DNA of 64,000 nt from Pyrinomonas methylaliphatogenes (GTDB taxonomy: Bacteria; Acidobacteriota; Blastocatellia; Pyrinomonadales; Pyrinomonadaceae). Positions 1-64,000 of the stretch are shown here, in pieces. Both the position numbers and the translations under genes were made by a program. The stretch spans positions 1 through 64,000 of the forward strand of contig NZ_CBXV010000003.1 of assembly GCF_000820845.2 (NCBI RefSeq), given 5' to 3'. The stretch's first letter is position 1; each line of letters opens with the position of its first letter. The notes beneath the pieces are model-generated. The model did not search any database. It was not told where the DNA came from and worked only from the letters and a program-made list of their open reading frames with translations.

Positions 1-231
1 ATAGGCCTGCCCGACATCTTCAAACCCATCTCTATCCAGCGCCGCGTTGCATTCAGTCACGCTCACTTTGCAATAGCAATCATAGTAACAATAACAGGCA
101 TCTTCGCTAACGGGATAGCATGTGTATTCGTCGGCGACTACGGTGGTACAGAGCGCAAGCGCCGAAATATTCGCTAGAGCGATGGCCAACACGATTGTAA
201 GAAGCGCGATCGATCCACGTTTCCACAGCAT
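1..231 (-). CDS. Small Cys-rich secreted protein, partial (runs off left edge)
   Basis: Reading leftward from an ATG at 231 there is an open frame of 77 codons to the window edge, so the C-terminus is missing. The first ~28 residues form a signal peptide: a basic start (MLWKRGS), a hydrophobic stretch, then SALALC. After it come seven closely spaced cysteines, including ACYCYYDCYC, which suggests a disulfide-bonded or metal-binding exported peptide. A G-rich run (GGGGGG) lies about 13 nt before the ATG. I do not recognise the family. The hydrophobic N-terminus and regular cysteine spacing argue for a real gene; a short open frame on the opposite strand has no such features. Confidence 0.55.
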   Translation of the reverse strand, partial: MLWKRGSIALLTIVLAIALANISALALCTTVVADEYTCYPVSEDACYCYYDCYCKVSVTECNAALDRDGFEDVGQAY

Positions 232-349
232 TGCCTTTCATCCCCCCAAGCATAAAGATCTGACCGTGCCGGAGTTTAAAAAAAAAGAATCGAAGTCAAG
301 CCCTCCGTTAGATGTTTTCGGACCGGTGTGTTATTCTTTATCCTGATCC

Positions 350-374
350 GTACTTTTAAACTTTTAAAGCGTAC
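350..374. promoter_or_regulatory. AT-rich imperfect palindrome upstream of the Cys-rich gene
   Basis: The 25 bases begin and end with GTAC and contain two copies of TTTTAAA. They lie between the end of hldD and the start of the leftward small secreted gene. A similar element (TTGTAYGYTTTTAAG, twice) sits upstream of the TonB receptor near 39.6 kb. An operator or promoter element is likely; the binding factor is unknown. Confidence 0.3.
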
Positions 375-420
375 ATTGCGAGATTGCGTTCAAGGGGCAA
401 GGGCGCTTTAGGATGCGCCG

Positions 421-1422
421 TCATTGATCTCTTTCGTCGCCGAGGAATTTGCCTGGGATGAGATAGTTGCGTATGTAGTCGGCGACCGCCTCTTTGAGCG
501 GCGTGATGGGTTTCGTATAGCCGGTCTGACGAAGGCGGGTGATATCGGCCTGCGTGTGGTACTGGTAACGGTCCCGTATTTCAGCGGGCATCTCGACGTA
601 TTCGATGCGCGGTTCCATCTCGAGCGCCGCAAAGACCGCCTCGGCCAGCTCGCGCCATGTATGCATGTGGCCCGATCCGATGTTGAACAATCCGCTGGCC
701 GGATTTTCGATGAAGTGGAGCGTCATCTCGGCGGCGTCCTTGACGTAGAGAAAATCGCGCCCGAATTCACCGTCGCGGTAGTCTGGGTGGTGGCTCTTGA
801 AGAGTTTGATCGTGCCCGTCTCGCGCGCTTGCGTGAAGGCTTTGTTGACGAGGCTGCGCATCTCGCCCTTGTGATTTTCGTTCGGACCGAAGACGTTGAA
901 ATACTTCAGCCCGACGATGCGCGCAAATAGACCGCAACGATGCGCATGGAGATCGAAGAGGTGTTTCGAGTAGCCGTAGATGTTGAGCGGGCGGAGCCTC
1001 TCCAAATTCTCTGTGCCATCTTCCATTCCGGCTGAGCCGTCGCCGTAGGTCGCCGCCGACGAAGCGTAGATGAAACGGACGCCGTGGGCCACCGCCCAAT
1101 GGGCCAGTTCTTTGGTGAACTCGTAGTTGTTGCGCATCATGTAGCGCGCATCGCGCTCGGTGGTCGAAGAGCAAGCGCCCATGTGAAGCAGGAAGCGCGT
1201 CGCGCTGAAGCTCTGCGGCGCTCGCTCCACACGTTGCAGGAAGTCGTCGGCGTCCAAATAGTCTTGGAACTTAAGCGGCGCGAGGTTCTTCCACTTGTCC
1301 GACTGGTCCAACCGATCAACGATGAGGATGTCGGTCTCGCCCATCCGGTTGAGCTTCCAGACGAGCGCGCTGCCGATGAACCCAGCTCCGCCCGTGACGA
1401 TGAAACGGTGCGACGAAACCAT
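421..1422 (-). CDS. hldD: ADP-L-glycero-D-manno-heptose 6-epimerase
   Basis: 333 residues, the usual length for HldD/RfaD. The enzyme epimerises ADP-D-glycero-D-manno-heptose at C6 in the cytoplasm, giving the heptose precursor of the lipopolysaccharide inner core. The NADP-binding motif GGAGFIGS is at ~10-17 with the family-typical LIVDRLDQSDKWKNL segment after it. The SDR catalytic YGYSK is near residue 150. The ATG at 1422 follows GGGGA on the leftward strand. The gene lies 42 bp downstream of the deoxyhypusine-synthase-like gene, so co-transcription is possible. It implies a Gram-negative envelope with heptose-containing LPS. Confidence 0.93.
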   Translation of the reverse strand: MVSSHRFIVTGGAGFIGSALVWKLNRMGETDILIVDRLDQSDKWKNLAPLKFQDYLDADDFLQRVERAPQSFSATRFLLHMGACSSTTERDARYMMRNNYEFTKELAHWAVAHGVRFIYASSAATYGDGSAGMEDGTENLERLRPLNIYGYSKHLFDLHAHRCGLFARIVGLKYFNVFGPNENHKGEMRSLVNKAFTQARETGTIKLFKSHHPDYRDGEFGRDFLYVKDAAEMTLHFIENPASGLFNIGSGHMHTWRELAEAVFAALEMEPRIEYVEMPAEIRDRYQYHTQADITRLRQTGYTKPITPLKEAVADYIRNYLIPGKFLGDERDQ

Positions 1423-1464
1423 TTGACGATCCCCTGAAGGGATTACGCCCCGACTGCGAGCCTA

Positions 1465-2442
1465 TCACCAGCCAAGGACGTAGGCGAAGATGAGCGGCGC
1501 GACGATGGTCGCGTCCGACTCGATGACGAACTTAGGCGTATCGACCGCCAGCTTGCCCCACGTGATCTTCTCGTTCGGGACGGCGCCTGAATACGAACCA
1601 TAGCTCGTCGTCGAATCTGAGATCTGGCAGAAGTAGGCCCAGACGGGGACGTTCTCGCGGCGTAGGTCTTGGTGGAGCATCGGGACGACGCAGATCGGGA
1701 AATCGCCGGCGATGCCGCCGCCGATCTGAAAGAATCCGATGGGCGCTTCGGCTGAAGCGCGCGTGTACCAGTCGGCCAACTCGATCATGTACTCGATGCC
1801 GGTGCGCACCGTATGGACCTGTTTGATGTCGCCCGCGATGCAGTGGGCGGCGTACATGTTGCCCATGGTCGAATCTTCCCAGCCTGGGACGAAGATCGGA
1901 AGCTCACGTTCCATCGCCGCATAGACCCATGAATCTTTCGGATCTATCTGATAGAACTCTTCGAGCGCGCCCGAACGCAGGATGCGGTACATGAATTGGT
2001 GGGGGAAGTAGCGCTCGCCCGCTTGATCGGCGCGCGTCCACTCGTCGAGCAGCGCGCCTTCGAGTCGTCGCATGGCTTCCATCTCCGGGATGCACGTATC
2101 GGTGACGCGGTTCATGTGGCGTTCGAGCAGCGCGCGTTCGTCTTCGGGCGTCAGATCGCGCCAGTTAGGAACGCGCTCATAGAAATTGTGGGCCACCAGA
2201 TTGAAGAGATCTTCTTCGAGGTTAGCTCCCGTGCACGAGATGGCATGAACTTTGTCTTGGCGGATCATCTCGGCCAAGCTCAAACCGAGTTCCGCCGTGC
2301 TCATCGCGCCGGCCAAAGTGAGAAACATCTTGCCGCCCGCTTCGAGATGACGACGATAAGCCTCGGCTGCGTCCACGAGTGTGGCGGCATTGAAGTGTCT
2401 GAAATGGTGTTTAATGAAAGAGGAGATCGGTCCGTCAGACAT
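1465..2442 (-). CDS. Deoxyhypusine synthase family protein (bacterial polyamine enzyme)
   Basis: About 325 residues. Family members transfer the aminobutyl group of spermidine (NAD-dependent) through an imine on an active-site lysine. Here that lysine is seen in ITWGKL (about Lys297), and the family segments FIKHHFRHFNAA, TLAGAMSTAELG and FQIGGGIAGDFPI are present. Bacteria lack the eIF5A acceptor, so a small-molecule polyamine product (for example homospermidine) is likelier than deoxyhypusine; that is inference. I start at the ATG at 2442 because GAGGGAA precedes it and homologues begin at this SFIKHH segment. An upstream in-frame ATG at 2559 would overlap the preceding gene's stop as ATGA but adds 39 residues unlike the family. 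Confidence 0.85.
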   Translation of the reverse strand: MSDGPISSFIKHHFRHFNAATLVDAAEAYRRHLEAGGKMFLTLAGAMSTAELGLSLAEMIRQDKVHAISCTGANLEEDLFNLVAHNFYERVPNWRDLTPEDERALLERHMNRVTDTCIPEMEAMRRLEGALLDEWTRADQAGERYFPHQFMYRILRSGALEEFYQIDPKDSWVYAAMERELPIFVPGWEDSTMGNMYAAHCIAGDIKQVHTVRTGIEYMIELADWYTRASAEAPIGFFQIGGGIAGDFPICVVPMLHQDLRRENVPVWAYFCQISDSTTSYGSYSGAVPNEKITWGKLAVDTPKFVIESDATIVAPLIFAYVLGW

Positions 2443-2555
2443 CTCAATTCCCTCGGTTTCGAAACCCAAAGATTTAAGTGCGAGTCGCAAACCGTCGTTT
2501 ATCTCAAAAATCTCGGTTAAACTCAAGCGTGCCGAGAGGATCGTAAACCGAAAAC

Positions 2556-4181
2556 TCAAACGGCGTGTCTATGCGGATCTCCCTCGTTTGGATCGATATC
2601 CGGCGGCCAAGCGAGTTCGATCCCGGAGCGCATGAGGAGCTTTTGGAAATCGGCCAGGCGCGGCCCGAAATCGCGCACTGCGCGCGGCGCGAGATTGCGC
2701 TCGAGACAGAAAGCAACCAGCAGGCCGGCAGCCTCGCCGATGTTCCACTCGACCGGATGAAGCCTATAACAACCGTTCGTGATGTGCGTCGTGCCGATGT
2801 TCTTGCAGGCTGGAAGCAAGTTCTCCACGCGCACGGGCAGCAGCGCGCCGAGCGGGATTTGAAACGGTAGACTTTCGATGTCCAAATAGTTATCGCCACC
2901 ACACGTCGGATGGAGATCTATGCGGTAATAGCCGATGCCGACGGAATCCTCGAACTGTTCGGCGCGGTTATCGCGCGGGCGTAATGCGGCTGAGACGTGC
3001 TGTTCGCAGACGGTAAATTCGGCGCATATGCGGCGCGATTCGCGAATGTAGGGCGCCTTTGCCAGCCCATCCGAGGTATAACCCACCACATCAGCCCGCA
3101 GTTTGAGTTCGGGGAAACCGTAGCCGCCAGTTGGGCGCGGCGCTTCCGTCTGCAGCCAATAAAGGAAAGAGAGGCTCTGTTCTCTGGCGCGCTCAATATG
3201 CCGCCTTCTCTCTTCTTCGTCGGCGCATGTGATGTCGCCTTCGAGATAATCGAGCATCGGAACGTTCATGAGCGTGATGTCGCTCGGCATGAATCCGCGC
3301 TGAAAGTTCTTACGGTCCAAAATCCGGCGATAGGTCCACAGGCCGGAGAAAGCGCGTCCCGTTTCGCCTTCCGGATCGAAGTGATAGGTTTGCGGTTGAA
3401 GTGTGCGCGGGTTGGAAATGGTCCAAGAGAAGAGCTTGCCCGGCCAAGCGGGGGTGAGTTTGGGTTCATAGTCGCGCCAGAATTCATAGTTGATTGGCTT
3501 TTCAATGGTATGATCTTCACCCGGATGGTAACTGAGCGCAAAGCAGACGGAGAAAGCTTGGACGTTGCGCGGTTCAGGTCGATCTTTCGCATTGGGTTCG
3601 CCTGTTTGAGCGCGACTTTCCGCGCCCGTGACGAATTCGGTGCCGGTGAGTGGCAGAAGATCGCCGAGTTCGGTTGCGTCGAGGAAGTAGCGAGCCGAAA
3701 TGGTCTTTTCAGCGCCCGACCGCAGATCGCGCAGCTTGATGGCGCGCACCCGATCCCCAGCCGTGTCAGCCGCGATGGCTTTATGCTCGCGAAGGATGAT
3801 CAACCGACCGCTGCTCGTCAACGGAGCGAACAGCGCTTCTAGAATGAAGAGCGCGGCTTTGGGCTCATGACATAATGGTGAGACCCAGCCGGTGCCCGGA
3901 TTGAAGAACGGATCGCTCTTCGCCTGTGGCGTTAGCGGATAGAACTTCCGGTAGTAGGCGCGCACGCCTTCGCGGAGACGGCGGTAACTCCTCGTGCAGC
4001 CCATGCGCTCTATCCATCCGTGCTCATCCGGTGGGACCGCTTGGCTCGTCAGTTGTCCGCCCAGCCAATCGGTCTCTTCCGTAAGGATCACTTTGAACCC
4101 AGCTTGTGATGCGGCTAGCGCCGCCGCACAGCCGCCCAAGCTTCCGCCTACGATCAGAACGTCAGCCCTCAGTTCCTTCAT
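2556..4181 (-). CDS. FAD-dependent oxidoreductase (FAD_oxidored type)
   Basis: About 541 residues from the ATG at 4181. The N-terminal VLIVGGSLGGCAAA dinucleotide-binding motif is followed by ETDWLGGQLTSQ, typical of the FAD_oxidored (PF12831) group of flavoproteins. The mid-region (ARYFLDATELGDLLPLTG) and the C-terminal NIGTTHITNGCYRLHPVEWNIGEA segment also fit that group. The substrate cannot be read from sequence. An alternative TTG start at 4256 would add a hydrophobic 25-residue leader that is not typical of the family. The next gene downstream encodes the deoxyhypusine synthase homologue, about 113 bp beyond the stop with the start chosen here, so the two may share a transcript. Confidence 0.8.
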   Translation of the reverse strand: MKELRADVLIVGGSLGGCAAALAASQAGFKVILTEETDWLGGQLTSQAVPPDEHGWIERMGCTRSYRRLREGVRAYYRKFYPLTPQAKSDPFFNPGTGWVSPLCHEPKAALFILEALFAPLTSSGRLIILREHKAIAADTAGDRVRAIKLRDLRSGAEKTISARYFLDATELGDLLPLTGTEFVTGAESRAQTGEPNAKDRPEPRNVQAFSVCFALSYHPGEDHTIEKPINYEFWRDYEPKLTPAWPGKLFSWTISNPRTLQPQTYHFDPEGETGRAFSGLWTYRRILDRKNFQRGFMPSDITLMNVPMLDYLEGDITCADEEERRRHIERAREQSLSFLYWLQTEAPRPTGGYGFPELKLRADVVGYTSDGLAKAPYIRESRRICAEFTVCEQHVSAALRPRDNRAEQFEDSVGIGYYRIDLHPTCGGDNYLDIESLPFQIPLGALLPVRVENLLPACKNIGTTHITNGCYRLHPVEWNIGEAAGLLVAFCLERNLAPRAVRDFGPRLADFQKLLMRSGIELAWPPDIDPNEGDPHRHAV

Positions 4182-4516
4182 CAAATCATCGCCCGCGCGG
4201 AAGAGTCCGCAGAAGGTGAAGAGGCGAAAGAATAGCACAATTGCTGGCGAAACCAAGATGGGAGCCGGCGATCGATCGCGCGGCTAAGCATCTTGGAGCA
4301 GATAGTTGTATGACCAACGTCATGGTATCATGACCCATCATTCGGCAATGAAGGGCCGTGCGCGGCAGAAAGGTTTAAGCTAGAGTCCTCACCTGCGCCA
4401 GGCGTGCTTACTCGAAGCAGGGCTCGCGCTGCCTTAAGGCTTCCGCTGCTGGTCCAAAATCTGGTCTCGCGTGAGGTAGGCTTTAAGCGACTTTGGAGAG
4501 TGGAGGAAAAAGTGCA
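4182..4516. promoter_or_regulatory. Divergent intergenic region with a 16-bp palindrome at 4319-4334
   Basis: These 335 bases separate the leftward flavoprotein gene from the rightward nucleotidyltransferase gene, so both promoters should lie here. A perfect inverted repeat GTCATG-GTAT-CATGAC occupies 4319-4334 and is flanked by a direct repeat ATGACC. This is the size of an operator for a dimeric regulator. I see no convincing -35/-10 pair and no small gene. Confidence 0.45.
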
Positions 4517-5521
4517 ATGCGCGCAATGATCCTCGCCGCCGGATATGGAACCCGCCTGTGGCCTTTGACTGCGGATCGCGCTAAACCTGCCGTCCCCATC
4601 ATGGGACGCCCCTTGATCGGCTATGTCGCCGAATACCTGTCGCGCTTTTCGTGCCGTGAAGTTGTGGTGAACCTACATCACAGACCCGAATCGGTGCGCG
4701 CCGCCCTCGGGGACGGAAGCCGTTTCGGAGTGCGCGTCCATTACGTCGAAGAACCGGAGATCTTGGGGACGAGCGGCGCGTTGGATAACGCGCGCAAGGT
4801 TCTAGGAGCAGACTTCTTCGCCGAAACCTTCGTCGTCATCAACGGCAAGATCGTGACCGATATTGACCTTGAAGCCGCTTTGAGAACGCATCGCGAGCAG
4901 GGCGCGCTCGCGACGCTCATCTTGCGCCGCAACGTTGAAGGCGAACGTTATAGCGTCGTCGTCGTCGAAGATGGCTTGATCAAAGGTTTCGGCGGTTTCC
5001 CTTCGCCCGAGCGAGATGGAGCGACGGATGGGCGAAATCTTCCTCAGGCGCCATTGATGTTTACGGGGATTCAAATTCTCGAACCGCGCATCTTCGATTA
5101 TATCCCGCAAGGCATCTTCTCCCATTCGACGACCGACGTTTACCCGCAAGCGATCGCATCTGGCGAAAGGATAGTGGCGCACATAGCGGAAGGAATGTGG
5201 CACGAGCTTTCGACTATCAAGCGCTATCTTGAGACCAACCTTCGCTTGATGGCGCGGGAAGGGAAGAGCGTGGGATTGTGTCCGGGAGCGATCGTTGAAG
5301 ACGGCGCGGACGTCAGCGAGGCCGTTCTGTGGGAAGGCGCGCGCGTTGAGAGGGGAGCGCGCGTGCGGCGCGCGGTGCTCGGCGCTGGAGTGCGCGTGCC
5401 CGCTGGATGTGAGATCGAGAACGCGGCGGTGGTGCGCGCCGATCTGGTCCGCGCCGCGAACCCGCCGCAGAAGGCGACGCTAGGAGAGTTTCATGGCGGG
5501 AACTTTATCGTTCGGTTATAA
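4517..5521 (+). CDS. Sugar-phosphate nucleotidyltransferase (NDP-sugar pyrophosphorylase family)
   Basis: 334 residues. The N-terminal MILAAGYGTRLWPLT signature and KPAVPIMGRPLI are the nucleotide-binding and pyrophosphorylase motifs of the NTP_transferase family; the enzyme couples a sugar-1-phosphate to an NTP. GTSGAL (~80) and an INGKIVTDID segment, where most homologues have NGD, follow. The C-terminal ~80 residues show the hexapeptide-like pattern GAIVEDGADV...GARVERGARV of a left-handed beta helix. Closest in pattern to mannose-1-phosphate guanylyltransferase-like or glucose-1-phosphate transferases; the sugar is not determinable. The ATG at 4517 follows GGAGGA with a ~9-nt gap, which decides the start. 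Confidence 0.85.
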   Translation: MRAMILAAGYGTRLWPLTADRAKPAVPIMGRPLIGYVAEYLSRFSCREVVVNLHHRPESVRAALGDGSRFGVRVHYVEEPEILGTSGALDNARKVLGADFFAETFVVINGKIVTDIDLEAALRTHREQGALATLILRRNVEGERYSVVVVEDGLIKGFGGFPSPERDGATDGRNLPQAPLMFTGIQILEPRIFDYIPQGIFSHSTTDVYPQAIASGERIVAHIAEGMWHELSTIKRYLETNLRLMAREGKSVGLCPGAIVEDGADVSEAVLWEGARVERGARVRRAVLGAGVRVPAGCEIENAAVVRADLVRAANPPQKATLGEFHGGNFIVRL

Positions 5522-5641
5522 CGCTTGCGTTACAAGCGAACTCTAATCTTCTTATCAACGTGACTCGTCGGAACTCTTCTATCTCTTCCGGCTTAACGTC
5601 GGCGAACTTTTTATCAACATGACCCCTAGATCACAAACCGA

Positions 5642-5666
5642 GCAGCGCGCTCTATCTACGCGCTGC
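5642..5666 (-). terminator. Hairpin between the convergent nucleotidyltransferase and htpX genes
   Basis: A perfect 8-bp stem (GCAGCGCG / CGCGCTGC) with a 9-nt loop lies between two convergent genes. On the htpX strand it is followed by TCGGTTTG, a weak U-rich tail. It could end both transcripts. Confidence 0.4.
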
Positions 5667-5713
5667 CCGGAAGCGGTACCCTCTCTTGCGCTTGAGGATT
5701 ATCGGCTTGAGAT

Positions 5714-6601
5714 TCACACTCTTCCGAACGCCGCCACTCCGCCCTGAGCCATGGCGCGCAGGCGCGCGATGCGCTCCTCGGTCGGCGGGTGCGTGCTGAA
5801 GAGCTTCTGCAGCGTCGCGCCGGTGAATGGACGAACGATGAACATGTGCGATGCCGCCGGATTGACCGGCAACGGGATGCGGCGCGAGTAAGCCTCGAGC
5901 TTTTCGAGCGCCGAGGCGAGCGCTTCCGGATCGCGCACGATCTCCGCGCCGGTGCGATCGGCGCCGAATTCGCGCGAGCGCGAGATCGCCAGTTGAATGA
6001 GCGTCGCCGCGATGGGCGCGAGGATCAGCATCAGCAATGCGCCGAGCACGCCAGCGGTGCCGTTGTCGCGCTCGTCGTTTCGCCCGTAGCCGCCGAAGAT
6101 CATCGCCCACTGGCCCATCTGCGCGATCAGCGTGATGGCTCCCGCAAGAGTGGCGGCGATGGCGCTGATTAAAATGTCTCGATTACGCACATGGCCCAGT
6201 TCGTGGGCGATCACGGCTGCGAGTTCGCGCTGATTCAAAATGCGCATGATGCCGGTCGTGACGGCGACGACGGCATGTTGCGGGTTGCGCCCCGTGGCGA
6301 AAGCGTTCGGCGCGTCGGCTTCGATGATCGCGACGCGCGGTTTGGGTAGCCCCGCCTCGCGAGCAAGCTCAGCCACCAGGCGATGAAGCTCCGGCGCTTC
6401 CCGCTCGGAGACTTCGTGCGCACCGGCCATGTGCAACGCGATCTGATCGGAGAACCAGTAACTGCCGAAATTCATCAGGATGGCGAAGATGAAGCCGATG
6501 ACCATGCCCGATTGGCCGCCGATGGCACCGCCGATCAAAATGAACAGCGCCGTCAATACGCCGAGCAGGATGACCGTTTTCAGTCCGCTCATGCTTCGCA
6601 T
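5714..6601 (-). CDS. htpX: Zinc metalloprotease HtpX homologue
   Basis: 295 residues, normal for the family. HtpX is an inner-membrane M48 protease that degrades damaged membrane proteins under stress. Two N-terminal membrane segments (about 8-25 and 31-49) precede the zinc site HELGH at 133-137. Two more hydrophobic segments (about 144-162 and 178-198) flank a polar stretch, and SREFGADRTGAEI supplies the third zinc ligand (Glu). The start at 6601 is fixed by GGGGAGGAAG a few bases upstream; a longer frame to 6748 has no such signal. It faces the nucleotidyltransferase gene convergently. Confidence 0.93.
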   Translation of the reverse strand: MRSMSGLKTVILLGVLTALFILIGGAIGGQSGMVIGFIFAILMNFGSYWFSDQIALHMAGAHEVSEREAPELHRLVAELAREAGLPKPRVAIIEADAPNAFATGRNPQHAVVAVTTGIMRILNQRELAAVIAHELGHVRNRDILISAIAATLAGAITLIAQMGQWAMIFGGYGRNDERDNGTAGVLGALLMLILAPIAATLIQLAISRSREFGADRTGAEIVRDPEALASALEKLEAYSRRIPLPVNPAASHMFIVRPFTGATLQKLFSTHPPTEERIARLRAMAQGGVAAFGRV

Positions 6602-6662
6602 GATCTTCCTCCCCTCACATAGTTTGATGATCGGACAGACGCGCAAGCTGCCAGAGTCGGTC

Positions 6663-7757
6663 TTAGTCAAACCTCTCTCTCCCCAGAAAGCGCTCGCGCA
6701 CGTATTCGACCGTATCGTGCAGCGTTTCCGTCGGATCGCGCGGCGCAAAGCTAAGCTCGCGCTCTGCCTTGCCGGGATTCACATACCAGAAATATTCCGC
6801 CATCTCGATGGCAACGGGGTCAAGCGGGGGGCTAAGCTTCCAGTGGCGATAGAGGGCGTGAATGGCTTGCGCGCCCGCGATCGCGAATTTCGACGGAAGC
6901 GTAAAGCGCGGGCCACCTCTTTTGGTCAATCTCTCCAATCTTCCGAGGAGCTCACGAAAAGTCCAGTTGACGGCACCGAGCAGATATCGCTCGCCGTGTT
7001 TGCCGCGTTCTAGCGCATTGATGAACGCTTGGGCCGCGTCGCGTGCGTCAACGAAGCTCAAACCGCCGGATGGCACGGTCATGATGCGGCCAGCGAGAAA
7101 ATCCAAGATGAACTTCGTCGAACTCAATCGCTCATCGCCCGGGCCGAGCAGCAGGCTCGGATTGAGGATGACGAGTTTGCGCCCATCTCCATCGAATCGT
7201 TCGAGCGCGACGCGCTCTTGATAGTATTTGCTCGCGTAGTAAGGCCAGCGCGTGATGATCTTGAGCGGTGGCGGATAGGTTTCGTCCGGTATCTCATCGC
7301 CATCTTCCGTCACCGCGATGGTGCCGCTCGTCGAGGCTAAGATGATCGCTTGCGTTCCAGCTTCACGCGCGGCATCGCACAACAGGCGTGTGCCATCGAC
7401 GTGTAGTTGATACATGCGGTGCGCATCTTCCGCTTCGCGCGAGACGAGACCGGCGAGATGATAGATCGCGCTCACATCTTTGACGGCCCGCGCCACCGCT
7501 TCAGGCGACGTGATTGAACCTTGGATCACTTCCACGCCGAAATCGCTGAGCCATTCAGGCGCAGTCGTCGAAAGGACGCGCAGATTGCGCTCGCCCGAGG
7601 AGATGAGCGCGCGCAGCAGATGCGAGCCCAAAAAACCTGTGCCGCCCGTTATTAGAATCTTTCGCAGGCGACGTCGCGATGGATTCTTGCTGGTCTCTTG
7701 AAGAGACCGGCCCTTGCGTTTTTGCTTCGTTTCCGTTTTTCGCCCGGAATTGCCCAT
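6663..7757 (-). CDS. NAD(P)-dependent epimerase/reductase (extended SDR)
   Basis: 364 residues. After a ~30-residue basic N-terminal extension the Rossmann motif LITGGTGFLGSH lies at 35-46, with the catalytic YYASK near 170-175 and the extended-SDR segments IYHLAGLVSRE and VDARDAAQAF. Relatives include dihydroflavonol-4-reductase-like and 3-beta-hydroxysteroid-like enzymes acting on lipid or terpenoid carbonyls. It is 73 bp downstream of the large reductase/ligase/acyltransferase gene on the same strand, so a role in the same lipid pathway is reasonable inference. No strong ribosome site is visible before the ATG. Confidence 0.82.
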   Translation of the reverse strand: MGNSGRKTETKQKRKGRSLQETSKNPSRRRLRKILITGGTGFLGSHLLRALISSGERNLRVLSTTAPEWLSDFGVEVIQGSITSPEAVARAVKDVSAIYHLAGLVSREAEDAHRMYQLHVDGTRLLCDAAREAGTQAIILASTSGTIAVTEDGDEIPDETYPPPLKIITRWPYYASKYYQERVALERFDGDGRKLVILNPSLLLGPGDERLSSTKFILDFLAGRIMTVPSGGLSFVDARDAAQAFINALERGKHGERYLLGAVNWTFRELLGRLERLTKRGGPRFTLPSKFAIAGAQAIHALYRHWKLSPPLDPVAIEMAEYFWYVNPGKAERELSFAPRDPTETLHDTVEYVRERFLGRERFD

Positions 7758-7830
7758 AGTTTTCGATCAGGAGAAGATGACGGACGATGTGCGAGAGGAG
7801 ATCGCGTGCCCTTCGTCTCAAAGATGAGCT

Positions 7831-10800
7831 TCAATCGCCGCTCGCCGCGAGGCGTTCGAGCGTTTCAGCCTCCCTTTCCGTCGCGCGCGTCGTGCGCCGT
7901 TCGGTCCGCCACTTCTGTCGCAATGCCGTCGGATCGAAAGCATGGCGCGTCCCGTCGCGCAAGTTCTCGATCTCATGGCGCACAAGCGCGGCGATCAAAC
8001 GATAGGCTTCGGCGCGCGGCATCCCTTGTGTAAGTTCTTCCAGCTCTTCGATCGGCAAGAAGCGCCCGATGCGCGCGCCAACATCACGGCTGCGCAGCAT
8101 GGTCGCGCCTTTCGGAAAGGCTTCATATGTGCCCCAGATGTAAACCGGCAGGATGCCGACGCGACAGGTCAGCGCCAGGTAACCGATGACAGGCTTGAAT
8201 TCGTTCATCTGACCCGTCAGCGAGCGCGTCCCTTCGGGAAAGATGAGCGCGTTGTAGCCTTGCTCAAGATATGCCCGCGCGTAGCGCAGAGACTTGCGCA
8301 GATTCCCGGTCCGCTCCATTGGCACGAGATTGGTGAAGTTCTCCATGTAGGCGCGTTTGTACTTGTTGTCGAAGAAATAATCGGCGGCAGCGAGCGCGAC
8401 CAGATCGCGCCCCGCATCGCCGAGCGCCATCTTCACGAGACCCATGTCGAGATGCGAAGTGTGGTTGGCCGCGACGAGGAAATTGGTGTGAACCGGGATG
8501 TTGGCGCGCCCCTCGTAGCGTGTGTTCAAGACGACTTCGTAGAAGGCGCGCTGCACGAGGTCCAGCCCCTTGTTGCCGATGGCGCGCACGATCGCTGGCA
8601 CGCGAATCTCTTCTTCGTCGTCGCGCGCTCGCTCGTCTTCATCGCGCCGGCCATGACGTTTCACCTGATCGGGCGGCGTGACGCGGCTCAGCAGCTCGCG
8701 AAGATCGCGCACTTCGGTCAAAGTGTCTGGCGAGCGAAGGTGCGCGCCCGCTTGCTCGATCGCCGACGCTAGTTCGACGTACATCAAGCTGTCGAACCCG
8801 AGATCGCTCAGGCGCGTGTCGAGCGTGATGTTGGCACGCGATCTGTTCGCCACCTGCGCGACGATCTCGATCAGCCAATCTGCTTCGGCTTCGCGTCCAT
8901 TGCGCGCGCTCGCCAAGGCGCGCGTGCCCTCTTCGAGCGTCTGGAGCAACTGGACCACCTCGCGCCGCTTGACTTTGCGCGTCGCTGTGCGCGGCAGCTC
9001 TCCGTCCCAGAAGTGCAGGACCTTGACGCGCTTGAAGAAGGGCAGCGCCGCCGACACTTCGCGGAAGTGATCGTCTATCTTTTGGCGCACCTCTTCGCGC
9101 GAGAGCGAGATGTCGTACTCGTAGTTGGGAACGACGACGCACGCGACCTTCTCCGCATGACCATCGGGCAGCCCGACGACGCTCAGTTCCTTGATGTAGG
9201 GCGAATTGCCGTACAGCTCTTCGATCTCGTCCGGATAGACGTTCTTGCCGTTGGTATCGACGATGACATCTTTGGAGCGCCCGACGATATAGAGGTTGCC
9301 ATCAGCATCCATGCGCCCGAGGTCGCCCGTGTGCAGCCAGCGATCGACGATGGTGCGTCTGGTGGCCTCTTCGTCGCCGAAGTAGCCGACCATGACGTTG
9401 GGCCCGCGCGCGATGATCTCGCCGACGCCGCTGGCGTCGGGATCGGCGATGCGCACTTCGACGCCCGGAAGCGGGCGCCCGACGCTCCCCGCCAGTAGAC
9501 GATTCTGCGGGCGCACGACCGTCAGAACAGGCGCGGCTTCGGTCAAACCGTAGCCTTCGAGGATCGTGAAGCCCAATCCGTGTAGATCGCGCGCGACGCG
9601 CTCGTTCAAAGCGGCGCCGCCGCTGATCAGGTAACGGATGCGCCCGCCCATGCCTTCATGGATCGGGTAGAAGATGAGGTGGCCCAGATTGATGGGCGCG
9701 CGGTTGCGCAACCAACCGTTCAGCTTGATCAATAGATCGGATGCGCGCTCGACCCATTCGCCGCCTTCGCGCAGGCGGTTCTTGATGCGACGATGGAGCA
9801 TCTCCCAGAGCGCCGGCACGCCGACCATGCCCGTCACGTGACCGTTCTTGATCGCGCGCGCGAGCGCTTCGCCCGTCATCTCCGGCAGATATGTGATCTG
9901 CGCGCCGCGGCTGAGCGGCGCGAGAAAACCGGCAGAGAACTCGAACGTGTGATGGAGCGGCAGGACCGAAAGCACGCCGTCGCGCGTTGACATGTCGATG
10001 ATGGAAGTGAGCATCGAAACCATGTGCGTGAAGTTCCGATGCGAGAGCATGACGCCTTTGGGGCGGCCCGTGGTGCCCGAAGTGAAGATGAGCGAGGCGA
10101 TCGTATTGGCCGGAACGCGCGCTGGAAGGAGCGACGTCCTTTCGGCTTCCGTCCGCTCGTCGGGCAGCGCGAAGACCTCATCGAAGGTCCAGACTTGCGC
10201 CCGCTCCAATCCAGCTTCGCGCAATCGTGTGCGCAGCTCAGGATGCTCTTCGTCCACCTTCTCGCTGATGATGATGCCAGCGGCTTCAGCGGCGCGAGCG
10301 AAGTTGACTATCTCATCCGTCGAACTTTGCGGATCGACGGGCACGCACGTCGCGCCGGCCTTCAGAACGCCGAAGTAGCTCATGCCCCACTCGGGCGCGT
10401 TCTGGCTGACGAGCAGCACGCGATCGCCAGGCTGGATGCCATGTGCGGCCAAAAAGCCCGCCGCGCGCGTCGCCAGTTCGTGTAGATCGGCGTATGTGTA
10501 CTGCTCTTCGCGCCCATCGCGCTCGATGCGCATCGCGACGCGCGTCGCGTGCCGTTTGGTCGTCGTCTCGAAAAGCTCGATGAGGTCGCGGTAAGTATAG
10601 ACCCGCTTGGGTTGCGCGCGCATATCCTCTTCGAGTTTCGGGAAGACCCACTTCTTGAGACCCGGAAAGTGGATGTTCATCCAGTAGTCGTACCAATCGA
10701 GCCGCTCCGGATACCACGGCAAGAGCTTCTGTTCGTCTTTGCGTATGCGCGCGAAAAGGGAGCGCACGTTGTCGGCGCGGAAGATGTAGGCATTTTCGAC

Positions 10801-12258
10801 CATGAAGGGGCGGAACAGCTCGAAGGCTTCGCGCGTTTCGCGCGTCACGCGCTCGATGTGGTCCACGCGCTCTTTCGCTCGGTCGATGATGTCGGTCAGC
10901 CGCCCGCCGCCCCAGCGCGGTCGTGCCCAATCAAGAAACGACGAGACGCGCTTGGCCGCCTCGTTGATCATCGGCGTTGAGGTGCGGTCGAAGCGCGCCG
11001 GACTGACGGGCACAGCCTCCATGCGTCCGGCGATCTCGTTGATGAGCTTGAAGCCGGTCTCCTTCTCCTTGAAGTGTTTGCGTTTGTAGAGACCAAGAAG
11101 GCCGACGATGCGCCGAAGTTCGTTCGGGTTGCTGTCGCCTGTTGCTGCTTGGTAGACGAGGCGTGGTTCCGTTATGCAGGCTTCCGCCGCCGCGGCGAGC
11201 ATAACGCTGGCGACGAAATCGACGGGCGTGATGTCGAGCACGAGATCCTCTTTGACCGGGATCTGCGTCTGTCCTTTGAGCGAGATGAAGATGAGCGGCG
11301 CAGTGGTCGTGAAGCCTTCGTTCCAACCGGGGAACGGGTATTCGACCGAAGATTCGACGATGCTCGGACGGACGATGGTGCGGACGATGCCGGTCTCGGC
11401 GGCGACGAGTTGTTCGCCCAAGCTCTTCGTGTAAGTGTAAATGTTGGGCCAGCCCCAGAAACGCGCGCGCTCGATGCCGAGTTCGGTCAAACGATTGCGC
11501 GTCCACACCTTGCGTTCGCGCGCGATGGCCAAGCTCAAGGCTTCCGGATCGTCCGGATCGCGCCCCTCTTCGATCAGACGCTCGCGCGCCAGTTCGCGAA
11601 AACGCGCCTGCATCATCGCATCTTTGGCCTCTTCGCGGACGCGCTCGGCGAGCCGTTCGCAGTCGCGTATCTCTTGCTCGGGCGAAAACTCAACGTCGGG
11701 CATCTCCTCGCGGCGCGGAAAATAGCCGACCACGGGATCGCTCTCCCAAACCGGACCGGAGCGGTTGCCCGCGACGAAGCAGGTCGAAACGTGCAGAAGC
11801 GCCGGACGGCGCATCCGTTTGGCGAAAGAGATGACGTTCTGCGTGCCGACGACGTTGGTCCGAAGCGCGCTCTCCAGCGTCGGATTAAACGTGACGTTGC
11901 CAGCGCTGTTGATGATGATGTCTATGTCATCGGCGATCGCTTGCGCCTCTTCTTCCGTGAACCCGAGATTAGGCTCGCCGATGTCTCCGCCGACGATGCG
12001 CACCTTGTCGTTGATGAAACCTTCGAGCGCGCCACCCAATCGTTCGCGCAGCGGATCGAAGGGGGGCGACGGCAGGATGTGGTTCCAGAAACGGGCTTCG
12101 GATTCGGCTTGCGACCGGGCTCGTACTGTGACGTACACGCGCCCGATGTTCGGAAAGCGATAGAGCAGCATGCTCAGCGTCACTTTGCCGAGAAAGCCCG
12201 TTCCGCCGATGAAGAAGATACGCCGTCCGTTGTAAATTTCCGTCGGAGATAGTTTCAT
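7831..12258 (-). CDS. elbD: ElbD-like multidomain lipid synthase: acyl reductase + AMP ligase + carrier + PlsC acyltransferase
   Basis: 1475 residues with four domains in order. Residues ~10-400 are a fatty-acyl-CoA-reductase-like SDR (FFIGGTGFLGKV at ~15-26; YTYTK near 270). Residues ~555-1085 are an AMP-binding acyl ligase (FTSGTTGRPKGVMLSH near 722; YGLTEAAPV; LHTGDLG). A phosphopantetheine carrier has its attachment serine in LGFDSLMYV near 1155. Residues ~1230-1420 are a PlsC acyltransferase (NHTSHLD near 1266; FPEGTRS near 1340). This order resembles ElbD of Myxococcus xanthus, involved in ether-lipid formation; that link comes from memory of the family, not a search. The inferred chemistry is activation of a fatty acid, loading on the carrier, reduction, and transfer to a glycerol backbone at the membrane. 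Flanking SDR, LarA-like and HAD genes run the same way. Confidence 0.82.
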   Translation of the reverse strand: MKLSPTEIYNGRRIFFIGGTGFLGKVTLSMLLYRFPNIGRVYVTVRARSQAESEARFWNHILPSPPFDPLRERLGGALEGFINDKVRIVGGDIGEPNLGFTEEEAQAIADDIDIIINSAGNVTFNPTLESALRTNVVGTQNVISFAKRMRRPALLHVSTCFVAGNRSGPVWESDPVVGYFPRREEMPDVEFSPEQEIRDCERLAERVREEAKDAMMQARFRELARERLIEEGRDPDDPEALSLAIARERKVWTRNRLTELGIERARFWGWPNIYTYTKSLGEQLVAAETGIVRTIVRPSIVESSVEYPFPGWNEGFTTTAPLIFISLKGQTQIPVKEDLVLDITPVDFVASVMLAAAAEACITEPRLVYQAATGDSNPNELRRIVGLLGLYKRKHFKEKETGFKLINEIAGRMEAVPVSPARFDRTSTPMINEAAKRVSSFLDWARPRWGGGRLTDIIDRAKERVDHIERVTRETREAFELFRPFMVENAYIFRADNVRSLFARIRKDEQKLLPWYPERLDWYDYWMNIHFPGLKKWVFPKLEEDMRAQPKRVYTYRDLIELFETTTKRHATRVAMRIERDGREEQYTYADLHELATRAAGFLAAHGIQPGDRVLLVSQNAPEWGMSYFGVLKAGATCVPVDPQSSTDEIVNFARAAEAAGIIISEKVDEEHPELRTRLREAGLERAQVWTFDEVFALPDERTEAERTSLLPARVPANTIASLIFTSGTTGRPKGVMLSHRNFTHMVSMLTSIIDMSTRDGVLSVLPLHHTFEFSAGFLAPLSRGAQITYLPEMTGEALARAIKNGHVTGMVGVPALWEMLHRRIKNRLREGGEWVERASDLLIKLNGWLRNRAPINLGHLIFYPIHEGMGGRIRYLISGGAALNERVARDLHGLGFTILEGYGLTEAAPVLTVVRPQNRLLAGSVGRPLPGVEVRIADPDASGVGEIIARGPNVMVGYFGDEEATRRTIVDRWLHTGDLGRMDADGNLYIVGRSKDVIVDTNGKNVYPDEIEELYGNSPYIKELSVVGLPDGHAEKVACVVVPNYEYDISLSREEVRQKIDDHFREVSAALPFFKRVKVLHFWDGELPRTATRKVKRREVVQLLQTLEEGTRALASARNGREAEADWLIEIVAQVANRSRANITLDTRLSDLGFDSLMYVELASAIEQAGAHLRSPDTLTEVRDLRELLSRVTPPDQVKRHGRRDEDERARDDEEEIRVPAIVRAIGNKGLDLVQRAFYEVVLNTRYEGRANIPVHTNFLVAANHTSHLDMGLVKMALGDAGRDLVALAAADYFFDNKYKRAYMENFTNLVPMERTGNLRKSLRYARAYLEQGYNALIFPEGTRSLTGQMNEFKPVIGYLALTCRVGILPVYIWGTYEAFPKGATMLRSRDVGARIGRFLPIEELEELTQGMPRAEAYRLIAALVRHEIENLRDGTRHAFDPTALRQKWRTERRTTRATEREAETLERLAASGD

Positions 12259-12454
12259 GGTCTCACTAAAACCTCGACACGAGCGATCGTCGGCACGTCA
12301 TTCATCATGTGAAAGTATATTGCTCAAGTGTCCAAGGCTCTCACCGAAACGATCGCCACTTGCGATTACGCCTTTAAACGATAACCAGGCCGATGTCAAA
12401 CTCAGTTGCGCCCAATCCTCATGCCAATCCCGGCGATGAAATCGCGCACAGTTT

Positions 12455-14053
12455 TCATTCGACTTCGCACACGGCGATCAAAGGTTGATGGAGCATGGTG
12501 ATCTCTGCCGACCGGCCCATATAGCTCCTCGCCATGGCGATCGCCTCTTGCAGATTGTCGGCTCGCTCCCAGCCGAGGATTTCGGGAACATGCGCGTTCT
12601 CCGCCCCGGCGACGATCACGCGCCCGACATGCTGACGCCCGTTCTCGCCCCAGTACCACATGAAGAACGGATGCGCGCCGTGATAGGCGTGGCCGCGCCG
12701 GTACATCTGAATGTAACTCGGATTTTCGGCGAACTCGCGTTCGTACTTCTCGCGCAAGGTGAACGCATCGCGCGTTTCCGGCAATAGACGATTGAAAAAT
12801 TCGATGTAGCTCGGATGAAACTCGTGATCGAATTCGTCGTAGCACGGATGATGGAGTATGAGCACGCCGCCTTTTTTCAACAATGGCTTCCCGCGATACA
12901 TGTTGTGAAAATAGCCGAGACCCATCACCTGCACGAGCAGCGGGTTTAAGATCGAGTTGACGTTGTAGGGCGAGATGTGCGGGATGCCGGTGATCAGGAT
13001 GTCGCACTGCCCATTGATGGGGATCGAATATTGCTCGAAATTCTTCTGGAGGATCTTCTCATGAACCGGTTCGGTGCGCCCAGCGTAACAGGCGATCATC
13101 TCGTACTGGGCCGGTATCGAGTGAAGCAATTTCCTTTTGGCAGCGCGCGGCATTTTGCTCATGGCGAAACGCACGGCCTCGAACTTCATGCGATCGAACG
13201 ACGTGAAGTCGTCTTCGTTCTTCAGCAGAAAGTCCATCTGCCCCGTGTACATGCGATTGTTCAGCGCCGTCTCGATGTGAAAGACGTTGAGCGTGCGATC
13301 GACGAGTTTGCCAAGTCGCGTCACCTTGTGGTTGAGCGCCGAACGTTGCGGATCGAAGTAGCTATCCGAATCGCGTATGGTCTGCGGCTCGTGATGCGCG
13401 CGCAGCGATTCGTAATCGCACAATCCGACGGCCACCGATTTATGACCGCCGTCCATCGGCACGAGATTGATGTTGACGTAGATCAGCAGATCGCTCTCAG
13501 CCGCGCGTCGATTGATGCGCAAAGGTTCTTTGTGTTGAGTCTCGCCGATGAAGACGAGACCATCAGGATCTTCGGCGTCGTGGTTGTAGTAGCGGTCCGG
13601 ATAGAACTCGTCGAAGATCTTCGCCCCGACCATGCGCTTCATCTCGGCAGGCGTCATCTTGCGATGAAGCGAGTTGGCGATGATGATGTGAATATCTGTG
13701 ACGCCGTGGCTAGCAAGCATGTCGAGCAGTATTTCGAGCACCGTTTGACGCACGTCGGGCGTCGCCATCGGCGGCAGCGGCAGCGAGATATCGTCCAGCG
13801 CGATGGTGACGCGCATGCCGGGTTCGAGCTGCGCGTAGAGCGGATCGCAATCGAGCGGGTGGTTGATCGCGTAGCGGATGGCCGCTTCGCGGTTGGGCAG
13901 CCCCTTGATCGGCGGTTTCGGGTAGATGACGCGCGTGCCGACGGGCAGATCTTCGAGCAGGAAATCCTCGCCCGACGGAATGATGCGCGGCGCGCTGTCG
14001 CGATCTATGTAGACGACTGATTCGTGTAGTTTACGTCTGAGCGCAAGTGCCAT
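12455..14053 (-). CDS. LarA-like (DUF2088, nickel-dependent racemase fold) protein
   Basis: 532 residues, longer than typical lactate racemase LarA (~425). The N-terminal part carries [12 protein letters not shown], corresponding to the LarA D-x-TRP-x-P region, followed by [13 protein letters not shown] and YNHDAEDP, which align in pattern with the LarA GTHR..T and QHD histidine motifs. No lar accessory genes are in the window, so the cofactor state and reaction are unknown. It lies 196 bp upstream of the ElbD-like gene and downstream of the HAD phosphatase, all leftward, which suggests a role in the same lipid pathway (for example handling of a hydroxy acid); that is inference. Confidence 0.7.
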
Positions 14054-14197
14054 AAGGTTCTTCTTAAATTCCCCTCAAGTTCCGCAGATATTACCAGTGA
14101 TGGGCGTCAAAAGCGAAAAGCGCAATTCCCGAAGAGTTCCAAAAAACGGAAGCGCAGATCGACTGCCGAGATGCTCGGGCGATCTGCGCCAGACCGA

Positions 14198-14860
14198 CTA
14201 TCTCAAATCGAGAATGGGCCAGTGGTGATGAAGCGCCGTTTGACGCAAACGGAAATCGGGATTGACGGCTGCCGGGTGGCCCACCACCGACAGCATCGGT
14301 AGATCGCTGATCGAATCGCTGTAAGCATAAGAATCGTTCAGATTGATCCCTTCGCGCTCGGCATATTCGCGAATCCACGAAGCCTTGGTCGCCGAAGCGA
14401 GCACGGGCGGAAGCAGGCGCCCCGTCGCGACGCCGTTGACAAATTCCAGGTGGTTGGCGACGTAATCGTCGATGCCGAGATACTTCATCAATGGCGCGAC
14501 CGAAATGTCAAGCGCGCCGGTGACGACCACTTGCCGCAATCCGAGCTGGCGCGATTTGGCGATCAATTCAAATGCGCCCGGATAGACGGCAGGTTTTAAG
14601 ACTTTTTCGAAAAGCTCATCGGCGAAGAAACGCAACCGGTCCTCGGTTTCGCCACGATAGCGTTTGAAAAAGAGCGTGTTAAAGACCTGCCTACTGTACT
14701 GGTCAGTGATGGCGAAGAGCGGAATGCTCAGCAACGTCGCTGCGCTCTTCTTGAAACTTCGCCACAGGCCCGGTTGGTTGCGCGCGTAGAAGCCGAGCGT
14801 GTGGACGAGGTTCGTTCTGACCAGAGTCCCCTCAAGGTCGTAAAAAGCCGCAGCTCGCAA
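14198..14860 (-). CDS. HAD-IB family phosphatase (SerB-like)
   Basis: 220 residues. HAD motif I is seen at the N-terminus as FYDLEGTLV, motif II as VVVTGALD, and motif IV as YSDSISDLPML, with a helical cap between 15 and 100. Members remove phosphate from phosphoserine, glycerol phosphates or lysophospholipids. Motif I has Glu instead of the usual second Asp (DLEGT, not DxDGT), which may alter or reduce phosphatase activity. The cap contains a hydrophobic stretch (LLSIPLFAITD) that could touch membrane or lipid. It is the first gene of the leftward lipid-type cluster. Confidence 0.8.
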   Translation of the reverse strand: MRAAAFYDLEGTLVRTNLVHTLGFYARNQPGLWRSFKKSAATLLSIPLFAITDQYSRQVFNTLFFKRYRGETEDRLRFFADELFEKVLKPAVYPGAFELIAKSRQLGLRQVVVTGALDISVAPLMKYLGIDDYVANHLEFVNGVATGRLLPPVLASATKASWIREYAEREGINLNDSYAYSDSISDLPMLSVVGHPAAVNPDFRLRQTALHHHWPILDLR

Positions 14861-15007
14861 AATCGCTCCTCCAAACGATGGCCGAAAGTCGAGTTGGGCG
14901 GCAGACGCGCCCTGGTTTAGTGTAGGTCGGAAAATATTAGCGCAATTCGCGTTGTTTATGAAGTAGCGAATGGCCCCCGTCAGCCATCGGTTGGGGGATG
15001 AGAGCCG

Positions 15008-15586
15008 TCAATGCGCGCTCGGGGATGATCTCGATTCCAGACGCAGCTTGATCTCGCGCTCGGCAAAACGCGCCGCATCGGCGATGCGCGCATCGGTCGC
15101 GGAGAGGAACGGTTCGATCCGCTTGAGGGTTTCGGCGTCACCGATCCGCGCCAGCACTTCGAGCAGGCGAATCTGCGTCTTATCGTTGACGCGCGAGAGG
15201 ATAGGATAGAGCGGTTCGGGTGATTCGAGTTCGATCAGGTAGGCATAGGCTTGATTGTGGCGCGGCGAGTCGAGCGCGCGCACGATCGCGTAGAGGTTTT
15301 CGCTCTTCCCCATTCGATAAAGCGCCCAATCGAGCGCCAATTGCACGCGCTTGTTCTTCTCTTGCAAGCGATACCCTTCGACGAGCTTCCTTTTATTGAT
15401 TGCGCGCAGACGCGCCAGTTCTTCCGCAGCCCGTTGACGCACGAGCGCATCCTTATTGGTCAGCCTCTGCACCGCAACGGCGGCGCGTTCTTCCGCGCTC
15501 CCCGCGTAGAGGGTGAGATCCTGCGCGCGGGCGTTGGCGGCGGCCACGACCGCCGTCAAAAAGAGGAGCATCATTCGATACGTCAT
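15008..15586 (-). CDS. Small secreted HEAT-repeat-like protein
   Basis: 192 residues. A signal peptide (MLLFLTAVVAAANARAQ) is followed by helical repeats of HEAT/PBS type: KDALVRQRAAEELARL, YAIVRALDSPRH, IRLLEVLARIGDAETLKRI and ARIADAARFAEREI. Such repeats bind partner proteins; no catalytic motif is visible. Its ATG overlaps the stop of the upstream M16 peptidase gene by four bases (15583-15586), so the two are translationally coupled and the protein probably acts with the peptidases in the periplasm. Confidence 0.75.
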   Translation of the reverse strand: MTYRMMLLFLTAVVAAANARAQDLTLYAGSAEERAAVAVQRLTNKDALVRQRAAEELARLRAINKRKLVEGYRLQEKNKRVQLALDWALYRMGKSENLYAIVRALDSPRHNQAYAYLIELESPEPLYPILSRVNDKTQIRLLEVLARIGDAETLKRIEPFLSATDARIADAARFAEREIKLRLESRSSPSAH

Positions 15587-17112
15587 GGCCCAGCCTCCTT
15601 CCCGGTTTGCGCTTGAGAGCGGCGCAGCGCGCCGGAGTTCAGATCCAGCTCGTCCTCTTTGATGACCTCGACGTTGGGGAAGCGTTTCTTCAGATCGTCG
15701 AGAAAGGAGCGCGCGTTCCCGACGATGACGATGTTGGCTTCGCTGGCATTCAACCGCTCGCGCGTGAATCGTTGCACATCGTCGGCGGTGATAGCTTGGA
15801 TGTTGCGGATGTAGTCGTTTATCTCGTCGAGTCGCAACCCATAAAGCGCAAGCGAGGCGACCTGGGCGACCAACCCGCCGGTCGTCTCGATGGTGCGCGC
15901 GAAATTGCCGATCAGCGCCGCTTTGCGCGGCGTCAGTTCGGCATCTGGAAGATTGTCGGTAGCCAGTCTCTCAAGTTCCGTGATCATCAGCGCCGCGACT
16001 TCATCTGCCGTCTCGTTTCTCGTTTGTGCCGAAGCGATGAACGGTCCGACATCGCGCCGCACATCGAGCGCGCTGCTGGCGCCGTAGCTCAAGCCGCGGC
16101 GGATGCGAATCTCCTGATTGAGACGTGATGAAAACCCGCCCCCTAGAACCGAATTAGCGACGAGGCCGCGGAAATAGTCCGCATCCGTGCGCTTTATCCC
16201 GGCGCGCACCAAGATCACGGCGGCTTGCCCCGCATCCGGTTTGTCGATCACGACGATGCGCGATTTAGCGGGCAACCGCGCGCTCGACGTCGAAGAGGTT
16301 AAGGGTTGGGCCGGGCGCGCCCAATCGCCGAAGAAGCGTTCGGCGAGGGCGAAGGCGCCTTCGGGCGAAATCCGCCCGCCGATGACTAGTACCGCATTGT
16401 CCGGACGGTAGTAGGTTCGGTGGAAGCGGACGATCGCATCGCGGTCGATCCTTTGAACGGTCTCAAGCGTGCCCGAGATGGGATGGGCATAAGGCGCGTC
16501 GCCGAAAAGGACGCGCGACGCAACGAAGCGCGCGAGCGAGCCGGGCTGACGAAGCGCCACTTGAAGCCCGTCGAGCGTTTGTCTTCGCTGCCGCTCGATC
16601 TCTTCCTCTTTGAAGACCGGATGGCGGACGACATCGGATAGTATCTCCATCGCCTGCGGTAGGCGCGAAGAGAGCACGTTGATGCTGATGGTCGAAGAGT
16701 CCCAACGCGCGCCCGCATCGAGCGATCCGCCGAGCGCTTCGATCGCCTCGGCGATCTCGGGCGCTGAGCGCGTCGTCGTCCCCTTGGCTAGCAGATTAGC
16801 CGTCATATCAGCCAAACCGCTGAGTTCGGGCGGGTCGGCTTCCGCGCCGGTTTTGATCATCAACATGGCTGTGACTAACGGCACGCTCTCGGGGCGTGAC
16901 GCGACGATGACGCGCAGGCCATTGGACAGCGTCTTCTCCACCGGTTTCGGGAACTGGACCGAGCGCGGTGGGCCAGGCGGTGGCGGCGTCTCCTGCTGAG
17001 CGCTGAGGCGACGATCGGTTGACGAAAGCGTGAAGAGGAGCATGATGGTTTGGAGAGAAGCTTTGATCTTTCGCGCGCGCGCGCCCATCTGGATGACCTG
17101 AAGATCTTTCAT
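15583..17112 (-). CDS. M16 family peptidase, catalytically inactive subunit
   Basis: 509 residues with a signal-like N-terminus followed by a Pro-rich linker. The M16 fold is clear: LSNGLRVIVASRPESVPLV, ILSDVVRHPVFKEEEIERQ, FHRTYYRPDNAVLVIGG and GGGFSSRLNQEIR. Where active members have HxxEH, this protein reads LADMTANLL, so zinc cannot bind there. It should be the non-catalytic half of a heterodimer, like the alpha subunit of processing peptidases, and retains the GGGFSSRLN glycine-rich loop used in substrate handling. It overlaps the upstream active peptidase gene by four bases (17109-17112). Confidence 0.88.
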   Translation of the reverse strand: MKDLQVIQMGARARKIKASLQTIMLLFTLSSTDRRLSAQQETPPPPGPPRSVQFPKPVEKTLSNGLRVIVASRPESVPLVTAMLMIKTGAEADPPELSGLADMTANLLAKGTTTRSAPEIAEAIEALGGSLDAGARWDSSTISINVLSSRLPQAMEILSDVVRHPVFKEEEIERQRRQTLDGLQVALRQPGSLARFVASRVLFGDAPYAHPISGTLETVQRIDRDAIVRFHRTYYRPDNAVLVIGGRISPEGAFALAERFFGDWARPAQPLTSSTSSARLPAKSRIVVIDKPDAGQAAVILVRAGIKRTDADYFRGLVANSVLGGGFSSRLNQEIRIRRGLSYGASSALDVRRDVGPFIASAQTRNETADEVAALMITELERLATDNLPDAELTPRKAALIGNFARTIETTGGLVAQVASLALYGLRLDEINDYIRNIQAITADDVQRFTRERLNASEANIVIVGNARSFLDDLKKRFPNVEVIKEDELDLNSGALRRSQAQTGKEAGP

Positions 17113-18497
17113 CTTTTGCCCTCCGTCTGCGCGTTTGTCGATTCCGCCAGATAGTGGATGATGACGCGGTTTTTATCCGTGAAGTATCTTTGCATGACAC
17201 GCTGCACATCGGCGGCGCTTACGGCTTGCAGTCGCGCGATGTCCGTGTTGACGCGATTCGGGTCGCCGAGCAGAACGGTCGCTTCGCCGATGGCGAGCGC
17301 CTTGCCGTTGTTCGTCTCGCGTTCGCGGAGCAGATCGGCGAGCAATTGGTTCTTCGCTTTCTCAAGTTCCGCGTTCGCGACCGGCGCGCTTCGCATCTTC
17401 TCGATCTCAGCTAATAGAGCGCGTTCCGCTTCCGCCGGATCTTTGCCGCTGGCGAGTATGACGCGCAGGACGAACAGGCCATGATCTTCGCGCAGATCGG
17501 CATTAGCGTTGATAAATTGCGCGAGTTGTCGTTCATAGACGAGCCTCTGATAGAGGCGCGACGATTCGCCTTCGGCGAGAACCGCTTCGGCGACGCGCAG
17601 CGCGAAAGCGTCATCGCTTCGTTGCGGCGGCACGAGATAGGTTACGGCGATAGCCGGAAGCGGGACGTTGGGCGCGTGCTCGATGTACCTCCTCTCTCCG
17701 CTCCGCTCCGGCTCACGCGCCGTGACGCGCGGCAGCGGAGCGGCGGGCTTCGGAATACGCCCGAAATATTTGTCGACCCAAGCATCGAGCTGTTTCGGAT
17801 CGAAGTCGCCGACGACGACGAGCGTCGCGTTATCGGGTCGGTAGTAGGTCGCGTGGAAACGGCGCACGTCTTCGAGCGTCGCCGCGTTCAGCTCTTCGAT
17901 ATTGCCGATCCCCGGACGGCGGTAAGGGTGGACCATGAACGAGCGTTGTTCGATGAGCAGGTTGAGTTTGCCGTAAGGCGGCGCGACGTAGCTTTGCATG
18001 AACTCCTCTTTGACCACTTCGCGCTCGGATCTGAAGCTCTCGTCGTTAACGTTGAGCGAGGCGAGGCGATCGGCTTCGGCCCAAAGCAACGTCTCTAGGT
18101 AATTTGACGGGACGACTTCGAAATAGACGGTGACGTCATCGGCGGTGAAAGCGTTGTTGAATCCGCCGACGTCTTCCGTCAACCGATCCATCATCTCGTC
18201 CTTCATGTTCTTCGTGCTTTTGAACATCATGTGCTCGAACAGGTGGGCGAAACCGCTGCGCCCCTCGGGATCGTCTTTCGAGCCAACGTGGTACCAGACT
18301 TGAATGGCGACCGTCGGACTCGAGTGGTCCTCGACGCTGACGACGCGCAATCCGTTCGCCAGCGTGCGCAGACGGTAATCGATCTTCGGAACGTTGTCGG
18401 TCTCAAGATCGTTTCGTCGCGGCATCGGTTCGCTGAACGCTTGGTAGCTGAGCATCATGCTGAGGAGCAGAGAGAACGGCAGCTTGACGAAGCGCAT
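17109..18497 (-). CDS. M16 family zinc peptidase, active subunit
   Basis: 462 residues with a signal peptide (LPFSLLLSMMLSYQAFSEP). The zinc-binding HxxEH motif is present as HLFEH near residue 87, with the downstream Glu in the ALLWAEADR-type region (ETLLWAEADRL). The YYRPDNATLVVVGDF segment and the GESSRLYQRLV loop are typical. Together with the following inactive partner it forms the usual two-gene M16 peptidase that degrades peptides in the periplasm or trims exported proteins. It heads a three-gene leftward operon with overlapping starts. Confidence 0.92.
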   Translation of the reverse strand: MRFVKLPFSLLLSMMLSYQAFSEPMPRRNDLETDNVPKIDYRLRTLANGLRVVSVEDHSSPTVAIQVWYHVGSKDDPEGRSGFAHLFEHMMFKSTKNMKDEMMDRLTEDVGGFNNAFTADDVTVYFEVVPSNYLETLLWAEADRLASLNVNDESFRSEREVVKEEFMQSYVAPPYGKLNLLIEQRSFMVHPYRRPGIGNIEELNAATLEDVRRFHATYYRPDNATLVVVGDFDPKQLDAWVDKYFGRIPKPAAPLPRVTAREPERSGERRYIEHAPNVPLPAIAVTYLVPPQRSDDAFALRVAEAVLAEGESSRLYQRLVYERQLAQFINANADLREDHGLFVLRVILASGKDPAEAERALLAEIEKMRSAPVANAELEKAKNQLLADLLRERETNNGKALAIGEATVLLGDPNRVNTDIARLQAVSAADVQRVMQRYFTDKNRVIIHYLAESTNAQTEGKR

Positions 18498-18727
18498 CGG
18501 TGACCGGATTCTCCTCTCAATGGTTCTTTGCCGATTTGGATGCGCGATTTCCGCGCCGGTGTTGTACTTCGAGCGTGCATTGTACGAAGAGCGGGAGCGA
18601 AAAGTTGCAGGAAGTTGCGATCCCGTCTTTCGTTTGCTTGGCCGATCGGCTAGAATTTAGCTTGAAAGGCGGTTCGGGGCCGGAGAACCGAAGCTGAAGT
18701 TTGTCCGGTTCATCGGCGGAAGTCGAG

Positions 18728-20260
18728 ATGGCAAGTGGTCTGGTCATTCACGTCGAAGCGGGCGGCGCAAGGCTCACGGAGATTCTAACGCAGGATCGCA
18801 TCAAGATCGGATCGGGGGAGCATTGCGACTTACGACTCCCGCCTTCTCTGGCGCCCTCGGCCACGGGCACGATCCTAGAGATCGCGCGCGCCAACGGACA
18901 CTACCGCATAGCCGATTACGATCCGACGCTCGACATCAAACATAACGGAGGGCCGCTCGCTTCCGATTCGATCATCAACGATGGCGACGAGCTGAGGATC
19001 GGCGATTCGGCTCTCACACTGCATTTCTTCTCTCTGCGCTCGTTACCCCCGGCACTCGCCTCGCGCGATGTACACGTCGCTCCGTTCATCGAACAGGCGG
19101 CGTTGGAAGCTGCGGCTACCGAACGTCGTGACGACGCTAAAGTATTCTTGCGCGAGTTCACGCGCGAGTTGATCCGCGAGATCAGTCCCGTCACCAAGCT
19201 TCTCATCTTGGCGCTCACGGTCACGTTCATCGGCGGACTGCTCTACTTGGGATTCGCGGCCTATAGGGAGCTGCGCAACAGTCGGCGATTGATCAACGAC
19301 CAGCAGGCGCGCCTCGTCGAGCTGCAGAAGCAGCTCGAGCAGAACAATCAGCAGATCACGCAACTCGACAGGACAAATCGCGCTTTGCTTAACAGTCAAT
19401 CGCTGGCGACCAAGGTGTGGAGCGATTATAGCGCCGGCGTCTGTATGATCTACGGTTCCTATGTGCTCGTCGATCCGGTGACGAATCGGCCTCTACGCTC
19501 GTCCGGTTCGACTTCCGAAGAGAACGGCAACGGGCAGGATCTGCTTTCGCCGGAAGGCTCAGGCTCCGTCGCAGAGTTCTGGTTTACGGGGACGGGCTTT
19601 CACGTCGGCGGCGGTTACGTCCTAACGAATCGGCATGTGGTCCAGCCGTGGAGTTCCGATGAACGGTTGGTATCTTTGCAGGGAACGACCGCCGGGCGGC
19701 CCCGCTTGATCAAGTTGCTCGCTTTCTTCCCCAGACGGCAGCAGCCGATCGCTTTGCGCGTGCGTCAAGTTGCGCAGCACGAAGATATCGCCGTATGCAA
19801 ATTGGACGAAGTGCCGGCCAATCTGCCCGCGTTGCCTCTGGACTTCAGCGCTGATTCGGTGACCGTCGGCAAACCGGTCGTCATGATCGGTTATCCATCC
19901 GGGCCTGATCGCTTACTCGCCACGTTGCCTGAAGTCGAGGCGCGGAGCATTCAGATGCGTTATACCTCGCTCGAAGCCTTGCTCGCTTACTTCGCCTCGC
20001 GCAATCTGATCACGCCGCTGACGACACAAGGCAACATCACCGATCTGAGCGTGCGGCGTATCGCCTACGACGCGCGCACCGCGGAAGGCGGTTCGGGCGC
20101 GCCGGTCTTCGGTCCATCGGGTAAGGTGATCGGGATCAATTTTGCTATCTTCACAGAGAACACGGCATCGAATTTCGCCGTGCCGATCCGTTACGCCAAG
20201 CCGCTTCTCGAACGCGCGGGCTGGCATGCGCCGCAAGCAAATTTCAACGCCGTAAGATAG
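18728..20260 (+). CDS. FHA domain - transmembrane - trypsin-like serine protease
   Basis: 510 residues in three parts. Residues ~1-105 look like an FHA phosphothreonine-binding domain (IKIGSGEHCDLRLP, then DGDELRIGDSALTLHF). A single membrane helix (LLILALTVTFIGGLLYLGFAAY, ~160-181) leads into a coiled coil (LVELQKQLEQNNQQITQL). Residues ~260-510 are a trypsin-like domain with His in LTNRHVV (~302), Asp in HEDIAVCKL (~352) and Ser in EGGSGAPVFG (~456). This would place a phosphopeptide sensor inside the cell and a DegP-like protease outside, suggesting proteolysis controlled by a Ser/Thr kinase. I chose the ATG at 18728, preceded by GGAAG, over a TTG at 18701. Confidence 0.82.
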   Translation: MASGLVIHVEAGGARLTEILTQDRIKIGSGEHCDLRLPPSLAPSATGTILEIARANGHYRIADYDPTLDIKHNGGPLASDSIINDGDELRIGDSALTLHFFSLRSLPPALASRDVHVAPFIEQAALEAAATERRDDAKVFLREFTRELIREISPVTKLLILALTVTFIGGLLYLGFAAYRELRNSRRLINDQQARLVELQKQLEQNNQQITQLDRTNRALLNSQSLATKVWSDYSAGVCMIYGSYVLVDPVTNRPLRSSGSTSEENGNGQDLLSPEGSGSVAEFWFTGTGFHVGGGYVLTNRHVVQPWSSDERLVSLQGTTAGRPRLIKLLAFFPRRQQPIALRVRQVAQHEDIAVCKLDEVPANLPALPLDFSADSVTVGKPVVMIGYPSGPDRLLATLPEVEARSIQMRYTSLEALLAYFASRNLITPLTTQGNITDLSVRRIAYDARTAEGGSGAPVFGPSGKVIGINFAIFTENTASNFAVPIRYAKPLLERAGWHAPQANFNAVR

Positions 20261-20400
20261 CCGTGGGCCGCTTGCGCCGGGGCGATCGAAAGAGCGAAAG
20301 GCGCGGCGCGCGCTTTGACTACGGACTCGTTCACAAGTTAACCTTGCCGCTTTTGATGATCCGGTTGGATTTCTCGGATTGAGGAGATGCGACCCTAGCC

Positions 20401-22101
20401 TTGTTCGTTCCAGCGACCAGTGCCATAGCGATCGGCGAACGCCAAGCGCGACGCGAGGGATATACGATCGGTCGCGCGCTCGTCATTTCGTTGCTCGTCC
20501 TGATCGCGCTCGGCGGATTCATGCTGCGCGCGTATCGATTGAGCGCCGAAGGTTTAAGCGAGGACGAACTCAACAAACTGCGCGCGGTCGAAGAGTATCG
20601 ACGCTGGGGAATCACTTCAGTCAACGGCGAGCACCCGATGTTGATGAAGGGGATCTTGACTTTCAGCGTGATCCTCGCGGAGCGTTGGAATCGCACGCAA
20701 ACGGTCCAAGCCCATCCTTCGCTGAAGATCCCAACCGAATCGGCGCTTCGTCTGCCCGGAAGCATCCTCGGCGCCCTTTCGGCGCCATTGATCTTCATCC
20801 TCACCGCGGAGCTTTTCGGTTCTGGTCCAGCCTTGATCGCCGCCGCGCTGTGGGCTTTTGATCCGACGGCTATCGGGTTCAATCGCATCGCCAAGGAAGA
20901 TACCTTCTTCCTCTTCTTTTTCCTCTTGGCGAATATCTTCTGGTTAAGAGGGCAACGCGCGGCCGAGACGCAAACGCGCGATCCTGAACCGTTCTATTGG
21001 GCGACCGCCGCCGCTTTCGGCGCCATGCTCGCTTCGAAATATATCCCGCACTTTCTGGCGGTGAGCGCCGGGTATTATCATGCTTTCCAAGAATTGCCGG
21101 AAACTCGTTGGCGTTTGGGGAAGCGTCGTTGGTTGCTCTTCTTCATCGTGCTGGGAGGCGTCTTTCTGCTGTGCAATCCGGCGATCCTCTTACCCGACAC
21201 GTGGCGCGAGATGCGCACGTTCGCCGAGGAAAGTCGCATCGGACACGACGCCTACGAGTTCATGGGCCATCTTTATCACAACCAGATGTCGCTTTGGCTG
21301 AAAGGCGTGCCGTGGACCTTCTACTATGTGTTTATCGGCGTAAAGCTTCCCATCCTGACGCTCCTTGCCTTCATCGTCGGTTTGCCGGCGCTTTTCACTA
21401 GAAGGCTCGGCGATGGCCGGTTGTTCGTGATCTTCTGGCTCTTCTTCTGGTTCTTCCCGTTCACACTGCTCGGCGGAAAGTTCACCCGCTACTTTACGGT
21501 CGCGCTTCCCGCCGTGCTGATCGTCGCCGCTCTAGGAGTGGAAACTGGCGCGCGATCGATCGCGCGCCGCGTCACTTGGTTGGCGAATAGGTCCACCGCT
21601 GTCAGTTCGGGCATCGCTCTGGTGGTGATCAGCGCTTCGCTCTCGGCTGCGATCCGCGTCGCGCCCCATTACCGTCTGTTCACGAATGCGCTCGGAGGCG
21701 GCATGGAACGGGCGGGGAGCTATTTCCCCCATGATGAATTCTACGATGCGAGCGTGCGCGATGTGGCAGGGTGGATTGCCGTCAATGCGCCGCGCGACGT
21801 GATGGTGTTGAGCGAGACTCCGGGATTGATGGCGCATTATCTGTCGCTCGCCGGGCGCGGCGATGTGCGATCGCGCTCTCTTTCTGATCAAGGGGCGGTC
21901 GCGCAGCTCAAGGCGGGTGATCTCGTGATCATCGCGCGCGGACGCCGCTATTTCAGCAACGAGGCGATATCCCGATATCTATCGGAAGAAGCGGTCCCGG
22001 CGCATACTATAACGCTCGGCGCTGTGCCATCGGCCTACATCTTCGTCATGGAGGAAACGACCTTGCAACGCTTGAAAGGGCTCGGCGGTCCCATTCGGTA
22101 A
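20401..22101 (+). CDS. Membrane glycosyltransferase of the PMT/ArnT (GT39/GT83-like) type
   Basis: 566 residues with about ten hydrophobic segments, starting at ALVISLLVLIALGGFML. The first large extracytoplasmic loop holds the acidic pair EDELNK (pattern of the PMT catalytic Asp/Glu region) and a GEHPMLMKG segment typical of this superfamily. Later FDPTAIGFNRIAKEDT matches the second conserved loop. These enzymes move a sugar from a polyprenyl phosphate onto a protein or lipid outside the cytoplasmic membrane. No ATG precedes the first membrane segment; the TTG at 20401 has GAGGAG 14 nt upstream. It precedes an envelope-type gene set. Confidence 0.78.
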   Translation: MFVPATSAIAIGERQARREGYTIGRALVISLLVLIALGGFMLRAYRLSAEGLSEDELNKLRAVEEYRRWGITSVNGEHPMLMKGILTFSVILAERWNRTQTVQAHPSLKIPTESALRLPGSILGALSAPLIFILTAELFGSGPALIAAALWAFDPTAIGFNRIAKEDTFFLFFFLLANIFWLRGQRAAETQTRDPEPFYWATAAAFGAMLASKYIPHFLAVSAGYYHAFQELPETRWRLGKRRWLLFFIVLGGVFLLCNPAILLPDTWREMRTFAEESRIGHDAYEFMGHLYHNQMSLWLKGVPWTFYYVFIGVKLPILTLLAFIVGLPALFTRRLGDGRLFVIFWLFFWFFPFTLLGGKFTRYFTVALPAVLIVAALGVETGARSIARRVTWLANRSTAVSSGIALVVISASLSAAIRVAPHYRLFTNALGGGMERAGSYFPHDEFYDASVRDVAGWIAVNAPRDVMVLSETPGLMAHYLSLAGRGDVRSRSLSDQGAVAQLKAGDLVIIARGRRYFSNEAISRYLSEEAVPAHTITLGAVPSAYIFVMEETTLQRLKGLGGPIR

Positions 22102-22199
22102 ACCTCACTGCTCAGGTCAACCATCTCACGGCTCGCAGCCTTCTAGTCCCCGACGCCCGGTGTGGTTGGTGGAATGTGGTTTGCTTAAGGTTTGTGCTA

Positions 22200-22258
22200 A
22201 ATTGTCGCGCATCAGATGGGAGCGGCAAATAGCGCGGTGCAGAGCTAGCGCGACAATT
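22200..22258 (+). promoter_or_regulatory. Long inverted repeat in the leader of the exported-protein gene
   Basis: Perfect 11-bp arms (AATTGTCGCGC and its complement) enclose 37 bases, ending 26 bases before the ATG of the next gene. In RNA it would form a stem directly ahead of the ribosome site; in DNA it could be a two-site operator. No U-tract follows, so a terminator is unlikely. Confidence 0.5.
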
Positions 22259-22284
22259 GAAGCTTTTCGCTTGCAGGGTGGCTT

Positions 22285-24435
22285 ATGTTGAGCGTTTTTC
22301 GGAGATGTGATCGACAGCGTGCGTTCATCCTTCTCGCGTGTCTCAGCCTTTTCGCTATTTTCGGCGATTCGCCGCATGCTCAAGAGATCTTGCGTGAACC
22401 TCAGGGCGAAGGATTGCCCAATCCGTCGTCCGTTTCGCCTTCGAGCTTGAAGTTGCTTGATCCGGTCGAAGATTTGCCGCTGCCCGTCAACTCGACGTTT
22501 GATGATGATGCGGCGGGTGAGGGCGCTGCAGATTCTTCGGAAAAGGCCGCGACCGAGGGGAAGAGACTGCGCCTCGAAACGGTGCCGGTCCCGGGAGGGG
22601 CGGAACTGCTGACCATCTTCGGACGCGCGCGCGATTCGCACGGGAAGGTGGAGGAGATCCCGCTGGTCAGCGTCTTGCGCGACACCTTGGGCGATGCGGA
22701 CCCGGATAACGATCGGTTGCGCTACGTCTGGGCGCACACCTATGCTCGGCCCGATATCTTGCAATTGGCGGCAGCAGCAACGCCCTTCCTCTATGCGCGA
22801 CTGGGGAACACGCATGCGAAACAGACCGTGCCGCGTCCCGTGCTCGATTTAGCCGATCCGGCGCGCCAGACTTGGGACCGCGCCTTTTGGCTCGCTCTCC
22901 GTACGCTTTTCCTCGATTCTTACGGCTTCAGCGCGCGCGCGACGGCGCGCACTTTCAAACGCAACGTGGATGACTACAAGCTCGCGCATCAACTGCGCGC
23001 TTTGGCTGTGCTCTCGCTTTATGAGCCGAAGGATAAGGCGCTCAGCCCGGTCGAGTTACACGACATTCAAGCCCGTTTGGCGCTCGCTCAGAAACTCTTC
23101 GGTGGGATAGTCGACGATATCTATCTGGAACGGGCTTATCAGAAGCAGAACACATATTGGCGCGATGTGCGCGGTCACAACTGGGAGTTGTTGCGGCAAC
23201 GCGCCGAGGCCGAGGGGTTGTATTTCGAACCGCTGCGAATGCCAGATGGAAGCGAGACGCATGCGATCCTCTGGGTCGCGCGCGAGGATTTGAGAAAGAA
23301 TCGCGGGCGGAGGTTCGATGGACGCTTTTTGAATATCGCCAACCCTTGGCGTGACGATGATCTGCTTAAGTGGCGTGGGTACACTGAGACGTGGTGCTTC
23401 GATCGAGAGAACAGGCGTGTGACTGATGGCGATCCGAGCGTCGCGCGGCGGGCGGAGATGATCCCGCTGGCCGTCTACGGGCTGGACCATCCAAAGATCC
23501 CGATCTTGCTGGTAGATCTCCGCGATCGCTTGAACCCTAAACGGCGTGAGATGTCGCGCCGCTCGCTCGATGACGTAGCGCGCAACGTGTTGCAGGTCTC
23601 GCGCTTCGGCGATATCTACTATTTTCTGGGCCGCGCCGCATACGATTTCGTCACCGGAAGGCGCGGCATGGACATCAATCAACCGTCACGCTTGCGTTCC
23701 TATTCGCAATTAAAACTGCTTCTCGCTTTCGACGCGAGACTTGCGCCGCAATTACGCCACGAGATCGAAGAGCGTTTGGAGAGCGTCTCGCTCAACCCGC
23801 TCGATAACGGAGCGGATGCCGAAATCCGCATCGCGCGACAGCAATATGCGGCGCTTCTCGACTACGCGCAACGATCCGACGGTTTAGCTGCCCGACTGGA
23901 GAAGGATCGGCGCGCCGAGTTGTCTGCTTTCAGGCACGGGCGGGCCGCCAAAGCGCTCTTCCGGTTAGCCAACATCGCCAGTTTGGGCTTATACAAACAT
24001 AGCGAGGATGCGCCGGACTTGCGCGCCGAACTCGATGGGGCGCGCCGTTTGGCTTATCATCGAAGGTTCTTGCGCGAGGTGGCCTCTTCGACGCCGCGCG
24101 TCGAAGTCGTTTGGCGCATCGAGGACGTTCGCCGTTCCCTCAGCTACATCGCCGATCATGGGGCGAAAGCTGATGGGGAGACGGCGCGCGCCGTAGCGCG
24201 CATCTTCAATGGGACTGAAGATGAAATTGCGCGCGCGCTTTCTCTGCGTTGCCTTTACCGCATCAACAACGAGACGGCGAAGAATGAGCTTCTGAAGATC
24301 TATCGTAATGGCCAGACGGAAGAGCGCTGGCGCATCTTGACGGCGCAATATCTGATCGCCGCGATGCGTGAGCGACAGAGCATCTCGTCGTCCGATGCGC
24401 GTGCGGTGATGACGATGCTTCAACTGGCGCCGTGA
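22285..24435 (+). CDS. Exported protein of unknown function with HEAT-like C-terminus
   Basis: 716 residues. The signal peptide (FILLACLSLFAIFGDSPHAQ) is followed by an acidic low-complexity linker (~40-95). The middle (~100-480) is alpha-rich with many Tyr/Trp/Arg residues and no motif I recognise. The last ~150 residues show HEAT-like helical repeats (DVRRSLSYIADHG, DEIARALSLRCLYRIN, AKNELLKIYRNG). It is 55 bp upstream of the alkaline-phosphatase-superfamily gene and likely in one operon with it. A periplasmic role as partner or scaffold for that enzyme is a guess. Confidence 0.6.
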   Translation: MLSVFRRCDRQRAFILLACLSLFAIFGDSPHAQEILREPQGEGLPNPSSVSPSSLKLLDPVEDLPLPVNSTFDDDAAGEGAADSSEKAATEGKRLRLETVPVPGGAELLTIFGRARDSHGKVEEIPLVSVLRDTLGDADPDNDRLRYVWAHTYARPDILQLAAAATPFLYARLGNTHAKQTVPRPVLDLADPARQTWDRAFWLALRTLFLDSYGFSARATARTFKRNVDDYKLAHQLRALAVLSLYEPKDKALSPVELHDIQARLALAQKLFGGIVDDIYLERAYQKQNTYWRDVRGHNWELLRQRAEAEGLYFEPLRMPDGSETHAILWVAREDLRKNRGRRFDGRFLNIANPWRDDDLLKWRGYTETWCFDRENRRVTDGDPSVARRAEMIPLAVYGLDHPKIPILLVDLRDRLNPKRREMSRRSLDDVARNVLQVSRFGDIYYFLGRAAYDFVTGRRGMDINQPSRLRSYSQLKLLLAFDARLAPQLRHEIEERLESVSLNPLDNGADAEIRIARQQYAALLDYAQRSDGLAARLEKDRRAELSAFRHGRAAKALFRLANIASLGLYKHSEDAPDLRAELDGARRLAYHRRFLREVASSTPRVEVVWRIEDVRRSLSYIADHGAKADGETARAVARIFNGTEDEIARALSLRCLYRINNETAKNELLKIYRNGQTEERWRILTAQYLIAAMRERQSISSSDARAVMTMLQLAP

Positions 24436-24490
24436 AATCTGTCGGTAGCGCGGCGGGGAGCGGTCTTCGTTCTGGTGCGGCGTTGGCGGA

Positions 24491-27076
24491 ATGGTAAGGA
24501 TGCGTGGAGCATTTGAGATCAGTCATAAACGAACGCGCGGACGTGTCGCCTCCGATCTCCTAGATGCGGGGCGCGCTTCCCTCAAACTCCACCTGATCAT
24601 CGCGCTGCTTTTGCTTGCACCTTCTGTGGCGTTCGGCCAGCAGGTCAAGCGCTTGGTCGTCATCAAAGTCGACGGCTTGCCCTTCGAGATGGTCGATCGA
24701 TTCGTCCGCGAGACGGATCCGCGGACGGGCAAAAGCGCGTTGCCGTGGATCAAATATGTCTTCTACGAACGCGGGACGCGACTCGCCAACTTCTACGTGC
24801 GCGGGATGAGCCTTTCGGCGCCATCGTGGTCGCTGCTCGATACGGGCCAGCATCTGCAAATCAAAGGCAACGTCGAGTTCGATCGCTACACGATGCACAT
24901 ATACGACTACCTGAATTTCATCCCGTTCTATCTCGCGAACGCGGTGGGCCAGCGCGTGGACATGCCCGGACCGGAAGTGCTCGATGAGCTTGGCATCCCT
25001 TTGCTTCTCGACGCCTATCCGTATGACGAGCGTTTCATGGGATTCCAGCTTTATCAACGCGGCGTGCGTTGGACCGCTTTGCAACGCGGTTTACAAAACA
25101 GGTTCACTTCGCGCAGCCCGCGCCAATTGCTCGATGAGTGGACCATCGGATTCGATGCGCGCAGCATCCTCTACGAGCAGATGGAGCGAGAGCTATTGGA
25201 GAAGCTGCGAAATCCGCGCATACGCTATCTCGATATCTACAACTCGGATTTCGATCATCGGACGCATCATAACCGCGACCGCGAATCGCATCTCGCGGCC
25301 TTGCAGGAGATAGATGCGCTCGTGGGTCGGATCTGGGTTGCGATCGAAAGATCCCCGTTGGCTTCGGAGACGGCGCTCGTCCTCGTCTCCGATCATGGGA
25401 CGAATTCTGATGAGAAGGTCTATAGTCAGGGTTTCAATCTGGTGAAGTATCTGGCGAGCGCCGAAGGCGGCGGACACCACGTCGTGACGAAACGGAGGCT
25501 ACTGAACGATTACGCGATCAAGGGCATCTACCCGATAGTCTCGTGGATCGTGACGACCACGTCGGACTCGTACTACCTCAAAGGGCAGAGCACGACCTAT
25601 CCGACGGCGCTCGTCGATTTCGATGGCAACGAGCGCGCCGCGATCCATCTTCGCAATAGCGACCTCAACGCGCTCCACATCCTGTTGCAACAGTTGAAGC
25701 GCGACGATCTCGCGCCGGCGGTCAGGCGCGCGGCGAGCGAAGCTCTCTTTTCGATCATCGAACGCAATCGCGCTAAATGGACACAGACGCTCAGAGAACT
25801 CGAAGAGGAACTCGGCGCCTTGCATCGTTTGATCGAGCGCCAACGCGCCATCGTCGAAGCGCAACCTAAAAAGTGGACCAAGGAAGATCGCGATAAAGGG
25901 CTTGATCAGGAGTCGCGTCGCGAGTTGGCGCGTCTCGATTCGTGGATGGATGACGAGCGCGAGTACGCGGCTTACGCGCGCACGTTGCGCAATCTGCTGA
26001 ATTTGCGGCGCGACGCTTTCACTCCGCGCGCCGTGAAGATCGAGGATCTGATCGCCCCGCGCGCGATGGGCGATCAAAATACGATCCATCAGCTGCAGAA
26101 CTACATCGTCGGACTCGGGCCGGATGGCCTCGCGCTCGCGCCGGACGGCACGCTCGATTGGACGCGAAGCTTCAAGCGGATAGATTATTTCAAAACGCTG
26201 CATGCCATCAGCGTGCGAAATAACGTGCAACCCGGTTTGAGCGATCATCCGATAGATTTCCTCGCCGCGCGCATCCCGGCTGAGCTCTTGGCGGATGACG
26301 ATCTGCGGGCGGACGATGCGATCTGGCTTTACGGCGGCGAGGAGGCGCAGGCGTTGATTTTGGGGCGCACGCGCGCCGACGGCGAATTGGAATTGCGCTA
26401 CGTGCCGATCGCGCATTTGAGAGAGCGGGCTGACGGCACAGTGACTTTCGATCGGATCGCGTGGCGTACTGGGTTGCCGCTCAAAATTTGGGAAGATGAG
26501 AATTTACGCCTTCCCGCGGGGGCGAATAGATCCGCTTGGCTGAGCGCTTGGCACACGGATCTCGAATGGTTGCGCGCGCTTCACTTGACGAAGTATGCGA
26601 ACGCGCTGATCGGTCTTCATGAACAGTTCGCGCGCCATCTCGCCCCCATGCTCGATCAAGATGCTCCGGGGCTTTCTGCCGATGAGCGCTTGATCCGTCG
26701 CTTTCGTGCACGTCAGCGCCGATTAGTCGAGACCGATCTTTTCATTCATGCCAGCTTCCATTGGAACTTCGACGTGCGCGGTTTCAATCCGGGCGGAAAT
26801 CACGGTTCGTTCTATCGCGTTTCGACGCACGCGACTTTGATGATCGCGGGCGGCGAGCGGACCGGCATCCCGCGCGGCTTGGTCATCGAGGAGCCTTACG
26901 ATAGCCTGAGCTTCGTGCCGACGATGATGGCTCTGACGGGACAGATGCGCGCCGGGCAGCCCGTCCCCGTCCTTTGGAGGCGCGGTTTCCGTCCTTTTCC
27001 GGGAAGAGTGATTCAAGAGCTTTTTAGCGACGCGAAGGTGCGACCGCAGCCCGTCGCGACCGGGGGAGAGCGTTGA
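24491..27076 (+). CDS. Secreted alkaline-phosphatase-superfamily protein (type I phosphodiesterase-like) with coiled-coil insert
   Basis: 861 residues. A long n-region precedes the signal segment LIIALLLLAPSVAFGQ. The metal-enzyme core is visible as VVIKVDGLPFEMV (first metal Asp), SLSAPSWSLLDTG (nucleophile Ser/Thr position), YNSDFDHRTHHN, LVSDHGT and, near the end, GGNHGSFYRVSTHATLMIAGG. Family members cleave phosphate mono- or diesters or transfer phospho-head groups in the periplasm. Between the metal motifs there is an unusual ~200-residue insert rich in Glu/Arg helices (LRELEEELGALHRLIERQRA). Its stop overlaps the next gene's TTG start (TTGA), so the two are coupled. Confidence 0.78.
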   Translation: MVRMRGAFEISHKRTRGRVASDLLDAGRASLKLHLIIALLLLAPSVAFGQQVKRLVVIKVDGLPFEMVDRFVRETDPRTGKSALPWIKYVFYERGTRLANFYVRGMSLSAPSWSLLDTGQHLQIKGNVEFDRYTMHIYDYLNFIPFYLANAVGQRVDMPGPEVLDELGIPLLLDAYPYDERFMGFQLYQRGVRWTALQRGLQNRFTSRSPRQLLDEWTIGFDARSILYEQMERELLEKLRNPRIRYLDIYNSDFDHRTHHNRDRESHLAALQEIDALVGRIWVAIERSPLASETALVLVSDHGTNSDEKVYSQGFNLVKYLASAEGGGHHVVTKRRLLNDYAIKGIYPIVSWIVTTTSDSYYLKGQSTTYPTALVDFDGNERAAIHLRNSDLNALHILLQQLKRDDLAPAVRRAASEALFSIIERNRAKWTQTLRELEEELGALHRLIERQRAIVEAQPKKWTKEDRDKGLDQESRRELARLDSWMDDEREYAAYARTLRNLLNLRRDAFTPRAVKIEDLIAPRAMGDQNTIHQLQNYIVGLGPDGLALAPDGTLDWTRSFKRIDYFKTLHAISVRNNVQPGLSDHPIDFLAARIPAELLADDDLRADDAIWLYGGEEAQALILGRTRADGELELRYVPIAHLRERADGTVTFDRIAWRTGLPLKIWEDENLRLPAGANRSAWLSAWHTDLEWLRALHLTKYANALIGLHEQFARHLAPMLDQDAPGLSADERLIRRFRARQRRLVETDLFIHASFHWNFDVRGFNPGGNHGSFYRVSTHATLMIAGGERTGIPRGLVIEEPYDSLSFVPTMMALTGQMRAGQPVPVLWRRGFRPFPGRVIQELFSDAKVRPQPVATGGER

Positions 27077-29274
27077 TTTCCGCAAAGAGCGTAAAAGGGG
27101 CTGAACGGCAGAAAGCGACGGGACGCAGCGAGCAGCCGGGGCCGATCGCGCGCCGTTCCATCGCGCGATTGCAACTGATCGCCTTCGCTTTCGGCGCCGC
27201 TCTTCTCGCTTATGTCATCCACCGCGTTGGCGTTGGACCGATCTTCGACGCGCTCGCCAGCATCGGCATCGGCTTTTTCCCCATCCTCGCCATTAGCGGA
27301 TTGCGACACGTCTTGCGCACGCAGGCTCTGCGGACCGCGATCGAACCGACGCATCGCCAGTTCACCTTCGGGCAGGCGTTTGCCGCGCGTTTGGGCGGCG
27401 AAGCGATAACTTTTCTGACGTTCACGGGACCGCTGCTCGGTGAAGCGACGAAGGCCGCGCTTTTGCGGCGCACGGTCCCATTGGTTCATAGCGTTCAAGC
27501 GCTCATCGTCGATAACATCCTCTACAACCTGTCGGTTGCTCTCTTCATCTTGAGCGGCGCTTGCGTGATGTTAGCAAACTACACCGTGCCGCCCGTCATC
27601 GGTTATGCGCTCATCAGCATCGTCGTGTGTATGGGCGCCGCGCTCATCGTCGCGTCATTGGCTTTGCGCCATCGCATCATGCCGGTCACCTGGTTGCTGG
27701 CGCGGCTCGGGCGCACCGGAGTGGGACGCAAACTGATTCGTGAGCGAAGCGAACACGTCCGCCAGATCGAGGCGAGCGTTTATGATTTCTACACGCATCG
27801 CCGCGGCGCCTTTCTGGCGATCGTCTTCTTAGATCTGCTGTCGCACGCTTCCAGCGTCTTCGAAGTCTATTTTATCCTTGATCTGCTCGGCGCGAGCCCC
27901 AAGATCGCTGCCGCCTATATCATCGAGTCGCTCACGAAGGTGATAAACTTCGCCTTCGGCTTCGTCCCGGCAACGATCGGGGTCTACGAAGGCGGCACGG
28001 AAGTCATCCTGCGCGCCCTCGGATTCGCTGCCGCGACGGGCGTCACGCTCGCTTTAGCCCGCAAAGCGGGCATGGTCTTCTGGACCAGCATCGGATTGCT
28101 GGTCCTCATGTGGCGGGCCGGGCTCGGCGCGCTCGAAAGACTCGCCGCAAAACACCCACGGCTGAGAAGGGCTATGGATAATCTGGTTTTGTCGAATCTC
28201 GCGCATAGACCTGCACGCACGTTCACGAGCATCCTCGGCATCGCGATCGGCGTCTTGCTGATCACGTTCACCGTCGGTCTGGCCCACGGCCTTTTGCAAG
28301 AGCGCGCGCGCCGCGAAGCCAATATGGGCGCCGAGATCATGGTGCGCGCTTCGGGGACCTTCGGTTTGAGCGGATCGGAGCCTTTCCTGCTGCCCGTCTC
28401 GCGCGCCGAAGAGATCGAGAAGATCGAGGGTGTGCGCGCCGCCGTGCCGATCGGTCAAAGCACCGTAAGCAGCGACACGGGTTTCGGAATGCGACTCGTC
28501 GATGGCATCCCGTTCGAAAAATATGCCGCGATCGCCAACCTACATATCGTCGAAGGACGCGGATTGAACGAGGCGGGCGATGAAGCGATCGTCGATACCG
28601 TTTGGCAGGAGCAGCGGCGCGCAGGGATCGGCGCGACGATCCAGCTTTATGATCGCCCGTTCCGCATCGTCGGCGTCTACGAACCGCCTAACGGCGCGCG
28701 CGTTAAAATCCCTCTCAAAACCATGCAAGAGCAGGTCGGAAGCGAAGGCCGTTGCACGGCCATCCTCGTCGCGTGTGAGAATCCAGCCGAACAGGAGAGA
28801 GTGGCCGCGCGCATTCACGAGCGTTTCCCCGAAGACCAAATCATCTTCACGCGCGACCTGCCGGAACTTTATACGACGAGCGTCCCGGCGTTGAATATCT
28901 TCATCGAGGTGGTCGTCGCTATCGCCGCGATCATCAGCTTTCTGGTCGTATTGCTGGCGATGTACACGACGGTGACGGAACGCACGCGCCAGATCGGCAT
29001 CCTCAAATCGCTCGGGATGTCGAACGCGCAGATCGCGTGGGTCATAGAACAGGAGGCGCTGCTCGTCAGCGTCTTGGGGATCATCTTCGGGTTGATTCTG
29101 ACGCTGCTGGCACGCGCCGCCGTGATGCGAGCCACGTCCTTGGTCGTAGAGATCGAACTACGCTGGGTCGCTGTCGCCGCCTTGATCGGTGTGGTGGGTG
29201 GGATAGTCGGCGCGCTCTATCCGGCGCTGCGCGCGGCGCGACAGGATCCGGTCCAGGCGCTGAGCTACGAGTAG
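27073..29274 (+). CDS. Fusion of flippase-like (LPG_synthase_TM) domain and FtsX/MacB-type permease
   Basis: 733 residues. Residues ~30-345 are a multi-span domain of the lysylphosphatidylglycerol-synthase membrane region type (AARLGGEAITFLTFTGPLLGEATKA; FGFVPATIGVYEGG). From ~367 the protein becomes a MacB/FtsX permease: a membrane anchor (SILGIAIGVLLITFTVGLAHG), an extracytoplasmic domain, three C-terminal membrane segments and the ERTRQIGILKSLGMS coupling motif. The two domains normally occur on separate proteins. No ABC ATPase gene is adjacent. The TTG start overlaps the previous stop and follows a strong GGGGGAGAG site. A role in moving or sensing lipid or glycolipid is inference. Confidence 0.8.
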   Translation: MISAKSVKGAERQKATGRSEQPGPIARRSIARLQLIAFAFGAALLAYVIHRVGVGPIFDALASIGIGFFPILAISGLRHVLRTQALRTAIEPTHRQFTFGQAFAARLGGEAITFLTFTGPLLGEATKAALLRRTVPLVHSVQALIVDNILYNLSVALFILSGACVMLANYTVPPVIGYALISIVVCMGAALIVASLALRHRIMPVTWLLARLGRTGVGRKLIRERSEHVRQIEASVYDFYTHRRGAFLAIVFLDLLSHASSVFEVYFILDLLGASPKIAAAYIIESLTKVINFAFGFVPATIGVYEGGTEVILRALGFAAATGVTLALARKAGMVFWTSIGLLVLMWRAGLGALERLAAKHPRLRRAMDNLVLSNLAHRPARTFTSILGIAIGVLLITFTVGLAHGLLQERARREANMGAEIMVRASGTFGLSGSEPFLLPVSRAEEIEKIEGVRAAVPIGQSTVSSDTGFGMRLVDGIPFEKYAAIANLHIVEGRGLNEAGDEAIVDTVWQEQRRAGIGATIQLYDRPFRIVGVYEPPNGARVKIPLKTMQEQVGSEGRCTAILVACENPAEQERVAARIHERFPEDQIIFTRDLPELYTTSVPALNIFIEVVVAIAAIISFLVVLLAMYTTVTERTRQIGILKSLGMSNAQIAWVIEQEALLVSVLGIIFGLILTLLARAAVMRATSLVVEIELRWVAVAALIGVVGGIVGALYPALRAARQDPVQALSYE

Positions 29275-29329
29275 GCAGTTTGCGGCTTGGCCGGTTCGCC
29301 ACTTGATCCTCGGGCGGTTTTGAGCTAAC

Positions 29330-29348
29330 TTGTTCAAAGTTTGAACAA
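29330..29348. promoter_or_regulatory. Perfect 19-bp palindrome, candidate ROK operator
   Basis: TTGTTCAAA-G-TTTGAACAA, 9-bp perfect arms around one base, 26 bp before the start of the ROK regulator gene. The size and position fit an autoregulatory operator of that repressor, which probably also controls the uronate genes downstream. Confidence 0.65.
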
Positions 29349-29374
29349 AACTCGACGGGAGGCCTCAGTTCGCC

Positions 29375-30598
29375 TTGCGCAAGATCAATCCCTACGATTT
29401 TCGCGTCGCGAAGCGTTCGACCTCGCGCGAAATAAACCGTCAGATCGTGCTCAATCTCGTGCGCGAGCATCAGCCGATCTCACGGGCCGATCTCGCGCGG
29501 CGCATGAAGGTTGGGCGCAATGTCATCAGCATGATCGTCAACGAGCTGATCGCTGATGGGTTGATCTATGAAGGGGCGACGGGCGAAACGGTGCGGGGGC
29601 GCAAGCCGACCTTCCTCCATGTGCGCACACAGGATCGTTTCGTCATCGCCGTCGATATCCGGTTCAGTCGCACTTACCTGATGCTGACGGACTTCGGCGG
29701 GCGCCAGATCGCTCTGGAGACGTTCGAAACGGTCCTTTTGCCGGATGATTTGATCGCGGAATTGGTCGAGCGCATGCGACGCATCTTGGCGACGCACAAT
29801 GCGGCGGCAAATTGCGAGGGGATCGGCATCGCCATCCCCGGGATCGTGGATCATCGGACGGGCGTCGTTCTGAATGCGCCGGCCCTTGAGTGGCGCAACG
29901 TGGACCTGCGCACGCCTTTGGCTAAAGCGATGGGGTTGCCGATTCACATCGAGAATGCGCCGAAGGCTTGTGCGCTCGCTGAGATGTGGCTTGGCGCAAA
30001 CGGCACGGCGCCTAACGATTTCATCTTCGTGACGGTCTCTGATGGCGTCGGCGTCGGCATTGTGATCAACGGCGAGCTCATACGCGGGCATGATAACGTC
30101 GCCGGTGAATTCGGCCACGCTCCGCTGAGTCTCGATGGGCCGCGGTGCCTTTGCGGTTCCGTCGGTTGTTGGGAGGCTTACATCTCAAATCTGGCGACGC
30201 TGGCGCGCTATTTCGGTTACGATCTGTCTCGCTTGAGACCGAAGAGATTGCCGCGGGGCGAGGAGAGCGATTTTACGATTACTGATCTGATCGCGCGTGC
30301 GCGAGCTGGTGATGAACGTGCGCGCAGCGCCATTCAAGGCACGGCGCGCTATTTGGGGATCGGATTGGCGAACCTACTGAATGGTTTAAATCCGGAGTGC
30401 GTTTACATCGGCGGCGAGATCATGACGGCGTGGGACATGATCGAGCCGGTCGTGCGCAAGGCGCTCGCCGAGCGCGCGCTAACGGAGCGGTTGGCTCAAA
30501 CGCCCATTCGCATTTCGACTTTCAGCGAATATCCGCGCCTGCGCGGCGCGGCGGCGCTCGTCACGGCTCCGATCTTCGCCGCGCCGCGCGTCGCTTGA
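29375..30598 (+). CDS. ROK family transcriptional regulator (uronate cluster)
   Basis: 407 residues. An N-terminal winged helix-turn-helix (~18-75, LVREHQPISRADLARRMKVG) precedes a ROK sugar-kinase-like domain with the zinc motif CLCGSVGCWE after GEFGHAPL. ROK repressors release DNA on binding a sugar or sugar acid. Here the phosphate-binding region keeps the D-x-R-x-S/T pattern (VDIRFSRTYL). The TTG start at 29375 is supported by GGGAGG upstream and by a perfect palindrome just before it. Followed at 36 bp by KduI/IolB, KDG kinase and KDPG aldolase genes, so the effector is probably KDG or a uronate. Confidence 0.88.
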   Translation: MRKINPYDFRVAKRSTSREINRQIVLNLVREHQPISRADLARRMKVGRNVISMIVNELIADGLIYEGATGETVRGRKPTFLHVRTQDRFVIAVDIRFSRTYLMLTDFGGRQIALETFETVLLPDDLIAELVERMRRILATHNAAANCEGIGIAIPGIVDHRTGVVLNAPALEWRNVDLRTPLAKAMGLPIHIENAPKACALAEMWLGANGTAPNDFIFVTVSDGVGVGIVINGELIRGHDNVAGEFGHAPLSLDGPRCLCGSVGCWEAYISNLATLARYFGYDLSRLRPKRLPRGEESDFTITDLIARARAGDERARSAIQGTARYLGIGLANLLNGLNPECVYIGGEIMTAWDMIEPVVRKALAERALTERLAQTPIRISTFSEYPRLRGAAALVTAPIFAAPRVA

Positions 30599-30634
30599 GG
30601 TTTTCGAGATCATAGAGGATTGGAGGCGATAGGT

Positions 30635-31435
30635 ATGAATCAACTCGTGTTTCGCGGAACTGATAAAGGGAAAGGGCGCTATTTTGCCGTGACGCCGGAG
30701 AACAGTCCGATGCGTCATCTTCATTACGGGCGTATCATCCTCGACGCGGAGGTGCCAACGGTCGCTTTCGAGACCGGAAGGTGCGAAACTGGTTTGATCT
30801 GTTTGGCAGGACGGGGGCGAGTCGCCGTCGGCGGCGAAACGCATGAGCTCGAACGCTACGACGCCATCTACATCCCTCGTGGTTCAAGGGTCGAGGTCTC
30901 GACTGAAGCGGGCGTGGACTTCATCGAGTGCGCCGCGCCGGTCGAAGGCGATTATCCCGTACAGGTCGTGCGTCTCGCCGATGTCGAGCGCGACGGTTCG
31001 TTGCGCTTCACCACGGGTGGGCCAACGAGCACGCGGACGATCACGATCCTGATCGGCAAGAACGTCCGCGCCGGTCGATTGCTCGCCGGATTCACGCGAT
31101 CGGAACCCGGGCACTGGACCAGTTGGCCGCCGCATGAACACGCGGAGATGCTCGAAGAGCTCTACGTCTTTTACGACATGCCGGCTCCGTCTTTCGGCGT
31201 GCAGTTCGTCTTCAACAAGGCGGAGGAACCTGAATTTGCCGGCGCGGTCCGCGATGGCGATGTGGTCTTGATGCCTTACGGGTATCATCCGAACGTCGCG
31301 ATTCCCGGATATCCGATCAATTTCGTGTGGATCATGGCGGCGCACAAGGAGGTCGAGTACAGGCAGTACGGAGTCGTCAATGTCCATCCGGATTTCGCGG
31401 CGAGCGGTTCTGGATTAGAGGCGAGTCGCCGCTGA
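30635..31435 (+). CDS. KduI/IolB-family cupin isomerase, probably uronate isomerase
   Basis: 266 residues. The metal-binding cupin pattern WPPHEHAEMLEELY (His, His, Glu) and the later MPYGYHP histidine are those of the KduI/IolB family. IolB members isomerise 5-deoxyglucuronate; KduI isomerises 5-keto-4-deoxyuronate from pectin. With a KDG kinase and KDPG aldolase directly downstream and no inositol genes in view, the KduI-type role is the better guess. The ATG at 30635 follows GGAGG by 8 nt; a TTG at 30620 is less likely. Confidence 0.8.
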   Translation: MNQLVFRGTDKGKGRYFAVTPENSPMRHLHYGRIILDAEVPTVAFETGRCETGLICLAGRGRVAVGGETHELERYDAIYIPRGSRVEVSTEAGVDFIECAAPVEGDYPVQVVRLADVERDGSLRFTTGGPTSTRTITILIGKNVRAGRLLAGFTRSEPGHWTSWPPHEHAEMLEELYVFYDMPAPSFGVQFVFNKAEEPEFAGAVRDGDVVLMPYGYHPNVAIPGYPINFVWIMAAHKEVEYRQYGVVNVHPDFAASGSGLEASRR

Positions 31436-31472
31436 AATTGACGTCGGGAGAAGGCACACGCTAAGGTCAGGT

Positions 31473-31495
31473 GGGCGCTCACGCGGTGAGCGCTC
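31473..31495 (+). promoter_or_regulatory. Intercistronic hairpin between isomerase and kinase genes
   Basis: GCGCTCAC-GCG-GTGAGCGC forms a perfect 8-bp stem (10 with one G-T and one outer G-C pair) with a 3-nt loop. No U-run follows. It could be an RNA processing or stability element that sets the ratio of upstream to downstream enzyme. Confidence 0.45.
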
Positions 31496-31534
31496 GGTCC
31501 TCATCTAATCTTGCGGACTGGATGGGAAAGGAGA

Positions 31535-32635
31535 ATGAGCGAATTGCAGATAAAGCCCAAAACTCAGTGTCGATGGGATCTGGTGGCGTTGGGTGAAGTG
31601 ATGTTGAGGTTGGATCCGGGCGATTGCCGCATTCACACTGCACGCCAGTTTCGCGTGTGGGAAGGCGGCGGCGAATATAACGTCGCGCGCGGGTTGCGCC
31701 GCTGCTTCGGTCTAGAGACGGCGATCGTCACCGCTTTTGCCGATAATCAGATCGGACGTTTGCTCGAGGATCTGATCTTTCAGGGCGGAGTGGACCAGCG
31801 CCATGTCCTGTGGCGAAAATACGACGGCGTCGGGAGGACTGTGCGCAACGGATTGAACTTTACCGAGCGCGGCTTCGGCGTTCGCGCGGCGGTCGGTTGC
31901 TCGGATCGCGGACATACCGCCGCTTCGCAGTTGAAGCGGGGCGAGATCGATTGGGAGAAGATCTTCGGTCAAGAGGGGGCCCGCTGGTTTCACACCGGCG
32001 GGGTCTTCGCCGCTTTATCGGAGACGACGCCTGAGGTGGCGCTCGAGGCGATGGAGGCAGCGCGGCGGCACGGGACCATCGTCTCTTATGACCTGAACTA
32101 TCGCGAGTCTCTGTGGAAGGGGATCGGTGGAAAAGAGAAAGCGCAACAGGTTAACCGCGAATTGGTGAAATTGGTCGATGTCCTTTTGGGTAACGAAGAG
32201 GATTTCACCGCTTGTTTGGGATACGAGGTCGAAGGCGTCGATGAGAGCTATTCGAAACTGGATACGCGCGGATTCCGCCGTATGATCGAGCGCGTGATTG
32301 GCGAGTATCCGAACCTCAAGGCCGTCGCCACCACGTTACGCGTCGCGAAGACGGCGACGTTAAATGATTGGGGAGCGGTGCTCTATTACGATGGGGAGTT
32401 TTACGAGGCTCCGTTGCGCAAAGATCTGGAGATCTACGATCGCGTCGGCGGTGGCGATAGCTTCGCCTCGGGCTTGATCTACGGATTCCTTGCCGGCAAA
32501 GGGCCGCAATGGGCTGTCGAATGCGGAGCGGCGCATGGCGCATTGGCGATGACGACGCCCGGAGATACGACTATGGCGACGCTTGCCGAGGTCGAAAGGG
32601 TGATGAGGGGAGGGACAGCGCGCGTTGTGCGATGA
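31535..32635 (+). CDS. kdgK: 2-keto-3-deoxygluconate kinase (PfkB family)
   Basis: 366 residues. The PfkB fold is shown by LVALGEVMLRLDPG at the start, GGEYNVARGL, VSYDLNYRESLWKG and the C-terminal anion-hole/catalytic motif DRVGGGDSFASGL. It phosphorylates KDG to KDPG in the cytoplasm. Its position between a uronate isomerase and Eda identifies the substrate better than sequence alone. The ATG at 31535 is preceded by AAAGGAG. Somewhat longer than the usual ~310 residues because of an insert around 215-265. Confidence 0.88.
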   Translation: MSELQIKPKTQCRWDLVALGEVMLRLDPGDCRIHTARQFRVWEGGGEYNVARGLRRCFGLETAIVTAFADNQIGRLLEDLIFQGGVDQRHVLWRKYDGVGRTVRNGLNFTERGFGVRAAVGCSDRGHTAASQLKRGEIDWEKIFGQEGARWFHTGGVFAALSETTPEVALEAMEAARRHGTIVSYDLNYRESLWKGIGGKEKAQQVNRELVKLVDVLLGNEEDFTACLGYEVEGVDESYSKLDTRGFRRMIERVIGEYPNLKAVATTLRVAKTATLNDWGAVLYYDGEFYEAPLRKDLEIYDRVGGGDSFASGLIYGFLAGKGPQWAVECGAAHGALAMTTPGDTTMATLAEVERVMRGGTARVVR

Positions 32636-32665
32636 GATTTTCGAAACGAACGGAGAAAGGCGAGG

Positions 32666-33334
32666 ATGAGCGGAGTTGAGGTGATCCGAAAGATCGCGGA
32701 GGTAGGGATCGTCCCGGTCGTTCGCGCACGCTCGAGCGAAGAGGCGGCGAGCGCGATCGAGGCGATCCGTGAGGGTGGAATAGACGTGCTCGAAGTGACG
32801 ATGACCGTTCCGGGCGCGATGCGTCTGATCGAGAGGCTTGTCGAACAGTACGAGGAGCGAGCTTTGATCGGTGCCGGAACGGTGCTCGATGCGGAGACAG
32901 CGCGCGCTTGTATCCTCGCTGGTGCGCGGTTCATCGTTAGCCCTGCACTTGATGAGCGAACGATCGAAGTTTGTCGCCGCTACGGCGTGGTCGTGATGCC
33001 CGGGGCGTTGACGCCGACGGAGATCGTCAGAGCTTGGCAGGCGGGCGCTGATGCGGTCAAAGTCTTCCCTTGCAGCGCGATGGGTGGAGCCAGCTACATC
33101 CGCGCGCTTAAGGGCCCTTTGCCGCAGATCAAACTGGTCCCGACGGGCGGAGTTACGTTAGGAAACGCAGCGGAACACATACGGGCCGGAGCGTTGGCGC
33201 TCGGCGTCGGCACCGATCTCGTCGATGTGAAGGAGTTGCGCGCTGGGCGCGCGCACATCATCACGGAACGCGCGCGACAATTCCTCGATGCCGTCCGCGA
33301 GGCCCGTCAAGAAGCGCCTCGCGCCGCGCGTTGA
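32666..33334 (+). CDS. eda: KDPG (2-keto-3-deoxy-6-phosphogluconate) aldolase
   Basis: 222 residues, standard length. It splits KDPG into pyruvate and glyceraldehyde 3-phosphate. Visible motifs: GIVPVVRA, EVTMTVPGA with the catalytic Glu, GAGTVLD, and the Schiff-base lysine in AVKVFPCS; VPTGGV follows as phosphate site. It starts 30 bp after kdgK and completes the ROK-isomerase-kinase-aldolase operon. Confidence 0.93.
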   Translation: MSGVEVIRKIAEVGIVPVVRARSSEEAASAIEAIREGGIDVLEVTMTVPGAMRLIERLVEQYEERALIGAGTVLDAETARACILAGARFIVSPALDERTIEVCRRYGVVVMPGALTPTEIVRAWQAGADAVKVFPCSAMGGASYIRALKGPLPQIKLVPTGGVTLGNAAEHIRAGALALGVGTDLVDVKELRAGRAHIITERARQFLDAVREARQEAPRAAR

Positions 33335-33344
33335 ACAAGCGCGG

Positions 33345-34373
33345 TCATCGAGCGCGTTTATAGTGGACGTTCGATAGTGCGCGCAGCTCCGCCGCCTTCT
33401 CCTCCGGCGCCGTGTCGCTCAAAAAATTGCCCCCGCCGATCTCCGGCCCGGCCAAGTACTTGAGCAAGTGCGGCTGTCGGAGCGGCGGATGGATCTCGAT
33501 GTGAAAATGAAAAGCGCGATAGTCGCCCCCATCGGTCGGCGCCTGATGCAACACCAAAACGTACGGAAAGGGCATCCGCCACAGATTATCGTACCGCACT
33601 AGGATCTCGCGCAGCGCGGCGGCGAAATCCCCCACCTCGCCATCGCGCAAATCGCTGACAGACGCACACCGCCGCTTCGGCGCAACATAGGTCTCATAGG
33701 CATAGCGCGCAAAGTAGGGGATGAAGACGATCGCCCCTTCGTTCTCGTAGATGATGCGCCGCCCGTCCTCCTGCTCGGCGCGAATCACCTCCTCGAACAG
33801 CCCACGCCCACGCTCGCGCCAGTACCGCTCGCTCGCCCGCACCTCCTGCTCGATCGTCTTGAAGACAAAGTTGGTCGCATAGATCTGCCCGTGCGGATGC
33901 GGATTCGACACGCCCACCACCTCGCCCTTGTTCTCGAAGATCAACACATGCTCAACGCCAGCGAGCGCGCCAAGCTCGCGATACTGCTCCTGCCAGACGA
34001 CAAGCAAACGCTCCACCGCACGCTGATCAAGCTCGGCCAGCCCAACGTTGTGCTTCGGACTGTAGCAGACCACCCGCGCAATGCCGCGCGCCGCCCGATT
34101 CCGATAGAAACCGACCGGCGGAGGCTCCACGGCCGGAGCGTCCACAGCGACGCACGGAAAGTCGTTCTCAAACACAAAGGTGTCGACGTAGTGCGGGTTG
34201 CGCACGCCGCTGGCGCGCACGTTGCCCGGACAAAGATAACAATCCGCAACGTACGCGGGCAATTCAACCGCCTGCTCAGCCACCGTCTCGCCTTGCCACG
34301 GACGGCTCTGGCGGTGCGCGGCGACGATCACCCACTCCTCGCGTAACGGATGCCAACGCTCCTCCCAAACCAT
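33345..34373 (-). CDS. galT: Galactose-1-phosphate uridylyltransferase
   Basis: 342 residues. GalT exchanges UMP between UDP-glucose and galactose-1-phosphate in the Leloir pathway. The active-site HPHGQIYA is near 160-167 with GVSNPHPH before it. Metal ligands are suggested by YLCPGN (~46-51) and the C-terminal HFHIEIHPP. It ends 10 bp from eda, in convergent orientation. Galactose from pectic galactan or arabinogalactan side chains would fit the neighbouring genes. Confidence 0.93.
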
Positions 34374-34503
34374 GCGTATCGCTCCAACTGGAAGATAGTC
34401 GAACCTCGTCGAGGCAAAAAGGGGCTTGAAGCGATCTATCGATCATCTGTGGCGAACCTCGCTCTGGAGCGGGATCGCAGCTTGCAACGGTGAGGCCCAT
34501 CGA

Positions 34504-36084
34504 TCATCTCTCGACACGGTTTGAGCGCATTTCGGAGTTTATCACCCGGATCAGATTGAGCCTCGTCGTCTCCAGTTCCCGCGTTCGGGCCCGGCTGACT
34601 TTCGCGAAAAGCTGCTTAGCGCGCTCAGCCTCACCGCTCTTCTGCAGGGCTTGCGCCAGCAGATAGGTCGTCGTCGGATCATCGGGCGCTAACTTGAAAG
34701 CGCGTTCTAATTCTTCAACCGCCTTCGCCGTCTCTCCGCGACGCAATAGGAGTTTGCCTAAAAGGGCGCGCGGTTGGGGAAGATCGGCATCGAGTTCGAT
34801 CGCCCGTTCGAGCGCCTCGATCGCCTCCTTCTCTTCGGCGCTTCCCGGGGCTGGACCGCTGTAATCGAGCGCTTCGCCCAAGAACCAGAAGACTAACGGA
34901 TCGTTCGGACTCTTCGCGCTCTGGCGGCGCAGCAGTTCGACCGCTTCAGCCGCTTTGCCCATTTGGATCAGCACCATCCCCCTTGCGACGGCGGGCAACC
35001 CGTTATCCGGCGCCAAGCGGCTGGCGATCTCGAAATCTTGCATCGCTTCCTCGTACTCGCCTTTTAAGGCCCACACCGCGCCGCGGTGTAAACGCAATCG
35101 ATAAGAATTCGGGAGGTGACGCAGCCCGATGTCGGCGATCTTCAACCCTAAGTCGTAGCTCTGATGCTTCAAACAGAGCGTGATCAGATCGAGATAATTG
35201 GCTTCGTCCGTCGGATCGCTGGCCGTCGCCAAGCGCAAAGCTTCATAGGCTTCGTTCGTGCGCCCGCTCGCCTCATACGCTTGTGCGAGCAGGTTGTAGA
35301 GTTCAGCTTGCCTGTATCCCTTGGCTAACAGCTCCTCGATAGTCCCGATGGCTGTCGCGAATTCTCCAGCCTTCAGTTGAGCGAAAGCCAAGTTGTAACC
35401 GACTCGATATTGGTCCGGGAAGTCGCTTCGCGCGGCGGCAAAACGGCGGGCGGAGAGATCGAACTTTCCGAGCTTGGCGAAAAGCAATCCGGCTTCGAAT
35501 TGAAGTTTAGCGTCGATGTCCGCCGGCAACTTCTCGAGCAACGCGAGCGCTCTATCTCGCTGACCGGTTTCGGTGTAACTGCTGGCGAATTTGAGCAACG
35601 TCGTTGGCTCTTTCCAAGCTAGATCGCCGCTCCGTTCATAATGGAGGGCCGCTTGAGCGAAATCTCGCTTCGCGAAGGCGATCTCGGCCAATCCCCAGTG
35701 ACATGCTCGATCGTGCGGCGAGAGGGTCAGGAGAGATTCAAAATGGCGCTTCGCATCCTCAAGCTGCCCCAGGGCCAATTCATTGAGCGCGAGGTTCTTC
35801 AAAACGGAAAAGAGTTTCGGGTTGAGCGCGAGCGCTCTTTTGAACTCTTCGTTGGCCTCTTGCATCTTTCCGGCAGTGGTCAGAGCGATTCCCAGAAGAT
35901 TATGCACTTGTGGATCGGTCGGCCTTTGTGCGGCCATGCGTCGTAACAGCGCAAGCCCTTGGGTGATCTGACCCTGCTGGATCAGAGATGTTGCCGTCCG
36001 GTAATCGGCGTCTTGTGCGGAAATGGTGCTGGCGCCGTAAAAGGCAAGCGAAATGATGAGCGTCAGTTTGGCGAGCAGGTTCAT
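34504..36084 (-). CDS. Exported tetratricopeptide-repeat protein
   Basis: 526 residues. A signal peptide (LLAKLTLIISLAFYGASTISAQ) is followed by about 13 TPR units, for example VHNLLGIALTTAGKMQEANEEFKRALALNPK and later AIELDADLPQPRALLGKLLL. TPRs form a superhelix for protein binding. It lies 83-100 bp downstream of the TonB-dependent receptor on the same strand; this receptor-TPR pairing is frequent in Acidobacteria, so it probably assists the receptor or the nutrient taken up. The ATG at 36084 has no clear ribosome site. Confidence 0.85.
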   Translation of the reverse strand: MNLLAKLTLIISLAFYGASTISAQDADYRTATSLIQQGQITQGLALLRRMAAQRPTDPQVHNLLGIALTTAGKMQEANEEFKRALALNPKLFSVLKNLALNELALGQLEDAKRHFESLLTLSPHDRACHWGLAEIAFAKRDFAQAALHYERSGDLAWKEPTTLLKFASSYTETGQRDRALALLEKLPADIDAKLQFEAGLLFAKLGKFDLSARRFAAARSDFPDQYRVGYNLAFAQLKAGEFATAIGTIEELLAKGYRQAELYNLLAQAYEASGRTNEAYEALRLATASDPTDEANYLDLITLCLKHQSYDLGLKIADIGLRHLPNSYRLRLHRGAVWALKGEYEEAMQDFEIASRLAPDNGLPAVARGMVLIQMGKAAEAVELLRRQSAKSPNDPLVFWFLGEALDYSGPAPGSAEEKEAIEALERAIELDADLPQPRALLGKLLLRRGETAKAVEELERAFKLAPDDPTTTYLLAQALQKSGEAERAKQLFAKVSRARTRELETTRLNLIRVINSEMRSNRVER

Positions 36085-36185
36085 CGCATCAAATGCGAGC
36101 AAATGATATTAAACTCGAAGCGGCGCGGTCCGATGATGGCCGCACGTCAGATTAGGTGCAAACCATCATCGGATCACGGCGTCTT

Positions 36186-39100
36186 TCAGAATTCTATCCT
36201 GAAACCGATTTGGATCGTGCGCGGGTAGTAGACCCCAGTCGCGCGACCGAAGTTCCCATCCGAAAGGTCTGTGCTGAAGTTGGTCAAATTGACTCGGTTG
36301 AAGAGATTGTAGACTTCGCCGCGCAATTGCAGATGCGCTCCTTCGTTGCCTATGAACCAAGGGATCGGAAAGTTCCGCATCAGGCTGAAGTCGACGAGCG
36401 CCAATCCTGGTCCGCGGAACGTGTTGCGCCCGAGCGTGCCCGCTCTGGCCCACCCAATGCATACCCCTTGCGCATCGGTGCGCACGCAAGGCGGCGTCGG
36501 AAAGTCCGTCGGACTGAGGCAGCGGTTGAGAAAGTCGGTTCGGCTACAGTGCTTCGAATTGCCGTAAGATGGCGTATCGGGTGGGTCGAAGAAGTATCCA
36601 TCGCCGTTAAAATCGCGGCTTGTGTCAACCACCCAAGCTGGATAGCCATCTTGGAAGGTGCCGATGGCGCTCAGTTGCCAGCCGTGTACGATCGCGTTCA
36701 TCGCCCGGCTGCCGAGATCGATCGGCGGAATTTCGTAAACTATGCTGAAGGCGAACCTCTTCGGAATGTCGAAGCTCGCTAGACCTCGTTGCGCATTGAA
36801 GTTGTAAGCATCGACGATCGGGGCGTTGGCGCTATCGCGCCCCGGCCCGATGGCGTCTGAGACGCTGATCGTCTTGCCAAAGGTGTAGGTCGCTTGAAGC
36901 GCATACCCTTTGCTGAAGCGCTTGCGCAGCGAGATCGTTCCGCCGTTGTGATCGGACCACCCGCTGTTATCCGTGTAATTGATCGCGGCGAAGAACGGGT
37001 TCAAACGGTTGAGGACGCCATCGAAGGTCGTGTCGCCCGCAAAGCGGTTGCGATCCGTCGTCGTGTAAAGATGCACGCCGCGCGACCCCAAGTAATCCAC
37101 TTCGAGCGTCCAGTCCGGAGTGAAGGCATACTGGAAACCTAAGAAGCGGTTGATCGAGTAAGCGTAGCGAAGATCAGCCGCCACGCCCCCAATATCGGCG
37201 AGCGCCCCGATGGGCCCGCCCCGCTCATTGACGCCGATGACCAGCCCGCTCGGAAATGGACAGTTGAAGGGCGGTTTATCTAGCTGGCAAAGCCCATAGA
37301 CCGGCTGCGGACCGGAAGCGTTACGTCGATCGGCAGTGACGCTCGATTGAAATGGCGGATTGAATCGCAGCGCGTCGCTCCAGACGATGTTCGGCCACCG
37401 CTCCATGAAGACGCCCAATCCGCCACGGATGCTCAATTTGTCGTTGAACCGAGCGGGGGCCCAGGCGAAGTTCAAACGCGGAGCGAAATACCCGATCCGG
37501 TGCTTCGCGTAAAAAGCATTCGGCACGATGCGTACCGAAGCGTTAGCCAAACGTTCCGCGAACGTGTTGCCTGAGCCCATCACTACGTTGCTCAAACGAC
37601 CATGCGTCTCATACGGATTGGAGGAGAAATCCCAGCGCAGACCCAAGTTGAGCGAAAAGTCCTTGCGCACCTTCCAGTTGTCTTGCGCGAAGAATCCATA
37701 TGTGGTCGTGATGTACTGGACATCTTGGAAAGAGGGGGTGCCCGTTCGCAGATCGTAATTGACGCCAGCTTGACCTAGAATCTGATCGGCAGCGAATTCG
37801 AAGAGGTTAAGGAAATAGTAGGTTGGCCGTTGTTGCGATCCGGAGAAAAGATCGTTCTCTTGGTCGGTGAGGATGTCCACCCCCGCTTTGAAAGCGTGAT
37901 TGCCGCGGTTGATGGAGAGGATGTCGCGCCAGTGAAAATCGTTTTGGATGAAGAGCGCAGGGGCAAACCCATTGCCGAAACCGTTCAACCCGCCAGCGCT
38001 GATCGGCGGCACCTCGCAATGGTTGCAATCGGAGTTGCCGTGGTTGCGGATGAAACCGACGGCGGCCTCATTGACCGCCGAAGGGCCGAACGTGTGCGTC
38101 CAATCGATGTTGGCATACGTCGCCTCAGGCTTAAAGGGAGTCCTGAAAGCCGGACGTACGGCCGTTCCGGCTTCTTCAGTCGTTTTGCGGAACGAGTTGA
38201 AGTAGATGCGGTCCTTCGATTCGTTGAAGTACCAGTCTATCCGCGCGTTCCATTGCAGCCCGTTGCGCGTCGGCGCGAAATCTTGAATCGCCGTCCCGCG
38301 CACAGGCATGTCACAAGGCATCCCAAGTGGACCGCGACCCGAACAGTTGCCCAAGCCGAAGATGTTCATCACGGTCGCGACGGTTTGAATGCTCCCGGGC
38401 TCGAATCCGCTCACATCGTTGATCGGAAAGCTGGTCAGAAGTTTGGTCGAAATGTTATTCGGAAAATTGGTCTTCAGGAAGTTGACGAAATCCGGATGTT
38501 CGACAGTGACGCGACGGGTGATGGCGTAAGATGAGCGTAACTGATCCCAGCTGAAGAAGAAGAAAAGCTTGTCCTTCTTGATCGGTCCGCCGAGCGAGCC
38601 TCCAAACTCATTCCGCCGCGTGACCGGAATGACGCGCCCCGTGAGCGGATTGACCGTGTTCTGAAAGACGTTGCGCGCCGTCAGGCGATTGTCCCTATGG
38701 AACTCGAAGAGTGAGCCGTGAAACTGGTTGGTGCCCGAACGCGTCACGGCTTGAATGACGACGGAACTGCTGCGCCCATATTCCGCCGAATAATCGTTGA
38801 CGGCGACGTTGAACTCTTGGATCGAGTCGGGATTGGGAATGATGTTGAACGTGCCGGGATCGGGATTGCTCGTCACCGAGGTGCTGTCGACGTAAAAGAC
38901 GTTGCCCTCTCCGCGTTGGCCTCCAGCATTGAAGCTGGGATTGCCGACCAAGCTGAAGATATCGCTCCCTCCAGCCTCAGAGCCGATGTTACCCGCTCCG
39001 GTGACACCCGGAGCCAGCGAAACGAGATCGAGAACATTCCGCCCGGCCAGCGGAAGATTTCGCACCTCGACCGACGAGAGGCTCGATGTGACCTTCGCTT

Positions 39101-39503
39101 CGGACAGTTGCACCGGCGGCGGTTCGCTGGTGACGGTCACCTGCTCGGCGACCTGCCCGACTTCGAGCGTGATCGGTACGGTGCGCACTTCAGAACCGCC
39201 AAGCGTGATGTTCTCTTGCGTCACCTGTTTGAACCCAGGAGCCGAAGCCGTGATCTTGTACTTGCCGGGCGGGAGCGATGGGAAGCGATAATGCCCCTCG
39301 GCGTTGGTGCGTGTGCTTTGGCTCACTCCCGTCTCGACGTTGACGAGCACGACCTGAGCGTTAGCGATGATCTTCCCCTCGGGGTCGTATACGGTTCCCT
39401 CGATCGCATTGCGAAATTGCCCATGCGCGCTTGAAGATAGAAGCGAAGCGAAGAACGCGAGGGCGATCCCGCAGAATAAAGACCTCGTCGCTTTAGAAAT
39501 CAT
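36186..39503 (-). CDS. TonB-dependent receptor with carboxypeptidase regulatory-like N-terminal domain
   Basis: About 1105 residues. Signal peptide (LFCGIALAFFASLLSSSAHGQ), then a CarboxypepD_reg-like domain (~30-115: AIEGTVYDPEGKIIANAQV, GHYRFPSLPPGKYKI), a plug (ARNVLDLVSLAPG-type segment, QEFNVAVNDYSAEYGRSS) and a large barrel ending in the aromatic GFRIEF expected for outer-membrane insertion. It imports a large or scarce nutrient, probably an oligosaccharide given the glycosidase neighbours. The ATG at 39503 follows GAGGAGG, which settles the start. The next gene downstream is the TPR protein. Confidence 0.9.
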   Translation of the reverse strand: MISKATRSLFCGIALAFFASLLSSSAHGQFRNAIEGTVYDPEGKIIANAQVVLVNVETGVSQSTRTNAEGHYRFPSLPPGKYKITASAPGFKQVTQENITLGGSEVRTVPITLEVGQVAEQVTVTSEPPPVQLSEAKVTSSLSSVEVRNLPLAGRNVLDLVSLAPGVTGAGNIGSEAGGSDIFSLVGNPSFNAGGQRGEGNVFYVDSTSVTSNPDPGTFNIIPNPDSIQEFNVAVNDYSAEYGRSSSVVIQAVTRSGTNQFHGSLFEFHRDNRLTARNVFQNTVNPLTGRVIPVTRRNEFGGSLGGPIKKDKLFFFFSWDQLRSSYAITRRVTVEHPDFVNFLKTNFPNNISTKLLTSFPINDVSGFEPGSIQTVATVMNIFGLGNCSGRGPLGMPCDMPVRGTAIQDFAPTRNGLQWNARIDWYFNESKDRIYFNSFRKTTEEAGTAVRPAFRTPFKPEATYANIDWTHTFGPSAVNEAAVGFIRNHGNSDCNHCEVPPISAGGLNGFGNGFAPALFIQNDFHWRDILSINRGNHAFKAGVDILTDQENDLFSGSQQRPTYYFLNLFEFAADQILGQAGVNYDLRTGTPSFQDVQYITTTYGFFAQDNWKVRKDFSLNLGLRWDFSSNPYETHGRLSNVVMGSGNTFAERLANASVRIVPNAFYAKHRIGYFAPRLNFAWAPARFNDKLSIRGGLGVFMERWPNIVWSDALRFNPPFQSSVTADRRNASGPQPVYGLCQLDKPPFNCPFPSGLVIGVNERGGPIGALADIGGVAADLRYAYSINRFLGFQYAFTPDWTLEVDYLGSRGVHLYTTTDRNRFAGDTTFDGVLNRLNPFFAAINYTDNSGWSDHNGGTISLRKRFSKGYALQATYTFGKTISVSDAIGPGRDSANAPIVDAYNFNAQRGLASFDIPKRFAFSIVYEIPPIDLGSRAMNAIVHGWQLSAIGTFQDGYPAWVVDTSRDFNGDGYFFDPPDTPSYGNSKHCSRTDFLNRCLSPTDFPTPPCVRTDAQGVCIGWARAGTLGRNTFRGPGLALVDFSLMRNFPIPWFIGNEGAHLQLRGEVYNLFNRVNLTNFSTDLSDGNFGRATGVYYPRTIQIGFRIEF

Positions 39504-39588
39504 GGCGGACCTCCTCAGCGGATGGCTATGACCAACGACCTCGGATATTGGCTGTGAGGAGCATATTAGGCATTTAGAAGAATTTGTC

Positions 39589-39634
39589 TTGTACGTTTTT
39601 AAGCGATCCGGCAAGTGTATTGTATGCTTTTAAG
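39589..39634. promoter_or_regulatory. Direct repeat TTGTAYGYTTTTAAG x2 upstream of the TonB receptor
   Basis: Two 15-base copies, identical at 13 positions, 31 bp apart and ~85-130 bp before the receptor ATG. The phasing puts both on one face of the helix. A related sequence occurs at 350-376. Confidence 0.4.
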
Positions 39635-39694
39635 GCGATTCGAAAGCGTCGGGTCGAATCGCGAAATTTGAGCGGCGCTCAGTCGAAAGGCCTC

Positions 39695-39787
39695 ATTCTG
39701 AGGCCTTCTGGAGTTATCAGCCGAACGCGATCGGCGCTATCTGTCTGGGGCGTAATTCTGAAGCCATCTGGGTTATCGGCAGAATGC
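39695..39787. repeat. Two imperfect 33-bp direct repeats
   Basis: Copies begin ATTCTGAGGCC / ATTCTGAAGCC at 39695 and 39755, are 60 bp apart and share the internal TTATC-GC-GAA pattern. With only two copies and no spacer of array size this is not a CRISPR. It may be a remnant of a dispersed intergenic repeat. Confidence 0.5.
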
Positions 39788-39907
39788 AGGGCGTGAGAGA
39801 TGGCATGGCACGCTAGTCGAAACCGACTCTTAAATCGTTCGGCGGACGGGGGCTTCGGACTTCCCGTCCGCCGGTTGGAATAGGCTCGGGATTTCGCCTG
39901 TGTGAGG

Positions 39908-41512
39908 TTAAGCGAGATCTAGCTGCAGCCTTGTCACCGAAGCCGGGGCAAAACGATAGACCAGCGTCTTTCCGCTCAGCGAAACATCCTCATCGCGCGG
40001 TTCGACTCGGCGCGGGTCATCGAATGTGTTGTGAGCGTGGATGTCGTTGGCTGTTAGGATCCTCGCGCGACATGAGCGTATCTCAGCATTGCGGACGACC
40101 ACTTCGGTTTCGCGCGGTTCGCTCACGTACGGGTTGACGACCGTTAGAGTCAGTCGCTTATCGCGAAGCGAAGCCGAACCCGATAAGCCCCACAGTTGAG
40201 CCGGTCTTCCGGCGCGCGTGTAAGTGATCGAAGGGGCGGAGAAGAGCGTCCGCACCGCTTGCGCTCCTTGATGAGCCGCGTACATCTCGAAGACGTGGAA
40301 GTTCGGCGTGACGATGAATCTGTCTTCGTAAGCCAAAAAGAGCGAGTGGATGGTGTTGATGAGTTGCGCGACGTTGGCCATCGCGACTTTGTCCGCGTGG
40401 CGGTTGAAGGTGTCGAGCGTCAATCCGGCGACGAGCGCATCGCGTAGGGTGCCGGGGTAGGCCCAGAGATACTCTTCCGGCATCTTATCCCAACGCGCGT
40501 GCCAAGCGCCCCACTCATCGACGATGAGTTTGACTCGATGCTCTCGGTCAATCTCGCCCATGACTCCCCAGTGGCCGACGATCAAAGATTCCATTCGATC
40601 CGCGTTGCCGAGCAGTTCGTACCACTCATCGTTCGTAAACACGGCCGCGTTCCTGTTTCCCGTGCTGCCGCAGTAGTAGTGGAGCGCCCAACCGTAGACG
40701 GCGCCGAGCATCCTCTTTTCGCCCAGTTTAGTGAAGAAGCCGCGCGTCCATCGCCAATCGCCGCCGTTCGGTCCGGAACCGATGAAGGCGAGCCTTTCTC
40801 CATACTGCGGCACCCACGCGACGAATCTGCCGAATTCGACGGCGTACTCTTCCGGGCTGTAGTTGCCACCGCAACCCCACGATTCGTTTCCTATTCCCCA
40901 GTATTTGACGTTGAATGGCTCCGCGCTGCCGTTGGCCGCGCGTAGTTTCGAAAGCGTCGTCAAGCCAGCAGGAGCGTTGCAGTATTCGACCCATTCGTAA
41001 AAATCTCTCGGCGTCGAGCTGCGCACGTTCGCCGCTAGATAGGGTTGCGCGCCGATGAGCTTGCAGAAGCTCATGAATTCATGTGTGCCGAATTGATTGG
41101 GATCGTAAACTTGGAAGCGGTCGAGATTCCGTGTCGTGTCGCGAATCCAGAAGTTCGTGCGGCGCGGCCTTTGAGCGCGCGGCCCCGTGCCGTCGCGCCA
41201 ATTGTAGCTATCGGCGAAGCAGCCGCCGGGCCAGCGGACCACGCTCGGTTTGATTCGCCGCAACGCTTCGACAAGTGCCGCGCGAATCCCGCCGATGTTC
41301 GGGATCTTCGAATCTTCGCCGACCCACACGCCGTCGTAGATGACGCCGCCCAAATGTTCGATGAAGTGGCCGTAGATATTCGGGGAGATCGTCGCGATCG
41401 GTTCGTCGAGGAGGATTTCGATTCTCGCTTCGGTCGCTTGGATGCTGCGCTTGGTAAGGAGCGTCGTCGCACAAGCGGCGACGGCGCTCCTTAAGAACTC
41501 TCGTCTCTCCAT
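39908..41512 (-). CDS. Secreted alpha-L-arabinofuranosidase (GH51)
   Basis: 534 residues. The N-terminus MERREFLRS followed by a hydrophobic run is a twin-arginine (Tat) signal. GH51 hallmarks follow: SPNIYGHFIEHLGG, RWPGGCFADSYNWRDGTGP, the acid/base Glu in GIGNESWGCGG (~209) and the nucleophile Glu in LIVDEWGAWH (~333). The C-terminal ~150 residues are the beta-sandwich. It releases terminal arabinofuranose from arabinan, arabinoxylan or arabinosylated proteins. The AraC regulator gene is 103 bp upstream on the same strand. Confidence 0.92.
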   Translation of the reverse strand: MERREFLRSAVAACATTLLTKRSIQATEARIEILLDEPIATISPNIYGHFIEHLGGVIYDGVWVGEDSKIPNIGGIRAALVEALRRIKPSVVRWPGGCFADSYNWRDGTGPRAQRPRRTNFWIRDTTRNLDRFQVYDPNQFGTHEFMSFCKLIGAQPYLAANVRSSTPRDFYEWVEYCNAPAGLTTLSKLRAANGSAEPFNVKYWGIGNESWGCGGNYSPEEYAVEFGRFVAWVPQYGERLAFIGSGPNGGDWRWTRGFFTKLGEKRMLGAVYGWALHYYCGSTGNRNAAVFTNDEWYELLGNADRMESLIVGHWGVMGEIDREHRVKLIVDEWGAWHARWDKMPEEYLWAYPGTLRDALVAGLTLDTFNRHADKVAMANVAQLINTIHSLFLAYEDRFIVTPNFHVFEMYAAHQGAQAVRTLFSAPSITYTRAGRPAQLWGLSGSASLRDKRLTLTVVNPYVSEPRETEVVVRNAEIRSCRARILTANDIHAHNTFDDPRRVEPRDEDVSLSGKTLVYRFAPASVTRLQLDLA

Positions 41513-41615
41513 CGCCGTCGTTTCTTAAGCCTCCTTCCAATTCAGAAGATGAAAATCGCTGATCAAATAGTAAGGTCGGACATCTATGTCCCATCACGCT
41601 CGACGCTGTTCACGC

Positions 41616-42440
41616 TCACTTCGACAGGCGAAAGGAGCGTCGATATTGCGAAGGCGCGATTCCAGTGAGACGTTTGAAGGTTCTGGTGAAATGGCTTTGG
41701 TCGCAAAAGCCTGCGGCGAGCGCGATGTCGACGATCGGCGTGTCGGAGGTCGCCAATTCGCGACAGGCATACTCGATGCGCAATTTGCGTATATAGTCCC
41801 CGATCGTGCACCGATATGACTTGTGGAACATCTGGGCCAGGTGGACCGGGTGTACGCCGACCGCTTCGGCAATATCTTCCAACCGCAGCGCTTCGGCGAA
41901 GCGCTCTTGGATGATCTCTTTAGCCCGTCGGAGCCAAGGCGGTGGAAGCATCCCTTCGCCGATGCTATAGCGACGCGAGATCTCGCCCATGATCTCGAGC
42001 ATGATCCCCTCGATGATGAGCGGCGAGACTTCATCCATGTAAGCGAATTCGCGGTATAGCCGGCGCATCAACACCTCAAGGATCCCGCCACGAAATTGGG
42101 CCGAATCGCGCGGCACAGCTTGATATTCGCGTATCCGCTCGAGCCAGCTCGGTTCAAGTTCGATGATGAAGGAGTGGCCGCCTAAATCGTGAAAGTGTTC
42201 CGCGTGGGTCTCCTCGGCGGGATGAAAAAGCAAGGTCGATGGTTTGCATTCGCGCATCCGGCGCCCGTATGTCTCCGTATACTCGCCCCGGATCACAAAA
42301 CAGAGCAGAGCCCGCTTATGCGAGTGCGTCGGAGTTTTGAAACCTGGCGGGTAGGCCCTTTCCCAAAGCGCGAAGTCTGGCACCTCATAACGTTTGAGCG
42401 TTTCGCCGTAGAAATAGCCTGGCGGCAGTTGTCTGGGCAT
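41616..42440 (-). CDS. AraC family transcriptional regulator
   Basis: 274 residues. A cupin-like sensor part (~10-110, THSHKRALLCFVIRGEYTE and HPAEETHAEHFH) precedes a double helix-turn-helix at ~170-270 (LRLEDIAEAVGVHPVHLAQMFHK and IVDIALAAGFCDQSHFTRTFK). AAAGGAGG precedes the ATG. It lies between the GH51 gene (same strand) and the divergent hydroxyproline operon, so it is placed to control both. The ligand is unknown; arabinose or hydroxyproline are the natural guesses. Confidence 0.9.
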   Translation of the reverse strand: MPRQLPPGYFYGETLKRYEVPDFALWERAYPPGFKTPTHSHKRALLCFVIRGEYTETYGRRMRECKPSTLLFHPAEETHAEHFHDLGGHSFIIELEPSWLERIREYQAVPRDSAQFRGGILEVLMRRLYREFAYMDEVSPLIIEGIMLEIMGEISRRYSIGEGMLPPPWLRRAKEIIQERFAEALRLEDIAEAVGVHPVHLAQMFHKSYRCTIGDYIRKLRIEYACRELATSDTPIVDIALAAGFCDQSHFTRTFKRLTGIAPSQYRRSFRLSK

Positions 42441-42872
42441 TAGGATCCTCCTTTCGACTCGCAGCGCAGCACGGCGATCGAAACGATGGCCTTTGACCTA
42501 GCAAGGTGCTTGATGTCGAAAAGCCCGCTCGTGCGAAATCATAAAGAACATCTTACGGTCGCATCAGCCGAAGCGCGGAGCTAACCGCCGAGATGAACTG
42601 GACCACCGAAATCGCTTCGCTGCGTGCGAGCCTGAACCTCCACAGAATCGATTGTCCCCCGGAAACGGATCCTCGCTGTCAGTCGGACGCGCGATCTTGA
42701 CTCTCCAAATGGTATTAAACGATCATTTTATAGTTCATTTTAGTTTAAAACGAACAGGTGTCAAGCCGCTTGCGCTTTCCATCGCGCGTCGCGGGTTCGA
42801 GCTCATGGCGGCGCGATGCCCTAAGTATGTTCAAATAGTCTTACGAGAGTTCAAGACCCGGGAGATGGATCT
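42441..42872. promoter_or_regulatory. 432-bp divergent control region, AraC/GH51 versus hydroxyproline operon
   Basis: An AT-rich block (42710-42760) stands out in G+C-rich surroundings. It holds an inverted repeat GTTCATTTTA-GTT-TAAAACGAAC (42733-42755, 9 of 10 pairs) and a direct CATTTTA repeat 12 bp apart. These are likely regulator sites and promoter elements. No gene with coding character is seen. Confidence 0.55.
42733..42755. promoter_or_regulatory. Inverted repeat, candidate operator of the hydroxyproline/arabinofuranosidase divergon
   Basis: 10-base arms with one mismatch around GTT, ~118 bp before the epimerase ATG. AraC proteins more often use direct repeats; the CATTTTA pair at 42724 and 42736 would suit that. 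Either site may serve. Confidence 0.5.
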
Positions 42873-43841
42873 ATGTCTTACTTGGGATTCGATCGTGGAG
42901 CGATGAGGCGCGTGAAAGTGATAGATTCGCACACGGGGGGTGAGCCGACGCGCGTGGTGATCGGGGGTGGTCCAGATTTAGGCGGCGGCTCGCTTGCCGA
43001 GCGCTTGGAACGTTTCAAGGCTGATCACGATGACTTCCGTTCAGCCGTCGTCAACGAACCGCGCGGATCGGATGCGGTGGTTGGCGCGCTCTTGTGCGCT
43101 CCGGTGGACCAGCGGTGTCTTACCGGAGTGATCTTCTTCAACAACGTCGGTTATCTTGGGATGTGTGGGCACGGGACGATCGGTCTGCTCGCCACGCTCG
43201 CTTATCTGGGCCGTATTCGGCCCGGCGCGCATCTAGTGGAGACTCCGGTCGGGACGGTCGAGGCGCGACTTCATGAAGACGGTTCGGTGACGGTGACGAA
43301 CGTGCCTAGCTATCGTTATGCGGCGGCGGTTACGGTTGACGTGCCGGGGATTGGGCCGGTCACGGGAGACATCGCGTGGGGCGGCAACTGGTTCTTCCTC
43401 GTCGAGGATCACGGGCAGCGGATCGCGTTCGACAACCTCGAGGCCCTGACCGATTACACGTGGCGCGTTCGCCAAGCTTTGGCGCGGGCTGGGATCACCG
43501 GAGCGGACGGTCAAGAGATCGATCACATCGAGCTTTTCGGTCCTCCGCAGCTTGCGGGTGCGGATAGTAAAAATTTCGTCCTCTGTCCGGGCAAAGCCTA
43601 TGATCGATCGCCGTGCGGCACGGGGACGAGCGCGAAGCTCGCCTGTCTTTATGCCGACGGGAAGCTCAAAGAGGGACAGATCTGGCGACAGGAGAGCATC
43701 GTCGGCAGTCTGTTCGAGGGGACGATCTCAATCGTCAACGACCAGGTGATACCGCACATCAGGGGCTCGGCCTACATCACGGCGGAGGCGGATCTGATTC
43801 TGGATGAGCGCGACCCGTTCTGCATGGGGATCCGAAAATGA
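42873..43841 (+). CDS. 4-hydroxyproline 2-epimerase (proline racemase family)
   Basis: 322 residues. It converts trans-4-hydroxy-L-proline to cis-4-hydroxy-D-proline. Both catalytic cysteines of the epimerase type are seen: [11 protein letters not shown] (~97) and [12 protein letters not shown] (~247), which excludes the Cys/Thr dehydratase type. The opening [14 protein letters not shown] is characteristic. The ATG at 42873 follows GGAG; an ATG ten codons later (42903) with TGGAG is also possible. First gene of a six-gene operon. Confidence 0.92.
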
Positions 43842-44971
43842 GCGTGCCCACGTATGATGTGGTCATCGTCGGAGCCGGGATCGTCGGTGCGGCTTGTGCC
43901 GCGGAGTGCGCTGCCGAAGGATTGCGCGTCCTCGTCGTCGAAGCCGAGATGGTTGGCGGCGGGGCGACGGCGGCGGGCATGGGCCACATCGTCGTGATGG
44001 ATGATTCGGAAGCGCAGTTCGAGTTGACCCTCTATTCGCAGCGGCTTTGGGAGGAATTGGCCGAAGAGTTGCCGCCGTCGGTCGAATACGATCGATGCGG
44101 GACGATCTGGGTGGCGGCGACTGAGGATGAGATGCGGCAAGCCGAGCGCAAAGGAAAGTTCTATGCCGAACGTGGCGTCGCGGTCGAACTGCTCGATGCG
44201 AGGGAATTGCGGGAGGCCGAACCTCGGTTGCGTCGAGATCTGTGGGGCGGTCTTCGCGTTCCGGGCGATGGAGTCATCTATCCGCCAGCGGCGGCGCATT
44301 TCCTGCTCTCTAAAGCGCGTGCGCATCGGACCGAGTTGATCGTCGGGCGCGCCGTCATCGAAGCGACGCTCGGCGGAGAAGTCCGTCTGCAAGATGGATC
44401 GAACATCTCATCGGGGATCGTGATCAATTGCGCGGGCAGTTCATCGCCGAAACTGACGCCGCAGATCAAAGTGCAGAAGCGGAAAGGGCATCTCGTCATC
44501 ACGGATCGCTATGCGGGCTTCGTTCGGCACCAGCTCGTCGAATTGGGTTATCTCGAGAGCGCGCATGCCGCATCGTCAGATTCCGTCGCCTTCAACGTTC
44601 AACCGAGGCGGACCGGGCAATTGTTGATCGGATCGTCAAGGCAGTACGGGGCCGAAGACGCGCGCGTTGATCAGGGCGTGTTGGCGCGGATGCTGAATCG
44701 CGCGTTCGCGTTCATGCCGGGCCTTGCGGATCTATCCGCGATTCGCGTGTGGACTGGGTTCCGCGCGGCGACGCCTGACAATCTCCCGCTCATCGGTCCA
44801 TACGCTGAGGGCGCGCGCTTATATTTGGCGACCGGGCACGAAGGCTTGGGGATTACGACCTCGCTTGGGACGGCTAAACTGATCGTCGCACAGATCATGG
44901 GGCGCACACCGCCGATCTCGAGCGAGCCTTTTCTGCCGATCAGATTCATGCAGGAGTCGGCTCATGTCTGA
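43838..44971 (+). CDS. cis-4-hydroxy-D-proline oxidase, FAD (DAO-type) subunit
   Basis: 377 residues. The FAD motif [14 protein letters not shown] opens a D-amino-acid-oxidase fold; the C-terminal [26 protein letters not shown] is the second FAD contact. In hydroxyproline pathways a three-part dehydrogenase (DAO subunit, small 2Fe-2S subunit, FAD/NAD subunit with BFD domain) oxidises cis-4-hydroxy-D-proline to pyrroline-4-hydroxy-2-carboxylate. All three subunits are consecutive here. Overlaps the epimerase stop by ATGA. Confidence 0.9.
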
Positions 44972-45212
44972 CGAAGTGACTCTTTTTATCGACGGCGTGC
45001 CGGTGACCGTTTCAGCTTCCAGCACGGTCTGCGCGGCATTGCTCGAAGCGCGGGCGATCGCTCTGCGTCGGTCGGTGACGGGAGAGCCGCGCGGGCCGCT
45101 TTGCGGCATGGGCGTCTGTTTCGAATGTCGCGTGACGATTGACGGGCAGCCGCATCGCCGTAGTTGCCAGATTCTCTGTCGAGAGGGGATGGACGTGCGC
45201 ACAGATGTATGA
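44964..45212 (+). CDS. Small (2Fe-2S)-binding subunit of the hydroxyproline oxidase
   Basis: 82 residues. The plant-type ferredoxin cysteine pattern is complete: PLCGMGVCFECRVTI and then RSCQ. It carries electrons between the flavin subunits of HcnABC-type amine dehydrogenases. Eight-base overlaps at both ends (ATGTCTGA and ATGTATGA) couple it tightly to its neighbours. Confidence 0.9.
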   Translation: MSDEVTLFIDGVPVTVSASSTVCAALLEARAIALRRSVTGEPRGPLCGMGVCFECRVTIDGQPHRRSCQILCREGMDVRTDV

Positions 45213-46494
45213 GACGGCCCACGCTTGCGACGTGTTGGTGATCGGTGGTGGACCAGCCGGATTGGCCGCCGCTTCCCATGCCGCACGCTGTGGGCGGCGG
45301 GTCATCATCGTCGATGATAATCCTCGTTGGGGCGGTCAAATTTGGCGCCGCGGATCTGGCGAAGATGAGTCTCCTCAAGCGACTTCGTTATTCGACGAAG
45401 TGCGGCGAGCGGGCGTGAAGTTCATCGGCGGCGCGCACGTCTTCAATCAGCTTCAAGATGGATCTTTATTGGCCGAAGCGGCGGACGGCGTTCATCGATT
45501 TAGCTATGAAAAGCTCATCCTTGCGACCGGGGCGCGCGAAAGGTTCCTGCCTTTCCCCGGTTGGACGTTACCCAACGTCATGGGCGCCGGCGGGTTACAA
45601 GCTCTGGTCAAATCCGGCCTCTCGATTCGGAGGAGAAGGGTCGTCGTCGCCGGCAGCGGGCCGCTTCTGCTCGCCGTCGCAGCGCACTTGCGGAAGCGCG
45701 GAGCGGAAGTCTTGCTCATCGCCGAACAAGCGCCGCGCGCGAGAGTTCTGCGCTTTGGCCTGCGCTTGATCGAGTGGCCGGAGAAGCTCCTTCATCTGAT
45801 GCGGTTGCAAAGATATCTGTTCAATGTTCCGTACCTGACCGGCTGCTGGCCCGTCATGGCACACGGCAGAAGGAAGCTCGAGCGCGTCACGCTGAAGAGG
45901 GGAGCGCGCCTTTGGGAGGTCGCGTGCGATTATTTGGCGTGCGGCTTTCATCTCGTGCCCAATGCGGAACTCGCTCAGTTGCTCGGTTGTGAAACGGTCG
46001 ATGGCGCCGTCTGGGTCGATGAGCTGCAGCGGACTTCGCGACCTGAGATCTATTGCGCTGGAGAGGCGACGGGCGTCGGCGGCGTCGAATTGGCCTTGAT
46101 CGAAGGGCAGATCGCCGGATGCGCAGCGGCGGGGCGCGAAGATGAAGCGCGGCGTCTTTTCGCCGCACGCCAACGCGCGCGCCGCTTCGCTTCGGCGCTC
46201 AACGCCGCTTTCGATCTGCGCGAAGAGTTAAGAGAGTTGGCGACCGAAGAGACGATCGTCTGCCGCTGCGAAGATGTCAGACTGGGCCAGTTGCGCGAGT
46301 TCGATTCGTGGCGCGCGGCGAAGCTACAGACGCGGTGTGGCATGGGGCCGTGTCAGGGGCGAGTGTGCGGAGCGGCGTTGGAGTTCTTGTTCGGCTGGCG
46401 GGTCACTTCGATCAGGCCGCCCTTGTTTCCGGTCCAGTTGCGGAATTTGGCCTACGATCCCTCTTCCGAAGCGGAGAGGGTCGAACGCGGTTAA
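45205..46494 (+). CDS. FAD/NAD(P)-oxidoreductase subunit with BFD-like 2Fe-2S domain
   Basis: 429 residues. VLVIGGGPAGLAAA binds FAD, VVVAGSGPLLLAVAAHL is a second nucleotide motif, and the C-terminal ~55 residues are a BFD-like domain (VCRCEDV...RCGMGPCQGRVC) with four cysteines. Same architecture as HcnB / opine-oxidase OoxA subunits. Together with the two preceding genes it forms the membrane-associated hydroxyproline dehydrogenase. The ATG at 45205 overlaps the previous stop; a longer frame from 45139 would run through that gene. Confidence 0.9.
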   Translation: MYETAHACDVLVIGGGPAGLAAASHAARCGRRVIIVDDNPRWGGQIWRRGSGEDESPQATSLFDEVRRAGVKFIGGAHVFNQLQDGSLLAEAADGVHRFSYEKLILATGARERFLPFPGWTLPNVMGAGGLQALVKSGLSIRRRRVVVAGSGPLLLAVAAHLRKRGAEVLLIAEQAPRARVLRFGLRLIEWPEKLLHLMRLQRYLFNVPYLTGCWPVMAHGRRKLERVTLKRGARLWEVACDYLACGFHLVPNAELAQLLGCETVDGAVWVDELQRTSRPEIYCAGEATGVGGVELALIEGQIAGCAAAGREDEARRLFAARQRARRFASALNAAFDLREELRELATEETIVCRCEDVRLGQLREFDSWRAAKLQTRCGMGPCQGRVCGAALEFLFGWRVTSIRPPLFPVQLRNLAYDPSSEAERVERG

Positions 46495-46545
46495 AGTTGT
46501 CGTTGAGAAATGCTCATTACGTCAATTGAGAGGTGAGGGTAGACG

Positions 46546-47454
46546 ATGAAGATCGAATGGCAGGGTGTGATGCCTGCGATGACGACATGCTTCGATGCGA
46601 ATTCGAAAGTCGATCTCGATTTCATGGCTCGCCATTGCCGCTGGTTGGTGGACAATGGATGCGCGGGCATCATCGCGCTCGGCTCTCTGGGCGAAGGCGC
46701 GACATTGGAGTTTGACGAGAAGCTCGCCATCTTAAAGGCTTGCGTCCGCGCCGTGGGCGATCGCGCCCCGGTCGTCGCCGGCGTCTCCGCGTTGAGCACG
46801 GCGGAGGCGGTCCGTTTAGCTAAAGCGGCAGCCGAGTGCGGTTGCCATGGGTTGATGGTTTTGCCGCCTTATGTTTACGCTTCGGGCGATTGGCGCGAGA
46901 TGAAGGCGCATGTGGCAGCCATCATCGAGGCGACGACGCTCCCTTGCATGTTGTACAACAATCCGATCGCTTACGGCACTGACTTTCTGCCAGAACAGAT
47001 TCGGGAGTTGGCCGAAGAGCATGAGAATCTGCAGGCGGTGAAGGAATCGAGCGCGGATGTGCGGCGCGTGACGGCTATTCGCGCGCTCGTCGGCGACCGT
47101 CTGCGAATCTTCGTTGGGGTTGATGATGTCATCGTCGAAGGAGTGAACGCGGGAGCCGTCGGTTGGGTCGCGGGGTTGGCCAACGCGCTGCCCAGAGAAT
47201 CTGTGGCGCTGTTCAACTACGCGAAGGATGGGGAGCGCGACAAAGCCTTTGAACTCTACCGCTGGTTCTTGCCGTTGTTGCGGATGGACACGGTTCCGAA
47301 ATTCGTCCAGCTGATCAAGCTGGTCCAGCAAGAGGTCGGAATGGGAAACGCGCGCGTGCGTCCGCCGCGATTGGAGCTCGTCGGCGAAGAATTGGCAGGC
47401 GCGCTGGCGACGATTCGCGCCGCGTTGGAGGCGCGACCTGCCGCTTTGCTCTGA
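46546..47454 (+). CDS. DapA-family lyase, probable pyrroline-4-hydroxy-2-carboxylate deaminase
   Basis: 302 residues. (beta/alpha)8 barrel of the dihydrodipicolinate-synthase family with the Schiff-base lysine in LQAVKESSAD (~166), GSLGEGATL for carboxylate binding and YNNPIAYG with the catalytic Tyr. In the hydroxyproline pathway such an enzyme deaminates and dehydrates the pyrroline to alpha-ketoglutarate semialdehyde. Function assigned by operon context; family alone would also allow other 2-keto acid lyases. Confidence 0.87.
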   Translation: MKIEWQGVMPAMTTCFDANSKVDLDFMARHCRWLVDNGCAGIIALGSLGEGATLEFDEKLAILKACVRAVGDRAPVVAGVSALSTAEAVRLAKAAAECGCHGLMVLPPYVYASGDWREMKAHVAAIIEATTLPCMLYNNPIAYGTDFLPEQIRELAEEHENLQAVKESSADVRRVTAIRALVGDRLRIFVGVDDVIVEGVNAGAVGWVAGLANALPRESVALFNYAKDGERDKAFELYRWFLPLLRMDTVPKFVQLIKLVQQEVGMGNARVRPPRLELVGEELAGALATIRAALEARPAALL

Positions 47455-47491
47455 TGCGCGCCGAATGCAGGGTTTCGGGAGGTGAAACGAG

Positions 47492-49084
47492 ATGGAGCTG
47501 CGGGGAAGATCGCTCATCGGATCTCGCGATGGGGAAGCGGGCGGTGAACGGTTTCAAGCGATCGATCCTGCTTCCGGCGAGAGGTTGGTTCCGGTCTATT
47601 ACTCGGCGAGCGCCGATGAGGTGGATGAGGCAGCCCGTTTAGCGGACGAAGCCTTCTCCTCTTACGAACGCACATCGGGTCAAGAGCGCGCTCGCTTTCT
47701 GCGGTTGATCGCCGAGCGGATTGAAGCATTGGGCGAAGCGCTCATCACACGCGCCGCGCGCGAAACGGGGTTGGATGAGAATCGTCTCAGGAACGAGAGG
47801 GCGCGCACATGCAACCAGCTTCGCCTGTTCGCTGCTCTTATCGAAGAGGGTTCATGGGTCGATGCGCGCATAGATCGTGGCGACCCGCGACGCGAGCCCG
47901 TGCCGAAGCCTGACGTTCGTTCCATGCTTCGCCCGCTCGGTCCAGTAGTCGTCTTCGGCGCGAGCAACTTCCCGCTCGCTTTTTCGGTCGCAGGAGGCGA
48001 TACGGCATCCGCCTTGGCCGCAGGCAATCCGGTCATCGTCAAAGCGCATCCGGCCCATCCCGGAACCTCTGAATTGGTGGGCCGCGCTGTACGCGATGCC
48101 GTCCGCCAGTCGAATCTCCACGAAGGCGTCTTCTCGCTTCTCTATGATGCTGGTAACGAAGTTGGCCTGGCGTTGGTCACGCATCCTTTGATCAAAGCGG
48201 GTGCTTTTACAGGTTCGCGCGCCGCCGGGCTCGCATTGATGCGGGCCGCTTCGGCACGTCCTGTGCCGATCCCTTTCTATGCCGAGATGAGCAGCGTGAA
48301 TCCGTTCTTCATCTTACCGGAAGCTTTGCGCGAGCGTGGCGAAAGGATCGCGCAAGGCTTGCACGCCTCAGTGACTTTAGGGGCTGGTCAATTTTGCACC
48401 AAGCCGGGACTCATCTTCCTTGAGGAAGGCGAAGATGCTGAACGGTTCATTGAACTGTTCCGCGAATTGATGAGCAGCACCGCTGATTTCGTTCTACTTA
48501 CGCCGCGCATCCGCGCGATGTATGATCAGGCGATCGCCGCACGTCTGCAAAAGCGCGGGGTAGATGTGCTTGTCGGTCATCCTGCGCCCTCCGATCGTAG
48601 CGGCTGTCATGCGTGCCCGGCCCTTTTTCGCACCGATGCCGCGACGTTTTTGACCGATCCGGAGTTGGCTCATGAGGTCTTTGGTCCCGCGGCGTTGATC
48701 ATCACTTACACGCATCGTTCGCAGTTGATGGAGGTCGCGCGTTCACTCGAAGGGCAGTTGACGGCGACGGTTCATGCGACCGAAAACGAGCTGAGTGAAT
48801 ATCGCGAGCTATTGTTTGCTCTCGAAGAGAGAGCTGGACGGTTGATCTTCAACGGTTTCCCGACGGGCGTCGAAGTGTGCCATGCGATGGTCCATGGAGG
48901 GCCGTTCCCGGCGACTTCCGATGGTCGTTCGACCTCCGTCGGAACGCGCGCCATCCTTCGCTTCACGCGCCCGGTCTCTTTCCAGAATTTCCCATCCATG
49001 GCGCTGCCGCCTGAGTTACAGGATGGAAATCCGCTCGGCATCTGGCGGATGGTGGATGGCGTGTTGACGAAAGATCCATGCTGA
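47492..49084 (+). CDS. Alpha-ketoglutaric semialdehyde dehydrogenase
   Basis: 530 residues, the length typical of this ALDH branch. It oxidises the semialdehyde to alpha-ketoglutarate with NAD(P), feeding the TCA cycle. GPVVVFGASNFPLAFSVAGG and FTGSRAAG are cofactor motifs, the catalytic Cys is in GAGQFCTKPG (~302), and the general-base Glu in YAEMSSVNP. The divergent NFPLAFSVAGGDT form is shared with KGSA dehydrogenases. It ends the hydroxyproline operon. Confidence 0.92.
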   Translation: MELRGRSLIGSRDGEAGGERFQAIDPASGERLVPVYYSASADEVDEAARLADEAFSSYERTSGQERARFLRLIAERIEALGEALITRAARETGLDENRLRNERARTCNQLRLFAALIEEGSWVDARIDRGDPRREPVPKPDVRSMLRPLGPVVVFGASNFPLAFSVAGGDTASALAAGNPVIVKAHPAHPGTSELVGRAVRDAVRQSNLHEGVFSLLYDAGNEVGLALVTHPLIKAGAFTGSRAAGLALMRAASARPVPIPFYAEMSSVNPFFILPEALRERGERIAQGLHASVTLGAGQFCTKPGLIFLEEGEDAERFIELFRELMSSTADFVLLTPRIRAMYDQAIAARLQKRGVDVLVGHPAPSDRSGCHACPALFRTDAATFLTDPELAHEVFGPAALIITYTHRSQLMEVARSLEGQLTATVHATENELSEYRELLFALEERAGRLIFNGFPTGVEVCHAMVHGGPFPATSDGRSTSVGTRAILRFTRPVSFQNFPSMALPPELQDGNPLGIWRMVDGVLTKDPC

Positions 49085-49180
49085 TCGAATTCGATCGAAC
49101 CGACGAATAGCTGAGCGCGTCTCTGCCGTTCTTCGAGCGCGCTAAGAAGCTTGCGGCGTTCTTTGAGCGCGAGGCTCGTC

Positions 49181-49213
49181 CGGGTGGAGGACACGGCATG
49201 AGTTCTCCACCCG
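49181..49213 (+). terminator. Hairpin after the hydroxyproline operon
   Basis: Perfect 9-bp stem CGGGTGGAG / CTCCACCCG with a 15-nt loop in the gap before the peptidase gene. It is followed by TGCTTTATCG, not a real U-run, so termination is possible but not certain. Confidence 0.4.
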
Positions 49214-49298
49214 TGCTTTATCGATTGGGCCGGCACGGTCGACGTGCGTTGGATGATCTCTTCGCGTCAACCTATCCCATGTCTTTAAGGAGGCGTCT

Positions 49299-51626
49299 AT
49301 GAACGACTACCGCAGGGCAGCGTTCGTGCTCTTCTGGATCTATCTTTCGCTGCTTCCCGTGTACGCGCAAGGGACATTGGCCGATTATGAACGAGCTTTC
49401 GGCCTGCGCGAGAAATTCGAGAAGCTGGCTTATAACATCCCCGGAAGGATCAACTGGATCGGGAAGACCCATCGCTTCTGGTACAGGAGATCGGTCAAGG
49501 GCGGACATGAGTTCGTGTTGTTCGATGCCGAAAGGCTCGCCAAGCGGCCCGCGTTCGATCACGAACGACTGGCGGCGGCGCTCTCGTCCGCGGCGGGCAA
49601 GGAGTATAAAGCGCTTGAGCTGCCGTTTACGACGATCGAATTTGTTGACGATGAGCGTGCGATCGAAGTCGCGTTCGATGATGCGCGGTGGAAGTGCGAT
49701 TTGACGAGTTACGTGTGCAGCAAGATCGGGCCGGTCGAACGTCGCCGCGCGGAGTGGCCGCCGCGCTGGCGCGAGCCACAGGCGATGAGCAGCGAAGCGA
49801 AACGATCGCCCGACGGGAAATGGGAAGCGTTCATCAAAAACTACAATCTCTATCTTCGTTCTGCGGACAAGAAAGAGGAATTTGCGCTCAGTTCCGACGG
49901 TTCCGAAGGGAACTATTATGACTTCTCTTCGATCAGTTGGTCGCCCGATTCGAAAAAGCTCGCCGTTTATCGCGTGCGCCCCGGATATCGCCGCCAGGTC
50001 CATTACATCGAATCTTCGCCGTCGGACCAGCTTCAACCGAAACATTTCACGATCGATTATGCCAAACCAGGAGATGTGCTCAACCTTGAACAACCGGTCC
50101 TCTTCCACGTCGAGACGCGAAGGCAGATCAACATCGAAAACGGCCTCTTCCCAAACCCATACGACATGTCGCCGTTGGTCTGGCGAAAAGACGGTCGCGC
50201 CTTCACGTTCGAATACAACCAGCGCGGGCATCAAGTCTATCGCGTGATAGAAGTCGATGGTGAGACGGGAAGCGCGCGCCCTCTCATCGACGAAGTGAGC
50301 AAAACTTTCTTCTGTTATTCCAGCAAGAAGTACCGTTACGACGTCAACGATGGCGAGGAGATCATCTGGATGTCGGAGCGCGATGGTTGGAACCACCTGT
50401 ACTTGTATGACGGTCGGACCGGCAAGGTGAAGAATCAGATCACCAAGGGCAACTGGGTCGTGCGCGGAGTCGAAAAGGTGGATGAGAAGAATCGCGTCAT
50501 CTGGTTCAGGGCAAGCGGCATGTATCCGGGCAAGGACCCGTACTTCGTGCACTACTACAAGATCAACTTCGATGGCACGGGGTTGACGCCCTTAACTGAA
50601 GCAGACGCCAATCACACGGTCAGTTTCTCGCCCGACATGGAATACTACGTCGATACATGGTCGCGCGTGGACCAGCCGCCGGTCGTCGAATTGCGTCGCA
50701 CGGCAGACCGGAAAATATTGGCTGAAGTCGAACGCGGCGACATTTCGGATCTGATCAAAGCCGGTTGGCGTGCGCCCGAATCGTTCATGGCTTTGGGGCG
50801 CGATGGCAAGACCGATATCTGGGGAGTCATCTTCCGCCCGACCAATTTCGATCCGACGAAGAGATATCCGGTCATCGAGTATATCTACGCCGGACCGCAA
50901 GATTCATTCGTTCCGAAATCGTTCAGTCCTTACTACCAGATGCAAGCGCAAGCCGAACTCGGCTTCATCGTCGTGCAGATCGATGGGATGGGGACTTCCA
51001 ACCGGTCAAAAGCCTTCCATGACGTCTGCTGGAAGAATCTCAAGGATGCCGGTTTCCCCGATCGCATCTTGTGGCACAAAGCGGTCGCGGCGAAATATCC
51101 GTACTACGACATCAGCCGCGGCGTCGGGATATACGGCCATTCGGCTGGCGGACAGAATGCCTTGGCGGCGCTCCTCTTCCATCCCGAATTTTACAAGGTC
51201 GCCGTCGCTTCGGGCGGATGTCACGATAACCGCATGGACAAGATCTGGTGGAACGAGCAGTGGATGGGTTGGCCGCTCGGGCCTGAATATGCCGCCTCAT
51301 CTAACGTCGAGAATGCTTACAGACTGCAGGGCAAGCTTTTGCTCGTCGTCGGCGAGTTGGATACCAACGTCGATCCATCTTCGACAATGCAGGTTGTCAA
51401 CGCCTTGATCAAGGCCAACAAGACTTTCGATCTGCTGGTCCTACCGGGCCAGGGCCATACTCCCGGCGGAGACTACGGCGAAAGGAAACGGTTCGATTTC
51501 TTCGTTCACAACCTGCTGGGAGTCGAACCGCCCGATTGGAACAAGATCGAACTCAAACGAAACGCGACTGTCGCGCGCGCGGATGGAGATCTCGAAATGA
51601 ATGCCAGCGAAGATTTAGGCCAATGA
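49299..51626 (+). CDS. Secreted S9 prolyl oligopeptidase / dipeptidyl peptidase IV-like
   Basis: 775 residues. Signal peptide ([16 protein letters not shown]), beta-propeller N-terminal domain of DPP-IV type ([29 protein letters not shown]) and alpha/beta-hydrolase C-terminus with Ser in YGHSAGG (~615), Asp near 690 and His in GQGHTPGG (~720). Such enzymes clip dipeptides after proline (or similar) from exported peptides. Directly behind the hydroxyproline operon, it could supply Pro/Hyp-containing dipeptides; that is inference. AAGGAGG stands 8 nt before the ATG. Confidence 0.9.
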
Positions 51627-51639
51627 GGAGGTGAGCAGC

Positions 51640-54408
51640 GTGTCGAACCATCATCAAGCATCTTTGTGGATCAGAACGAGCGTCGGTTGCCTTCTGCTTC
51701 TACTGTGCCATTCCCTGTTCGCTTCGAGCCTGGCACAGCAACGCGGGCCGAGCGGGCCGCCGACTCTCGGCTTAGAGCAAGGGTTCATCGAATTCGAAAC
51801 GCCGGACTTCAGGCTGAAGCTCGTGCGCGCTTCGCAGACAGTCGCCGCGTTGCAGCCGAAGGGGGCGGGCGATTTCGATTTCACGCCGGCAGACAGGCTC
51901 ACCCTGCGCGCGCGTGACGGTTTCTATCACTTGGGCGATCTGATCTTTCGTGTGCGGGTAGAAGGGCAATCTTCTTGGCAGGATTATTCGACGGCGGCGG
52001 CGCGCAAGCCGGTGCGTCAATTGCCGGTCTCTGGACCAGCGCTTGCCGCGGCTGATCTGGAACCGACCCTGCCGCCGGATTCTCCATTGCAGATCACGCG
52101 AACCTGGGCGCTCGATGGCGGGAGGCTCGTCCTGCGTTTTGCGATCAGGAACCGGCGCGACGTGCCGGTCGAAATCGGCGCGCTCGGCATCCCTTTGGTC
52201 TTCAATAACATCCTCACCAATCGGACGCTTGAACAAGCGCATGAGGTCTGTTCCTTCTCCGATCCATACATCGGTCGTGATGGCGGTTACTTGCAAGTGA
52301 CGCGCTTGAACGGTCGCGGTCCGGCGCTCATCGTCGTGCCCGATGGACGCACGCCGTTTGAAGCGTATATGCCGCTCAGCGAACCCATGCGGCCCAGTCA
52401 AACGTTCGAAGGGATGTTCGCCTGGATGGTCCACAGTCGTGCCTATGCGGAGAACGAATGGCGCTCGGCTGAGCCGTGGAACCCGCCGACGAGCCGGACG
52501 CTCGCGCCGGGCGAAACGGTAAGCTACGGCCTGAGGTTTCTTCTCGCCGACGAGATTCGCTCGATCGAAAACAGTTTGATCGCTCACGGGCGACCGGTCG
52601 CCGTCGGCGTTCCCGGCTACATTCTGCCGATGGATTTGGAAGGGCGCCTCTTCTTGCGTTACGCGGGACACAAGGTCAAGCGCGTGAGGGTTGAACCGCA
52701 AGGCGCGATCGCGATCGCCGAAGAGAGACCGCGCAACGGTTGGCTCGCCTACAGCTTGCGCGGCAAGACTTGGGGACGCGCGCGCTTGACGATCTCTTAT
52801 GATGATGGTCTAGAACAATCGGTCCATTACTACGTGATCAAGCCGGCTGCGCAGGCGGTCGCCGATCTCGGTCGTTTCTTGATGACGCGACAATGGTTCG
52901 ACGATCCCAACGATCCATTTCGTCGCAGTCCATCGGTGATGAGCTATGACCGCGAAGCCAACAAGATCATCGCGCAGGAGAGTCGCGTCTGGATCGCCGG
53001 CTTAAGCGATGAAGGTGGCGCCGGATCGTGGCTCGCGGCGGCGATGAAGCAGCTCGCACAGCCTGACGAAGAGGAGATCAGAAAATACGAGCGGTTCATC
53101 GATCAGGTTTTGTGGGGCGGTATTCAGTACAAAGATGGGCCGAACAAGTACGGCGTGCGTAAAAGCCTATTCTTCTACGCGCCGCAAGAGATGGCCGGAT
53201 TCAAATACGACCCATCGTTTAACTGGTCCACGTGGACCAGTTGGAAACGAGCCGAAGCCGAATCGATCGGACGCGCCTACAACTATCCACACGTCGTCGC
53301 GGCGTACTGGGCCTTCTATCGCTTGGCGCGGAACCAGCGCGGGCTTGTGACGAATCATCCGTGGGAATGGTATCTCGAGCAGGCATATCAGACGGCCAGA
53401 TTCTTGACCGAGCGCGATGCACGCGGGCGTTATCGAGTCGGCTACGTCGACAAAGGGTTGATGGAAGGGACGATCTTCGTCCTCCTGCTTGAGGATCTGA
53501 AACGCGAAGGGTGGAACGAGAAGGCCCGCGATCTCGAAACGCGAATGAAAGAGCGCGCCGATCGCTGGCGGCAAGAGGCCTATCCGTTCGGCAGCGAGAT
53601 GGCGTGGGATTCGACCGGACAGGAAGAGGTCTATGCGTGGTGCAAATATTTCGGCTACGACGATAAGGCGGAAATCGCGCTCGCTTCGATCATCGGCTAC
53701 ATGCCGACCATCCCGCATTGGGGGTATAACGGCAACGCTCGTCGTTATTGGGACTTTCTCTACGCCGGTAAGTTGCGGCGTATCGAGCGGCAGCTTCATC
53801 ATTATGGGTCGGGCTTGAATGCGATTCCGGTCCTCGCGCACTACCGCGAGCATCCGGATGACTACTATCTTCTTCGCATCGGGTATGGCGGCGCGCTCGG
53901 CGCTCTTTCCAACATAGATCAAGAAGGATTCGCCTCAGCGGCTTTCCATTCTTACCCGACGACTCTTCGCTGGGATGCATACAGCGGCGATTATGGGCCG
54001 AACTTCTTCGGTCACGTCATCAACGCAGCGACTTACATCGTCAATCATCCTGAGTTGGGCTGGCTATCCTTTGGCGGGAATCTCAAATTGTCGGGCGATT
54101 GGGTGACGGTCGAGCCGCGCGACTCCATGCGGCAGCGCATCTATATTGCGCCGCTCGGATTATGGTTGACGCTCGATGCTGGCTCGTTCGAGAGCGTGGC
54201 AATTAACGTTCGCACTCGAGCGGTGCGCATCCGCTTATCGGGCGCGACCCGCTATGTCTCTCGGGCTCTTCTGCGCGTAGAGCAACCGGCGAAAGTCCAA
54301 GGCGTCGGCGCATATCGCGCGCGCCAACGCTTCGCTTCGGAGCGCGGCGCATATGCGATCCCGCTCGGACCCAGCGTAACGCAAGTTGAGCTAGTCGAAG
54401 GGCGCTAA
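51640..54408 (+). CDS. Large secreted protein, possible polysaccharide-degrading enzyme (DUF5695-like)
   Basis: 922 residues. Signal peptide (LLLLCHSLFASSLAQQ), a beta-rich N-terminal half (~30-430) and a helical, Trp/Tyr-rich C-terminal half (~440-850; WEWYLEQAYQTARFL, EVYAWCKYFGYDDKAEIALASI) that has the look of an (alpha/alpha)6 toroid, as in many lyases and hydrolases. It may belong to DUF5695; I am not certain. I start at GTG 51640, because GAGGAGGTGA lies 5 nt before it, rather than the GTG at 51631 that is inside that site. The next gene is a GH28 pectinase. Confidence 0.65.
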   Translation: MSNHHQASLWIRTSVGCLLLLLCHSLFASSLAQQRGPSGPPTLGLEQGFIEFETPDFRLKLVRASQTVAALQPKGAGDFDFTPADRLTLRARDGFYHLGDLIFRVRVEGQSSWQDYSTAAARKPVRQLPVSGPALAAADLEPTLPPDSPLQITRTWALDGGRLVLRFAIRNRRDVPVEIGALGIPLVFNNILTNRTLEQAHEVCSFSDPYIGRDGGYLQVTRLNGRGPALIVVPDGRTPFEAYMPLSEPMRPSQTFEGMFAWMVHSRAYAENEWRSAEPWNPPTSRTLAPGETVSYGLRFLLADEIRSIENSLIAHGRPVAVGVPGYILPMDLEGRLFLRYAGHKVKRVRVEPQGAIAIAEERPRNGWLAYSLRGKTWGRARLTISYDDGLEQSVHYYVIKPAAQAVADLGRFLMTRQWFDDPNDPFRRSPSVMSYDREANKIIAQESRVWIAGLSDEGGAGSWLAAAMKQLAQPDEEEIRKYERFIDQVLWGGIQYKDGPNKYGVRKSLFFYAPQEMAGFKYDPSFNWSTWTSWKRAEAESIGRAYNYPHVVAAYWAFYRLARNQRGLVTNHPWEWYLEQAYQTARFLTERDARGRYRVGYVDKGLMEGTIFVLLLEDLKREGWNEKARDLETRMKERADRWRQEAYPFGSEMAWDSTGQEEVYAWCKYFGYDDKAEIALASIIGYMPTIPHWGYNGNARRYWDFLYAGKLRRIERQLHHYGSGLNAIPVLAHYREHPDDYYLLRIGYGGALGALSNIDQEGFASAAFHSYPTTLRWDAYSGDYGPNFFGHVINAATYIVNHPELGWLSFGGNLKLSGDWVTVEPRDSMRQRIYIAPLGLWLTLDAGSFESVAINVRTRAVRIRLSGATRYVSRALLRVEQPAKVQGVGAYRARQRFASERGAYAIPLGPSVTQVELVEGR

Positions 54409-54592
54409 GTTCGAAGGCTGCGAGATGGTTAGGGGGCAATAGGTGTGATGCGGGATGGCGTACTAACCTAAAAAAATCGCGAACATCGAAGTCGCTCATC
54501 TTCCGTCGGACGGTCCCATGTCGCTGAGAATCCAGCCCGCTATGAGCGCGGCGGTTGACGAGGTGGCTTTAGCGTCGTTAAAGTGTTCGATC

Positions 54593-54606
54593 TGTTACCG
54601 CTAACA
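54593..54606. promoter_or_regulatory. LacI-type palindrome upstream of the pectinase gene
   Basis: TGTTACCGCTAACA, 6 of 7 positions symmetric, 50 bp before the GH28 ATG. LacI/GntR-type repressors use operators of this form. No LacI gene is in the window, so the regulator would be encoded elsewhere. Confidence 0.45.
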
Positions 54607-54655
54607 AGCGGGATGCGATCTGCGTTCCGGCGATTGCTCAGTCAGGAGGAGAGGG

Positions 54656-56302
54656 ATGAAGCGAAGCTGGTGCCATTGGCTCCTCATGTTTGGATTCTTC
54701 GTTTCTTATTCGGCGGCGTTCAGCGAACGAAAGGTAAGTAGCGGACAGCTCGAACGCGCGATGGTCTACGACGTGCGCGCGTTCGGGGCGAAAGGCGATG
54801 GCAAAGCGCTCGATTCGCCTGCGATCAATAGGGCGATCGAGGCGGCGGCGCAAGCTGGCGGTGGGACCGTCTATTTTCCCGCGGGGACCTATCGATCTTT
54901 TTCGATTCGTTTGAAAAGCAACATCGCCCTTTATTTAGATCATGGGGCTGTGATTTTGGCCGCCGATCCGCGCGACGGGGACGGGAAGTACGATGATCCG
55001 GAACCGAATCCGTGGGATCAGTATCAAGATTTCGGCCACAGCCATTGGCATAACAGTTTGATTTGGGGCGAGGGCGTGGCGAACGTCTCGATCCTAGGGC
55101 CGGGACTGATTTGGGGGAAGGGACTTGTTCGCAGCGGCAATCAATCGCGCTCGCGCGAACAGAACGAGGCGTTGCGCGCGGCGCCTTCCGGCGGGCCGTT
55201 CGGCTATCCAAATCCGCGCGATGCGGTCGAACCGGGATGGGGCAACAAAGCGATCTCTTTGAAGCTTTGTCGCAACGTCACGATCCGCGATGTCTCGATC
55301 CTTCACGGCGGCCATTTCGCGATCCTCGCAACAGGCGTCGATAATCTGACGATCGACAACGTGAAGATAGACACGAATCGCGACGGCATCGATATAGATT
55401 GTTGCCGTAACGTGCGCGTCTCGAATTGCAGCGTCAATTCGCCGTTCGACGATGGCATCTGTCTGAAGAGTTCATACGCTTTGGGATTCGCGCGGGCGAC
55501 CGAGAATGTGACCATCACGAACTGTCAGGTGAGCGGTTATGACGAAGGGACGTTCCTCGATGGGACTTTCAAGCGCGACGATCGGGGATACAGCCTCGGC
55601 AACCCAACGGGGAGGATCAAGTTCGGAACGGAGTCGAATGGCGGATTCAAGAACATCACGATCGCGAACTGCGTCTTCGACTACTCGCGCGGGTTGGCGC
55701 TTGAAACGGTTGATGGCGGAGCGCTCGAGGATGTCACGATCGCTAATATCACGATGCGCGATGTGACCAACTCGCCGATCTTCTTGCGGCTCGGCGCGCG
55801 GCTTCGCGGCCCTAAAGGGACGGCGGTCGGAGCTCTTCGACGGGTGATCATCAGCAATGTCGTCGTCTATAACGCCGATCCAAGATATAGTTCGATCATC
55901 AGCGGCATACCAAACCACGCGATAGAGGATGTGACTTTGAATGCCATTCGGATCTATTACCGCGGCGGCGGAACACGCGAACAGGCCACACTTGAACCGC
56001 CAGAGAACGAACAAGCTTATCCCGAACCGGCGATGTTCGGCGTGATCCCCGCTTACGGGTTCTTCATCCGGCATGTCAAGGGGATCAAAATGAACGACGT
56101 TGAGGTGCAGTACTTGCAAGAGGATTTACGTCCTCCGTTTATCCTCGACGATGTGAAAGATGCGACTTTCATCTTCGTCCGCGCTCTCCGCGCCGCCGAC
56201 GTGCCGACATTCGTCCTGAAGAACGTCGAGGATTTCAATACGCATGAGTGTCGCGAGGTGCCAGATGTAAAAGCGAAACGGGCAACGCTGGAGCGGCTTT
56301 GA
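54656..56302 (+). CDS. Secreted GH28 family polygalacturonase/rhamnogalacturonase
   Basis: 548 residues. Signal peptide (WLLMFGFFVSYSAAFS), then the pectate-lyase-superfamily start VRAFGAKGDGKALDSPAINRAI and a right-handed parallel beta-helix. GH28 catalytic elements are visible: TNRDGIDID (~241), SPFDDGICLKS (~265) and the GRIKFGTES RIK motif (~320). Position two of the NxD motif is Arg rather than Thr, seen in some rhamnogalacturonase-like members. It hydrolyses the pectin backbone outside the cell, giving uronates for the genes at 30.6-33.3 kb. GAGGAGAGGG precedes the ATG. Confidence 0.88.
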   Translation: MKRSWCHWLLMFGFFVSYSAAFSERKVSSGQLERAMVYDVRAFGAKGDGKALDSPAINRAIEAAAQAGGGTVYFPAGTYRSFSIRLKSNIALYLDHGAVILAADPRDGDGKYDDPEPNPWDQYQDFGHSHWHNSLIWGEGVANVSILGPGLIWGKGLVRSGNQSRSREQNEALRAAPSGGPFGYPNPRDAVEPGWGNKAISLKLCRNVTIRDVSILHGGHFAILATGVDNLTIDNVKIDTNRDGIDIDCCRNVRVSNCSVNSPFDDGICLKSSYALGFARATENVTITNCQVSGYDEGTFLDGTFKRDDRGYSLGNPTGRIKFGTESNGGFKNITIANCVFDYSRGLALETVDGGALEDVTIANITMRDVTNSPIFLRLGARLRGPKGTAVGALRRVIISNVVVYNADPRYSSIISGIPNHAIEDVTLNAIRIYYRGGGTREQATLEPPENEQAYPEPAMFGVIPAYGFFIRHVKGIKMNDVEVQYLQEDLRPPFILDDVKDATFIFVRALRAADVPTFVLKNVEDFNTHECREVPDVKAKRATLERL

Positions 56303-56346
56303 AGGGGAGCCGCTCGCTCCGCGCCGCGCTGAGATATACAATTAGA

Positions 56347-56363
56347 CGCTCGTCAGTCGAGCG
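56347..56363. terminator. Short hairpin between GH28 and second ROK gene
   Basis: CGCTCG-TCAGT-CGAGCG, 6-bp perfect stem, 45 bp after the GH28 stop, no U-run. Weak evidence for termination or for an operator of the ROK gene that follows. Confidence 0.25.
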
Positions 56364-56425
56364 CTGATGGAGCCGAGTCCCCCGGAGCGCAAAAGGGCTC
56401 GCGTCAAGGCGCAAAGGAGCGAGTG

Positions 56426-57673
56426 ATGAAAAGAGCGGATAATCGTAAACTGCACATGGTCGGTCTGCGCGATGTGCGCGATATCAATCAAACGGTCTTC
56501 CTCCATCTGATTCGCGAACGGCAGCCCATCTCGCGCGCTGAAATCGCCAAAGCAACGGGCCTGCGCGCCGGAACCGTTTCGGCGATCGTCAACCGTTTGA
56601 TTCGCGAGAAACTCGTCTATGAGGGCGTCGCCGGGCCATCGAGCGGAGGGAGACCGCCGAAATATCTTTACGTCAATGCGGAAAGCGCGTACGTCATCGC
56701 GATCGACATCGGCGTGCGTGATTCGGTCTATGCGGTGAGCGATTTCAATGGCCGTCTGCTGACCCAACGGGCGATGCTGACTAAAGGGGAGCCGGAAGCC
56801 TTTTTGCGCTCGTTGGCCGGCGAGATCAAAGATCTGATCGGCGCGCAATATGCCCGCACGCGCTTCAAAGCGGTCGGCGTGAGCATCCCGGGCTTGATCG
56901 ATCGCGATGAGGGGACGCTGGTGATCTCGCCAAATCTCGGATGGAAAGATATCCCGGTGCGCGCCATTCTAGAGGAAGAGCTCGGCTATCCGGTCTATGT
57001 CGAAAACGACGCGAATGCGGCGGCTTTTGCCGAACTTTGGTATGGGCCGCTCGAAGAGGTCGGCGTGCGGACGCTCCTTTTCGTCCTCGTCGTCGAAGGA
57101 CTCGGGACGGGGTTGATCATCAACGGCGAACTTCATGTCGGTTCGCGCGTCGGACTCGGCGGGTTCGGACACATGAGCCTGGATCCCAATGGGCCGCTCT
57201 GCTCGTGCGGGCGGCGCGGTTGCTGGGAAACGCTCGCCTCGAATCGCGCGACGCTGACTAGATACCGAGCCGTCACCGGAACGTCCATCGGTTCCGTCAC
57301 GGATCTTATCTCGCTAGCCCAGCAGGGCGATCAGGCGGCGCTCGAAACGCTTCGCGCGACCGCCGCTTACTTGGGCGAGGGGATCGCCAACCTCGCGCAT
57401 GGATTGAGCCCTGAGACGATCGTCATCGGCGGAGAGATTGCCGGCGCATGGCAGATCATCGGTCCGCTCATCCGCGAGAAAGTGCAGAGCCGATACATTC
57501 TCCCATCGCGCATTAACCTCAACATCCGGCCCGCCAGCGTGCAACGTCCAAGCCTCTTCGGCGCGATCCCGATCGCGTTGCAGCACTGCTTCCATCCCGC
57601 GCAGCGGTTCGATGCGTTGAAGCGCGCGGTGACGCCCCGCATCAAGCTACCGGCCAAGGTCGCCGGGCGATGA
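56426..57673 (+). CDS. ROK family transcriptional regulator (second)
   Basis: 415 residues. Winged helix-turn-helix (~20-75: LIRERQPISRAEIAKATGLRAGTVSAIVNRLI) and ROK domain with GGFGHMSLDPNGPLCSCGRRGCWE, the zinc motif CSCGRRGC. The ATG at 56426 follows GGAG by 7 nt; a GTG one codon earlier is possible. It lies directly before the esterase and symporter genes, each of which has the same 25-bp imperfect palindrome upstream, so it is the likely binder of that site. Sugar effector unknown. Confidence 0.88.
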   Translation: MKRADNRKLHMVGLRDVRDINQTVFLHLIRERQPISRAEIAKATGLRAGTVSAIVNRLIREKLVYEGVAGPSSGGRPPKYLYVNAESAYVIAIDIGVRDSVYAVSDFNGRLLTQRAMLTKGEPEAFLRSLAGEIKDLIGAQYARTRFKAVGVSIPGLIDRDEGTLVISPNLGWKDIPVRAILEEELGYPVYVENDANAAAFAELWYGPLEEVGVRTLLFVLVVEGLGTGLIINGELHVGSRVGLGGFGHMSLDPNGPLCSCGRRGCWETLASNRATLTRYRAVTGTSIGSVTDLISLAQQGDQAALETLRATAAYLGEGIANLAHGLSPETIVIGGEIAGAWQIIGPLIREKVQSRYILPSRINLNIRPASVQRPSLFGAIPIALQHCFHPAQRFDALKRAVTPRIKLPAKVAGR

Positions 57674-57687
57674 GGGCCCGCTTTTGA

Positions 57688-57712
57688 GCTTTATCTGCAA
57701 GGATGATAAAGT
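57688..57712. promoter_or_regulatory. 25-bp operator copy 1 (upstream of esterase)
   Basis: GCTTTATCT-N7-TGATAAAGT. The same element recurs at 58685-58709. Consensus: RCTTTATCW-N7-TGAYAAAGT. It sits between the ROK stop and the esterase ATG. Confidence 0.6.
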
Positions 57713-57757
57713 TCGAATACGGCACTTCAACTCGAGCGAAAGAGAGGAATTCCCCGT

Positions 57758-58639
57758 ATGATCAAGCGCCATGCCGCCGTCGCGCGCGCGGCCTTTGCGC
57801 TTCTGTGGCTCTTACTTGGGAGCGTTCAATCGCAAACGCGCGTCCTGACAGTTCAACTACAGAGCAATTTGGTCAGAAAGGTCCTGCCTTACAACGTCAT
57901 CTTGCCCGCCGATTATGACCGGACGAACCTTCGCTATCCCGTCCTCTACCTCCTGCACGGACTCGCCGGAAATCACAATGACTGGTTGACGCGCACGAAT
58001 CTGGCCGAATACGCCTCGCGCTATCGTCTCATCATCGTCATGCCGGAAGGGGATGACAGTTGGTATACGGATAGCGCGACGGCGCCCGACGAGAAGTACG
58101 AAAGTTACATCGTTCAAGAGTTGATTCCGGATGTCGATCAGCGCTTTCGCACGCTTCGCGACCGGCGCGGGCGCGCGATCGCCGGCCTTTCGATGGGCGG
58201 ATATGGTGCGTTGAAATTCGGTTTGAAATATCCGGACCTCTTCTCGGTTGCGGCCTCGATGAGCGGCGCGCTCGATGCCGCGTCGCGTTCCGACGCCACG
58301 CCCGGCTTCGCTTGGGATTTCTTGCGCCCTTCGATCAGGCGCGCCTTCGGTCCGCCTGATAGCCCAACCCGCCGAGCTAATGATCTCTACAGACTAGTGC
58401 GAGAGATGCCCGCGACGAAACTGGCCGCGCTCCCGTTCCTCTATCTCGACTGCGGCACGGAGGATGGCTTCCTTCATGCCAATCGCGAATGGGCCGCGCT
58501 CCTGCTCGAGCGCAAGATCCCACACGAATACGTTCAGCTTCCGGGAGGGCATGAGTGGTCGTATTGGGACCGACGGATAAGAGAGGTGCTCTCTTTGGTC
58601 GCTGAGCGGACGGACGCCGGTTGCCGTTTCGCGCGGTGA
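57758..58639 (+). CDS. Secreted esterase (esterase D / CE1-like alpha/beta hydrolase)
   Basis: 293 residues with a signal peptide (FALLWLLLGSVQSQT). Catalytic Ser in IAGLSMGGYGALKF (~144), Asp near DCGTEDGF (~231) and His in PGGHEWSYW (~264). The family includes acetylxylan, feruloyl and tributyrin esterases; removal of acetyl or feruloyl groups from plant polysaccharide would fit the context. An operator-like palindrome is 46 bp before the ATG. Confidence 0.87.
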   Translation: MIKRHAAVARAAFALLWLLLGSVQSQTRVLTVQLQSNLVRKVLPYNVILPADYDRTNLRYPVLYLLHGLAGNHNDWLTRTNLAEYASRYRLIIVMPEGDDSWYTDSATAPDEKYESYIVQELIPDVDQRFRTLRDRRGRAIAGLSMGGYGALKFGLKYPDLFSVAASMSGALDAASRSDATPGFAWDFLRPSIRRAFGPPDSPTRRANDLYRLVREMPATKLAALPFLYLDCGTEDGFLHANREWAALLLERKIPHEYVQLPGGHEWSYWDRRIREVLSLVAERTDAGCRFAR

Positions 58640-58653
58640 CGAAAAAAAAGCGA

Positions 58654-58683
58654 TTGACAAGGCTGGCGTTGGTGTGCTAGTAA
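58654..58683 (+). promoter_or_regulatory. Candidate sigma-70 promoter of the symporter operon
   Basis: A consensus -35 TTGACA (58654-58659) is followed after 18 bp by TAGTAA (58678-58683) as a weak -10. The operator copy at 58685-58709 begins right after it, so a bound repressor would cover the transcription start. Confidence 0.5.
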
Positions 58684-58684
58684 G

Positions 58685-58709
58685 ACTTTATCATCGCTCT
58701 TGACAAAGT
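58685..58709. promoter_or_regulatory. 25-bp operator copy 2 (upstream of symporter)
   Basis: ACTTTATCA-N7-TGACAAAGT, 8 of 9 symmetric positions, matching copy 1 in arm sequence and in the 7-bp spacer. Placed just downstream of a -35/-10 pair. Confidence 0.65.
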
Positions 58710-58785
58710 TGTGAGCGAAGCTGACGAGTTGCCGCGCGCGGATTTTGTTTCCGCCGCCAACGAAGGGGCGTGGGGAAGAGGTTCA

Positions 58786-60624
58786 ATGAAGCTTTCGTTC
58801 ATCGATCAAGCGATCGTCGTCGCCTATCTGGCGGCGATCATGGGCATTGGCCTGGCGATGAAGCGGCGCGCCGCGCGCGGCATGTCCGCCTATTTTTTAG
58901 GCGGTCGGCAGCTCCCCTGGTGGGCGTTGGCGATGTCGGGCTCTTCTTCCTATTTCGACATCACGGGGACGATGTGGATCGTTTCAACCTTCATCGTCCT
59001 AGGGCTCAAGGGGATGTGGGTTCATTGGCTGTGGGGCTTCCCGATCACGGCCTTCTATCTCTCCTATATGGGCAAATGGATCCGGCGGAGCTGCGTATTG
59101 ACGGGAGCCGAGTGGATGTACACGCGCTTTGGGCGCGGGCGTGCGGGCGACCTGGCGCGCCTTTCCTACACGCTCTTTGCCGTTTTGACGATCGCCGCGC
59201 TATTGGGCTATGGCGCGATCGGGATGGGGAAATTCGGCGCGGTCTTTCTTCCGTTTTCGCCATTCATCTGCGCCGTGTTGATTCTCGGCGTGACCGGATT
59301 GTATGTCGTCGTCGGCGGTTTTCATGGGATCGTGCGCGTCGAGGTGTTGCAGACGATCGTCTTGAGCGTCGGCGCGATCGCCTTTGCCGTAATCGGCTAT
59401 GGTCACTTCGACGCCGAAAGATTCGCCGCGCGCATCCCCGCCGGGTGGATCTCCTTGAGGCCGGCGTGGCGTCCGGATGAGTTACAGGGGGTTATCTCGG
59501 GGGGGACCGATTATTCGCTGTTCGGAGCGCTCGTCGCCGTATGGGTGGCCAAGGGATTGTTGCTCTGCTTGAGCGGCCCCGAGCAGCTCTACGATTTTCA
59601 GCGTTTCTTGGCGGCGCGTGACGCGCGCGACGCCTCGAAGCTTGGCGCTCTGTGGGGCGCCATCCACACGGTGCGTTGGCCGTTTGCGATGGCGATCGCC
59701 GTGATGGCGATCATGGGCGTTGGCGATCCGACTTTAGATGCGATGTTGAAAAAGGATCCGGAAACGGCCTTGCCGGTGATCATCGGCGCGATGTTGCCGA
59801 CCGGATTGGTCGGCTTCATCCTCGCCGCGCTGCTATCGGGTTTTCTCGCCACCTTCAGTTCGACGGTCAACGGCGGCGCGGCCTATTTGGTCAAAGACGT
59901 CTATCAGCGTTATATCGACCCGCGAGCTGATTCGCGAAGGCTGATCCTGATCAGTTATCTCGCTTCGTCCTTGCTGATCGTCGTCGGATTGACGATCGCG
60001 TATTTCGGCGCTTCGATCAACGCCGCTTTCATTTGGATCTTCGGCACGCTCGCCGCTGGCATCCTTCCGCCGAACGTTTTGCGTTGGTACTGGTGGCGAC
60101 TCAACGGTTGGGGATATGCCGCTGGAGTGACGAGCGGGATGGTCTTGTCGCTGCTTCAGGCGCTGAGGGATGCTTCTTATGATGTGCAGACGCCTCTGTA
60201 TGTGAGTTTCCCACTCATCGCCGCGGCTTCAGCCATCGTAACGATCGTCGTCACTCTGGCGACCGCCCCTACGGATGAAGCGACCTTGGTGGATTTTTAT
60301 CGTAAGGTGCAGCCGGCGGGCGCGTGGGGGCCGGTTCATAAGCTCGTGATCTCGTCCGATCCAAATTTTCGGCGGGAGACTTCGGTCGCGCGCGAAGCGC
60401 TCAATACGATCTTGGCGTTAGTTGCCGTCACGGCTCTTTACGTCGGCGCGCTCTATCTCGTTTTGCACGCGCATCTATCGGCGATCCTTTGTTTCACGAT
60501 CGTTTCGATCTTGTGCGTCGCGCTTTACTTCACTTGGTACAAGCACCTGCCATTGCCGGAAGATTCGCGGGCGAGCGAAGAAGCGAGATTTGACGCCAGG
60601 GAGCCCGTAGCTCCAGCCGGGTGA
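58786..60624 (+). CDS. Sodium:solute symporter (SSS family)
   Basis: 612 residues with about 13-14 membrane spans. AYFLGGRQLPWWALAMSGSSSYFDITGTMW is the characteristic SSS entry region, and LLSGFLATFSSTVNGGAAYLVKDVY the conserved Na-binding helix 8 segment. It imports a sugar, sugar acid or similar solute with sodium. The ATG at 58786 follows GGGGAAGAGG; the upstream extension to 58711 is not needed. First gene of a run with SDR, binding protein and TonB receptor under the palindromic operator. Confidence 0.9.
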   Translation: MKLSFIDQAIVVAYLAAIMGIGLAMKRRAARGMSAYFLGGRQLPWWALAMSGSSSYFDITGTMWIVSTFIVLGLKGMWVHWLWGFPITAFYLSYMGKWIRRSCVLTGAEWMYTRFGRGRAGDLARLSYTLFAVLTIAALLGYGAIGMGKFGAVFLPFSPFICAVLILGVTGLYVVVGGFHGIVRVEVLQTIVLSVGAIAFAVIGYGHFDAERFAARIPAGWISLRPAWRPDELQGVISGGTDYSLFGALVAVWVAKGLLLCLSGPEQLYDFQRFLAARDARDASKLGALWGAIHTVRWPFAMAIAVMAIMGVGDPTLDAMLKKDPETALPVIIGAMLPTGLVGFILAALLSGFLATFSSTVNGGAAYLVKDVYQRYIDPRADSRRLILISYLASSLLIVVGLTIAYFGASINAAFIWIFGTLAAGILPPNVLRWYWWRLNGWGYAAGVTSGMVLSLLQALRDASYDVQTPLYVSFPLIAAASAIVTIVVTLATAPTDEATLVDFYRKVQPAGAWGPVHKLVISSDPNFRRETSVAREALNTILALVAVTALYVGALYLVLHAHLSAILCFTIVSILCVALYFTWYKHLPLPEDSRASEEARFDAREPVAPAG

Positions 60625-60660
60625 TCCCAATCGGTGACTGATCTTTCTAAAGGAGCGGGG

Positions 60661-61452
60661 ATGGAATTTTCAAATAGAGTGGCTGTTGTCACAGGTGGCG
60701 CTTCTGGGATCGGTCGCGCCGCCGTCGAGATGTTCGCGATGCGCGGCGCGAAGGTCGCCGTCCTCGATGTGGATGAGGCGGGGGGCGCTGAAGTCGCTGC
60801 GGGAATCGTCAAGCGGGGAGGGGAGGCGCGATTCTATCGCGTGGATGTCGCCCGCGCTGCGGAGGTCGAGCGCGCGATTCACGACGCGAGCGAGCGCTAT
60901 GGTCCGATTGACATCCTGGTGACGAGCGCTGGCATTCAGCGTTACGGGACGGCGCTCACTACGAGCGACGAGCAATGGGCCGAAGTGCTCAACATCAACT
61001 TGAACGGCGCTTGGTATGCAGCGCGGGCTTGTCTCCCATTCATGCGCGGGCGTGGTGGCGCGATCGTCAACGTCGCTTCGGTCCAGGCTCTGGCCAGCCA
61101 GCGCAACGTCTTCGCTTACACCGTGAGCAAACATGCTCTGATCGGATTGACGCGCTCGATGGCGATGGATTTTGCCGGTGAGGGGGTGCGCGTCAATGCC
61201 GTCTGCCCGGGGACGGTCGATACGCCAATGCTGCACTGGGCCGCATCGCTCGATCCGGATCCGCCATCCGTCCTCGAAGCTTGCCGGGCCATGCATCCGA
61301 TCGGGCGCATCGCGCGTCCCGAGGAGGTCGCTGCGGTGGTCGTCTTCCTCGCGCACGAGAGCGCTTCGTTCGTCACGGGCGCGGTCTGGACCGTCGATGG
61401 GGGATTGCTGACTTTGATCGGCGGCGCGCCGCGCGTTGTAACGGAGTCCTGA
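60661..61452 (+). CDS. SDR family oxidoreductase (sugar dehydrogenase-like)
   Basis: 263 residues. Classical SDR: VVTGGASGIGRAA (~10-22), catalytic Ser in VNVASVQA and YTVSK (Tyr ~153, Lys ~157), then PGTVDTPML. Similar in pattern to sugar dehydrogenases such as those for L-fucose, L-rhamnose or the KduD reaction, which would reduce or oxidise a pectin-derived sugar. The substrate is not determinable. The ATG at 60661 follows AAAGGAG; a GTG at 60634 is less likely. Confidence 0.87.
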   Translation: MEFSNRVAVVTGGASGIGRAAVEMFAMRGAKVAVLDVDEAGGAEVAAGIVKRGGEARFYRVDVARAAEVERAIHDASERYGPIDILVTSAGIQRYGTALTTSDEQWAEVLNINLNGAWYAARACLPFMRGRGGAIVNVASVQALASQRNVFAYTVSKHALIGLTRSMAMDFAGEGVRVNAVCPGTVDTPMLHWAASLDPDPPSVLEACRAMHPIGRIARPEEVAAVVVFLAHESASFVTGAVWTVDGGLLTLIGGAPRVVTES

Positions 61453-61466
61453 AGGAGGAGGTCACG

Positions 61467-62513
61467 ATGAAATCTTCCGAAAACGATCGAGAGGTCTTTG
61501 AACCGACGCCCGCAGTGTACAACCCGCCGCCGGGATTGGATCGCGCGCTTCGTGCGTTACCGCCCGTTCCGCTCGCGCGACCAGCCCCGCGTCGCATCGG
61601 GTATTTGGTCAACTACAGTTTTCACATCTGGTACCAGATCTTGATGGAAGTGATGCGACGGCGCGCCGCGCAGTACGGCGCGGAGTTGCTGATCGCGGAT
61701 GCGCATCTGAGCGTCGCGCGTCAGATCGAAGAGGCGCGGGCGTTCCTCGATGAGGTCGATGGGTTGATCTTGACGCCTGCGGCGACCAGCGGACCCGAAG
61801 AGATCTTAAAGCTGGCCGAAGAGCGCGGCATCGAAGTCGTCGTCGAAGCCAACCCGCTCGAAGGGATGAAGACGCTCGTGGCGATTTGCGATTACGACGC
61901 TGGCGTCGCTTTGGGGCGCTGGGTTGGCGAAAACATCAGGGGAGCGAGCGGACCGCTCAATCTGCTCGATGTCGCTTTGCCGACCTTGCGCCCCTGTCTG
62001 TTGCGCAGCGAAGGTTTCTTGGACGGTTTGCGCTCGGTCCAACCCGACGTGCGACTTGTCGCGCGGGTGAACGGCGAGGGCAATCCGATCGTCGCCCGGC
62101 GCGAAGCTAGGCGCATCGTCCAGGAGCATCCGGAGATAGATCTGATCTTCGCGATGGACGATGAGACGGCGCATGGCGCTTATCAAGGGTATCTAGATGC
62201 TGGCGGCGATGCGGAAAGGGTGGCGGTGGCGGCTTTCGGTTTAGCTGGCGACGAGGAGAAGAGGTGGTTGATGGAGCGCGGCGCGCTCAAGGTGAGCGCG
62301 GCGATGTTTCCCGAATATGTTGCCGTCAGGTGCGTAGACGATCTCATGCGCTTAATTAACGGCGAGAAGCTCGCCCGTCGCGACCAGATCCCGACGCTTC
62401 CGATGACGCCTGAGCTATTGCCGCACTTTTATCCGTTGATGGATGGCGCCTGGACGCCCGATTTCAAGGCGATCAGCGCGTTGCCTGTTGCGCGCGAATG
62501 CGCTCGTGAATGA
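61467..62513 (+). CDS. Sugar-binding periplasmic-binding-like protein without signal peptide
   Basis: 348 residues. From ~45 the sequence is a type I periplasmic-binding (Peripla_BP_4/ribose-binding) fold: RRIGYLVNYSFHIWYQILMEVM, DGLILTPAATSG, DEVDG and a DLIFAMDDETAHGAY hinge segment. No signal peptide or lipobox is seen and no helix-turn-helix precedes it; the first 45 residues are polar and Pro-rich. It may be a cytoplasmic sugar sensor, or a binding domain exported in a non-standard way. No ABC transporter genes are adjacent. GGAGGAGG lies 5 nt before the ATG. Confidence 0.72.
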   Translation: MKSSENDREVFEPTPAVYNPPPGLDRALRALPPVPLARPAPRRIGYLVNYSFHIWYQILMEVMRRRAAQYGAELLIADAHLSVARQIEEARAFLDEVDGLILTPAATSGPEEILKLAEERGIEVVVEANPLEGMKTLVAICDYDAGVALGRWVGENIRGASGPLNLLDVALPTLRPCLLRSEGFLDGLRSVQPDVRLVARVNGEGNPIVARREARRIVQEHPEIDLIFAMDDETAHGAYQGYLDAGGDAERVAVAAFGLAGDEEKRWLMERGALKVSAAMFPEYVAVRCVDDLMRLINGEKLARRDQIPTLPMTPELLPHFYPLMDGAWTPDFKAISALPVARECARE

Positions 62514-62566
62514 AGGCGACACCTCGCACGTTACTCACTCTAAGGATGTGCTGCTGGAGGTTCGAA

Positions 62567-64000
62567 ATGAGACGGCGAACGATTTTCATAGCAAGCTTAT
62601 CGCTCCTTATGTTCGGTTGGTCGGCGACAGGCGTGGCGCAATCGAACAGCGGCTCGCTCACGGGCATTGTGCGCGATGAGCGAGGGGCGGTCGTTCCGGG
62701 CGCGACCGTGCGCGTCACGAACGTGGGGACCAGCGCGACCGAGATCGTCACGACCGATCGCGATGGTCGGTACGAAGTGCCCGTCTTGCCAACCGGGCGA
62801 TATAAGATCGAAGTCTCCGCAAGCGGCTTCAAGACGACCGAGGTGAGCGATCTTCCGCTCGCCGTGGGCGAACGGGCGCGCGTCGATGTCACATTGCCGG
62901 TTGGTGAGGTGAGCGCAAGCGTCACCGTTGCCGACCAGACGCGAGTCGATACCGAGACGACGACCATCGGCGACACGATCGGGACGGAGCGCGTCGAGAA
63001 TCTGCCGGTCAACGGGCGCGATTTTACCTTGCTTCTAGCGACCGTGCCGGGTTCGGTGCAAACGGGGAATTTCTTCCAAACGAGCATCAACGGCGTGCCG
63101 ACGTGGTTCGGACAGAGCGTGTTGGTTGACGGAATAGATGCCGGGCGCGGCGATCTGAACGGCATCTCGAACACGCTCGGGCGGATAGATGCGCGCGTCA
63201 ATCGCATCAGCATGGACAGCATCCAAGAGGTGCAGGTTTTGGAGCAGACCTACTCGGCGCAGTACGGACAAGCGATTGGGGCGATTATCAATCCGATCAC
63301 CAAATCGGGCACGAACGATCTTCACGGCGGGCTCTTCGAATATTTTCGCCACGACCGGCTCGATGCCAACGATTTCTTCGCCAACGCGCGCGGCGTCGGC
63401 AAGACTAAGTTCCGTCTCAACCAGTTCGGCGGCAATCTGAGCGGCCCGCTGGTGCGCGATCGCCTCTTCTTCTTCGCGAACTATGAGGGCGTGAGGCAGA
63501 GTCAAGGGACGGTGCTTCAAGGGCTCGTGCCGACACAGGCCTTTCGCGCGACTTTCAAACCGGCGCTCGCGCCCGTGCTCGCTAAGCTCCCGTTGCCGAA
63601 TGGTCCTCTTTCGCCATCAGACCCGCGGTTGGGGCTCTTCACGAAGATCGAAACGCGCCGATTGCGCGAAGACACGGGATCGGTCAAACTCGATTATCAT
63701 CTGAGCGAACGGGACCAGTTCAGCTTGCGCTATAATATCGACGATTCGGAGACGATCACGCCTTACGGGATCGCCAAAGATCAGATCGCGCCCGGCTCTT
63801 TGCGCGTTCAGCTTTTCAAGTTCTCTCATACGCATACTTTTTCGGGGAGCAAGGTCAACGAGTTTGCCGTCGGTTTGAATCGCAACGTGACCTATCCGCA
63901 GGGCGGCGACATGAGCCTTCCGATCTTCAACTTCACTTTCGCCGACGCGGCGATCGCCGGTCCCGGCCCGGCTCTCTTCAGCCAGTTCCGTGCGACGACG
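62567..64000 (+). CDS. TonB-dependent receptor with carboxypeptidase regulatory-like domain, partial (runs off right edge)
   Basis: 478 codons are open to the window end; the barrel is incomplete. Signal peptide (IFIASLSLLMFGWSATGVAQ), CarboxypepD_reg-like domain (TGIVRDERGAVVPGATV; GRYEVPVLPTGRYKI), plug (VENLPVNGRDFTLLLATVPG; QEVQVLEQTYSAQYG) and first strands (GGLFEYFRHDRLDANDFFAN, RLFFFANYEGVRQ). Same class as the receptor at 36.2-39.5 kb but clearly a separate paralogue. GGAGG stands 6 nt before the ATG. It lies 53 bp after the sugar-binding protein gene, so it probably imports the same sugar polymer. Confidence 0.92.
   Translation, partial: MRRRTIFIASLSLLMFGWSATGVAQSNSGSLTGIVRDERGAVVPGATVRVTNVGTSATEIVTTDRDGRYEVPVLPTGRYKIEVSASGFKTTEVSDLPLAVGERARVDVTLPVGEVSASVTVADQTRVDTETTTIGDTIGTERVENLPVNGRDFTLLLATVPGSVQTGNFFQTSINGVPTWFGQSVLVDGIDAGRGDLNGISNTLGRIDARVNRISMDSIQEVQVLEQTYSAQYGQAIGAIINPITKSGTNDLHGGLFEYFRHDRLDANDFFANARGVGKTKFRLNQFGGNLSGPLVRDRLFFFANYEGVRQSQGTVLQGLVPTQAFRATFKPALAPVLAKLPLPNGPLSPSDPRLGLFTKIETRRLREDTGSVKLDYHLSERDQFSLRYNIDDSETITPYGIAKDQIAPGSLRVQLFKFSHTHTFSGSKVNEFAVGLNRNVTYPQGGDMSLPIFNFTFADAAIAGPGPALFSQFRATT

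Follow-up and report, generated by a model that had tools for sequence, protein, structure and literature searches.

The window analyzed here, a stretch of 64,000 nucleotides from the genome of the hot-soil bacterium Pyrinomonas methylaliphatogenes, contains four neighboring open reading frames on the minus strand. The first in reading direction, an elbB-like HAD-IB phosphatase gene (14198..14860), encodes 220 amino acids from a TTG start preceded by a GGAGGAG ribosome-binding site; its product matches the Pfam HAD family (1e-34), exceeds the NCBIfam cut-off for TIGR01490 and finds phosphoserine phosphatases in PDB profile searches. It is followed by an elbC-like gene (12455..14053) for a 532-residue LarA-family protein of the LarAH14/15/16 group (Pfam Lar_N, 1e-38), which scores 848.9 bits against NF052592, where the curated NCBIfam cut-off is 740 bits. 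The HAD-IB and LarA-like identities proposed in the first-pass annotation are thereby confirmed. Beyond elbD lies an elbE-like gene (6663..7757) for an extended SDR of 364 residues (Pfam Epimerase, 2.3e-33), of which the first ~30 may represent an over-called start site and in which Y173xxxK177 is invariant. The position of elbA, upstream of the HAD gene, was tested in this cluster and is occupied by HEAT and M16 genes rather than by elbA. When the cluster was searched for a promoter of the typical sigma-70 kind, the matches were no better than those in shuffled sequences.

The third gene, elbD (7831..12258), encodes a single chain of 1475 residues in which Pfam recognizes, all on the minus strand, a fatty acyl reductase (FAR) domain of the NAD_binding_4 family (residues 18-353, 11200..12207; 1.6e-55), the Sterile domain that forms the C-terminal part of alcohol-forming FARs (residues 455-539, 10642..10896; PF03015, 2e-9), an AMP-forming acyl ligase (residues 563-960, 9379..10572; PF00501, 1.1e-83) with its AMP-binding_C domain (residues 1011-1095), an acyl carrier domain of the PP-binding type (residues 1127-1190, 8689..8880; PF00550, 6.4e-10) and a PlsC-type acyltransferase (residues 1247-1375, 8134..8520; PF01553, 1.3e-19). 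The order FAR, acyl ligase, carrier and AGPAT-like acyltransferase is that of the ElbD of elb operons. The best PDB relative of the FAR domain is the fatty acyl-CoA reductase 7eoz (2.6e-53). The catalytic motifs are intact and do not vary between ElbD relatives; they include the TGF.G nucleotide motif, Y274xxxK278, the carrier serine S1157 and H1266xxxxD1271, and NHxSHLD and EGTR of the PlsC domain are likewise invariant. These domains, together with the alignment to Myxococcales ElbD proteins at 46-49% identity over the full length, bear out the four-domain ElbD-like fusion originally proposed.

In ElbC, the predicted anchoring lysine for the nickel-pincer cofactor (NPN) is K205, the nickel-ligand histidine is H221 and the single catalytic histidine is H130, and all three are invariant in 99 of 99 ElbC sequences. 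The second histidine of the LarA catalytic pair (His108, His174) is absent and its loop is shortened, so that ElbC was not filed as a LarA racemase; also missing is the arginine through which LarA holds the phosphate of NPN. Profile searches of the PDB returned the single-His LarA structures 9q2u and 9q3j, and an AlphaFold model (pTM 0.85) found 9q3k as its best Foldseek match (E 6.5e-33). As modeled, ElbC has the LarA fold, and its nearest structures are single-His LarA proteins. A review lists ElbC as being of 'unknown function', and no substrate for a LarAH14/15/16 member was found in the literature searched. That search likewise found no link of LarA or NPN to ether lipids outside Lorenzen 2014 and Sinninghe Damste 2014 and 2018, where one may appear.

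The conservation of this cluster is far beyond chance. When 80 loci were fetched from genome contigs with ElbC as the query and neighbors were counted over the testable loci, a HAD gene lay upstream in 57 of 57, ElbD downstream in 52 of 53 and an SDR gene in 35 of 45, all on the same strand, which substantiates the earlier impression of a conserved-looking cluster with recurrent neighbors. Pairwise distances of ElbB, ElbC, ElbD and ElbE are correlated at 0.90-0.96 (up to 87 loci). Among Acidobacteriota genomes, 25 carry both full-length ElbD and ElbC, 8 only ElbD, 4 only ElbC and 260 neither (Fisher p 2e-25, on genome counts taken without phylogeny correction). In the 8 genomes that possess ElbD without ElbC, ElbD is divergent (about 33% identical), and this clade carries a lipid kinase of the DAGK/YegS type and sometimes a Zn-ADH. 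Reduced clusters retain HAD, ElbC, FAR and SDR; in three genomes (G095, G188 and G131) the HAD, ElbC and FAR genes adjoin one another without the fused ligase, carrier and PlsC domains, which indicates that FAR and ElbC travel together. In the Myxococcales, the order HAD-LarA-ElbD-SDR on one strand was found in 19 of 20 loci fetched, and 17 of these add an elbA-like SDR, in agreement with the published operon; identities to these loci are 62-66% for ElbC and 44-49% for the SDR at the elbE position.

P. methylaliphatogenes K22T is rich in the relevant products, as glycerol ethers with iso-branched chains and iso-diabolic acids that span the membrane make up >40% of its membrane lipid (PMC4644332), in keeping with what the first-pass annotation said of acidobacterial relatives. 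Alkyl-DHAP synthase (AGPS) was not found in the Pyrinomonas genome; its only two PF02913 proteins were considered and rejected as AGPS candidates, since both match GlcD models. PF09989 (Ger/PlsA) had no match in this genome, while a control search was positive in Thermotoga maritima. Because ethers are abundant while AGPS and PF09989 are absent, no other known route is left, and the elb cluster is the only recognized one in Pyrinomonas. We consider it very probable that the cluster is an acidobacterial elbBCDE operon serving ether lipids.

Genetic studies of Myxococcus xanthus offer a guide to the roles of these genes (PMC9131029). Disruption of elbD had the strongest effect there and was complemented by elbD; disruption of elbE reduced ether lipids and was not rescued by elbD; an elbB insertion, read as polar, was partially rescued by elbD alone; and an elbA insertion left ether lipids unaffected. 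According to this literature, ElbD is needed for M. xanthus ether lipids and ElbE probably so. The cluster type is already known. Its HAD, LarA-like and SDR genes, once described as partners with no described role, correspond to three of the five genes in the published elb operon, namely elbB, elbC and elbE, and a disruption phenotype is on record for elbE. The suggestion that these partners supply missing steps of the pathway remains plausible, most of all for ElbC, although they are not new to ether-lipid work.

ElbC most likely assists in forming the ether bond. We infer the order of reactions, the ElbC substrate and the chemistry as follows. An iso-branched fatty acid would be activated by the AMP ligase of ElbD and loaded onto its carrier domain, from which the acyl group could either be converted to a fatty alcohol by the FAR and Sterile domains or be transferred to glycerol phosphate by PlsC. 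ElbC would then take a hydride from C2 of the acyl-glycerol-3-phosphate onto its nickel-pincer cofactor, the C1 acyl group would leave the transient C2 ketone and the fatty alcohol would add, and the cofactor would return the hydride to the same face of C2; ElbE may act as a reductase and ElbB as a phosphatase on glycerol intermediates. With nickel, ElbC would thus match what AGPS does with FAD. This role of ElbC, that of a putative nickel-pincer hidden-redox ether synthase, is offered as a speculation that we hold to be improbable. In its favor are the single-His LarA structures nearest to ElbC, the three invariant residues, the genomes in which ElbC is the sole Lar_N protein beside a full LarBCE set, the joint retention of ElbC and FAR, the redox-neutral exchange performed by AGPS and the triose-phosphate enzymes encoded next to published single-His LarAs (PMC12611868). 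ElbC hosts devoid of LarBCE, divergent ElbD proteins without ElbC, the missing phosphate arginine and the partial rescue of the elbB insertion by elbD count against it.

It is quite possible, if somewhat short of probable, that within the same operon ElbD forms the ether by itself, through the successive action of its FAR, carrier and acyltransferase, while ElbC carries out an ordinary 2-hydroxy acid epimerization or an accessory lipid step such as head-group or backbone supply. The dominant elbD phenotype and its complementation in M. xanthus agree with this, as does the occurrence of divergent ElbD clusters lacking ElbC, and 2-hydroxy acids are the substrates of all characterized LarA enzymes (PMC11770544). 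However, ElbD has no domain known for ether formation, ElbC is retained where the FAR part of ElbD alone adjoins it, ElbC lacks the second catalytic histidine required for racemization, and Frankia LarAH14 was inactive on the 2-hydroxy acids assayed (PMC7583248).

Genes for NPN synthesis bear on whether ElbC uses this cofactor. The Pyrinomonas genome and those of most ElbC hosts contain larB, larC and larE, and in four genomes from four families (G259, G131, G234 and G008) this set is complete while ElbC is the sole Lar_N protein. ElbC was rejected as the only intact LarA client in Pyrinomonas itself, where a third LarA-family protein (G000:C8:731468) has intact motifs; the sole-client argument therefore rests only on those four genomes. 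Conversely, four genomes of one genus that are 97-98% complete (G132, G181, G219 and G275) possess an ElbC with all three residues and a second, intact LarA, but no LarB, LarC or LarE over the cut-off, so that NPN must have another source there or be needed by neither protein. These genomes speak for an ElbC wholly independent of NPN, its conserved lysine and histidine serving another reaction or cofactor, which we regard as unlikely given the invariance of K205 and H221, the four genomes with complete LarBCE and the NPN-loaded single-His LarA that is the nearest solved structure (PMC12611868). That homology has misled the ether-lipid assignment in Acidobacteria, and that the genes serve to make something else (fatty alcohols, esters of the wax type or a further alkyl lipid), is very improbable in view of the ether-rich membrane of an organism lacking AGPS and PF09989, even though Candidatus Solibacter usitatus, which has no ElbD, produces ethers (PMC10087280) and ether lipids were not detected in Pontiella, which has ElbD homologs (PMC11868695). 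The Pontiella case touches the refutation foreseen at the outset, the same domain order in a species without ether lipids, but these homologs were called at identities of at least 30%, a level that does not establish domain order.

Our analysis bears on ether bond formation in ElbD bacteria without AGPS, a question raised in plasmalogen work and in tracing the origin of the branched tetraethers that serve as climate proxies. With ElbC recognized as a LarA-family protein of the single-His kind, the question can be narrowed to one gene, one residue (K205) and one cofactor, and LarAH14/15/16 gain a first pathway context. If the proposed chemistry is correct, the AGPS reaction would have a second solution that does without flavin, and ElbC would be the first enzyme of the LarA family to act neither as a racemase nor as an epimerase.

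Among known systems, ElbC shares with LarAH14/15/16 and the single-His LarAs the fold, the NPN lysine, the nickel histidine and one catalytic histidine. His401 of LarA_Sp aligns with H461 of ElbC, whereas the LarA_Sp loop with Asn185 is 3-4 residues longer; the neighbors of LarA_Sp are sugar-phosphate genes (PMC12611868), while those of ElbC are lipid genes. A 316.5-Da ligand of LarA_Sp, modeled by its authors as a sugar phosphate, has by our calculation about the mass of a C15 monoacylglycerol or a C16 alkylglycerol; many compounds fit, and we gave this no weight. AGPS is a FAD enzyme with a fold unlike that of ElbC, yet in both its reaction and the one proposed here a fatty alcohol replaces the C1 acyl group with no net redox change (PMC3509576). 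M. xanthus possesses an AGPS (MXAN_1676) and Pyrinomonas none. The elbA-elbE operon of M. xanthus (PMC9131029), matched through the Myxococcales loci, agrees with the Pyrinomonas cluster in gene order, families and ElbD domain order, with the HAD, elbC and NAD-epimerase-type SDR genes flanking elbD; it differs in its narrower intergenic gaps (those of Pyrinomonas are 73-196 bp) and in possessing elbA, which we did not count as defining an elb operon because its insertion had no effect. In sponge symbionts (Acidobacteriota, Poribacteria), elbD-like cluster families likewise place a FAR-ligase-carrier-PlsC core gene beside hydrolase and oxidoreductase genes (PMC9426513), and the lipid kinase and occasional Zn-ADH set the divergent ElbD clade of our scan apart from them. 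Of the same phylum and subdivision are the elb operons or homologs of subdivision-4 Acidobacteria, as relayed by PMC10087280 and PMC11868695 from Sinninghe Damste et al. 2018, and the Pyrinomonas genome is very likely among the carriers meant there.

The cluster in the window is the elb operon. It is read on the minus strand from elbB, encoding a HAD-IB phosphatase (14198–14860), through elbC, encoding a LarA-like protein (12455–14053), and elbD, encoding a FAR–AMP ligase–carrier–PlsC fusion (7831–12258), to elbE, encoding an extended SDR (6663–7757), with intergenic gaps of 144, 196 and 73 bp and strong Pfam and NCBIfam domain matches for its proteins. The same genes follow one another in the Pyrinomonas order at 19 of 20 Myxococcales loci (the order of a Myxococcaceae bacterium), 17 of which carry an extra SDR gene ahead of the HAD gene. 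The myxobacterial domain order claimed for ElbD in the first-pass annotation is borne out. The Myxococcales ElbD proteins are 46–49% identical to that of the window; the corresponding values are 62–66% for ElbC, 47–55% for HAD and 44–49% for SDR. Motif I of the window HAD is DLEGT, with Glu replacing the second Asp of DxDGT, a form found also in the relative from genome G259, while the remaining aligned relatives have DxDGT. An HtpX-type zinc protease gene (5714–6748, minus strand) comes next after elbE and may be part of the elb transcript; a 13-pair terminator-like hairpin lies downstream of it (5670–5638). A HEAT-repeat ORF and a side-by-side pair of M16 peptidase genes occupy the minus strand upstream of the cluster (15583–18497); many other Pyrinomonadaceae instead have elbD separated from the SDR gene by an M16 pair (26–34% identical).

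Among 297 Acidobacteriota genomes, match listings placed full-length ElbD in 33, full-length ElbC in 29 and both in 25 (Fisher p 2e-25, phylogeny ignored), including all 19 surveyed Pyrinomonadaceae, Pyrinomonas counted. Recurrent neighbours, the proposed sign of a joint pathway, were indeed found among 80 named ElbC loci, which include those of Acidobacteria, Vicinamibacteraceae and Myxococcales MAGs: HAD upstream in 57/57 testable cases, ElbD downstream in 52/53 and SDR in 35/45. Pairwise distances of the four Elb proteins correlate at 0.90–0.96, as expected for co-inheritance, although shared species history gives the same result. In some Myxococcales-labelled MAGs (L151, L154, L172, L176) ElbC is 74–76% identical to the window protein, above the 71% of sponge and Vicinamibacteraceae Acidobacteria, which hints at inter-phylum transfer or mislabelled bins.

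Reduced clusters occur in genomes G095, G188 and G131 (loci L207, L208 and L209), where a FAR-only protein of about 500–630 aa adjoins ElbC (63–64%) and a lipid kinase (DAGK_cat + YegS_C) lies nearby; an elbE-like SDR is present in G095 and G188, and a HAD in G095 and G131, the G188 contig beginning just ahead of ElbC. A divergent ElbD clade (about 33% identical) mostly accompanies a lipid kinase of this type, some members also having HAD, Zn-ADH and a divergent ElbC; in the Acidobacteriota survey, eight genomes of this clade lack ElbC. FAR, ElbC, SDR and HAD therefore look like the core, with ligase, carrier and acyltransferase separable.

ElbC scores above the curated cut-off of NF052592 (LarAH14/15/16), and strong structure matches of its AlphaFold model (pLDDT 80, pTM 0.85) were confined to the LarA family, the best being the single-His LarA 9q3k (TM 0.82 by target). 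All 99 sequences compared share residues H130, K205, H220, H221, H458 and H461, and the second catalytic His of racemases is absent, as described for LarA superfamily groups 14 and 15 (PMC12611868). The Frankia LarAH14 was inactive toward the substrates tested (PMC7583248). A literature search that lacked key primary papers found none naming ElbC as a LarA-family protein or linking the nickel-pincer cofactor (NPN) to ether lipids. The role proposed below for ElbC is testable.

The catalytic motifs of ElbD are invariant across a 13-sequence alignment with identity down to 31%. Because its FAR part contains a Sterile domain and has a fatty acyl-CoA reductase as best PDB relative, its product is suggested to be an alcohol rather than an aldehyde. 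The alkyl-DHAP synthase AGPS replaces the acyl group of acyl-DHAP by a fatty alcohol without net oxidation or reduction, FAD serving as electrophile and scaffold (PMC3509576). Neither AGPS nor PF09989 (the Ger/PlsA route) was found in the Pyrinomonas genome (3,788,560 bp, 16 contigs), although ethers are made. We infer that ElbC may form the ether bond by hidden redox: NPN as hydride store and a single general base would suit one-face oxidation at C2 of glycerol phosphate, substitution would occur at C1 while C2 is oxidised, and the hydride would then be handed back from NPN to C2. S-adenosylhomocysteine hydrolase and GH4 glycosidases use an NAD-based version of the same logic. Hidden redox at ElbC would explain why the second His is missing, why ElbC is paired with FAR and why the genome lacks AGPS.

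The NPN makers LarB (C2:83110), LarC (C4:451985) and LarE (C5:30682) are encoded by Pyrinomonas. In G259, G131, G234 and G008, genomes of four families that have all three, ElbC is the sole Lar_N protein and therefore the only recognisable NPN client. No LarB, LarC or LarE exceeded the cut-off in four genomes of one genus (G132, G181, G219 and G275), which keep ElbC with every active-site residue and a second, intact LarA; as the G275 assembly comprises two contigs, missing data are an unlikely cause. NPN may there come from elsewhere or not be needed. These genomes and the ElbC-less members of the ElbD clade speak against a universal ElbC/NPN mechanism. A second LarA homologue of Pyrinomonas itself (C8:540454-541020), adjoining a GlcD-like oxidase, has lost its NPN site (GIDR for GIHR, GGRE for GGRK, LYE for ATH); its homologues in the four genomes are intact despite the lack of LarBCE.

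The iso-diabolic acid and glycerol ethers that the first-pass annotation attributed to acidobacterial relatives are documented in P. methylaliphatogenes K22T, where iso-branched glycerol ethers and membrane-spanning iso-diabolic acids exceed 40% of membrane lipid (PMC4644332). The elb operon, its ether-lipid role and its occurrence in subdivision-4 Acidobacteria are already published (PMC9131029, PMC11868695, PMC10087280). Ether lipids of Myxococcus xanthus depend on elbD and probably also on elbE (PMC9131029). Its single operon comprises elbA (NAD epimerase/dehydratase), elbB (HAD), elbC (unknown), elbD and elbE (NAD epimerase/dehydratase) (PMC9131029), and HAD, ElbC, ElbD and an SDR of the NAD epimerase/dehydratase type are likewise encoded in the Pyrinomonas cluster.
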